A stretch of DNA of 52,648 nucleotides from positions 1 to 52,648 of the forward strand of contig CAIOCZ010000127.1 in the NCBI GenBank assembly GCA_903856805.1. Direction: 5' to 3'. This document shows positions 1 through 52,648 of this stretch, piece by piece (position 1 is the first letter of the stretch; each line of letters opens with the position of its first letter). The notes below the pieces were generated by a model. It saw nothing but the letters and a program-made list of their open reading frames with translations. It searched no databases and was not told where the DNA came from. Source of the stretch: an uncultured cyanobacterium (lineage in GTDB: Bacteria > Cyanobacteriota > Cyanobacteriia > PCC-6307 > Cyanobiaceae). Both the position numbers and the translations under genes were made by a program.

Positions 1-276
1 ATGGGAGGCGAACACCGCACTGGCGAAGCCGCCCACCATCAGGCTGCCGAAGATGTTGAACACGTTGTTGGCGATCACCAGCACCGCCAGGGTGCGGCCG
101 AGGCGCTGGCGCAGCTTCTGCAGCTGACGGGCCCCCGCCACCGGGCGAGCGCGGCCGGCCAGCTCATGCACCTTCAGGGGATTGACCGTGAGCAGGGCCG
201 CTTCCACCCCGGAGGAGAGAAACGACCCCACCAACATCACCACCACCGCCAACACCAAGGCAATCAGATCATTCAT
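1..276 (-). CDS. CNNM (DUF21) membrane transporter-like protein, N-terminal part
   Basis: The gene runs off the left edge, so only the first 92 codons are visible, starting from an ATG at 276. The N-terminus is a hydrophobic segment (LVLAVVVMLVG) followed by SSGVEAALL, then a basic loop and a second hydrophobic stretch containing NNVFNIFGSLMVGG. This is the usual opening of the CNNM/DUF21 transmembrane domain found in HlyC/CorC-family proteins, in which CBS domains follow. Such proteins sit in the plasma membrane and are linked to divalent cation homeostasis. The CBS and CorC-C domains would lie outside the window, so family membership rests on this first part only. It diverges from the aminopeptidase gene to its right. 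Confidence 0.75.
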   Translation of the reverse strand, partial: MNDLIALVLAVVVMLVGSFLSSGVEAALLTVNPLKVHELAGRARPVAGARQLQKLRQRLGRTLAVLVIANNVFNIFGSLMVGGFASAVFASH

Positions 277-411
277 GCCGTGGGGTGACGCGGGGCGATG
301 GGATGGGTGATGGTGGGCGAGGTCACGGCGACCTCCGTAGCGCAACCCCCGTATTTAACCGGCTGTGCCATCTTCTCGCTGTTCCCTCCTGCTCTGCTGA
401 CCCTGCGGCCA

Positions 412-1794
412 ATGGCGCCCTCCCACTCCAATTCGATCGATGCCCCTTGGCGCGAGGCCTCTTGCCTCGATGCCTCTTGCCTCGATGCCAAGGTGTTTGC
501 GCAACGGCGCCAGCGTTTTCTGGAGGCCTTGGGCGGGGTGGCGGCGGTGATTCCGGCCGCACCGCTGGTCACCCACCACGCCGATGTGGAGCATGCGTTC
601 CGTCAGAACAGCGATTTCTGGTATCTCACCGGCTTCGATGAACCGGGGGCGGTGGCCCTGCTGCTGCCCCATCGGCCCGATTCCCCCTTCGTGTTGTTCG
701 TGGAGCCCCGGGACCCCAGCGCCGAGGTTTGGAACGGCTTCCGCTGGGGCTGTGAAGGGGCGGTGAACCAATTCGGCGCCGATCTGGCCCATCCCCGCAG
801 TGAACTGGCCGAGCGGCTGGCGGCCTACCTCGAGGGCTCCGAAGGGATCGCCTTCCGGGTGGGGCGCCATCCCCAGGTGGAACCCCTGGTGCTGGCCGCC
901 TGGGGCCGCCAACTCGACCGGGCCCCGCGCTCCGGCCGGGCGGCGCTGGGGTTGGTGGCCCCCTGCCCGTTGCTGCACGGGTTGCGGCTGCGCAAAAGTG
1001 AAGCGGAATTGGAGCGCCTGCGGGAAGCGGCACGGATTTCCGCCGAAGCCCATGAACTGGCCCGTCGGGTGGCCCGTCCGGGCCTCAGGGAACGGCAGGT
1101 GCAGGCCGTGATCGAACAGCACTTCCTGGAGCAGGGAGCCCGGGGGCCGGCCTACGGCTCGATCGTGGCCGGCGGCGATCACGCCTGCGTTCTGCACTAC
1201 ACCGCCAACGACGGCGAACTGCGGGACGGTGACCTGCTGTTGATCGATGCCGGCTGTTCCCTGAGCGATTACTACAACGGCGACATCACCCGCACCTTTC
1301 CGGTCAACGGCCGCTTCAGAGGTGAACAGCGGGCGCTCTACGACCTGGTGCTCGCCGCCCAGGAGGCGGCGGTGGCGGTGGTGGGCCCCGGGGCCACGGC
1401 CGAGGGGGTCCATGACATGGCCGTTCGGGTGCTGGTGGAGGGTCTCGTGGAGCTGGGCCTGCTGAGGGGCAGCGTGGACGGAATCATCGAGCAGGGGGCC
1501 TTTCGCCACCTCTACATGCACCGCACCGGCCACTGGCTCGGACTGGATGTGCACGATGTGGGCGCCTACCGGCTGGGGGAGCATCCGGTGACCCTGGAAC
1601 CCGGCATGGTGCTCACGGTGGAACCGGGCCTCTACGTGAGTGATCGTCTGGCGGTCCCCGAGGGACAACCGGCCATCGACGACCGCTGGAAAGGCATCGG
1701 CATCCGCATCGAGGATGACGTGGCCGTGACGGAGCGAGGCCATGAGGTGCTCTCGGCGGCGGCCCTGAAAAGCGCCGCAGCCATGGAGCACTGA
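412..1794 (+). CDS. pepP: Xaa-Pro aminopeptidase (M24 family)
   Basis: Cytosolic metallopeptidase that removes an N-terminal residue preceding proline. From the ATG at 412 it has 460 residues, the normal length for aminopeptidase P. An N-terminal creatinase-like domain (NSDFWYLTGFDEPG) precedes the pita-bread catalytic domain. All five dinuclear metal ligands are visible: D278 (LLIDAG), D291 (GDITRTF), H374 (RTGHWLG), E404 (EPGLYV) and E434 (IRIEDD). A GTG at 298 would add 38 residues of low-complexity sequence, so 412 is preferred. The first 25 residues contain a 15-bp tandem duplication at 457-486, giving CLDASCLDA. It stands alone, divergent from the CNNM gene, with 169 bp to the next gene. 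Confidence 0.93.
   Translation: MAPSHSNSIDAPWREASCLDASCLDAKVFAQRRQRFLEALGGVAAVIPAAPLVTHHADVEHAFRQNSDFWYLTGFDEPGAVALLLPHRPDSPFVLFVEPRDPSAEVWNGFRWGCEGAVNQFGADLAHPRSELAERLAAYLEGSEGIAFRVGRHPQVEPLVLAAWGRQLDRAPRSGRAALGLVAPCPLLHGLRLRKSEAELERLREAARISAEAHELARRVARPGLRERQVQAVIEQHFLEQGARGPAYGSIVAGGDHACVLHYTANDGELRDGDLLLIDAGCSLSDYYNGDITRTFPVNGRFRGEQRALYDLVLAAQEAAVAVVGPGATAEGVHDMAVRVLVEGLVELGLLRGSVDGIIEQGAFRHLYMHRTGHWLGLDVHDVGAYRLGEHPVTLEPGMVLTVEPGLYVSDRLAVPEGQPAIDDRWKGIGIRIEDDVAVTERGHEVLSAAALKSAAAMEH
457..486 (+). repeat. 15-bp perfect tandem duplication in the pepP 5' end
   Basis: Two adjacent identical 15-bp units (457-471 and 472-486) lie near the 5' end of pepP, and a diverged partial copy is visible just upstream around 438-450. 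The duplication is in frame and adds five residues ahead of the conserved domain, so it should be tolerated. It may vary in copy number between strains. Confidence 0.85.
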
Positions 1795-1963
1795 CACCCT
1801 GCCGCCACGGCCCTGTGACGGGCCGGCGAGTGCGGAGCATGTCGCGGCCGCGACGGGGACCAAGCGCGATGGCGACCCACCATTCAGGGCCTGGATCACC
1901 CTGGGAAGACTGGAGGTGTTGATCGGAGCGCCGGACCAGGTGCGACGGACTTACCCAAACGCC

Positions 1964-2635
1964 ATGAGCCAGAACAGCGCTGCCCAGACCACTGCTGCCC
2001 AGAACACCGCTGGGGACACGCTCGAAACCTGCCGCTTAGAGCGGCCCAGCGGGCCCTGGACCCCGCAACAGGTGCTTCTGTTCAGCGGCCACAGGCTGGA
2101 CCAGCCCGACCGGACTCCGCCAAGGTTCCCGGCGGACAAGGAAAGCGCCGCCATCGAGCGCCTCAACGCGGCACTCGCTGGTCTCGGGGTCGGCCCCGAT
2201 GACCTGGCCCTGGCCCAGGCTGCCGCAGGGGGCGATCTGCTGTTCCTGGAGGCCTGTCTGCGGCGTGGGGTGCGCTGTCAGGTACTGCTGCCCTTCCCAG
2301 AAGCCGAATTCATCGCGCGCTCAATCCTGCAATCGATCAACGCCGCGCATTGGCACGATCGCTATGACGCGATCCGGGAGGGCCTTCGCCAACAGGTGGA
2401 GGTGGCGCCGCTGCGAATCATGTCCGAGGCCTTGGGCCCCACACCCGAGGGCCAGAATCCCTTCGAGCGCTGCAACCTCTGGCTCCTCAATTCCGCCCTG
2501 GCCCTGGGCATCGAGCGGGTGCGCTTCCTCGCCCTCTGGGACGGCGGCGGCGGCGATGGCCCCGGCGGCACGGCGCACATGGTGGCGGAGATCCAACGCC
2601 ACAGCGGACAGATCCTGATCATCGACCCCCGCTCG

Positions 2636-2641
<6 letters not shown>
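1964..2641 (+). CDS. conserved hypothetical protein, possible nucleotide-binding Rossmann-like fold
   Basis: From the ATG at 1964 the product has 225 residues; a GTG at 1916 would add 16. The first ~40 residues are Ala/Gln/Thr-rich and probably disordered. The core alternates predicted beta strands with glycine-rich turns: QQVLLFSGHRLD, then AAGGDLLFLEACLRRG followed by LLPFPEAEF, and near the end LALWDGGGGDGPGGTAHMV and QILIID. I recall similar segments as an extra domain in some bacterial adenylate-cyclase-associated and TRAF-binding-like proteins, which would suggest ligand or nucleotide sensing, but that is inference. No catalytic residue can be assigned. Its stop codon overlaps the stop of the convergent HAD gene by 6 bp. 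Confidence 0.7.
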
Positions 2642-4042
<1,401 letters not shown>

Positions 4043-4189
4043 GTTCCCTTGGACCAGCCCTGGTCCGCCGATGGGCATCGGCCACTCCACCCCCCAGGCC
4101 CCCAGGATCGGTGTTGTGCCACCACCGATCTGGACCTGGTGGGTTTCCTTTTGGCTGATCGTCCCTCCCCCGACCAAGGCCGGTCGCGC

Positions 4190-4882
4190 TCAGACCAGGC
4201 CGCTGGCCTGTTGCTCAAACATCAGTGCCGCCCGGTTGGTGGCCTCAGCGCTGAACAGGCCCGTGGCGATCGTCTCGCTGATCGTGAAGGTGGTGAGTCC
4301 GGCGGAGGCCAAGACAATGAGGTCGCTGACCTGACGGACGCTGGCCACCAGCAACCGCAACGGCGATCCCAATCCGTCCACGCAACGCTGCATGGTGCGC
4401 AAGTCGCTGAGACCATCCCGCCCCAGATCATTGATCCGCCCCAGATAGGGGGCCAGATAGGTAGCTCCGAGGGCCGCGGCCACCAACACCTGGGAGGGCT
4501 CATAGCAAGCGGTGAGGGTGACGGGAATCTCGGCGCTGATCAACCGATGGGCCGCCAGAGACCCCTCCCGGGTCACGGGGAGCTTCACCACCACACGACT
4601 CGGGGCGATCGCTGCCAACGCTTGTCCACAGTCCTGCATGGCGTCGCCGCTGCCGCCCCAGGCCTGCAACTGCACCTCCCGGGCCCCCAGCTCCAAGGCT
4701 TGAGCGGTCAACTGGGCCAGGCCGGCCAGGCTGCAGGGCTGGCCGGCCCGCTGCAACAGGGTGGGGTTGGTGGTGACCCCATGGAACAGGCCAGTCGGCA
4801 ACCACTGCCGCCACGCCTCTGGATCAGCGCTGTCGAGGAAGAGGCGAAGACTCAAGGCGGTGCGGACGAAACAACCTGCCAC
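4190..4882 (-). CDS. transaldolase-family protein, short (FSA/TalC-like) form
   Basis: Class I aldolase of the small transaldolase/fructose-6-phosphate aldolase type, 230 residues versus about 215-220 for FSA and 320-390 for classical transaldolase. LRLFLDSADPEAW is the first barrel strand and FHGVTTNPTLL the family signature. VVVKLPVTREG holds the Schiff-base lysine. PVTLTACYEPSQ and ATYLAPYLGRINDLG follow as expected for the later strands. Whether it interconverts pentose phosphates or cleaves fructose 6-phosphate cannot be told from sequence. The first 11 residues before LRLFLDS may be unneeded, as another start could lie nearer that point. It is on the same strand as atpD-atpC, 157 bp downstream of atpC. 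Confidence 0.85.
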   Translation of the reverse strand: MAGCFVRTALSLRLFLDSADPEAWRQWLPTGLFHGVTTNPTLLQRAGQPCSLAGLAQLTAQALELGAREVQLQAWGGSGDAMQDCGQALAAIAPSRVVVKLPVTREGSLAAHRLISAEIPVTLTACYEPSQVLVAAALGATYLAPYLGRINDLGRDGLSDLRTMQRCVDGLGSPLRLLVASVRQVSDLIVLASAGLTTFTISETIATGLFSAEATNRAALMFEQQASGLV

Positions 4883-5039
4883 AGCATTCCATGCCTTTTG
4901 AGCACAACAGCTGCGGTTTTGGACATCCCAACGAACGCCGCCTAGACGCGCCTAGCGGATCCAGGGGGAACAACAAGGAGGACGCAATCGCGAAACGGTT
5001 CCGTTCACACAACCATGGCCAGAGGTGCCGAGGATGTTT

Positions 5040-5447
5040 TTAGTTGGGGCGGCTGGCCTGAACCCGGGCTAGTGCCTGGCTGAGCTGCTGTTGGGCCTTC
5101 AGCTTTTCAGGACTGGCAGGCTGGTTCTCGAAGCCGGCGACGGCCAGTTGGGCCGCTTCCAACTGTTGGGCGGCCGCGGCGGCATCAATGCTACTGCCAA
5201 GTTCGGCTGCATTTACCAGCACGGTGACCTGATTGGAATCCACCTCGGCGAAGCCACCCGACAAGGCAATGGATTGCCAGGTGCTTCCCTCACGGACACG
5301 CAACACACCGCTCTCTAACGCCGTGAGCATGGACACATGACCTGTGAGGATGCCCAACTGGCCGGTGGCTCCAGGAAGAATCACTTCGTCGGCGGTGCCA
5401 TCGAACACGCTCTTATCAGGAGCAAGAATTCGCAGGTTGAAGGTCAT
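5040..5447 (-). CDS. atpC: ATP synthase F1 epsilon subunit
   Basis: Epsilon subunit of the thylakoid F1Fo ATP synthase, which inhibits hydrolysis and contacts the gamma stalk. It has 135 residues, the standard cyanobacterial length. MTFNLRILAPDKSVFDG, then EVILPGATGQLGILTGHVSM, forms the beta-sandwich domain. GGFAEVDSNQVTVLVNAAE closes that domain, and an Ala/Gln-rich helical hairpin forms the C-terminus. The ATG at 5447 begins one base after the atpD stop codon, so the two genes form a tightly coupled operon, as in other cyanobacteria where beta and epsilon are separate from the rest of the atp cluster. Confidence 0.97.
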   Translation of the reverse strand: MTFNLRILAPDKSVFDGTADEVILPGATGQLGILTGHVSMLTALESGVLRVREGSTWQSIALSGGFAEVDSNQVTVLVNAAELGSSIDAAAAAQQLEAAQLAVAGFENQPASPEKLKAQQQLSQALARVQASRPN

Positions 5448-5448
5448 C

Positions 5449-7548
<2,100 letters not shown>

Positions 7549-7568
7549 TCAATCGCGGTTGTCCATGA

Positions 7569-9257
<1,689 letters not shown>

Positions 9258-9307
9258 TCACCAACGGCACTTGGGTCCTGAGAAGGTCCACGATCCGTCA
9301 CGACTTC

Positions 9308-9334
9308 AGGGGGGCCTTTGGCCCTCCTTTTTTT
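9308..9334 (+). terminator. intrinsic terminator of groESL
   Basis: A 9-bp GC-rich stem (one G-U pair) with a TTT loop is followed by seven Ts, 50 bases after the groEL stop. This is a textbook rho-independent terminator on the plus strand. Confidence 0.93.
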
Positions 9335-9433
9335 ATGGGCTAGGGCCCCAAGGCAGGGCACAACCCAAGCGGCAGCAATCCCAGCGCTCAGGTCTGGGGC
9401 CCCACGGTGGTGGTCACTTCGACAGGGGAACCC

Positions 9434-9739
9434 CTACCTCGCCAAGGGAAGCACCGGAGCAAGGGCAGCGGGCAGCAGCTCTGGAGCAGGCGCAGGGGAA
9501 CGGGAGAGTTCCCGCTCCAGCATCGCAATGCGTTTTTCCCTCAGACAAAACTTGCAGCCTCCAGTCGTCTGAAGATGTTTTTCGGGAGTGATCACAATCT
9601 CCTTGACCGGGTGAACCGTGCACCGAAGTTTCACCGGTGTCTTATAGCTTTTATAAATTATATTGCCGTAATCGTAGTGCGCCCCAAATCTGGCCTGTGC
9701 TCGCGACAGAAAGGTCTCTTTGCTAATCGGAGTTCCCAT
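9434..9739 (-). CDS. DUF723-like small protein with zinc-ribbon-type cysteines
   Basis: The product has 101 residues from the ATG at 9739; an upstream start at 9820 would add 27 unconserved residues. The core FLSRAQARFGAHYDYGNIIY, then VKLRCTVHPVKEIVITPEKHL and GGCKFCLREKR, follows the pattern of the DUF723/homing-nuclease-associated motif (F..A...FG..YDY, C..H, P..H, GC..C). In other proteins this module accompanies endonuclease domains and probably binds DNA or zinc; here it stands alone. The C-terminal ~25 residues are Pro/Ala/Leu-rich. It lies convergent to groEL, across the groESL terminator. The lone occurrence between housekeeping genes suggests a transferred or residual module. Function unknown. 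Confidence 0.65.
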   Translation of the reverse strand: MGTPISKETFLSRAQARFGAHYDYGNIIYKSYKTPVKLRCTVHPVKEIVITPEKHLQTTGGCKFCLREKRIAMLERELSRSPAPAPELLPAALAPVLPLAR

Positions 9740-9955
9740 GGATGTGAGCTGGACGCCAACGATCTCTGGAGCTGATTTCCCTAGGGTTGATGGGCACCGA
9801 CGACGCGGTGGAATCCACACGCCTTTGAATGCATCCTGGAATCAGGATTGTGGTGACTAGGTCTGCAGATTCTATCGGGGTCGGGCCCCAGCCGGCAGAG
9901 CTGTTGACAAGCTGACATCATCCAGGCGGCTCGCCTCGCCGCACTCAACCTCGGC

Positions 9956-10462
9956 TCAATCGGGCTGAAAGCTCAAGGCCACTCCGTTGTTGCAGAAACG
10001 CTGGCCGGTGGGGCGAGGACCATCATTGAACACATGCCCCTGGTGTCCGCCGCAGCGGCGGCAATGATATTCCGTTCTGGGCAGTATCAACCGAAAATCC
10101 CGCTGTGTGCCCAATGCCTGGGGAAGAGGCTGCCAGAAACTGGGCCAACCCGTCCCACTGTCGTATTTGGCCTTGGAGCTGAACAGGGGCAACCGGCAGC
10201 CGGCACAGACAAACACCCCTCGCCGATGTTCCCTAGTGAGGGGGCTACTGAACGGAGCTTCGGTGCCCTCCCGGCGAAGCACCTGAAAGGCTTCTGGGCT
10301 GAGTCGCTGTCGCCAGGCGGCGTCACTCAACCGCCAGGCTGGATCGGTGGCCACTGCGGCGGCCTCGGCCCGGGCGGCGCCAAGAAAAGGCACAACGGCC
10401 GCCAAGGAGGACAGCAGACGATCCAGACCCCCTATCAGCATCTTTCTACGGGTGATGGTCAT
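9956..10462 (-). CDS. msrB: peptide-methionine (R)-S-oxide reductase MsrB, exported form
   Basis: Reduces methionine-R-sulfoxide in oxidised proteins. From the ATG at 10462 it has 168 residues. The N-terminus TITRRKMLIGG followed by a hydrophobic stretch and AARAEAAA resembles a twin-arginine signal peptide, suggesting export to the periplasm or thylakoid lumen. The catalytic domain shows zinc cysteines CAGC and CRRCGGH, substrate-site GTGWPSFWQPL and the catalytic cysteine in RFCNNGVAL near the C-terminus. An ATG at 10498 is open but would overlap secG and push the Tat motif inward, so 10462 is chosen. secG ends 7 bp upstream, so the two may be co-transcribed. Confidence 0.92.
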   Translation of the reverse strand: MTITRRKMLIGGLDRLLSSLAAVVPFLGAARAEAAAVATDPAWRLSDAAWRQRLSPEAFQVLRREGTEAPFSSPLTREHRRGVFVCAGCRLPLFSSKAKYDSGTGWPSFWQPLPQALGTQRDFRLILPRTEYHCRRCGGHQGHVFNDGPRPTGQRFCNNGVALSFQPD

Positions 10463-10469
10463 CCTGGAG

Positions 10470-10700
10470 TCAACCGAGCCAGCCGGCACTGAGGACAACA
10501 GCCAGGCTCAGAAACACCGCCAGCAGGCTCCAGCTGATGCGGTTCAGGGTGGCTTCAGCACTGCGGGCACTGGTGAACATGGAACCGCCGCTGGCCGCCA
10601 AACCACCCAGGCCATCACCCTTGGGGCTATGGAGCAGAACGGAGACGATCATCAGCAAGCCGCTGAGCATCCAAAGAACGGACAAAGTCGTTTTGATCAT
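10470..10700 (-). CDS. secG: preprotein translocase subunit SecG
   Basis: Small accessory subunit of the SecYEG translocon, 76 residues. Two hydrophobic helices are visible (TTLSVLWMLSGLLMIVSVLL and SWSLLAVFLSLAVVLSAGWL), joined by the conserved loop HSPKGDGLGGL and SGGSMF. Length and topology are typical. From memory of picocyanobacterial genomes, secG usually neighbours gpmI and groEL; here msrB and a DUF723 gene lie on one side and a ~3-kb block of exported proteins on the other. Confidence 0.95.
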   Translation of the reverse strand: MIKTTLSVLWMLSGLLMIVSVLLHSPKGDGLGGLAASGGSMFTSARSAEATLNRISWSLLAVFLSLAVVLSAGWLG

Positions 10701-10911
10701 GGCCTCAGCCTATCGTGCAACCCCAAGAGAGCCTGACGTGGGCTGGGAAGCACCGCCTCTCACTGCAGAGCTTCGAGCCCTAGCACCCTTGTGTCTGTCA
10801 ATCAACTGTAGCTCGGCCAATCTACGGACTGGGAGCTCAGACAATTTTATCGCATTGGAGACCCAACTCTCATGCTAGATAAATTAAGATCTATTCTAGA
10901 AATCCAGCATC

Positions 10912-12291
10912 GTGCAGCGCCCCGAGCAGTCGCCTCAACGTCCCTCCGGATTCCGGCCTGCGCTGCTTCACTGCTTCGCTCGTCCTAACGCCAGCCGGAA
11001 ATCGTTGGCCTGCCTCCTGTTGCGGTCGTTGGCCATCGGTCTGCCCATCGGCCTTGCGGGGACCTCCCAAGCCATCCAGCGAGAGGGAGTCGAGTCGTTC
11101 CTGGCTCCGACCTTCCCGCTCCCCTCCACGTGGGTTCGCTCCAGTTCCGCCACGCCACCTCCGCCGTGGAGCTCCTCCCACGCCCAGATCTCGACCAATT
11201 CCTGGCAGGTGAGCGGACCTGACGGCCGTGACCCCTTCGCGTGGCAAGCCGCAACCCAAGGGCCATTGCCGCCCACGCCCCCTTGGAGTGCCCAGTCCGG
11301 GGAGTCCTTCTTGCCCTCGCCGGCTTGGGCGTTCCCCAGCCAGGACGATGCCAAGACCCAGATTATCCGCCTCGCTGCTGCGCAAGAACCGGTCGTAACG
11401 CCGCCGCAGCTCCCCCCCAGCGTCACCCTGAGTAACCCACTCTCTCCTGCGACGGCTGCAGCTCTCCCCAAAGTTCGGGGCCTTGGACGGGCAATCACGG
11501 TGAACGGTCTCCCCTATCCGGATGTGTCAAACCAATTTCCAAATGCTTTCGCCCAGGATACGAAATACCGATTTGGAGTGGCTCTGCAGGGCGTCAGCAA
11601 AACCCGACCCTGCGATTCCAATGGCCGGGGCTTTCTGAGCTGCAGCGACGGTGAATTTTATCTGGATTTCTATCCACTTCGTGGCGAGAACTATAGTTTG
11701 GGGTTGGAATGGGGCGTGCAAAGCCTGAGCAGCCGTGGTGGAGGGACAGGCGTACTGCAGGGACAGAATCTCGGCTTTAAATTGGCTTGGAACATCGACA
11801 ACCTCACCGCCATCAGTTTTGGGGCGGAACACGCCATTTTCCTGGATAACTCCTTTGATCTTGGTCACAATTATTATCTCCTGATCAGCCGTGCCCAGCC
11901 CCTTAACGCCTCGCCTGGTGCGCCACTCTTCATCGGAACCTTTGGACTGGGCTCGGACTATTACGGTTGGCGGGGCAACGGAGTCATCCGTCCACTCACC
12001 TGTGGGACCCAATCCGTGACTAGCACCAACTACCCCAAGGGTTCCGACTGCAAGGTGGGCTTTATTGGCTCAGCAGCGCTGGCCTTTAACCAACGGGTGA
12101 CGCTTGGGATCGAATGGTATGGCTATGGGCTGGGAGTCGGAGCCTCGTTCAAGCCATGGGTTTCGATTCCTCTCAACCTCTCCCTCTATCTCACCGATTT
12201 CCTTGGTGACTTCCCCGCCTATATCAGTGAAGATTGCAGTCCAAGTCCGTGCAAACCGAGACTGTACGGACGTATTGGCTATTCTTTTTAA
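10912..12291 (+). CDS. unrecognised exported protein, probable outer-membrane beta-barrel
   Basis: I do not recognise a named family. The GTG start at 10912 gives 459 residues. Residues ~30-54 form a signal-peptide-like segment (basic NASRKS, then LACLLLRSLAIGLPIGLAG, then TSQA). A Pro/Ser-rich, probably disordered stretch follows to ~190. The C-terminal ~260 residues show alternating amphipathic strands rich in Gly and aromatics (LGLEWGVQSLS, ISFGAEHAIFL, VTLGIEWYGYGLGVGASF, LNLSLYLTDF) and end in GRIGYSF. A terminal aromatic residue after a strand is typical of Bam-inserted barrels. Two cysteine pairs (CDSNGRGFLSC; CSPSPC) may form disulfides. It leads the accessory block between secG and gpmI. 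Confidence 0.65.
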   Translation: MQRPEQSPQRPSGFRPALLHCFARPNASRKSLACLLLRSLAIGLPIGLAGTSQAIQREGVESFLAPTFPLPSTWVRSSSATPPPPWSSSHAQISTNSWQVSGPDGRDPFAWQAATQGPLPPTPPWSAQSGESFLPSPAWAFPSQDDAKTQIIRLAAAQEPVVTPPQLPPSVTLSNPLSPATAAALPKVRGLGRAITVNGLPYPDVSNQFPNAFAQDTKYRFGVALQGVSKTRPCDSNGRGFLSCSDGEFYLDFYPLRGENYSLGLEWGVQSLSSRGGGTGVLQGQNLGFKLAWNIDNLTAISFGAEHAIFLDNSFDLGHNYYLLISRAQPLNASPGAPLFIGTFGLGSDYYGWRGNGVIRPLTCGTQSVTSTNYPKGSDCKVGFIGSAALAFNQRVTLGIEWYGYGLGVGASFKPWVSIPLNLSLYLTDFLGDFPAYISEDCSPSPCKPRLYGRIGYSF

Positions 12292-12602
12292 TCCTAAATA
12301 AAGAAATCGGCCTTTCTGGTGGCAGTAAAAACTTCTTGGTCCAATGCTGTCTCCCGGCTTCTGCCAGGTCAATAGCCCAATCTTTTGCAAGCTTATTCTT
12401 GAAGCTAGTTGTTGGCGCAACCCTGGGGCTATTAAGTAGATTCTGCCTGGATTTTCGCCCAATGTTCGGCCCAGGGTGGTTGGGGCAGGGAGCTCCGATC
12501 GCCAAACCAACACGCTCAAGACCCTAGGAATGACTGTCTGTGTAAAGTGTTGCTATAGTGCAATTAATGCGGGCGTACGCTCGGACAATCAATTTGGCTT
12601 CC
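12292..12602 (+). other. 311-bp AT-rich intergenic region with a decayed terminator-like repeat
   Basis: No gene is seen here. At 12302-12320 lies a sequence closely resembling the terminator at 13723-13750 (shared core AATCGGCCT followed by TTCTGG), but its right arm is mismatched and it has no long T-run. The right end holds a candidate promoter for the next gene. The remainder shows no repeat or coding pattern that I can identify. Confidence 0.5.
12530..12559 (+). promoter_or_regulatory. candidate promoter for the anchored exported protein
   Basis: A -10 hexamer TATAGT at 12554-12559 is preceded by ATGACT at 12530-12535 (four of six matches to TTGACA) with an 18-bp spacer. Transcription would start near 12566, leaving a ~37-base leader before the ATG at 12603. 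The -35 match is weak. Confidence 0.35.
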
Positions 12603-13325
12603 ATGCGGCTTCGACTTCTTCCTTCCATAGCATGCTCAGCCGCAACGGCCCTTGCTGTGCATAGCCTGCCGGCCCAGGCCTTTCCCTCGGGCTCGGTCAA
12701 CCTCTTCCAGCTTGACCGCCATGGCCTCAGAGTCCTTCCGATCCGTGGACTGCCCTCCACTGCTGAAACGCTGATGGCTGCAGAGCCAGCACCTGCGGCC
12801 AGCCAGCCCTTGGCAGCCGCCCCTAACGCAGCAGTGCCGGATGTCAGCTTTGTCGAGCAGCCAGGTGAATCTTTCGTCGTCGAATATACCAAGCCACTCC
12901 CCAAAGATATTGCAGGTGACCTCGTTATTCAACAGCGATCCTTGGATCCTTCGGGCGGTCCTGTCCTAAAGCGCTTGCCAATTAATTCTCCCGATATCAC
13001 AATTTCCCCCGATCGTCTCAGCCTCTCGATCAACCACGGCATTCCTTTGCAGCCAGGTCAAACGGTCTGTGTTCTCCTCCCCCAAGTTGATGGAGCCTCC
13101 ATTCCCACAGTTAAATCCCCCTGCTGCTTTGCTCCTAAGGCTGTAGCCCTCGTCCCCGAACAACCTCCAGTCCAGCCCGTTGCCCCTGCCGCCTCTCCCG
13201 CCCAGTTCCCCTGGTGGATTCCAGTCGCGGCAGCAGCAGTGGTTGGAATCGTGATTTGGGCTGCCACGGATAGCAATGGGGGAAGCTCGACAACAACATG
13301 CTCCCGTTCTCTCACATCGTGCTGA
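12603..13325 (+). CDS. unrecognised exported protein with a C-terminal membrane anchor
   Basis: From the ATG at 12603 the product has 240 residues. The N-terminus MRLRLLPSIACSAATALAVH followed by SLPAQAF looks like a Sec signal peptide cleaved after AQA. The middle contains a beta-rich stretch with ESFVVEYTKPLPKDIAGDLVI and PGQTVCVLLPQ, then a Pro/Ala-rich linker (QPPVQPVAPAASPA). A single hydrophobic helix follows (FPWWIPVAAAAVVGIVIWAA), with a short Ser/Thr/Cys tail. This order (signal, soluble domain, linker, anchor) suggests a cell-envelope protein held in the membrane by its C-terminus. I see no catalytic motif and no family match. It lies between two other exported proteins and may share their function. 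Confidence 0.65.
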   Translation: MRLRLLPSIACSAATALAVHSLPAQAFPSGSVNLFQLDRHGLRVLPIRGLPSTAETLMAAEPAPAASQPLAAAPNAAVPDVSFVEQPGESFVVEYTKPLPKDIAGDLVIQQRSLDPSGGPVLKRLPINSPDITISPDRLSLSINHGIPLQPGQTVCVLLPQVDGASIPTVKSPCCFAPKAVALVPEQPPVQPVAPAASPAQFPWWIPVAAAAVVGIVIWAATDSNGGSSTTTCSRSLTSC

Positions 13326-13371
13326 ACTCAATCGACAGGCCTTTCACGATCTAACTCCCCTATTCCTTCCC

Positions 13372-13680
13372 ATGCTTTCGTTCCGTTCCGCTCTCCTGCT
13401 TCTTCTCACTGGCTTGGCGAGTGGAGCTGCTCCAGCGCTGGCCGATCCCCTCGCCAAGCCTGCCTGCTTGGATCCCCATCGCCTAACAACTCTTTCCAGC
13501 GTTCTTCCCGCCGCCGATCATCAAGCCACGGCCGCTGTGATCAGTGCCCTCCCGCCCTCGACAGCTGCCTCTCCAAGTCCGTCGTTGATTCAAGGGGTCG
13601 GTGGAGTGATCGTCAGCCAAGCTCCGTTCGTGAGCGGCAGTCCGGCCTGCACCTATCCGGTAATCCGCGGTCTGTGGTGA
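13372..13680 (+). CDS. small unrecognised secreted protein
   Basis: From the ATG at 13372 the product has 102 residues. It opens with a clear signal peptide (MLSFRSALLLLLTGLASGAA then PALADPLA, cleavage likely after ALA). The mature part is about 78 residues, Ala/Pro/Ser-rich, with two cysteines (PACLDPH and PACTYP) that could form a disulfide. The frame is open from 13276, but that part overlaps the previous gene and carries no signal peptide. The gene starts 46 bp after its neighbour and ends at a terminator, so it is probably the last gene of the exported-protein block. Function unknown. Confidence 0.6.
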   Translation: MLSFRSALLLLLTGLASGAAPALADPLAKPACLDPHRLTTLSSVLPAADHQATAAVISALPPSTAASPSPSLIQGVGGVIVSQAPFVSGSPACTYPVIRGLW

Positions 13681-13722
13681 TCATTGCCTAAAGATCGTCT
13701 TGATCCAATCGTTGTCTAAAAG

Positions 13723-13750
13723 AATCGGCCTCTTCTGGCTGATTTTTTTT
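13723..13750 (+). terminator. intrinsic terminator of the exported-protein block
   Basis: An 8-bp stem (AATCGGCC / GGCTGATT, one G-U pair) with loop TCTTCT runs into a tract of Ts ending at 13750, 43 bases after the stop at 13680. It separates the block from convergent gpmI. Confidence 0.85.
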
Positions 13751-13793
13751 GACTAGATTATTCTAGCGGCGCTGTTGTTTAGGCCGGCAAGCT

Positions 13794-15467
13794 CTAGGCA
13801 ATCAGTGCTTCCGTTCTGCAGACACCCGTCGACTGAAGCGCTGGTTGAATCAGGGAAATTCCCGTCATACGAGCCGGCTTGGGGAGGTCGAGAATTTCCA
13901 AGAGAGTGGGCGCAATATCGGCCAATCCACCACCCTCGCGCAGCTCCACGTTGGTGCCATGGCCCGGCAGTTTACGTCGCTCCCCTTCCACCAGGATCAC
14001 CGGCACGGGATTGGTGGTGTGGGCTGTCCAGGGACGTCCATCCGGCCCCTGCATCACTTCGGCGTTGCCATGATCTGCGGTGATCAACAACGTGCCGCCC
14101 ATGCGATTCGTGGCCTCCATTAGTCGTCCGACACAATGGTCCACCGTGGCAATGGCCTCGGTGGTGGCTGCCATGCGGCCGGTGTGGCCGACCATGTCCG
14201 GATTTGCATAATTAATCACCACCAAGGAATAGATTCCTTTTTGAATGGCAGCAATGCAATTCTCGGTGAGCTTCGCTGCGGACATTTCCGGAGCTTGGTC
14301 GTAGGTAGCAACCCGCGGTGAGGGAACAAGATGGCGATCTTCTCCGGGAAAGGCCTGCTCAATGCCACCGTTCATGAAATAAGTGACATGGGGATACTTT
14401 TCCGTTTCCGCCGTGCGGAACTGGCGGAGTCCCTGCTCGGATACAACCTGACCCAACAGACCATCAAGGGATTCAGGAGGGAAGGCCACCTTGACCGGCA
14501 GCCCCTGCTCATATTGGGTAAACGTCACCACATGCAAGGGGGTGATGACCTCCCGTTCAAAGCCACTGAATTCGGGCATCACCAAAGCCCGGATTAGTTG
14601 GCGTACACGATCGGGACGGAAGTTGAAGCAGACGAGGCCATCGCCCGGACGAATCTGGCCATCCTGCAGACGGACAGGTTCAAGGAATTCATCGGTGATC
14701 TCCTGGGCATAGGAATCAACCAGGATCTGTTGGGGTGTTCTTTGATCTAACGGGCTGGGACTACAGAGCAGGTGGTAGGCTTTCTCGGTACGCTCCCAAC
14801 GATTGTCGCGGTCCATCGCCCAGTAACGGCCGCAGAGGGTGGCAATCCGACCGACGCCAGCGGCCGCTATCTGACCCTCAATTTGCTCGACAAATTTCGC
14901 GGCGCATGTGGGGGCCGTGTCACGGCCGTCGGTGATTACATGCACCGCTACATCCTGCAGTCCGCGTGCGCGCGCCCAAACCAACAGTCCACCCAGGTGA
15001 TCGACGTGGCTGTGCACCCCGCCATCGGAGCAGAGACCGATCAGGTGGAGGCAGCCCCCTTCGGCGAGCAGCTGATCAGCCAGGTGATTGAGGTCGGCAT
15101 TCGCTGCGATACTGCCGTCCCTGACGGCTTGGCCGATGCGGACCAACTCCTGTCGGATGATCCGACCGGAGCCGATGGTGAGATGACCGACCTCGGAGTT
15201 GCCCATCTGATCGTCCGGCAATCCCACCGCTGCCCCACTGGCTTCAATAAGGGAATGGGGATAGGCCTCCCAAAGCGCATCCATTACCGGGGTGGTCGCC
15301 TGGTGGATGGCGTTGTGTTCACCGTCGTGGCGGTAGCCCCATCCATCCAGGATGGCGAGCACCACCGGAGCCACCGCAGCAGATTCAGAAAAGGCAGGCA
15401 GGGGATCGATCCCAGGGGCGGCACCGCTGCCAAGGGTGATGGGCTGTGGAGAAGGAACTGCTTTCAC
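13794..15467 (-). CDS. gpmI: 2,3-bisphosphoglycerate-independent phosphoglycerate mutase
   Basis: Interconverts 3- and 2-phosphoglycerate in lower glycolysis, using two Mn ions. [15 protein letters not shown] is the N-terminal metal-binding segment. [16 protein letters not shown] holds the catalytic serine that forms the phosphoenzyme. [10 protein letters not shown], then [14 protein letters not shown] and [13 protein letters not shown], supply further metal ligands of the alkaline-phosphatase-like domain. The GTG at 15467 gives 557 residues; a TTG at 15479 would add four. The family motif begins only ~35 residues in, so the true start may be later. It diverges from pyrR. Confidence 0.95.
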
Positions 15468-15596
15468 CCTGACGCCCAACTTCCGTTTTTATCTATGTTC
15501 GAAGCCAACCTACAACCAGCTCAGGGCGGGGCCAGGAGGGCCCGGGAGGGCGTCAGGTTTTGGCCACACACCACCCATTGGAACCCGGGAAATACC

Positions 15597-16184
15597 ATGG
15601 ATTGGCATGTCAGTGGCCCCATGCCAAGGTCCTCCGCGCCCGCGGAACCGGGACGCAGCCTGGAACTGCTCTCGGCCCAGGAACTAGGGCGAACCCTCGA
15701 CCGATTGGCCTCCCAGGTGCTGGAATCCGCCGCCGATAGCCAGGCCCTGGTGCTCCTGGGCATCCCCACCCGAGGGGTGGCCCTCGCCCGGGTGCTGGCC
15801 CAACGCCTGGAGGCGATCTGCGGCCATCGGATCGCTCAGGGCAGTGTTGATCCCACCTTTCACCGGGATGACCTGGAGCGGGTGGGAACCCGACTGGTGG
15901 AAGCCACCCATCTGCCGGTGGGGCTAGATGGTCGCCAAGTGCTGCTTGTGGACGACGTGATCTTCACCGGCCGAACCGTTCGGGCCGCCCTCGAGGCCCT
16001 GCAGGCCTGGGGGCGCCCCAGCCGGGTGCAGCTGTTGGCGATGGTGGATCGGGGTCATCGGGAATTGCCGATCCAGCCGGATTTCTGCGGTCGGGTGGTG
16101 CCCACAGCGCGACACGAAACCATCGAACTGCGACTTCAGGATGTGGACGGAGAGGAAGGGGTCTATCTCCTCCGGCCCGACTGA
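15597..16184 (+). CDS. pyrR: PyrR bifunctional protein (pyr regulator / uracil phosphoribosyltransferase)
   Basis: Type I phosphoribosyltransferase of 195 residues. LELLSAQELGRTLDRLASQV is the usual N-terminal helix and LVLLGIPTRGVALARVLAQRL the first Rossmann segment. The PRPP loop is VLLVDDVIFTGRTVRAAL, followed by LLAMVDRGHRELPIQPDFCG. In Bacillus PyrR binds pyr mRNA and controls attenuation; in cyanobacteria a regulatory RNA role is not established, so salvage of uracil is the safer call. The ATG at 15597 is used; an ATG at 15621 is also possible. The stop lies 18 bp from the convergent ftrV stop. Confidence 0.93.
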   Translation: MDWHVSGPMPRSSAPAEPGRSLELLSAQELGRTLDRLASQVLESAADSQALVLLGIPTRGVALARVLAQRLEAICGHRIAQGSVDPTFHRDDLERVGTRLVEATHLPVGLDGRQVLLVDDVIFTGRTVRAALEALQAWGRPSRVQLLAMVDRGHRELPIQPDFCGRVVPTARHETIELRLQDVDGEEGVYLLRPD

Positions 16185-16202
16185 TCCTCAGGCCAACGCA
16201 GC

Positions 16203-16421
16203 TCAGACCAACTCCAACTCATCGGCCCGGAAATGGGCCCGAAACTTCCCGAACGCCACCACCACCGGCAGGGTGGGACTGATCGGCCGGCCTTTCCATT
16301 CGGTGAGCTGTTGCAGCACTTCACCCTGCTGCCCCTCCATGTCATGGGGCTGACCACGATGCTGGGGGTGGTGGAAAAGGACGACGCTCCGACACACCCG
16401 CACCTGATCGCCTGGTCCCAT
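16203..16421 (-). CDS. ftrV: ferredoxin-thioredoxin reductase variable chain
   Basis: Non-catalytic beta-barrel subunit of ferredoxin:thioredoxin reductase, which passes electrons from photosystem I to thioredoxin. The product has 72 residues: GDQVRVCRSVVLFHHPQHRG, then GQQGEVLQQLTEWKGRPISP and KFRAHFRADELE, is the SH3-like FtrA/FtrV domain at full length. The frame is open to 16502, but the family starts at the ATG at 16421. It sits 68 bp downstream of a membrane-protein gene on the same strand. The catalytic FTR subunit is not in the window. Confidence 0.92.
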   Translation of the reverse strand: MGPGDQVRVCRSVVLFHHPQHRGQPHDMEGQQGEVLQQLTEWKGRPISPTLPVVVAFGKFRAHFRADELELV

Positions 16422-16489
16422 GCTGAAGCCCCAACACAATGGGGGCAATCCTGTCACGGGGGGCTCCCCTTCGCTCGGGGCCGTCGGCC

Positions 16490-17407
16490 TCAGCGCTGAC
16501 AAGCGCTCTCAGGCCCCGCCTCCACCACCCGACCACCCAGTTCACGACACCCCTCCTCAAAGGCCTGCCATTCACCCATGCCTGCGCTGATCCGCTTGCG
16601 GACTGCGGCGTCGAGCTGATCGAGCGGCACACTGCTCGGGAGCTCACCATGGCTGTCCGGCCCATGGTCCCGCGCTGCCTGCTGGGCCAGCCGCGCCTCG
16701 ACCCGCCGCCGCAGCGGAGCGATCTGCCCCCGCCACCAGGGGTGGTCGATGCGGTTGAGTGCGTCGAGGGCCTCCCACCAGCGGGCCTGCTGGGCCAGCC
16801 GCTCGGCCCGCTGCTGCTGCTGGCGATTGCGCTCCCAGATCTGGCGTAGCGGCCGCTCCAGGGATTCCGCGCCCGCCTCGCCCTCCTGCAGGGGAGCGAG
16901 GGCCGCCAGGGCCCCGGCTAAATCACCGGCCTGGAACAGGGCCAACCCGTGGCGCCGCCGCTCCGCCCGCCAGGCCGCCAGTCTCTGGCGGTCGTCAGGT
17001 ACGCCTGCGGCGGACTCCGCGAGCTGATGCTGGAGCCGGAGCGCTGCAGCCCATTCACCGTTTCTCCAGCGTCGGGAGGCCGTCTCCCGGAGGCAGGGGC
17101 CGACCTCCAGGGGCTGGGCACCAGGCAACCAGGCCAGCGCCTGGCCCTGATCGCTGAGCCGGAGACATTCCTCGATCCGACCGCTGATCACGGCCTGCTG
17201 GAGCCGGGCGGACAGTTGCCGTTGCCATCCGAGCAAGGCGGCGTACACCATGGCGACCCCTGCCAGCACGGCCACCAGCCCGACGCGAGTCCAGCGTGAC
17301 GGGCGATAAGCCAAGGGGGACGGAACCAACGGATGTTTGACCCTTGTAAACAGGCCCCCATCAACGGGCAGGGTCGGGTGGTCGCTCAGCGCACCGGACC
17401 CAGGCAC
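16490..17407 (-). CDS. membrane-anchored helical (TPR-like) protein of unknown function
   Basis: The product has 305 residues from a GTG at 17407. A single transmembrane helix at about 43-61 (LVAVLAGVAMVYAALLGWQ) follows a short cytosolic tail. The rest is almost entirely helical, rich in Ala, Arg, Leu and Trp, with repeated patterns such as WRNGEWAAALRLQHQLAES, ALFQAGDLAGALAALAPL and ARWWEALDALNRIDHPWW. These resemble degenerate tetratricopeptide units. The start overlaps the end of the Hsp70-like gene by 22 bp, indicating translational coupling and a likely functional link. I do not recognise a named family. Confidence 0.75.
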   Translation of the reverse strand: MPGSGALSDHPTLPVDGGLFTRVKHPLVPSPLAYRPSRWTRVGLVAVLAGVAMVYAALLGWQRQLSARLQQAVISGRIEECLRLSDQGQALAWLPGAQPLEVGPCLRETASRRWRNGEWAAALRLQHQLAESAAGVPDDRQRLAAWRAERRRHGLALFQAGDLAGALAALAPLQEGEAGAESLERPLRQIWERNRQQQQRAERLAQQARWWEALDALNRIDHPWWRGQIAPLRRRVEARLAQQAARDHGPDSHGELPSSVPLDQLDAAVRKRISAGMGEWQAFEEGCRELGGRVVEAGPESACQR

Positions 17408-18930
17408 CGGGGCGTCAACGGCACGCCGGCCCGCAGGTCCTCACCCTGCAGCCGCAGCTGTCCCTCGGCATCGATGGCGAAACGCAGCCGCAGGCAGTCC
17501 TCCCCCTTCCGTCCCGGCAGCGCCAGTGGTAACGGCTCGGCCGGGGCCCCCCAGGGCTCCACTCGGAGCCCGGCACTGCTGCCGCGAAGCACCACCGGGA
17601 CCCCGGCTTCGAACACCACCTCGGCCCGTTGCTCTGGCAGCGGTTCCCCTAAGACCAACTCCAGGGAGCGCTGGCCATCACAGCTGGCCGCCAGCACCAG
17701 CTCTAGGGGCTGGTCGGTGGGCCAGCCCTGGCCCGCCACAAAGAGGGGATGCCAATGGTGGCCGTGACGGCGACGGTCCCAGCAGCGCAGGGCCACGCCT
17801 CTGCTGAGCACGTCCTTGAGTTGAACTCCGGGGGTGAGCGCAAGGGCCCCGAGGGCCACCGCTTCCACGGGCCACTCCCCCCGCTGCGGCACCCCTGGGA
17901 GCCGCTCGGCCAACCAGCGGTTCAGCAAGGGCAACCGACTGCCGCCGCCCACCGGCAACACCGCATCGATTGCCAGGGAATCCAGCCCCTCCCCACGGGC
18001 GCAGGCCAGCACGGTGTCCAGCAGGCCATCGAGTTGCATCAGCAGCCCCCGCTCCACCAACACCCGTTCCAGCCCCCGGCGATCCCAGCGCAGCAGTCGG
18101 GCGGGCTGGCCAGGGGGGCTCCACAGCTGCAGGGCCTCCTCCTGGTCACTGAGCTGACACTTGAGCCCTTCAGCCGCCCGCAGCAGGGACGGAACCTGGG
18201 CGCCGTCGGGACAAAGCTCATCGGCAATCCAGCGATCCAGATCCCGGCCCCCCAGCGCCACACCAGCCTTGCCGATCACCCGGGCACAGCGCAGGACCTG
18301 GCCACTGCGCTCCAGATTGCGACCGGCAAATCGGAGGAGCTGGGCGATCGGTGCGGCCCGGCCCTCTCCGCCCTCCAGGGCCACCAGGCTGAGGTCCAGC
18401 GTGCCGCCGCCAAAATCCACCACCAACACCCGACTGCCCGGCGGCAAGCCCGCCCCGATCGCTGCCGCCGTGGGCTCATCCACGAGGGCCAGCTCTGGGA
18501 CGGACCAGTCCCGGGTCACCGCCTGGAGCCAGCGGCGGTAGCCGCGGTAAGTCTCGATCGGGGCGGTGAGCACCAGCCGATCCGGGGCCAGGTCAGACGG
18601 CAGGGCCTGCCAAAGCTGGTGCAGCAGCAGCCCACCGGCCTGCTCAGGCGTCAACAGGGCTCCGCTGGGGGAAGGGGAGGCGCCGATCCAGCGCTTGAAG
18701 TCGTGGCAGAGGCCGGGTCCGTCGGCATCGGCCAGGCCGGCCTCCAGCACCTGACGGCCCAGCAAGGGCCGTTCCTGGTCGGGATCCGCCAGCCAAAGGA
18801 GGCTTGGCACCACACAGGGGGCATCGAGGCTGTAGGGGGGCAGGGCAAGCAGCCGAGCCGGTGCCCCGGGCTCCTGCCAGGCCACCACGGTGGTGGTGCT
18901 GCCTAGGTCGATGGCAAGGGTTCCCGTCAT
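17386..18930 (-). CDS. Hsp70-family (DnaK-like) ATPase, divergent and short
   Basis: The product has 514 residues versus about 630-640 for DnaK. The ATPase domain is complete in outline: LAIDLGSTTTVVAWQ (phosphate 1), FKRWIG, LVDEPTAAAIGAGL, VLVVDFGGGTLDLSLVAL (phosphate 2) and AVLPVGGGSRLPLLNRWL (adenosine). After residue ~390 a shortened beta-rich substrate region follows and the helical lid is absent. Such proteins are common accessory Hsp70 paralogues with specialised clients. It overlaps the following membrane-protein gene by 22 bp, which may be its partner. It diverges from rpoZ across 113 bp that contain a GGTGCTTGGC tandem repeat. Confidence 0.88.
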   Translation of the reverse strand: MTGTLAIDLGSTTTVVAWQEPGAPARLLALPPYSLDAPCVVPSLLWLADPDQERPLLGRQVLEAGLADADGPGLCHDFKRWIGASPSPSGALLTPEQAGGLLLHQLWQALPSDLAPDRLVLTAPIETYRGYRRWLQAVTRDWSVPELALVDEPTAAAIGAGLPPGSRVLVVDFGGGTLDLSLVALEGGEGRAAPIAQLLRFAGRNLERSGQVLRCARVIGKAGVALGGRDLDRWIADELCPDGAQVPSLLRAAEGLKCQLSDQEEALQLWSPPGQPARLLRWDRRGLERVLVERGLLMQLDGLLDTVLACARGEGLDSLAIDAVLPVGGGSRLPLLNRWLAERLPGVPQRGEWPVEAVALGALALTPGVQLKDVLSRGVALRCWDRRRHGHHWHPLFVAGQGWPTDQPLELVLAASCDGQRSLELVLGEPLPEQRAEVVFEAGVPVVLRGSSAGLRVEPWGAPAEPLPLALPGRKGEDCLRLRFAIDAEGQLRLQGEDLRAGVPLTPRCLGPVR

Positions 18931-19043
18931 GGGTGGCGCGGTGGGGGCGATGGGGGAGTTACTGGGTGGTGCTTGGCGGTGCTTGGCAGTCCAGAGGGGG
19001 CCGTCCGATGCTGACCTAGGCTGAGATCAGCTTGTGGTTGTTG

Positions 19044-19274
19044 ATGCAGAGCACCGCCGACCTGACCCCGAAGGAACTGGCCCGACGGGCCGAAAGCCTG
19101 ATTCGCCATTCCAGCAACCGCTACCTCACGACGGTGCGCATTGCTTTCCGGGCCAAACAGCGACGTTTCGACGACTTCGACGGCCTGTTGGATGATTCGA
19201 TGATCAAGCCGGTGCAGCAGGCCATTGTTGAATTGAGCGATGAGCAGGATCAACCTGATCTGCTGCCGGGCTGA
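19044..19274 (+). CDS. rpoZ: RNA polymerase omega subunit
   Basis: Small subunit that helps assemble the beta' subunit into RNA polymerase. The product has 76 residues from the ATG at 19044, the cyanobacterial length. [20 protein letters not shown], then [20 protein letters not shown] and [15 protein letters not shown], matches the cyanobacterial omega pattern. The upstream GTG/TTG codons would add only a few residues. The next gene (DUF1818) begins 9 bp after the stop, so the two are probably co-transcribed. Confidence 0.92.
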
Positions 19275-19283
19275 TTCCCAATT

Positions 19284-19718
19284 GTGCTGATGCAGAGCGG
19301 CTTGGGCTGGCGGTTGGCGGTAGATCCGTCCCGCCAGCCCTTTGCTGTTCTTGTTGGCGGGGCTGATTGGGCTGCTGAGTTGAGCGCGGTGGAGGCGGTG
19401 GCCCTGCAACGGGGGGTGGCCACCCTGGTTCGCCAGCACAACGAAATCGGCGCGCAGCTGATGGCGGAGGAGGCGATCTGTCTGGAACTGGCGATGGATC
19501 TTGATCCGGGCGAGCTCTGGCTTGAGTTGGAGGGCGACCGGGAGCAGTGGCAGCTGCGCTTTATCCTCACTCCCACCTTGGGCCAGCGGGGCGTGGAGGG
19601 GGGCTGGAGTGTCGACGCCAGTGCGGCGATGGCGGCGGCGATGGAGGTGGTGCTGGTCCAGGTTCTACCCGTGAACGCCCAATCTCCCGATGAGACGGAG
19701 GCAGCGAATCCCCATTGA
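19284..19718 (+). CDS. DUF1818 family protein
   Basis: Cyanobacterial protein of unknown role, 144 residues. The family pattern is clear: GLGWRLAVDPSRQPFAVLVGG, DWAAELSAVEAVAL, a run of acidic and hydrophobic residues (LMAEEAICLELAMD), LWLELEGDREQWQLRFIL and the end motif RGVEGGWS. No catalytic residues or membrane segments are visible, so a soluble cytosolic protein is expected. An alternative ATG lies two codons in (LMQSGLG). It follows rpoZ by 9 bp and is the last gene before a 315-bp gap. Confidence 0.85.
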   Translation: MLMQSGLGWRLAVDPSRQPFAVLVGGADWAAELSAVEAVALQRGVATLVRQHNEIGAQLMAEEAICLELAMDLDPGELWLELEGDREQWQLRFILTPTLGQRGVEGGWSVDASAAMAAAMEVVLVQVLPVNAQSPDETEAANPH

Positions 19719-20033
19719 TCAGCAGTTCTGATCCACGAGACCCAGGTTCCTGGATCCCCAGCCGATGGCGGGTTTTTTCACAGTTTTTCCGCACCAGGCC
19801 CCCCAAGCCCGCCGCTGGGGCCGTCGCCTTGGGGAGAACCGGTGCGGCGGCGGCCAGGGGATTGACAGCCCGGGCCTGGGGGTCACGACCGTCGAGCCTG
19901 GAGGATGGCCGTGGGCTTAAACGGGACGCGGCCTGCATTCTCAGGCTGCGATTCCCGGCCCATCCCCCCAGCGCCGCCCATTTGACGACGACGCCCCCAT
20001 GTGGAGAAGTAGGGGCCCGATGCCCCCGAAGCG
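19719..20033. other. 315-bp region without a recognisable gene
   Basis: Open frames here on both strands are low-complexity (Pro/Arg/Ala) and match no family I know. A short CCAGG-TT-CCTGG inverted repeat lies near 19742-19753 and a T-rich stretch just after it, but these do not form a convincing terminator. TTGACA near 19862 and TTGACG near 19981 could be -35 elements, yet I see no matching -10. Confidence 0.4.
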
Positions 20034-20360
20034 ATGACCACCGAGGATTGGGGCCTGACCGTGAGCCTGCGGGCCGAGGTCCCGGCGCCGCTGCTGGTGG
20101 CGATGCGCCAGTTCATCGAGCGCCATCCGCACTGGGACCAGTACCGCCTCGTGCAGGCCGCCCTGGCGGGTTTCCTGGTCCAGAACGGCAGCAAGGATCG
20201 CGGCGTGACCCGCTGCTATCTGGCCAATCTCTTCCCCAACCAGGGAGACTTCCACCGTAAGGACATGCCCGCCCCGGCAGGGCAGCACCCCCCCCTGGCC
20301 CTGCCGCACCCAGAACTCCACGACCCTCGGGACAGCCAAGGGGATCGGCTGGTGGCCTGA
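20034..20360 (+). CDS. DUF2811 family protein
   Basis: Cyanobacterial protein of unknown function, 108 residues. The family core occupies residues ~8-72: VSLRAEVPAPLLVAMRQFIE, HPHWDQYRLVQAALAGFLVQ, NGSKDRGVTRCYLANLF. The last ~35 residues are Pro/His/Asp-rich and probably disordered. The ATG at 20034 is well placed and the family rarely extends further upstream. It converges with the EVE-domain gene; a 6-bp inverted repeat (GAACGG...CCGTTC, 20359-20379) begins at its stop codon. Confidence 0.85.
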   Translation: MTTEDWGLTVSLRAEVPAPLLVAMRQFIERHPHWDQYRLVQAALAGFLVQNGSKDRGVTRCYLANLFPNQGDFHRKDMPAPAGQHPPLALPHPELHDPRDSQGDRLVA

Positions 20361-20391
20361 ACGGGCGGATGGACCGTTCTGCCGGGGTCAG

Positions 20392-20865
20392 TCAGCCCAG
20401 GGACTCTGGCGCCACGCCCAACAGGCCATAGAGACGCTGAGCACTGGCCTCCGGCACCGGGAGGATCGAAAGCCGATTGCCACGCTTGACCACCGTTAAG
20501 GCTTCGACGGTGAATTGCTCCCGCAACATATCCAGGCTGAGCAGGTGATCGAAGGTGGCCAGATAGCGGAGTCGGGCACAGTCCCAACGGGGGGAGGCTT
20601 GGCTGGAGGAGGAATCAAAATACTTTGAGGCCGGATCAAACTGACTCGGATCGACCAGTCCCGTTTCAATCACTTCCATCAATCCAACGATGCCAGGGGG
20701 CTTGGAGTTGGAATGATAAAAAAATGCCCGATCACCAGGTGTCATGTTGCGCATGAAGTTTCTGGCTTGGTAGTTGCGAATCCCGTCCCAGAGGGTGCTG
20801 CCCTCCTGGGCGAGATGGTGAATGCCGTAGACCTCCGGCTCACTTTTCATCAACCAATGGGCCAT
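20392..20865 (-). CDS. EVE domain-containing protein
   Basis: The product has 157 residues and is essentially one EVE (PUA-like) domain of the thymocyte-nuclear-protein-1 type. MAHWLMKSEPEVYGIHHL is the start signature. TLWDGIRNYQARNFMRNM, GDRAFFYHSNSKPPGIVGLM and the FDPASKYFD segment form the modified-base-binding pocket. Such proteins bind modified nucleobases in DNA or RNA; the biological target in cyanobacteria is unknown. The ATG at 20865 matches the family start better than the one at 20880. It lies immediately downstream of murD. Confidence 0.9.
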   Translation of the reverse strand: MAHWLMKSEPEVYGIHHLAQEGSTLWDGIRNYQARNFMRNMTPGDRAFFYHSNSKPPGIVGLMEVIETGLVDPSQFDPASKYFDSSSSQASPRWDCARLRYLATFDHLLSLDMLREQFTVEALTVVKRGNRLSILPVPEASAQRLYGLLGVAPESLG

Positions 20866-20880
20866 GGGAGAAGGCGGCAA

Positions 20881-22296
20881 TCAGAGGGCCAACACCAACT
20901 GGCGAAAGTGCTCGCCACGGGCTTCAAAATCGGTGTACTGATCAAAACTGGCACAGGCTGGCGACAGCAGCACGTTGCAACGCCCCTTCGCCTTCGCCAG
21001 CTCCACCGCCAGCTCCGCGGCCAGGGGCACCGCCTCAGCCAACCCCTCCACCGCCACGATGCGACCGCCGTAATCGGCCCCGGCCAGCAGGGCTTCGAAT
21101 TCGGCCCGGGCTGCGCCGTACAGCACCACCGCGGCAGCTTGACGCTGCAATTGCGCTAACCAGCCTGCGGCATCCCCCACCTTCGACTGACCGCCGGCCA
21201 GCACCACCAAGGGCCCCGGCAGGGCCCTTAACGCCACTTCAGAGGCGTCGTAGTTGGTGGCCTTGCTGTCGTTGAACCAGGTCACCCCCGCCTGTTCGTG
21301 GATGCGCTCCAAACGATGGGGCACGCCGGGAAAGCAACGGAAGGCCTCGGCCATCAACGCCGGGTTGAGATTGAGGTGCTGGCCCACGGCTGTGGCCAGA
21401 AGCAGGTTCTGGCGATTGTGCTCCCCGGGCATGGCCAGCACATCGGCGGGGAACAGGGCTCCCTCAGGACCCCAGACCACCCCCTGGTCGATCCAAAGCT
21501 GGGGCTCCAGTCCAGGGCCGAGGCCAGCCCTGGGCCCGCTGGTGACCCACTGGGCGTGGTCCCAGCTGGCGGCTCCACGGCGGAGATCGGGATCATCGGC
21601 ATTGAGGATGCGCACCCGACTGTTGTCGAGCATCTGACGCTTGATCGCCCGATAGTGATCCAGGCTGCCGTGGCGCTCCAGATGGTCCGGGGTGAGGGTG
21701 GTCCAGAGTCCGATGGCGGGTGCCAGGTCTGCAGCGGCCTCGATCTGATAACTACTCAGTTCCACCACCATCCAGTCCGGACGCGAACGGTGGGCGGCCT
21801 GGCGCTCGAGGGCCAGCTCTGCAGCCGAAAAGCCGACGTTGCCGCAGAGGGGAGCGTCGAGGCCGGCATGCTCCAGCAAGTGATGGATCAGATGGGTGAC
21901 GGTGGTCTTGCCATTGGTCCCGGTGATCCCGATCCAGGGGACATCCAGGGTGGCCTCCCAGGCCGGCACCATCTCGCCCACCACCGTCACCCCCCCCCGC
22001 CGCAGCTGCTCCAGGGTGGGGTGGTCCCAGCGGATCCCTGGGCTGACGACCACCGTCTGGGGAGGGGATTCCAGACGCGAGAATGAAGGGAGGGCGAGGG
22101 GAACGCCCAGCATGACCTCGATTCCCTCGGCGGCCAGTTCACCGGCCCGGGCCCGCAGGCTGTCGTCGTCACGGCTTTCGAGCAGAACGACCCGCTCACC
22201 CCGGTGACGCAACAACCGAGCCGCACCGATGCCCGATCGACCCAGACCAACCACCACCGTGAATGGGGCCGGCGCTGGAGCTGGGGGCTGGGGCAC
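20881..22296 (-). CDS. murD: UDP-N-acetylmuramoylalanine--D-glutamate ligase
   Basis: Adds D-glutamate to UDP-MurNAc-L-Ala in peptidoglycan synthesis. From a GTG at 22296 it has 471 residues. VVVGLGRSGIGAARLLRHRG is the UDP-binding domain. GITGTNGKTTVTHLIHHLL is the ATP P-loop, and PDHLERHGSLDHY and FNDSKATNYDASEVAL mark the central and C-terminal domains. The frame is open to 22404, but that extension is the tRNA-Val gene read in translation, so it must start after 22317. The EVE gene follows directly, so the two are probably co-transcribed. Confidence 0.95.
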   Translation of the reverse strand: MPQPPAPAPAPFTVVVGLGRSGIGAARLLRHRGERVVLLESRDDDSLRARAGELAAEGIEVMLGVPLALPSFSRLESPPQTVVVSPGIRWDHPTLEQLRRGGVTVVGEMVPAWEATLDVPWIGITGTNGKTTVTHLIHHLLEHAGLDAPLCGNVGFSAAELALERQAAHRSRPDWMVVELSSYQIEAAADLAPAIGLWTTLTPDHLERHGSLDHYRAIKRQMLDNSRVRILNADDPDLRRGAASWDHAQWVTSGPRAGLGPGLEPQLWIDQGVVWGPEGALFPADVLAMPGEHNRQNLLLATAVGQHLNLNPALMAEAFRCFPGVPHRLERIHEQAGVTWFNDSKATNYDASEVALRALPGPLVVLAGGQSKVGDAAGWLAQLQRQAAAVVLYGAARAEFEALLAGADYGGRIVAVEGLAEAVPLAAELAVELAKAKGRCNVLLSPACASFDQYTDFEARGEHFRQLVLAL

Positions 22297-22316
22297 GATA
22301 AAAAAGACAGGAAGAA

Positions 22317-22388
22317 TGGGCGATACTGGAATCGAACCAGTGACTCCTACCGTGTCAAGGTAGTGCTCTACCTCTGAGCTAATCGCCC
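22317..22388 (-). tRNA. tRNA-Val (anticodon GAC)
   Basis: A 72-nt cloverleaf on the minus strand. The acceptor stem is GGGCGAT/ATCGCCC, the D-arm has TAGCTCAGAGGTAGAGCA and the anticodon stem is CTACC/GGTAG around TTGACAC, giving anticodon GAC. The T-arm has GGTTCGATTCC. The CCA end is not encoded. It lies 20 bp upstream of the murD start on the same strand. Confidence 0.97.
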
Positions 22389-22519
22389 GAATTGTGCCTG
22401 GCAAGCGCTTCAGGGAAAGCCGTTTTTCGAAGCACCTGCAAACAGTGCTCCGTCCAACGTTGCCGGCGGGGTTGACGTCGTTCCTGATCAGTAGGGAACT
22501 TAGCAGTCTGAGGGTCGGG

Positions 22520-23305
22520 CTAGGTGCGCAGCATCACGATGCGAAGCCGGCCGCGTTTGGTGGCGTCCACCGAGGTGATGGCCAATTCGCCACGCCCCTC
22601 CAGCTGCACCCGCTCGCCAACGGCCAAGGGCCGGCTGGGGGTACTCACCGGCTGCCAATCAATCCGCACGGCCCCCTGGCGGATCAGATCCACCATGCGA
22701 CTCCGGGACACCCCGAATCCGGCGGAGGCCACCGCATCCAGCCTTACGGACGCCTCCACGGTGGTCAGCTCCCGCGGTGGGCGGTGGGTGGGCAGCTGCA
22801 GCGCCTCCAGGGGGCGCGCTTCAAAACGCACGTCCACCGTGCGGGCCTGCCCCTGCTCACCATCCAGCCGGCGGGCCAGATCGGCCAGGACCACCGCCTG
22901 GCCACCCCGATCCCCTCGCCGCCAGAGATCGCCGATCTCCGCTTCGGCCGCCCCGCCCCGCCGCAGCGCCGCCCGCAGGTCATCGGCGGACACCGGATCG
23001 AATAGAAAGTTTCCGGCGATCTCCAATCCGGAAAGATCTGCGTCCAGTTCGGCCACCGGCCTGGCGGAATCCTGCCGCTGGAAGACCAGCCGGCGGCGTT
23101 CGGCACCCTCAAACCCACCGGTGTTGGCGAGGGCCAAGTCGGTCAAGGAACCCAGGCGCCGTTGGGCCTCATCGCGCAGATCGGCCGCGACAAACCCGCT
23201 CCACACCGGTTGCCAGGTGCGCAACGCCTGCTCCGCCGCCGTGATCAACGGTTCCAGGGCGCTGGGTTGGGACGACCCCTCAAGCAGGGTGCGGTGCGAC
23301 AGCAT
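22520..23305 (-). CDS. photosystem II S4 domain protein
   Basis: Cyanobacterial/plastid protein of the PSII S4 family, 261 residues. LSHRTLLEGSSQPSALEPLI and FVAADLRDEAQRRLGSLTDL are typical N-terminal segments. A YlmH-like middle follows (GAERRRLVFQR, LEIAGNFLFDPVSADDLRAA). The C-terminal S4 RNA-binding domain is SVRLDAVASAGFGVSRSRMV, then LIRQGAVRIDWQPVS. The protein is named for its association with PSII, but its role is unclear; RNA binding is the safe inference. The ATG at 23305 is used since upstream sequence belongs to the preceding gene, which ends 13 bp away. Confidence 0.9.
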   Translation of the reverse strand: MLSHRTLLEGSSQPSALEPLITAAEQALRTWQPVWSGFVAADLRDEAQRRLGSLTDLALANTGGFEGAERRRLVFQRQDSARPVAELDADLSGLEIAGNFLFDPVSADDLRAALRRGGAAEAEIGDLWRRGDRGGQAVVLADLARRLDGEQGQARTVDVRFEARPLEALQLPTHRPPRELTTVEASVRLDAVASAGFGVSRSRMVDLIRQGAVRIDWQPVSTPSRPLAVGERVQLEGRGELAITSVDATKRGRLRIVMLRT

Positions 23306-23318
23306 CGGCTTGCCCCGC

Positions 23319-23822
23319 TCAGGTCTCGCCGAGGCGCACCACCGCGCGGGGGCGGGCCTGCTGCAGGAGCGTCCAGGGCATGTCCCGACCAGGGGCTTGC
23401 TCCAGCAGTAGCAGCCAATTCCCCTCATCAAGGCGGTTGAGCAGGGTGCGAATGCGGTCGTCTTCCTCCGAACTGACGCTGGCCGCGGCGGCGAAACTTC
23501 CCATCCAGCCGGAGGCCATCCCGAGCAGGCCACCGATCAGCGGTTCCCCCCAAGGGCCCACGCCATCGAAGGTATGCAGGTCGGTGATCTGGGTGAAGGT
23601 GACTCCGGCCAGAAAGCCGAAGGGCAGCAACCAACGCACCATGGATTTCTGGCGCTGGCGCCGGGCCGCCGCCGGATCAAGCCGCTCCACCTGTGCCAAG
23701 GGCGTCTCCCCCTCCCCGATGGCCACCAGGCGGGGGAACGGTGGCTGATGGGCCGCGAGGGTCTCCATCAGCTGCCGCAGGCTGTTGTGATCGTCAAGCA
23801 CCACCACCACGCTCAGGCCCAC
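23319..23822 (-). CDS. conserved hypothetical membrane protein
   Basis: The product has 167 residues from a GTG at 23822; a TTG at 23846 would add eight. The N-terminal part (GLSVVVVLDDHNSLRQLMET) resembles a small alpha/beta domain. Two hydrophobic segments follow, WLLPFGFLAGVTFTQITDLH and GGLLGMASGWMGSFAAAASV, consistent with a hairpin of membrane helices. The C-terminal ~55 residues form another soluble alpha/beta region (RIRTLLNRLDEGNWLLLLEQ) resembling the first. It is probably translated with the PSII S4 gene, 13 bp downstream. I have no named family for it. Confidence 0.75.
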   Translation of the reverse strand: MGLSVVVVLDDHNSLRQLMETLAAHQPPFPRLVAIGEGETPLAQVERLDPAAARRQRQKSMVRWLLPFGFLAGVTFTQITDLHTFDGVGPWGEPLIGGLLGMASGWMGSFAAAASVSSEEDDRIRTLLNRLDEGNWLLLLEQAPGRDMPWTLLQQARPRAVVRLGET

Positions 23823-23907
23823 GGGCTCTCTCCAGATCGGGAACAACGTCGCTCACTACACTGCACCTCCGGCCCGCCCCCAAGGCATCACCCCTTTTCA
23901 GCCTGTC

Positions 23908-25494
23908 ATGACGAAGGTTCTGGTCTCCGATCCCATCGATCAGGCGGGCATCGACATCCTGTCCCAAGTGGCCCAGGTGGATGTGCGCACCGGCCTTCCC
24001 CCCGAGGAACTCAAGGCCATCATCGGCGACTACGACGCCCTGATGATCCGCTCCGGCACCCAGGTCACGGCCGACGTGATTGAGGCCGCCAACCAACTTC
24101 GCATCATCGGTCGAGCGGGCGTGGGGGTTGACAACGTTGACGTCAAGGCCGCCACCCGTCGGGGCGTGCTCGTGGTGAATTCGCCGGAGGGCAACACCAT
24201 CGCCGCCGCCGAGCAGGCCCTGGCCCTGATGCTGTCCCTGTCGCGGCATGTCCCCCATGCCCACGCCAGCACCATGGCCGGCGGCTGGGACCGCAAAACC
24301 TACGTGGGGAATGAGCTCTACAAAAAGGTCCTGGGCGTGGTGGGCCTAGGCAAAATCGGCTCCCATGTGGCGCGAGTCGCCCGGGCCATGGGGATGGACG
24401 TGGCCGCCTACGACCCGTTCGTCTCCCCCGAACGGGCCCAGCAGATGCAGGTGCGACTGCTGGGCCTGCCCGAGCTGTTCGCCGAAGCCGACTACATCAC
24501 CCTGCACCTGCCCCGCACTCCCGACACCGAGAACTTGGTGAACGCGGCCCTGCTGCGCACCATGAAACCCACCGCCCGGCTGGTCAACTGCGCCCGGGGG
24601 GGCATCGTGGATGAGGCGGCCCTGGCGGAGGCGGTCGAGCAGGGCGTGATCGCCGGCGCGGCCCTGGACGTGTTCGCCAAGGAACCCCTGGCGGCCGATT
24701 CTCCCCTGCGGGGGGTGAAGGAACGATTGATCCTCACGCCCCACCTCGGCGCCTCCACCACCGAGGCCCAGGAAAACGTGGCCATCGATGTGGCGGAGCA
24801 GATCCGCGACGTGCTCCTGGGCCTGCCGGCCCGGAGCGCCGTGAACATCCCCGGGCTCAACGCCGAGGTGATGGAACAGCTCAAGCCCCACCTCCAGCTC
24901 GCTGAAACCCTCGGCCAACTCCTCAGCCAGCTGGCCGGCGGTCAGCTCAGCTCCCTGGAAGTAAGGCTTCAGGGGGATTTCGCCCGCCATCCGGCCCAGC
25001 CCCTGGTGGTGGCGGCCCTCAAGGGCATCCTCTCCACCGCCCTCGGCGACAGCATCAACTACGTGAACGCCTCCCTGGAAGCCAAGGAGCGGGGCATTCA
25101 TGTGCTTGAGGTGAAAGATGACGCCAGCCGGGATTACGCCGGGGGTTCCCTGCAACTCAGCTGCCATGGCGCCAAGGGGGACCACAGCGTCACTGGAGCG
25201 GTGTTTGCCGATGGGGAACTGCGGATCACCACGATCGACGAATTCCCGGTGAATGTGATCCCCAGCCGGCACATGCTGTTCACCCGCCACCGGGACATGC
25301 CCGGCATCATCGGTCAGTTGGGTTCGCTGCTGGGCGAGCACAACGTCAACATCGCCTCGATGCAGGTCGGCCGTCGCATCGTCCGCGGTGATGCCGTGAT
25401 GGTGCTCAGCCTCGATGACCCCATCCCCCAGCCCCTGCTCACCAGCCTCCATGCCATCAACGGCATCCAGGAAGCCCACCCCGTGACCCTCTGA
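23908..25494 (+). CDS. serA: D-3-phosphoglycerate dehydrogenase
   Basis: First enzyme of phosphorylated serine synthesis; oxidises 3-phosphoglycerate with NAD. The product has 528 residues, the long type. KVLVSDPIDQAGIDILSQVA is the start of the substrate domain. The NAD domain shows GVVGLGKIGSHVARVARAMG, with catalytic-region motifs NCARGGIVDEAAL and TPHLGASTTEAQ. After residue ~320 an intervening domain precedes the C-terminal ACT domain (RDMPGIIGQLGSLLGEHNVN, IASMQVGR). The ACT domain points to serine-type allosteric control. The stop TGA overlaps the prmA ATG, so the two genes are coupled. Confidence 0.97.
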   Translation: MTKVLVSDPIDQAGIDILSQVAQVDVRTGLPPEELKAIIGDYDALMIRSGTQVTADVIEAANQLRIIGRAGVGVDNVDVKAATRRGVLVVNSPEGNTIAAAEQALALMLSLSRHVPHAHASTMAGGWDRKTYVGNELYKKVLGVVGLGKIGSHVARVARAMGMDVAAYDPFVSPERAQQMQVRLLGLPELFAEADYITLHLPRTPDTENLVNAALLRTMKPTARLVNCARGGIVDEAALAEAVEQGVIAGAALDVFAKEPLAADSPLRGVKERLILTPHLGASTTEAQENVAIDVAEQIRDVLLGLPARSAVNIPGLNAEVMEQLKPHLQLAETLGQLLSQLAGGQLSSLEVRLQGDFARHPAQPLVVAALKGILSTALGDSINYVNASLEAKERGIHVLEVKDDASRDYAGGSLQLSCHGAKGDHSVTGAVFADGELRITTIDEFPVNVIPSRHMLFTRHRDMPGIIGQLGSLLGEHNVNIASMQVGRRIVRGDAVMVLSLDDPIPQPLLTSLHAINGIQEAHPVTL

Positions 25495-26468
25495 TGGAGC
25501 CGGCCAGGGCCTCCACTCCGAGCGCCATCGAACCAGGAGTCCCCCCCGCCGGTCCCTCCTGGTGGCGCTTGGAGATGGCGCTGCCGCCAGAGCTGGAGGA
25601 ATCCCTGCTCTGGAAGCTGCCCCAGTTGGGTATCTCCAGGGTGGCGGTGCGCCACCGTCCCGAGGCCCCTCGGGATCTCCAACTCCTGGCCTGGCTACCG
25701 GAAATCGACTGGCCCGAGGATCAGCGCGCCGAGCTGGTGAAGGCCCTGGCCCCCCTTGGCGCCCCCTTCCAACTGTCGCTGCCCGCCGTGACCTGGGTGC
25801 ATCAGCCGGAGGAGGATTGGAGCCTCAGTTGGAAACGCCACTGGCAGGCCGATCCTGTGGGCGAGCGGCTCCTGGTTCTGCCGGCCTGGCTGGAGTGCCC
25901 GGAGGAGCACGCTGAGCGGCTGGTGATCGCGATGGATCCGGGCAGTGCCTTTGGCACCGGCAGCCATCCCACCACCCGCCTCTGCCTTGAGGCGCTGGAA
26001 ACGCTGGCTGCCGCTCCCAAGGGCCTGCGGGGTCTGCGGGTGGCCGACCTGGGCTGTGGCAGCGGCATCCTCGGCCTCGGGGCCCTCAGGCTCGGGGCGG
26101 CCTCGGTGGCGGCCGTGGACACCGATTCCCTGGCCGTACGTGCCACGGGCGACAATGCTGCCCTCAACGGCCTTGGGGAGGCCGTACAGGTGAGCCAGGG
26201 GAGCATCGAGGTGCTGGCCACCTTGCTGCAAGGCCGACCGGCCGACCTGCTGCTCTGCAACATCCTCGCGCCGGTGATCACGGCCCTCTGCCCCGATTTC
26301 AAGGCCGTGATCGCCCCTGACGGCGTGGGGTTGCTCAGCGGCCTGCTGGTGGACCAGGCCACGGCCTTGGACCAGGCCCTGGCCGAGGAAGGCTGGCAGG
26401 CCGAGTTAGTCGCTCGCCAGGACCGATGGGGTCTGATGGTGATCCGAGCCCGGCCCGAGGCGGCCTGA
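25494..26468 (+). CDS. prmA: ribosomal protein L11 methyltransferase
   Basis: AdoMet-dependent enzyme that trimethylates ribosomal protein L11. The product has 324 residues, slightly longer than usual because of a ~25-residue N-terminal extension before WWRLEMALPPELEESLLW. WKRHWQADPVGERLLVLPAW and AMDPGSAFGTGSHPTTRLCL are family motifs. The AdoMet site is VADLGCGSGILGLGALRLGA. LLLCNILAPVI is motif IV. The ATG overlaps the serA stop codon, indicating translational coupling. The next gene, petF, has its own upstream region 195 bp away. Confidence 0.95.
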   Translation: MEPARASTPSAIEPGVPPAGPSWWRLEMALPPELEESLLWKLPQLGISRVAVRHRPEAPRDLQLLAWLPEIDWPEDQRAELVKALAPLGAPFQLSLPAVTWVHQPEEDWSLSWKRHWQADPVGERLLVLPAWLECPEEHAERLVIAMDPGSAFGTGSHPTTRLCLEALETLAAAPKGLRGLRVADLGCGSGILGLGALRLGAASVAAVDTDSLAVRATGDNAALNGLGEAVQVSQGSIEVLATLLQGRPADLLLCNILAPVITALCPDFKAVIAPDGVGLLSGLLVDQATALDQALAEEGWQAELVARQDRWGLMVIRARPEAA

Positions 26469-26577
26469 ACCCGGCTGGAGGCGGGCGGAACACCACCGCG
26501 TCAGCGACCGATGTCACATAAGGCACGCTGATCTGTACCTCCCCTTTGATTGGCCTTCTCAGCAAACGGACGTCACA

Positions 26578-26609
26578 TTGACAGGTTCGGCCCCGGTCCG
26601 ATGTATGAA
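26578..26609 (+). promoter_or_regulatory. candidate petF promoter
   Basis: TTGACA at 26578-26583 matches the -35 consensus, and TATGAA at 26604-26609 is the best -10 candidate, but the 20-bp spacer is long. Two related motifs, TGTCACAT (around 26513) and CGTCACAT (around 26571), lie at and upstream of the -35 and could be repeated regulator sites. The match is only suggestive. Confidence 0.35.
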
Positions 26610-26663
26610 TGGCGGGTCCTACAGGCCCTGCCACTCGGGAGCCTGTGAGCCCCAATCCCTTCC

Positions 26664-26963
26664 ATGGCTTCCTACAAGGTCACCCTCATCAACGAGAGCG
26701 AGGGCCTCAACAAGACCATCGAGGTTCCTGACGACCAGTACATCCTCGACGCCGCTGAAGAGCAGGGCATCGATCTTCCCTATTCTTGTCGTGCTGGCGC
26801 CTGCTCCACCTGTGCCGGCAAACTCACCAGCGGCAGTGTTGACCAGTCCGATCAGAGCTTCCTCGACGACGACCAGATCGAAGCAGGCTTCGTCCTCACC
26901 TGCGTGGCCTATCCCACCAGCGATTGCACCATCAAGACCCACACCGAAGAAGAGCTCTACTGA
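26664..26963 (+). CDS. petF: [2Fe-2S] ferredoxin, plant type
   Basis: Soluble electron carrier that takes electrons from photosystem I and passes them to FNR, FTR and other acceptors. The product has 99 residues, as usual. [20 protein letters not shown] is the beta-grasp start. The cluster ligands are all present: CRAGACSTC (three cysteines) and [11 protein letters not shown] (the fourth, C after LT). The C-terminus THTEEELY is typical. The gene has its own upstream region and is followed at 27036-27058 by an intrinsic terminator, so it is monocistronic, as expected for a highly expressed gene. Confidence 0.97.
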
Positions 26964-27035
26964 GTTTCTTCGCCTCAGCACCTCCCGTGCCGTAGGCCCA
27001 CTCCTCCGGTTCGGTTGTCTTGCCCAATGCTCTCT

Positions 27036-27058
27036 GCCACCCCAAGGGGTGGCTTTTT
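27036..27058 (+). terminator. intrinsic terminator of petF
   Basis: GCCACCCC-AA-GGGGTGGC forms an 8-bp GC-rich stem followed by five Ts, 72 bases after the petF stop. The next gene's ATG (27060) begins two bases later. Confidence 0.92.
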
Positions 27059-27059
27059 G

Positions 27060-27440
27060 ATGTCCGCCTCCCTAGTGCCCCAGGTGCACGCCGTTCTGGA
27101 ACCAGGCAGCATTCATCCCAGCCCCGGGGGCCAATACAGCTACCGGGTGCTGGGGGCCTGCTGCCGCTTGTTCGACCGCGAGGAGTTGCCCTGGCCTTGC
27201 TGTCGGCTGGCCTGGCGCAGTAAGGAGCCAAGCTGGCGCCGGATCGGGCGCCGCTTCGTGGCTGATCTGGCCGCCCGCCGCTGCCCCTCCTACGCCGTGG
27301 AACTGCTCCAGCCGGGTGCAAGGCCCACCCGCACCGTGATTACCCTGTTCCCGCAGCGACTGGCACCAGCCCTGCAGGAGTGGTGGTATAGCAAGCTACC
27401 TAGCTCGATGGAAAGCGACAACGGATACCCTCTTCCATGA
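27060..27440 (+). CDS. conserved hypothetical small protein
   Basis: The product has 126 residues from the ATG at 27060. It is basic and Arg/Pro-rich, with cysteine pairs (LGACCRLF and LPWPCCRLAW) that could bind metal or form disulfides. The core pattern SYRVLGACCRLFDREELPWP, SWRRIGRRFVADLAARRCPS and YAVELLQPGARPTRTVITLF looks like a folded domain, but I do not recognise it. The start directly abuts the T-tract of the petF terminator, so either a leaderless transcript or a start further downstream is needed; the TTG at 27015 would place the terminator stem in the coding region. It converges with psbV, and its stop overlaps psbV's terminator. Confidence 0.6.
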   Translation: MSASLVPQVHAVLEPGSIHPSPGGQYSYRVLGACCRLFDREELPWPCCRLAWRSKEPSWRRIGRRFVADLAARRCPSYAVELLQPGARPTRTVITLFPQRLAPALQEWWYSKLPSSMESDNGYPLP

Positions 27441-27467
27441 AAAAGCCGGCGCTGAACCAGCACCGGC
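27440..27467 (-). terminator. intrinsic terminator of psbV
   Basis: Read on the minus strand, GCCGGTGCTG...CAGCGCCGGC forms a stem with one mismatch and a short loop, followed by a run of Ts. It lies 73 bases after the psbV stop and overlaps the stop codon of the convergent gene. Confidence 0.8.
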
Positions 27468-27540
27468 AGAGGGGAAAGGGATTGGCCCAGTTAGGTGAAC
27501 CGAACGGCAACAATCAGAAAAGACTGGCCGATTAAAAGGA

Positions 27541-28068
27541 TCAGAAATAAATTTTTCCGCCACCCCATTGCTGGCCCTGTACTTTGGGAGCCACCAAGAT
27601 GTAACCAGCGATCAGACGAAGATCATCCTCATTCAGATCCCGCATCTTCACGAAGACATCACTGCTGCGAAGGCTGGGATGGACATCAGCAATGCTGTAT
27701 TCGCCGTCGTAGGAGGTGGGATCCTTCATGAAGTCAACCAAGGAATCCACCGAGTTGCGAGGCGGCGTGGCCAACTCAAGGGTCTCGGGATCCAGTCCTA
27801 CATTCTGATTGGTTTTGGTAATGCCTCCGGCGTGGCAGGTGCCGCAGCTGTCATTGAACAGCTTGCGCCCGGTTTTGATTTCCTTCTCGCTGAACGTCAC
27901 GGCACTGCCCTCTGGATTGACGGCAACGGTGAGGGTGTCGGCGTCCCACTGGGCGGCGGCGACAGGCCCAGCGAAGCAGACCAGAAGCGCCAGGGGCAGG
28001 ACAAGCAGGGTTCTGGCAATGGCGCGAACAGCTCTGCGCAGAGCAGCCGAGGAGAGGAAGGGGGCCAT
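27541..28068 (-). CDS. psbV: cytochrome c-550 of photosystem II
   Basis: Extrinsic lumenal subunit that stabilises the Mn4CaO5 cluster of photosystem II. The product has 175 residues, including a signal peptide (ARTLLVLPLALLVCFAG then PVAAAQ) for lumenal targeting. The haem site is CGTCHAGG (CxxCH). GGITKTNQNVGLDPETLELA, then PPRNSVDSLVDFMKDPTSYD and the end GQQWGGGKIYF, are diagnostic of PsbV. It lies downstream of rnz on the same strand (97-bp gap) and ends at its own terminator. Confidence 0.97.
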   Translation of the reverse strand: MAPFLSSAALRRAVRAIARTLLVLPLALLVCFAGPVAAAQWDADTLTVAVNPEGSAVTFSEKEIKTGRKLFNDSCGTCHAGGITKTNQNVGLDPETLELATPPRNSVDSLVDFMKDPTSYDGEYSIADVHPSLRSSDVFVKMRDLNEDDLRLIAGYILVAPKVQGQQWGGGKIYF

Positions 28069-28165
28069 GGAGTAAGCCGGCGGATTGTGCGGTGAGACCG
28101 CGACTGAGACCTTGTATCACGGGGGATGGGTCCCCTGGAACGGAATCACGTGAACTGTTGCAGGC

Positions 28166-29122
28166 TCAGGGCCCGGATGGGGCTGGCACCACATCCACAC
28201 TCATGAAATCCCGCGCCACCTCCGTGGCCGGAAATATGGCCCGGGCCTCCGCCAGTAGATCGTCCGGGGTCATCGGATTCCCCGGCAGGTAGCGGGGGCT
28301 GAGATGGGTCAGCACCAAGCGTTGGACACCAGCCTCCAGGGCCGTCTGGGCCGCCATGGTGCTGGTGGAGTGCTGCCGCTGAATCGCCAGTTCCGCCTCG
28401 CCGTGGGAGAAGGTGGATTCGTGGATCAGCAGGTCGGCACCGCGGGCCAGCTCCACCGCCGCCTCGCTGAACACCGTGTCTGTGCAATACACCACGCTGC
28501 AGCCGGGCCGGGGGGGGCCACAGAGGGCATCGCCGCGGATCACCCGGCCATCCTCCAAGGTGACGTTGCGGCCCTTCTTGAGTTCGGCGTAGATCGGCCC
28601 CGGGGGGACGCCCAGCGCCCTGGCTTGTTCCACATCGAAACGGCCCGGCCGGGGTTTCTGATCGACGCGGTAGGCATAGGCCGGCACCCGATGGGTCAAG
28701 GGGCAGCAGCGCACCGTCAGGTCATCGTCATCGAGCACCACGGTGCCGCGGCGGGCGGCCTCCTGAACCCGATGGGTGCGGAGGGGATAGTGAATCCGCG
28801 TGGATGACGTCCGCAGGGCCCCATCCAGGAACTCCCGCAACGGATCAGGTCCGTAGAGATCAAGGCCGCCGCTGGATCCCGCCATGCCGAGGCTGGCCAG
28901 CAACCCCGGCAAGCCGAACACATGGTCGCCATGCATGTGGGTGATGAAGATCCGGCGCAGCTGCGACACCCGCAGCTCACTGCGGAGGAATTGATGCTGG
29001 GTCCCCTCGCCGCAATCGAACAGCCAGAGCTCGGCCCGCTGCGGCAAGCGCAGGGCCACGGCGGAAACATTGCGGGATCGGGTGGGTACGCCCGAACTGG
29101 TGCCCAGAAAGGTGACTTGCAC
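28166..29122 (-). CDS. rnz: ribonuclease Z
   Basis: tRNA 3'-end endonuclease of the metallo-beta-lactamase fold, 318 residues. [20 protein letters not shown] is the characteristic start, encoded from the GTG at 29122; the frame is open further upstream but is not conserved there. The zinc ligands are in [14 protein letters not shown], the downstream HESTF segment and [28 protein letters not shown] is also family-typical. It is needed to mature tRNAs that lack an encoded CCA, such as the tRNA-Val in this window. Confidence 0.95.
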
Positions 29123-29269
29123 GCTGCCTGCGCCCTCCGATGCATGCTGCCACGCCAGCCTGTCAACCGGACGCTGGCGCGGAACGATCGGAATGGTCAC
29201 AATGGCGGGCCTGCTTGGGTGGGATGCCTTGCCACAGCGCCATCCCCCAAAACTCCCTTGATCAGAACC

Positions 29270-30595
29270 GTGGCCCTTCGTCTTGCTTGCTCCGGTTTGC
29301 CGTTGCGCCTGGGTCTGGCCCTGGGGTTGACCACTGCTCTGGCGCAGCCCATGGGAGTGGGAGCCCTCGCCCCCTCCCCTGTGGTGCGGGTGCTGCTGCA
29401 GGAGGCCCCCAGCCTTGATCTGGCCGCCAGCGGGCCCACCTCCCTGCGCCTGGAGGACAGCCTTGGCCGCACCTTGCTGGAAGTGCGCCCCGGCGACCGT
29501 GTGCTCCTCCGGGGGGACGGCAGTGGCTTCATTGCTGAACTGCTTCAGGGTGATGGCCGTGACCGTCAACTAAGCCTGGCGGCCCGGGAATTGTGGGTGG
29601 AAGCCGAAGCGAACGGTGGCCTGAGTTCCCTGGTCATGTTGCGCCAGCACCGCTATCGGGGCCGGCTGCAGGTGCGGGCCAGCGGGGAGGCTCTGCAGGC
29701 GATCAACCACGTCGACCTCGAGAGCTATCTCACAAGCGTGGTGGGCAGCGAGATGCCCGCCAGCTGGCCCCTGGCGGCGTTGCGCGCCCAGGCAGTCGCC
29801 GCCAGGACCTATGCCCTCACCCAACGGCGTCCCAGCTCGGCCTTCGACCTCCAGGCCAGTGTGGCCAGCCAGATGTACAAGGGGGTGGAGGCCGAGACGG
29901 ACTCCACCCGCGAGGCGGTGGCCAGCACCCGCGCCCAGGTCCTGATGCACGGCAACGGACTGATCAATGCCGTGTTCCACAGCAGCAGCGGCGGGATGAC
30001 CGAAAACAGTGGCGAACTGTGGAGCCGCCAGCTGCCCTACCTGGTGAGCGTTCCCGACTTCGACGAGAACAGCCCGATGCGGCAATGGGAGAAGCGCTTC
30101 GATCCAGGCCAGCTACGGCAGTCGTTTCCCGAAACCGGTGGCGTCAACAGCATCGATGTGCTCCTGGCTTCCAGCTCGGGCCGGATTCGACAGGCACGGG
30201 TGAACGGTCCGTCCGGCAGCCTCGTGCTCACTGGTACCGACCTGCGCAAGCGCCTAGGACTCCGCAGCACGATGGTGCGTTTTCAATTCCAGCTCCCAGG
30301 TCCCGTGACCCCGACGGCAGGGCCTCCGCCCCCGCCGCCCCTGGAGGCCAGCGTGGTGGATTCCGCCAGCGGCAGCGGCGGCCCGCCGGCCCCCCTGGGG
30401 GACACGCCGCCGCGATCAAGGCCTTCGAGCCTGGGGGCCGCCCCGATCCTGGTGGCCCTGGGCCATGGCTTTGGTCATGGCGTGGGCATGAGCCAATGGG
30501 GGGCCTACGGCATGGCCCAGCGCGGTCAGGACTATGCCCAGATCCTCAGCCACTACTACCGAGGGGCCGAGTTGCGGCCCTTTGCGCTGCCCTGA
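29270..30595 (+). CDS. SpoIID/LytB-domain protein (probable amidase enhancer or glycosylase-like)
   Basis: Secreted protein of 441 residues from a GTG at 29270 (a TTG at 29258 adds four). The N-terminus is a signal peptide ([18 protein letters not shown]). The SpoIID domain spans about 130-280: [53 protein letters not shown] and [17 protein letters not shown] Pro-rich linker leads to the conserved C-terminal motif [20 protein letters not shown]. In Bacillus SpoIID is a lytic transglycosylase; many cyanobacteria encode related proteins of unclear role in the cell wall. It lies divergent from rnz, 147 bp away. Confidence 0.9.
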
Positions 30596-30617
30596 TCGCC
30601 GGCAGCAGTAGCGTTAT

Positions 30618-31436
30618 TTGACCCGCACCCCCGGCGTGAGTTCCGGAGCGTTCCCTCGCCAGCCCCTGGCCCAGCCCGGGATTGACCAGCGTCTGGCGGT
30701 GGACGTCTTGCCGGATGCAGACGCGGTGGCGGCGCGGGTGGCCGAACTGCTGCTGCATGAGCGCCAACAGCGGCCGCAACGGCCCCTGGGCTTGGCCACC
30801 GGCCGCACGATGGAGCCCGTGTATGCGGCCCTGGCCACCCGCTGGGCGGCCCTGTCAGGGGCCGAACGCCAGCGGCTTGCCAAGGGGTGGCAGAGCTTCA
30901 ACCTGGACGAATACGTGGGCCTCGGTCGCCACGATCCCGGGTCCTTTGCGGCCGAGATTGAGGGCCGGCTGGTGGAGCCCCTGGGGTTGAATTGGACGCG
31001 CGTGGGCTTGCCCAATGGCCTGGCGCCCGATCCCGTTGCCGAAGCCCACCGCTACGGCGCCTCAGTCCAGGCTGCAGGGGGCATCGGCTTGCAATTGCTG
31101 GGCTTGGGCCTCAATGGCCACGTGGGTTTCAACGAACCCCCCTGTGAGGCCCACCAACCCTGTCACGCGCTCCGTCTGTCTTCCGACACCCGAGCGGCCA
31201 ACGCGGGCGCCTTCGGCGGGGTGATCAGCGCCGTGCCCGAGAGGGCGATCACGCTCGGTATGGCTGAGATCCTGGCGGCCGAGCGCATCGTGCTTGTGGT
31301 CACCGGCCCCACCAAGGCGAGGGTGTTGCAGCGCCTGCTGAACGAACCCCCGAACCGGGAGCTGCCGGCCAGTTGGCTCCAGCGACACCCGTCCACCCTG
31401 GTGATCGTCGATGAGGCCGCCTGGAACGGCGGCTGA
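30618..31436 (+). CDS. nagB: glucosamine-6-phosphate deaminase
   Basis: Converts glucosamine 6-phosphate to fructose 6-phosphate and ammonia. The product has 272 residues from a TTG at 30618; a GTG at 30636 is possible. PLGLATGRTMEPVYAAL is the phosphate loop. FNLDEYVGLGRHDPGSF holds the catalytic aspartate and LGLGLNGHVGFNEPPCEAH the catalytic His/Glu. ERAITLGMAEILAAERIVLV closes the fold. The last residues EAAWNGG are encoded inside a long palindrome (31412-31468) and match the end of YebC exactly. It follows the SpoIID gene by 22 bp and converges with yebC. Confidence 0.92.
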   Translation: MTRTPGVSSGAFPRQPLAQPGIDQRLAVDVLPDADAVAARVAELLLHERQQRPQRPLGLATGRTMEPVYAALATRWAALSGAERQRLAKGWQSFNLDEYVGLGRHDPGSFAAEIEGRLVEPLGLNWTRVGLPNGLAPDPVAEAHRYGASVQAAGGIGLQLLGLGLNGHVGFNEPPCEAHQPCHALRLSSDTRAANAGAFGGVISAVPERAITLGMAEILAAERIVLVVTGPTKARVLQRLLNEPPNRELPASWLQRHPSTLVIVDEAAWNGG

Positions 31437-31468
31437 AACCGTTTCAGCCGCCGTTCCAGGCGGCCTCA
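31412..31468. repeat. perfect 28-bp-arm palindrome joining the 3' ends of nagB and yebC
   Basis: The arms 31412-31439 and 31441-31468 are exact inverse complements, around a single base at 31440. The left arm encodes the C-terminal EAAWNGG and stop of nagB; the right arm, read on the other strand, encodes the same EAAWNGG and stop of yebC with identical codons. The stops are 7 bases apart. Neither side has a U-tract, so it does not look like a standard terminator. Confidence 0.97.
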
Positions 31469-32223
31469 AACAGGTCGTCTTCAGCCTCCAGATTCGCCGT
31501 GACACTGCGCACGTCTTCAAGCTCGTCAATCGCATCCAGCATCCTCAGGCAGGACCGCAGGCTGTCTGGATCCTCAAGGCGACAAGGGCTGGCGGCAATC
31601 CAGCGATGCTCCCAACTCAGAACCGGCAATCCCTGGCGGCGCAGGCCATCCTGCAGAGCTTCCAGGTCGGCATAGGGAGCGATGACGTCGGCGCCTTCCC
31701 CATCGACGCTGTAGCTCAGCACCGACGGGCCTCCAGCTTCCTCCAGGGCCAGCAACTGCTCCAGCAGTTCCTCCTCCTCCAGGCCGGCCTGGTCGAGGCG
31801 CGCCACCGAGCGCTGCTCGAAGAGATAGCTGACGCAGCCGGTTTCTCCGAGGTTGCCGCCATGTTTATTGAAGGCCAGGCGCAGGTCAGCGGCGGTGCGA
31901 TTGCGATTGTCCGTGAACGCCTCGATTAGGACTGCCACACCGCCGGCTCCATAGCCCTCATAGCGGATCGATTCGAACTGATCTCCGTCTCCCCCACCCT
32001 GGCCGGAGCCCTTGGCGATCGCCCGTTCGATATTGGCGTTGGGAACGCCTGCCGCCTTGGCTTTTTCAATCGCCGTACGCAACTGGAAGTTGCCCGCTGG
32101 ATCGGCCCCTCCCCGGGCCGCCACCGTGATCTCCCGCCCCAAACGGGTGAACACCGCCCCCCGCTTGGCATCCACCACCGCCTTTGTGCGCTTGATCTGG
32201 GCCCATTTACTGTGGCCGGCCAT
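31444..32223 (-). CDS. yebC: YebC/PmpR (TACO1) family protein
   Basis: The product has 259 residues. [20 protein letters not shown] is the family start, followed by [60 protein letters not shown] and [20 protein letters not shown]. Members were annotated as transcription regulators, but mitochondrial TACO1 and bacterial YebC have also been tied to translation, especially of proline stretches. The C-terminal EAAWNGG comes from the palindrome shared with nagB. It is followed by a 62-bp gap to truB in the upstream direction, containing a repeated TTCAACCCG motif. Confidence 0.94.
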
Positions 32224-32285
32224 CGGAATGAGGAGAGAATCAATGGGGGGAGGAAGAGGAACCGCAGCGGTTCAACCCGGGCCGT

Positions 32286-33230
32286 TCAACCCGCGGCATT
32301 GAACACCAGTCGGGGGCGCAACAGTCCACCTCCATCGGCCAGGGCAATGCCGGCCAGGATGCCATCCACCCCAATGATCGCAACCGCCTGATCCACCCCC
32401 AAGGGCCCCTGGGCCTCCAGGGGCCGCCCACAGCGCCAGGAATGCAGCTGGCCAGGCTCGAGGAGCTGGCGGGGGAGAGACCCCAGGGCCTGGAGGGGAT
32501 CCAGCAACGGGGGAGGGGGGGCCAGATCCAACCGGGCCAGGGGCACCGCCTGGGTGAGGTCGAAGCCGAGCGCCGCGGTGCGCCTCAGCTGCGCCAGGGC
32601 ACCACCACAGCCGAGGGCCTCTCCCAGGTCCCTGGCAAGGGCGCGGATGTAGGTGCCGGCGGAGCACCGAACCGCCAGTTCTAAGCGTCCACGGGCTCCG
32701 TCCCAACCAAGCAGCTCCAGGCTCTCGATCACGATGGGCCTGGGGGCCAGGGCGATGGTTTCCCCCCGCCGTGCCCGCACGTAGGCGCGCTCGCCATCGA
32801 CGTGAACCGCTGACACCTGGGGCGGCCGCTGCAGCACAGTCCCCCGCCAGGGGGCGAGGAGCTCCTCCAGCTGCTCCAGGCTCAAGGGAGGGACGGGGCA
32901 CCGTTCCAGCACCTCCCCCTCCAGGTCGTCCGTGCTGGTTCTCACCCCAAGCTGGACGACGCCGCTGTAGGCCTTATCACCAACCAGATAGGGCAGCAAA
33001 CGCGTCGCCGGCCCAATGGCAATCGGCAGGACTCCGGTGACGGCCGGATCCAGGGTGCCGCCATGGCCGACGCGACGGAGGCCGTAGGCACGTCGAACCT
33101 GGCTGACGCAGGTATGGGAGGTGGGGCCAGCAGGCTTATCGACCACCAAAAAACCCCAGGGATCGGGGGGGAGAACTGCCTCCGGTCCCTGGGCACTCAT
33201 TGGGTCGGGCGACAGCCTGGAAGGATCCAT
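32286..33230 (-). CDS. truB: tRNA pseudouridine(55) synthase TruB
   Basis: Makes pseudouridine 55 in the T-arm of tRNAs. The product has 314 residues from the ATG at 33230; a second ATG at 33200 is equally plausible. GFLVVDKPAGPTSHTCVSQV is the start motif, and RVGHGGTLDPAVTGVLPIAI carries the catalytic aspartate. DKAYSGVVQLGVRTSTDDLE and CSAGTYIRALARDLGEALGC are further family motifs. A C-terminal PUA-like domain is present (ALGSLPRQLLEPGQL). It lies between yebC and the ribosomal genes rpmA-rplU on the same strand. Confidence 0.95.
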   Translation of the reverse strand: MDPSRLSPDPMSAQGPEAVLPPDPWGFLVVDKPAGPTSHTCVSQVRRAYGLRRVGHGGTLDPAVTGVLPIAIGPATRLLPYLVGDKAYSGVVQLGVRTSTDDLEGEVLERCPVPPLSLEQLEELLAPWRGTVLQRPPQVSAVHVDGERAYVRARRGETIALAPRPIVIESLELLGWDGARGRLELAVRCSAGTYIRALARDLGEALGCGGALAQLRRTAALGFDLTQAVPLARLDLAPPPPLLDPLQALGSLPRQLLEPGQLHSWRCGRPLEAQGPLGVDQAVAIIGVDGILAGIALADGGGLLRPRLVFNAAG

Positions 33231-33402
33231 GGAGCGGCCTGGGGAGGGGAGCTGGGCGGCTTGGCGAGGCTGATCCCGCCGCCTTCCGGTGGGCCAGGGC
33301 TAGGACAAAAATCCGCCCCTCAAGGCCACTCTGCAGGGCGAGCAGCCCAATCAGACCAGAAGTGCCGAGCTCTCAGGCCAGGAATGAGCCCCGGGCAGAA
33401 GT

Positions 33403-33429
33403 CAAACCAAAGCCACAGTCAGAGTGGCT
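33403..33429 (-). terminator. candidate terminator downstream of rpmA
   Basis: On the minus strand AGCCAC-TCTGACT-GTGGCT forms a 6-bp stem followed by the T-rich stretch TTGGTTTG, 36 bases after the rpmA stop. It would separate rplU-rpmA from truB. The stem is short, so this is tentative. The remainder of the 235-bp gap (33231-33465) shows no gene. Confidence 0.4.
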
Positions 33430-33465
33430 CAGGTCATCGAGCTGCGGCGAAGGCGGTCGGGCCGC

Positions 33466-33723
33466 TCAGGCGATGTTGATGCGCTTGCGGGTGCGCAGGT
33501 CCCGCTTGATCGTGTCAAACGCGACCACGCCATCAACCAGTGCAAAGAGGGTGTCATCGGAACCGCGTCCCACGTTCAAGCCAGGCAGCACGGAGGTGCC
33601 ACGCTGACGGATCAGGATTGAACCTGCGGTGACGGTTTCACCACCAAAGGCCTTGACACCAAGCCGCTTGGAGTTGGAGTCGCGACCGTTGCGGGTGGAA
33701 CCCGTGCCTTTCTTGTGGGCCAT
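33466..33723 (-). CDS. rpmA: 50S ribosomal protein L27
   Basis: Ribosomal protein near the peptidyl-transferase centre, 85 residues. [20 protein letters not shown], then [40 protein letters not shown], is full-length L27. The N-terminus begins directly with AHKKG, without the Bacillus-type prepeptide. It follows rplU by 46 bp on the same strand. Confidence 0.97.
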
Positions 33724-33769
33724 GGAGTGGGGGGGAAATGAAAGTGGATGGAGAAGGGCGTAACTGGGA

Positions 33770-34123
33770 TCAGACGATCGCTTTGCCGCTCACCGAGATC
33801 GACTGCACCATCACGCGGGTGAGCTCCTGGCGGTGACCGTTCTTGCGACGGGTCTTCTTCTTGGGGCGCATCTTGTACACGATCAATTTGGGCCCCCGGC
33901 GATGGGCCATCACCTTGAGCTCCACGGTCGCCCCCGTGACGTAGGGCTGGCCGATGACGGTGCCTTCGCTGTCTTTCACCAGCAGAACCTGATCAAGGAC
34001 CACGGTGCTATCCACCTCCGCCGCAAGGCGGTCCAGGTCGACGTAGCGGTTGGGCTGCAGCAAGAACTGCTGTCCGGAGGCCTCCACGATGGCGTAGCCG
34101 GATTGGATCGGGGTGTCAGTCAT
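33770..34123 (-). CDS. rplU: 50S ribosomal protein L21
   Basis: The product has 117 residues from the ATG at 34123. [20 protein letters not shown] is the L21 start, followed by [20 protein letters not shown] and the basic C-terminal motif [20 protein letters not shown]. The frame is open to 34177, but the added residues are not conserved. It leads the rplU-rpmA pair and diverges from kaiA across 196 bp. This arrangement next to kaiA also occurs in other picocyanobacteria, as far as I recall. Confidence 0.96.
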
Positions 34124-34319
34124 GCACTCAGGGGCGTGGCCAGGCTGGTCAAGTTCCGAAGACCACCCGTCCCGCAAGGGGAGCGGAGGCCGCCGGGCCT
34201 TGGCCCATTGAGCCTGGACTCACGACAATCAGAAGACAAACAAAGATCCTCACGCTACGAGCCGCCATTCGTCAACATCTGGACAGTTGGGGGGGACCGA
34301 TCCCCTGTTGACGCGGTTC

Positions 34320-35180
34320 ATGCCGGATCCCGCCCTCACCATTGCCTCCCTGGTTCAGGACCCGAACCTGACCGAGGCCAGTGCCAGCTCGTTGCGCGGC
34401 GGGCGCTACCAGCTGGTGCCGCTCGATCACCAAAGCGATCCTGTCGCAACCTTGGACCAACGCAGGGAGGAGTTCGACGCCCTGCTGCTCGAGCAGGGAA
34501 CCCTGACGCCGACCACGCAGCGCGCCTTGGTGGAGCGAGGTTTGCTGCTGCCGGCGGTGGTGGTGATGGCGGAGGCAAGCGATCAAGTGGAGTTCCACGA
34601 TGCGGAAGTCCACCTCAACGCCGACCAGCTGGAGCAGCTGAGCTACAGCTTCGATGCCGCGGTCTCACGCTTTCTGCGGCGGGGCATGCCGGCATCCGGC
34701 ATGCTGACCGCCGTGGGGTCCGCAAATCCGCCGGATGCCTGGAAGCTGGCCAACCGACTCAAGGACCGGCTCGGGTATTTGGGGGTGTACTACAAACGGG
34801 ACCCCTCCCGCTTCCTGAGGAACCTCCAGGAAGACGAGCGACAAGAGCTTCTTCAATCGCTCACCCGCACGTACAGCCAATTACTGATCAGTTATTTCCG
34901 GGATCCCACCACCACCAATCAGGCCCTGGAAAACTTCGTGAACACGGCATTTTTCAGCGATCTGCCCATTACCCGCACGGTTGAAATCCACATGAATTTA
35001 ATTGATGGGTTTTGGAAACAACTAGAACTTGAAGGTCATAAAAAAGACTTTCTTCAAGATTACCGGCTGACCCTGCTGGACGTGATGGCCCATCTTTGTG
35101 AAATGTATCGGCGTTCGATCCCAGCCGATGTCCCCATTCCAGAAGCAGCCGTTCAGCCCCTTACCCTGGAGATCCCCTGA
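34320..35180 (+). CDS. kaiA: circadian clock protein KaiA
   Basis: Clock component that stimulates KaiC autophosphorylation. From the ATG at 34320 it has 286 residues, close to the S. elongatus KaiA length. The N-terminal pseudo-receiver domain (to ~130) is poorly conserved. The C-terminal four-helix KaiC-binding domain is well conserved: [63 protein letters not shown] at 34287 would add 11 residues. GC content falls sharply within the C-terminal half. The stop is one base before the kaiB start, so the genes form one operon. Confidence 0.96.
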
Positions 35181-35181
35181 G

Positions 35182-35556
35182 ATGACCCAACGGAAGACCT
35201 ACATCTTGAAGCTCTACGTGGCAGGAAACACGCCAAATTCAATGCGCGCCCTCAAAACCTTGCGCAATATCCTCGAAACCGAATTCCGAGGAATTTATGC
35301 ACTCAAGGTGATCGATGTACTTAAAAACCCCCAACTAGCTGAAGAAGACAAAATCCTGGCCACTCCTACCTTGGCCAAGATTCTGCCTCCTCCAGTACGT
35401 CGCATTATTGGTGACCTTTCTGACCGGGAACGCGTGCTGATCGGCCTTGACCTGCTCTACGAGGAACTCAACGAAGAAACCTTTGGCTACCAGGACGATC
35501 CCATGCTGCCTGAGCCATCGGTCACGCCAAGCGACACAGCAGCGGACGATCCTTGA
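35182..35556 (+). CDS. kaiB: circadian clock protein KaiB
   Basis: Fold-switching clock protein that binds KaiC and sequesters KaiA at night. The ATG at 35182 gives 124 residues; S. elongatus KaiB has 102. The conserved thioredoxin-like part is complete: [60 protein letters not shown] and [20 protein letters not shown]. The final ~25 residues are an acidic, Pro-rich tail ([14 protein letters not shown]). It lies one base after kaiA and 69 bp before kaiC. Confidence 0.97.
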
Positions 35557-35625
35557 TCTCCAGCTGCCCCAGCAATCACCCCACCCACCAGCCCCCGCTC
35601 CTTCCTCCGTTTTCAGGCCGTTTCG

Positions 35626-37176
35626 ATGCAGGAATCCAGTCTCGCCAACAGCCAAGGCGGCACATCACAGATGCAGGTCCAGAAGCTTCCCACCGGCATC
35701 GAGGGGTTCGATGACATTTGCCATGGAGGCCTGCCGATCGGTCGTTCGACCCTCATCAGCGGCACCTCCGGGACAGGCAAAACGGTTCTTTCCCTGAACT
35801 TTCTCCACAACGGCATTCGCCAGTTCAACGAACCTGGAATCTTTGTGACCTTTGAGGAATCCCCATTGGATATCCTCCGCAATGCCGCCAGTTTTGGCTG
35901 GAACCTTCAGGAAATGGTTGAACAGGATAAATTATTTCTCCTTGATGCATCACCTGATCCAGAGGGACAGGACGTAGCCGGTAGTTTTGACCTGTCGGGA
36001 TTGATTGAAAGAATCAACTACGCTATCCGTAAATATAAGGCGAAGCGGGTTGCTATTGATTCCATCACCGCGGTGTTCCAGCAATACGATGCCGTCTCCG
36101 TGGTAAGGCGGGAGATTTTTCGATTAATCGCCAGGCTCAAAGAAATTGGCGTCACCACGGTAATGACTACGGAACGCATCGACGAATATGGGCCGATTGC
36201 CCGCTACGGCGTGGAGGAATTTGTTAGCGACAATGTAGTTATCTTGCGTAATGTTTTGGAGGGTGAACGACGACGGCGGACGGTGGAAATCCTCAAACTG
36301 CGTGGTACCACCCACATGAAAGGTGAATTCCCCTTCACCATGGGACGCCATGGCATGAGCATCTTCCCATTAGGGGCGATGCGACTCACCCAGCGCAGCT
36401 CGAATGTCCGTCTCAGCTCGGGAGTGCCTCGCCTCGATGAAATGTGTGGCGGTGGCTTCTTCAAAGATTCCATCATCTTGGCGACAGGCGCCACCGGTAC
36501 TGGCAAAACACTGCTGGTCAGCAAATTCATCGAAGATGCCTGCCGCAGCAAAGAACGGGCGATCCTCTTTGCCTACGAAGAATCCAGGGCCCAGCTGCTC
36601 CGCAACGCCACCAGCTGGGGAATCGATTTCGAGCAGATGGAGCAGGATGGTCTCCTCAAGATCATCTGCGCCTATCCGGAGTCGACAGGGCTTGAAGATC
36701 ACCTACAAATCATTAAAACTGAAATCAGCGAGTTCAAACCTTCTCGGATGGCAATCGATTCACTCTCTGCCTTGGCACGAGGCGTTAGCCATAATGCATT
36801 CCGCCAGTTTGTGATTGGTGTTACAGGATACGCCAAGCAGGAGGAGATTGCCGGCTTCTTCACAAACACATCCGAGGAGTTTATGGGAAGTCACTCAATC
36901 ACAGACTCCCATATCTCCACCATTACTGACACGATTCTCATGCTTCAATACGTCGAGATTCGCGGCGAAATGGCCCGAGCCTTGAATGTCTTTAAAATGA
37001 GAGGATCCTGGCACGACAAAGGCATTCGGGAATTTATTATCACTAGCAATGGTCCTGAGATTAAAGATTCGTTCGCAAACTTTGAACGGATCATTAGTGG
37101 AGTTCCCCATCGGATCACAAGTGACGAACGGAGCGAGCTATCGCGAATCGTTCGTAGTGTAGAAAGCGAAGGGTAG
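35626..37176 (+). CDS. kaiC: circadian clock protein KaiC
   Basis: Central clock ATPase/kinase/phosphatase; a double-RecA hexamer. The product has 516 residues. The CI Walker A is GTSGTGKT at 46-53 and the CII Walker A GATGTGKT at 288-295. The CI catalytic glutamates are in TFEESPLDI. In CII the phosphorylation sites S431 and T432 and the neighbouring T426 fall in SITDSHIST at exactly the S. elongatus numbering. The C-terminal tail that KaiA binds is present and ends SELSRIVRSVESEG. A full oscillator is therefore encoded. It converges with rlmN, 29 bp away. Confidence 0.98.
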   Translation: MQESSLANSQGGTSQMQVQKLPTGIEGFDDICHGGLPIGRSTLISGTSGTGKTVLSLNFLHNGIRQFNEPGIFVTFEESPLDILRNAASFGWNLQEMVEQDKLFLLDASPDPEGQDVAGSFDLSGLIERINYAIRKYKAKRVAIDSITAVFQQYDAVSVVRREIFRLIARLKEIGVTTVMTTERIDEYGPIARYGVEEFVSDNVVILRNVLEGERRRRTVEILKLRGTTHMKGEFPFTMGRHGMSIFPLGAMRLTQRSSNVRLSSGVPRLDEMCGGGFFKDSIILATGATGTGKTLLVSKFIEDACRSKERAILFAYEESRAQLLRNATSWGIDFEQMEQDGLLKIICAYPESTGLEDHLQIIKTEISEFKPSRMAIDSLSALARGVSHNAFRQFVIGVTGYAKQEEIAGFFTNTSEEFMGSHSITDSHISTITDTILMLQYVEIRGEMARALNVFKMRGSWHDKGIREFIITSNGPEIKDSFANFERIISGVPHRITSDERSELSRIVRSVESEG

Positions 37177-37205
37177 GGAGCACCCAGGCTCTCTAGCTTC
37201 GCACC

Positions 37206-44551
<7,346 letters not shown>

Positions 44552-44609
44552 AGCAGGGGCGCGGAAATCGTGAAATAGGGGAGAAGACGATCAGTAATCC
44601 TGAGAGTGC

Positions 44610-47600
44610 TCAATCATCGTCGTAATCCGCAACTCCAAGGGATTCGTAAGTAGGTCGACTTGGTGTGCTCCGGCGGGGATTCACGTCCTGCATTAAATCC
44701 ACTTCGGTACCATCATCGGTATATACTGCGATATCAAGCCCAAGGGATTGCAGTTCGCGCATTAACACTTTGAAGGATTCCGGTGTGCCTGGTCGTGGAA
44801 TGGGCTTACCCTTCACAATTGCGTTGAGGGCTTCATTGCGACCTTGCATATCGTCCGATTTAACCGTGAGTAGTTCTTGGAGCGTGTAGGCAGCGCCATA
44901 CGCTTCAAGGGCCCAAACCTCCATTTCCCCAAGCCGCTGGCCACCCTGTTGAGCCTTACCACCCAGGGGTTGCTGCGTCACCAATGAATAAGGACCAGTA
45001 GAGCGCGCATGGATCTTGTCATCTACAAGGTGGACCAACTTAAGAATGTGCGCATAACCTACTGTGACAGGCTGATCAAAAGCCTGGCCTGTACGACCAT
45101 CAATCAATTGAATCTTACCAGGATTGGCTGGGTCGTAAACCCACTCTTTGCCGGGCTGACGGGCCGCTTCTTCGAGGTAGGCTTGAACTGTTTGCTTAGA
45201 TTTTTCTGCCCCGTGCATTTCATCGAAAGGCACGACCTTGACACGACAGTTGAGATGGGAGGAGGCCCAACCCATTAGACACTCAAAAACCTGACCCACA
45301 TTCATACGGCTTGGCACACCGAGGGGGTTGAGGACAATATCAATTGGAGTTCCGTCCGGTAGATAAGGCATATCTTCGCGGGGAAGAATCCGACTAATGA
45401 TTCCTTTATTTCCGTGTCGGCCAGCCATCTTGTCACCAACCTGGATCTTTCGACGTTGCGCCACGTACACTCGCACCACCATGTTGGCCCCAGGAGGGAG
45501 TTCATCACCCTGTTCACGGGTGTAGATCCGCACGTCGACAACACGTCCTCGTTCGGTACTAGGAACTCGCAGGGAATTGTCCCGGACATCGCGGGCTTTT
45601 TCACCGAAAATTGCCCGCAAGAGCTTTTCTTCGGGCGGCTGGTCCGACTCTCCCTTGGGCGTCACTTTCCCAACTAGGATGTCGCCAGATTCAACATATG
45701 CGCCAATGCGAATGATGCCCATTTCGTCTAGATTTCCTAGACTTTCTTCGGCAACGTTGGGGATTTCCCGAGTTATCTCCTCGGGTCCTAGTTTTGTTTG
45801 GCGCGCCTCAATTTCATATTTTTCAATGTGAACAGAGGTGTATAGGTCGTCTTGAACCAATCTTTCGCTGACAAGAATGGCGTCTTCGTAATTGTAGCCT
45901 TCCCACGGCATGTAGGCGATCAGTACGTTTTGGCCGAGAGCAATTTCCCCCCCCTCGCAAGCGGAGCCGTTCGCTAATACTTGTCCCGCAATCACCGTAT
46001 CGCCCAGCTGGACAATGGGGCGCTGGTTGAGGCAGGTGTCCTGATTGGAACGCTGATATTTTTGCATCCAATGATAATGATCATTTCCATCTTCATCCCG
46101 AATTACAATTTGGGTGGCATCGACATAAACTACCTCCCCATTGACCCGAGTAATCGGGACCATGCCAGAATCACGTGCTACTTGGGTTTCGAGACCGGTT
46201 CCCACCAGCGGCCGCTCTGGTCGTAGCAGCGGAACGGCTTGACGCTGCATGTTGGATCCCATCAAGGCACGGTTAGCGTCATCGTGCTCCAGGAACGGAA
46301 TCAGTGATGTCGCAACTGATATCACCTGAACAGGAGACAGCTGAACATAGTCAACTTGCTCAGGGGGAACCTTTTCGAAATCCTGGCGATACCTCACCGG
46401 GACTAAATCAGCCTGGATACGACCTTCGCGATCGGTGGCAACATCGCCGGGAGCTACGCGACATTCGTCCTCCAAATCGGCGGAAAGATAGATGGGATCT
46501 CCCTGCTTGAGGACAATACCGTTCTCAACTCTCCAGAAGGGGGTTTCAATAAAGCCGTATTCGTTGACCCTCGCATGGGTTGCGAGTGAGCCGATCAGGC
46601 CTGCGTTAGGGCCCTCAGGGGTTTCAATCGGGCAGATCCGACCGTAGTGAGAGGGGTGAATATCACGGACAGCAAAACCAGCCCGTTCTCGAGTGAGGCC
46701 TCCTGGGCCGAGGGCACTGATCCGACGTTTGTGGGTGAGCTCAGCCAGGGGGTTGGTCTGATCCATAAATTGGCTCAGCTGACTGGATCCGAAGAATTCC
46801 TTGATGGCAGCGACCAAGGGCTTTGGATTCACTAATTGGGCTGGGGTGAGCGACTCGGTTTCTCCAACCGTCATCCGTTCCTTGATAATGCGCTCAAGTC
46901 GATTTAAGCCAACTCGCACCTGGTTCTGAAGCAGTTCGCCCACCGATCGGACGCGCCGATTTCCAAGATGATCAATATCGTCAAGACTAGCGCCACCAAC
47001 ATCCAGTTCTAAATTAATCAAATAGTCAATTGTGGATAGCACATCCTCAGGCGTTAGGGTCCGGACAGCGTCGGGAATGGTTAGCCGGAGTTTCTTATTA
47101 ATCTTGTAGCGTCCAACTCGACCAAGGTCGTAGCGCTTGGGATCGAAGAATCGACTGTGTAGGAGTTGTTGGCCACCACTCACTGAGGGTGGTTCGCCAG
47201 GCCGGAGTTTCTTGTAGAGCTCCAGCAAAGCTTGATCTTCTGATGAAATCCCTTCGTCGTTGGCGGCGTCAATTGACTTCTGGTAAAATTCTGGGTGGCG
47301 AAGTTTATCGAGAACGTCATTGTCTGAGAGGCCGATCGCTCGCATCAACACATGGGCGTTGATCTTCCGAGTTTTGTCGACACGAACGTGAAGAAGATCG
47401 TTTTTGTCGGTTTCAAACTTTAGCCATGCTCCACGATTGGGAATTAGGCTGGCATTAAATGTTTTGCGGCCGTTCTTGTCCTGCTCGTCTTTAAAGTATA
47501 CGCCTGGGCTGCGTACGATCTGGTTGACGATTACACGCTCGGCGCCATTAATGATAAAAGTGCCCCGTTCGGTCATCAAAGGCAGTTCGCCGATGAAAAC

Positions 47601-47900
47601 CTCTTGTTCCTTGATTTCGCCAGTTTCTTTATTGACAAGTCTGCAGGTGACGTACATCTGTGACGCGAAGGTTGCGTCACGCCGCTTGGCCTCTTCGACA
47701 TCATGACGAGGCCGCTTGAGTCGATACTCAGTCCCGATGAAGTGAAGCTCTAGCTTGCCCGTGTAGTCGGTGATGGGCGAGAAGCTATCCAGCTCCTCAA
47801 TCAGCCCCTTCTCCAGGAACCATTTGAAGCTCGCCCGCTGTACCTCCACCAAGTCGGGAAGGTAAGTGACGGTCTTGGCGACCTGGATCGCGCTGCTCAT
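44610..47900 (-). CDS. rpoB: RNA polymerase beta subunit
   Basis: The product has 1096 residues from the ATG at 47900; the open frame to 47990 adds nonconserved residues. [20 protein letters not shown] is the cyanobacterial start. Later motifs include [40 protein letters not shown] (rifampicin region), [34 protein letters not shown] and [20 protein letters not shown]. It forms the catalytic core with rpoC1 and rpoC2, which follow it. The 370 bp upstream hold inverted repeats that may control the operon. Confidence 0.98.
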
Positions 47901-48270
47901 GCGGTGGACCTGCAGGAACGGATGGGAGGGCGGAACTGGAAGCAATGAAGCGACCGACGCCGGATGGCAATCGGCAGTGGACCGAGGCAACGCACAGCCG
48001 CTCCCGAACGATCAGAAGCGGCTGACGAGCGAGGGTCGCTAGCGAACTCGCGGCAGAAATGCCGATGGGGCTATCGGCATTGCATTGACCTGAATCAACA
48101 GGTCTGCTGTGAAGGGCTTCGTTGGGGTTGGCACCAACGACCTCCGAACGGAGTGGATAGTCGCAGTCTTAGTCGCAGGTGATGTCATGGGAGACGACAT
48201 CGTGGCGGACACTGCTGTGGTGGGCAACGGGAACGGGCGCAGGGTTAGTGCTTCCAGGGCCAATGGGCCA
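47901..48270 (-). other. 370-bp structured leader between tatD and rpoB
   Basis: No gene is seen here. Several inverted repeats are present: AATGCCGAT-GGGGCT-ATCGGCATT (48058-48081, 9-bp perfect stem), AGCCGCT...AGCGGCT (47996-48023), and GCGAG...CTCGC around CGCTAGCG near 48028-48053. Read on the minus strand they lie in the rpoB leader. They may terminate tatD transcription or attenuate rpoB expression. None is followed by a clear U-tract, so a regulatory role is inference. Confidence 0.5.
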
Positions 48271-49110
48271 TCATACACTGTGAAGGGTCAAGCCGAAGAG
48301 CGTTTGCGCATTCGCCGTGCTGGTATGGGCAACCTGCTCCAGCGTCTCCCCTCGCAAGTCAGCGACCCTTTCGGCCACGGCCGCAACGTAGGCCGGCTCA
48401 TTGCGCTTGCCCCGGCGCGGCACCGGCGCCAAGAAAGGGCAGTCTGTTTCCACAAGGTAGCGGTCCGCTGGAACCTGCTGGGCGCAGGCATGGGTGTCAT
48501 GGGCCTTGGGGAACGTGACCGTGCCACTGAAGCTGATGTAGAAACCGAGTTCGAGAAACCCCTCCATCTCTTTGGGCGTCCCCCCCCAGCAGTGCATCAC
48601 CCCTCGGGGACAGGTGCCCCGTTCCCGCCGCCCACGCAGCTCCTCCAGCATCGGTTCAGCAGCATCTCGGCAGTGAATGATCACGGGCCGGTCAAGCTCA
48701 ACGGCCAAGTCCAGCTGGGGACGGAGCACGGTCAACTGCTCGGCCAGATTCTGAACCCTGAACAAATCCAGTCCAAGTTCGCCAATGGCGACAACCCGAT
48801 CGTCGGATCGGGCCGCTTGGCGCAGCACCTCAGCGGTGTTGGCCTGCCAATGCTCAGTATCTAGGGGATGAACTCCCACGGCGTAGCGAAGCTCTGGGAA
48901 CCGATCCGCAAGGGCTCGGATGGCCGGGATCTCCGCTGGCTCGACACAGGCATGAACCAGAGCCTGAACTCCGGCATCACGCCAACGCTGGGAAACGGCG
49001 TCGAGATCGTCGTCGAAGTTGCGAAAGACAATGTGGCAGTGGCTGTCCACCAGTGGCGGCAGCTGGGCTTCCCCCTTGGGGAGGACGCCGCTGGCAGGTG
49101 GGTTCGACAT
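48271..49110 (-). CDS. TatD-family metal-dependent hydrolase/DNase
   Basis: TIM-barrel hydrolase of the TatD family, 279 residues. [20 protein letters not shown] is the first metal-binding motif (HxH). The second strand and later ligands are [42 protein letters not shown] and [13 protein letters not shown]. Family members act as 3'-5' exonucleases or D-tyrosyl-type repair enzymes; the substrate cannot be told from sequence. The ATG at 49110 is the only start before the motif in a reasonable distance. It lies between rpsT and rpoB on the same strand, a pairing I recall as conserved in cyanobacteria. Confidence 0.93.
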
Positions 49111-49166
49111 GGGGAATCGTGGACGTTGAGACGAAGTCCGAAGCGACGACCCCGATCCCCAAGGGG

Positions 49167-49496
<330 letters not shown>

Positions 49497-49571
49497 TCAT
49501 CAAAGATCAATCCTAACGGTCAGACCTCCCCTGCTTCAGCGGTCCATCCCCCGCCTCGCCCTAGTTTGAGA

Positions 49572-50939
49572 GTGCCGCCCTTGCCTTCGGTTTTGGTCGC
49601 TCCCCGCACCCCGGTCGTTCCCAGTGGTAGCAGCTCGAGTTTGCCGCCGCTCCACTTGGCTTGCTTGCAGGACCTGGCCCAGGCCAGCGATCGCCTGGAG
49701 GCCATCGCCCAGCGCACCGGAGGGACCGTCATGCGCGACGAAGAACGGCTGGTGTCCCAGATCCTCGAGCAGGTTCGGCAAGACGGAGACCAGGCCCTGA
49801 TCGATCTCACGGAACGGTTCGATGGGGTGCGGCCTGATCCGCTGCGGATTCCTCCGGAACGGTTGGCCGCCGCCTGGGACGCCACCCCATCGCCGCTTCG
49901 GCAGGCCCTAGAGCTGGCCCATGAACGCGTGCTGACCTTTCACCAGCAGCAATGGCCCCAGGATCTGGCCCTGGAGGGTCCCTATGGCGAACGGTTGGGC
50001 CGTCGCTGGCGACCGGTGGAGCGAGCGGGAATCTATGTGCCCGGTGGCCGGGCCGCCTACCCCAGCACGGTCCTGATGAACGCCGTCCCTGCCCGCGTGG
50101 CCGGGGTGAAACGGCTAGTGATGGTGACGCCTCCAGGCCCCGATGGCGATCCCAATCCCACGGTGCTGGCGGCCGCCCATTTGGCCGGGGTCCGGGAGGT
50201 GTATCGGGTGGGGGGGGCCCAGGCCATTGCCGCTTTGGCCTTCGGTACGGCCTCGATCCCTCGGGTGGATGTAATCAGCGGTCCCGGCAACCTTTGGGTC
50301 ACCCTGGCCAAAAAGGCCGTCTACGGCCGGGTGGGCATCGATTCCCTGGCCGGCCCCAGTGAGGTGGTGGTGATCGCCGACCACACCGCCCAGGCCGACC
50401 AGGTAGCCGCCGATCTCATGGCCCAGGCCGAACACGATCCCCTGGCGGCGGCGATCCTGATCACCACCAATCCGGACTTGGCCACGACCGTGCCCGCCGC
50501 GATCGAAGCCCAACTGGTGGACCATCCCAGGGCGGCGATCGTGCTTCAGGCCCTCAACAGCTGGGGGCTGATCGTGGTCTGCAACGATCTGGAGGATGCC
50601 GCTCGCCTCAGCGATCGCTTCGCGCCGGAACATCTGGAACTCCTCGTGGCGGAGCCGGAGACCCTGGCAGAGCGAATTCAGCACGCCGGGGCCATCTTCC
50701 TCGGCCCCCATACCCCTGAAGCCGTCGGCGACTACCTGGCCGGCCCGAACCACACCCTCCCCACCAGCGGCACGGCTCGCTTCGCCGGAGCCCTCAGCGT
50801 GGAGACCTTCCTGCGCCAAACCAGCTTGATTCATTTCAACCGGGCGGCGCTTGAGGGCACCGCCGCCGCCGTGGTGACCCTGGCGGAAAGCGAAGGCCTG
50901 CACAGCCACGCCGAGTCGGTACGGCGACGGCTGGGCTGA
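49572..50939 (+). CDS. hisD: histidinol dehydrogenase
   Basis: Catalyses the last two steps of histidine synthesis, oxidising L-histidinol to histidine with NAD and a zinc ion. The product has 455 residues from a GTG at 49572 (a TTG at 49566 adds two); upstream open sequence overlaps rpsT. Motifs: ERAGIYVPGGRAAYPSTVLM, GGAQAIAALAFGTASIPRVD, GPGNLWVTLAKKAVYGRVGI, SLAGPSEVVVIADHTA, MAQAEHDPLAAAILIT (zinc ligand His), FAPEHLELLV and GPNHTLPTSGTARFAGALSV. It converges with rpiA. The stop lies in a small inverted repeat. Confidence 0.95.
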   Translation: MPPLPSVLVAPRTPVVPSGSSSSLPPLHLACLQDLAQASDRLEAIAQRTGGTVMRDEERLVSQILEQVRQDGDQALIDLTERFDGVRPDPLRIPPERLAAAWDATPSPLRQALELAHERVLTFHQQQWPQDLALEGPYGERLGRRWRPVERAGIYVPGGRAAYPSTVLMNAVPARVAGVKRLVMVTPPGPDGDPNPTVLAAAHLAGVREVYRVGGAQAIAALAFGTASIPRVDVISGPGNLWVTLAKKAVYGRVGIDSLAGPSEVVVIADHTAQADQVAADLMAQAEHDPLAAAILITTNPDLATTVPAAIEAQLVDHPRAAIVLQALNSWGLIVVCNDLEDAARLSDRFAPEHLELLVAEPETLAERIQHAGAIFLGPHTPEAVGDYLAGPNHTLPTSGTARFAGALSVETFLRQTSLIHFNRAALEGTAAAVVTLAESEGLHSHAESVRRRLG

Positions 50940-50955
50940 GGATTGCCCCCTCAGC
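50935..50955. repeat. small inverted repeat spanning the hisD and rpiA stop codons
   Basis: GCTGAGG-ATTGCCC-CCTCAGC is a perfect 7-bp inverted repeat. The left arm contains the hisD stop TGA and the right arm, on the other strand, the rpiA stop TGA. The gap between the genes is only 11 bp. There is no U-tract. Confidence 0.8.
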
Positions 50956-51664
50956 GCTTCACCAGATCCCGCACCCCCGGGGTCCCATCGACGATCTCAC
51001 CGACCAGGACCTGGTCGGTGAGATTGACGAACAGGCCGTTCTCAAGCACGCCCGGCAGGTTGTTGATTTCTTTCTCCAGGGTCACAGGATCGGTGATGCC
51101 TCCGGCGAACTTCACATCCAGCACCAGATTTCCTTGATCGGTCACCACGGGGCCGGCCTTACGGACCGCCATCCGGAGCTGGGCCTCACCCCCCAAGGCG
51201 CCCAGCTGACCTTGCACCTGGCGCCAGGCCCCCGGCAGCACCTCCACCGGCAACAGAAAACCGAGGTTGAGGGTGTCCACCAACTTGGTGCTATCCACCA
51301 CCACCACAAAACGATCCGCACGGCGGGCCACCAGCTTTTCCTGCACGTGGCAGGCTCCACCGCCCTTAATCAAATGGAACGCGGGATCCACCTCATCGGC
51401 ACCGTCGATCGCCAGGTCAATGCGATCAATGGCGTTGAGGCTCCTGAGGGGGATCCCCAGCTCCGCGGCTAACACCTCCCCTTGAAACGAGGTGGTGACC
51501 CCGACGATGTCGGCAAGCTCCCCACTGCGGAGCTTGGCGCCCAAGCCCTGAATCATCAGGGCCGCCGTGGAGCCTGAGCCCAAGCCAACCACCATGCCGT
51601 CGCGAATCTGCTCGACAGCGGCTGCGGCCACCGCCTGCTTCATGCGATCCTGCAGATCCGACAT
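50951..51664 (-). CDS. rpiA: ribose-5-phosphate isomerase A
   Basis: Interconverts ribose 5-phosphate and ribulose 5-phosphate in the Calvin cycle and pentose-phosphate pathway. The product has 237 residues from the ATG at 51664 (51679 would add five). Motifs: [17 protein letters not shown] (phosphate), [20 protein letters not shown] (catalytic aspartate region), [13 protein letters not shown] (catalytic lysine nearby) and [11 protein letters not shown]. The family usually has KGGGGA at the third motif; here it is KGGGACH, a small variation. It is downstream of the Deg protease on the same strand and converges with hisD. Confidence 0.95.
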
Positions 51665-51712
51665 GACACCACTTGCCAAGGGCAGCGACGGTAGCAGGGC
51701 CTAGTCCGGGCC

Positions 51713-52648
<936 letters not shown>

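Follow-up and report, generated by a model that had tools for sequence, protein, structure and literature searches.

A perfect 57-bp palindrome across the convergent ends of a nagB-like gene and yebC in an uncultured cyanobacterium, probably left by a template switch

Results

The nagB-like/yebC junction

The window analysed here, that is, the whole stretch of 52,648 nucleotides of contig CAIOCZ010000127.1 (assembly GCA_903856805.1, an uncultured cyanobacterium of the Cyanobiaceae), contains two convergent genes whose last codons lie in a single palindrome:

30618-31436, plus strand: nagB-like gene of the glucosamine-6-phosphate isomerase/deaminase family; C-terminus VIVDEAAWNGG; start codon TTG according to the ORF tool
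31444-32223, minus strand: yebC (YebC/PmpR/TACO1 family); C-terminus EAAWNGG
31412-31468: perfect palindrome of 57 bp, two 28-bp arms and a 1-bp spacer, 100% complementary
31412-31439, plus strand: left arm, comprising the end of the nagB-like gene from the last base of a D codon through its final 7 codons and the TGA stop, followed by AAC
31440, no strand: central base of the palindrome, a single C on the plus strand
31441-31468, minus strand: right arm, comprising the end of yebC from the last base of an F codon through its final 7 codons and the TGA stop, followed by AAC; the likelier rewritten copy
31437-31443, no strand: 7-bp spacer AACCGTT between both stop codons, within the palindrome

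A recheck of positions 31412-31468 confirmed the perfect palindrome with 28-bp arms around one base that the original prediction had described. The open reading frames on the plus (nagB-like) and minus (yebC) strands likewise bear out its claim that both convergent proteins end in EAAWNGG with the same codons; beyond these 7 shared C-terminal residues, the matching bases continue past the stops (AAC/GTT). Pairing is complete within the arms (28/28) and drops to 4/20 just outside (12/41 over a longer stretch), which gives the palindrome sharp edges.

As for the gene names first proposed, yebC stands, with a score above the NCBIfam cut-off (276.9 versus 243 bits), while plain nagB does not. The latter protein is placed by PF01182 and falls under the curated NCBIfam cut-offs of the nagB models (e.g., 150.8 versus 236.9 bits); therefore, "nagB-like, PF01182 family" is the safer name.

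Chance expectation and other convergent gene pairs

From base composition alone, about 1.6e-9 perfect 28-bp arms with a spacer of 0-8 are expected in 3.0 Mb, roughly one genome. An own-genome sample of 530 kb, made up of the window and 40 further stretches totalling 477.8 kb, covers about 16% of the genome; 30 order-5 Markov simulations of this sample produced no arm longer than 15. An independent convergence of both C-termini could draw on the tails of relatives, which are alanine-rich in a similar register (DxAAL in nagB, EAxL in yebC) and use GC-rich codons, but it is at odds with codons that are identical throughout and with the identical bases beyond the stops. We consider the probability of chance or convergence to be negligible. 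A chance origin of the 57-bp palindrome is thus excluded in practice, as the original prediction had argued.

In the 530-kb sample, long palindromes at convergent ends were not seen as a habit of this genome. Among the 59 convergent pairs called there by a crude ORF finder, the other 58 do not exceed an 8-bp arm or one shared terminal residue, versus 7 residues here, and 103 control pairs from six relatives, called in the same manner, show maxima of a 9-bp arm and 2 shared residues.

The junction in related genomes

YebC is present in 54 of the 60 genomes searched, and 29 of the 30 yebC loci returned carry a convergent nagB-like gene, located no more than 400 bp away in 27 of them, source genome included. 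Another 55 yebC loci were added from named records of Cyanobium/Synechococcus and some more distant organisms, partly the same genomes. The combined set yielded 64 non-redundant yebC loci, comprising 49 junctions with a nagB-like gene within 200 bp, 6 loci without nagB and 9 with a larger gap. Perfect arms do not exceed 8 bp at any of the remaining 48 junctions.

In the tree of nagB plus yebC, the nearest relatives (L036, L039 and L040) lie at 0.44-0.54 substitutions per site; the group of four has a support of 0.87, and the pairing with L039 has none (0.03). A contig scan retrieved no closer strain, the full-length YebC relatives reaching at most 83% identity among the best 80 of 505. A yebC segment at 92% occurs in L085 (a Cyanobium sp. 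CACIAM 14 record), where the yebC match is, however, split in two. G014:C2:99652-100424 has a similarly split yebC match, and in both cases the split suggests a frameshift or an error of sequencing.

The words common to both tails measure 5-11 nt in 46 relatives (8 nt or less in 42 of the 46), and the longest is only 6-7 nt in the three nearest, a short seed, with CCGCCCT being common to the two tails of L039. Over the last 24 nt of both tails, these 46 relatives have a mean of 11 identical positions and a maximum of 15, versus 24 here. A less symmetric form of the site, with a short inverted repeat, is therefore present in relatives, all of them distant from the source genome. EAAWNGG on both proteins with diverged codons, the outcome that the original prediction had named as contrary to its reading, was not seen in relatives.

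A small separate case of a palindrome-shared tail occurs in 5 of the first 30 loci (L016, L019, L024, L026 and L030). In these, the nagB stop overlaps that of yebC in TCAGCTGA, itself part of TGCTCAGCTGAGCA, and LS forms the C-terminus of each protein.

With regard to which gene end served as the template, the tails of relatives differ between the two families. In nagB tails, an NG end occurs in 5/57, a GG end in 5/57 and W among the last five residues in 2/57; each of these three features is found in 0/63 yebC tails. N in the last five residues is present in 8/57 nagB and 4/63 yebC tails, and a final G is about equally frequent in both (32/57 and 31/63, respectively). Since residues like those of EAAWNGG occur in nagB tails and not in yebC tails, the nagB end would more probably be the template and the yebC end the product.

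Mobile element or artefact

A mobile or repeated palindromic element of the REP/MITE type, inserted at the junction, would explain a palindromic site at such a place. However, a search for the 24-base arm core located only its own two sites in the genome (up to 3 mismatches) and no paired copy in 399 other genomes of the family (up to 2 mismatches). Each arm is also an in-frame gene end with a start like that of the family tails (EA/EAA), and an inserted element is very improbable. Three of these 399 genomes (G011, G021 and G029) hold one single, unpaired core match at 2 mismatches, with the same word in all three, and the core has no exact match in viral contigs. With no further copy in the genome and no paired copy in the 399 family genomes, a dispersed element was rejected.

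One of the arms could also have been written by an error of amplification or assembly, either an inverted chimera or a fold-back. The source genome is a draft of 185 contigs, and chimeras are known in strand-displacement amplification, according to the available text of PMC9484634. Against this, the genes on both flanks are intact, frames and stops are kept, and the site lies well inside the 52.6-kb contig; moreover, a fold-back chimera would normally run on into an inverted copy of the first gene. An assembly or library artefact is consequently an unlikely source of the palindrome.

Other palindromes in the source genome

Six distinct perfect palindromes with arms of at least 13 bp and a spacer of 0-1 were counted in the 530-kb sample (seven copies, one palindrome being repeated on contig C80), compared with 3 in 1.6 Mb from ten other genomes (p = 0.0098 with the window included). 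Since the window was chosen for its palindrome, it was also left out of the comparison, which then gave 4 in 0.48 Mb versus 3 in 1.6 Mb for arms of at least 13 bp (p = 0.054) and 3 versus 1 for arms of at least 15 bp (p = 0.040). The excess of short-spacer palindromes in the source genome is, without the window, marginal. No excess was seen for arms of at least 13 bp with a spacer of 2-8 (2 here versus 4 in 1.2 Mb plus 3 in 0.4 Mb of controls), nor for arms of at least 10 bp with a spacer of 0-8 (23 in 0.53 Mb here versus 116 in 1.6 Mb of controls, mostly richer in G+C). Three of the sites in coding sequence were compared with those of relatives:

Window 50988-51030: quasi-palindrome in the last codons of rpiA, near the convergent junction with hisD; 21-nt arms at 90%, inner 15-bp arms perfect, 1-nt spacer
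L142:8155-8193 (contig C100 of the source genome, G000): perfect palindrome of 39 bp inside gpsA; 19-bp arms, 1-nt spacer
L130:15213-15244 (contig C130 of the same genome): perfect palindrome of 32 bp, 16-bp arms, at the extreme C-terminus of a UbiD-family gene and into its stop codon

The rpiA site is imperfect in 29 of 29 relatives aligned (9-14 of 15 pairs, two of them having 14), the gpsA site is imperfect in the 29 relatives aligned (7-16 of 19 pairs), and the ubiD site is so in all 8 loci, out of 29, where an alignment was possible (4-10 of 16 pairs). This pattern fits what would be expected of corrected quasi-palindromes and of a recurrent process, although the comparison illustrates more than it proves, because the sites were picked for being perfect here.

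Another palindrome site, L148, lies in a CPBP-protease-like gene (weak matches). Contig C80 (13332 bp) carries the same 38-bp perfect palindrome near both ends (L124:42-79 and 13266-13303), in sequence that is inverted between the contig ends, as in a mobile element or an assembly break.

SbcCD in the source genome and the genus

SbcCD is a nuclease that cleaves palindrome hairpins, for which the available text of PMC4245961 gives an in vitro lower size limit at palindromes of 20-36 bp; the 57-bp site is above this limit. SbcD (TIGR00619) scores above its cut-off in 26 of 42 genomes of the genus, and in the source genome it is represented by one partial match of 39 bits, in a protein whose SbcD/Mre11-type matches are all weak. 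SbcC (TIGR00618) exceeds its cut-off in 0/42 genus genomes and 1/14 controls, and its presence was judged by partial matches, none of them above the cut-off: these pass 100 bits in 28/42 genomes, the best in the source genome being 25.9. Neither SbcC nor SbcD is recognisable in 14 of the 42 genomes, namely the source and 13 of the 41 others, some of these assemblies being incomplete, and the absence may be a loss common to a lineage. XseA (ExoVII) is present in the source genome and above the cut-off in 41/42.

Palindromes with arms of at least 13 bp and a spacer of 0-1 number 2 in 0.6 Mb from three SbcCD-carrying genomes and 1 in 1.0 Mb from seven others without SbcCD, against 6 distinct sites in 0.53 Mb here. 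SbcCD loss as the sole cause is thus unsupported: the other genomes without SbcCD show no palindrome excess in the samples, and therefore the absence is a permissive factor at most. All four distinct sites of at least 36 bp with a spacer of 0-1 (3 here and 1 in G027) are in genomes without SbcCD, a number too small to test.

The predicted RNA hairpin

The site is predicted to fold in RNA into a GC-rich hairpin of 27 bp with -65.6 kcal/mol (z = -9.6 versus shuffles), the most stable of the 49 non-redundant junctions on either strand, the next being -53.3. Each stop codon is within the stem, which extends outwards to 32 nt beyond the stop. The lack of a U-tract, noted in the original prediction, holds: no terminator-like site (hairpin plus T-run) was found on either strand of 30500-32400, and the flanks contain no T-run. 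The missing U-tract and the stop codons in the stem together argue against an ordinary terminator.

Discussion

The palindrome at the nagB-like/yebC junction is real, private among the genomes examined and recent-looking. Its best explanation, and in our judgement a probable one, is a recent replication template switch (quasi-palindrome correction). In such a switch, a reverse-complement copy of one gene end would have overwritten the end of the gene facing it, and an inverted repeat that had been short and imperfect around both stops would have become the perfect 57-bp palindrome. This origin is best supported because the palindrome is sharply bounded, is absent from all relatives examined and showed no dispersed copy, and because the gene ends of relatives share short words (mostly 5-8 nt) and do not have the perfect form of other coding palindromes of this genome. 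The inverted templating put forward in the original prediction is thereby supported on comparative grounds.

It was probably a single event, with the nagB-like gene probably as donor and yebC as the rewritten end; the assignment is a statistical lean, derived from the composition of the family tails, at about two to one or slightly better. The palindrome may also have been built in several steps, given that the nearest relatives are already so far away. Both C-terminal tails are variable and would tolerate change, and what happened to them looks like an otherwise neutral change.

Van Noort is said to have written on quasipalindrome correction in 2003. The mechanism is already known, and what is new is a case that spans two convergent genes: a literature search, limited in terms and collection, showed among the entries listed no report of a palindrome of template-switch origin that spans the stops of a convergent gene pair. 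In the available text of PMC7202029, quasi-palindrome mutation in E. coli likewise converts an imperfect inverted repeat into a perfect palindrome by copying of the nascent strand, and an 18-bp reporter quasi-palindrome indicates that template switching works at short repeats. Those reporters, however, concern one gene and few changed bases, whereas the present case, known by comparison only, involves a 28-bp tract, two genes, both stops and a shared protein end.

Template switching in yeast coding genes, as far as the available text of PMC8604942 goes, similarly homogenises arms in coding DNA with several amino-acid changes per event, and arms of 4-5 bp lengthen to 11-16 bp (in one event, from 5 bp to 16 bp). 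There, events were counted inside single genes, no arm in Table 1 exceeds 16 bp and the main text does not use the word "convergent", in contrast to the two genes and 28 bp described here. A single event giving a perfect hairpin has also been presented as an origin of RNA hairpins, although in the accessible part of PMC8794818 these belong to RNA genes, while here the hairpin consists of two protein-coding ends. Finally, the mitochondria of Nematomorpha also carry perfect inverted repeats in coding sequence; those described in the available portion of PMC6649704 are many, reach 284 bp and code for conserved regions, unlike the single site in two variable tails reported here.

It could be argued instead that selection has kept the palindrome as a two-sided RNA 3'-end element, whose 27-bp hairpin halts 3'-5' exonucleases, serves as a cleavage site for RNase III or aids termination both ways. 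The exceptional stability of the predicted fold is in line with this notion, as is the fact that trimming to the outer end of the hairpin would spare the whole reading frame; in addition, Cyanobacteria are without Rho, and canonical terminators account for a minority of ends (available text of PMC13289151). On the other hand, the site has neither a U-tract nor a terminator-like match, translating ribosomes would have to open a hairpin that contains the stops, and the short arms in the 48 other junctions and the 58 other convergent pairs of the own-genome sample offer no parallel. Furthermore, the defined ends of S. elongatus that are without U-tracts are, in the same source, broadly without strong structure. 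We therefore regard maintenance by selection as rather unlikely.

A secondary effect on RNA is nevertheless possible under the template-switch origin: the predicted hairpin could block 3'-5' decay just past both frames or, as suggested in the original prediction, be a target of RNase III or stall converging polymerases. Blocking of decay is conceivable because Cyanobacteria have no Rho and only 22% of the transcription units of S. elongatus resemble canonical intrinsic termination (PMC13289151, text available). Inverted repeats at gene 3' ends are also found in E. coli, among gene-end repeats and intrinsic terminators (PMC6060812, text available); in contrast to that survey, the present repeat has no U-tract, holds stop codons inside its stem and is not conserved.

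Our findings thus provide a clean and long example of template switching across two convergent stop codons, earlier ones being well described within single genes. If it was one event, it would have placed a shared C-terminal peptide on two unrelated proteins together with a 27-bp hairpin that ends both mRNAs. A broader reading, which we put forward tentatively and hold to be doubtful, is that in a lineage without SbcCD template switching may leave perfect coding palindromes at a frequency sufficient for protein ends to be rewritten and, where stops converge, could confer in one step the same C-terminus on two unrelated proteins, with the two-sided RNA hairpin as a by-product. The locus offers a testable case for the joint origin of long hairpins and new protein tails, and for the question whether the absence of SbcCD lets such palindromes persist.
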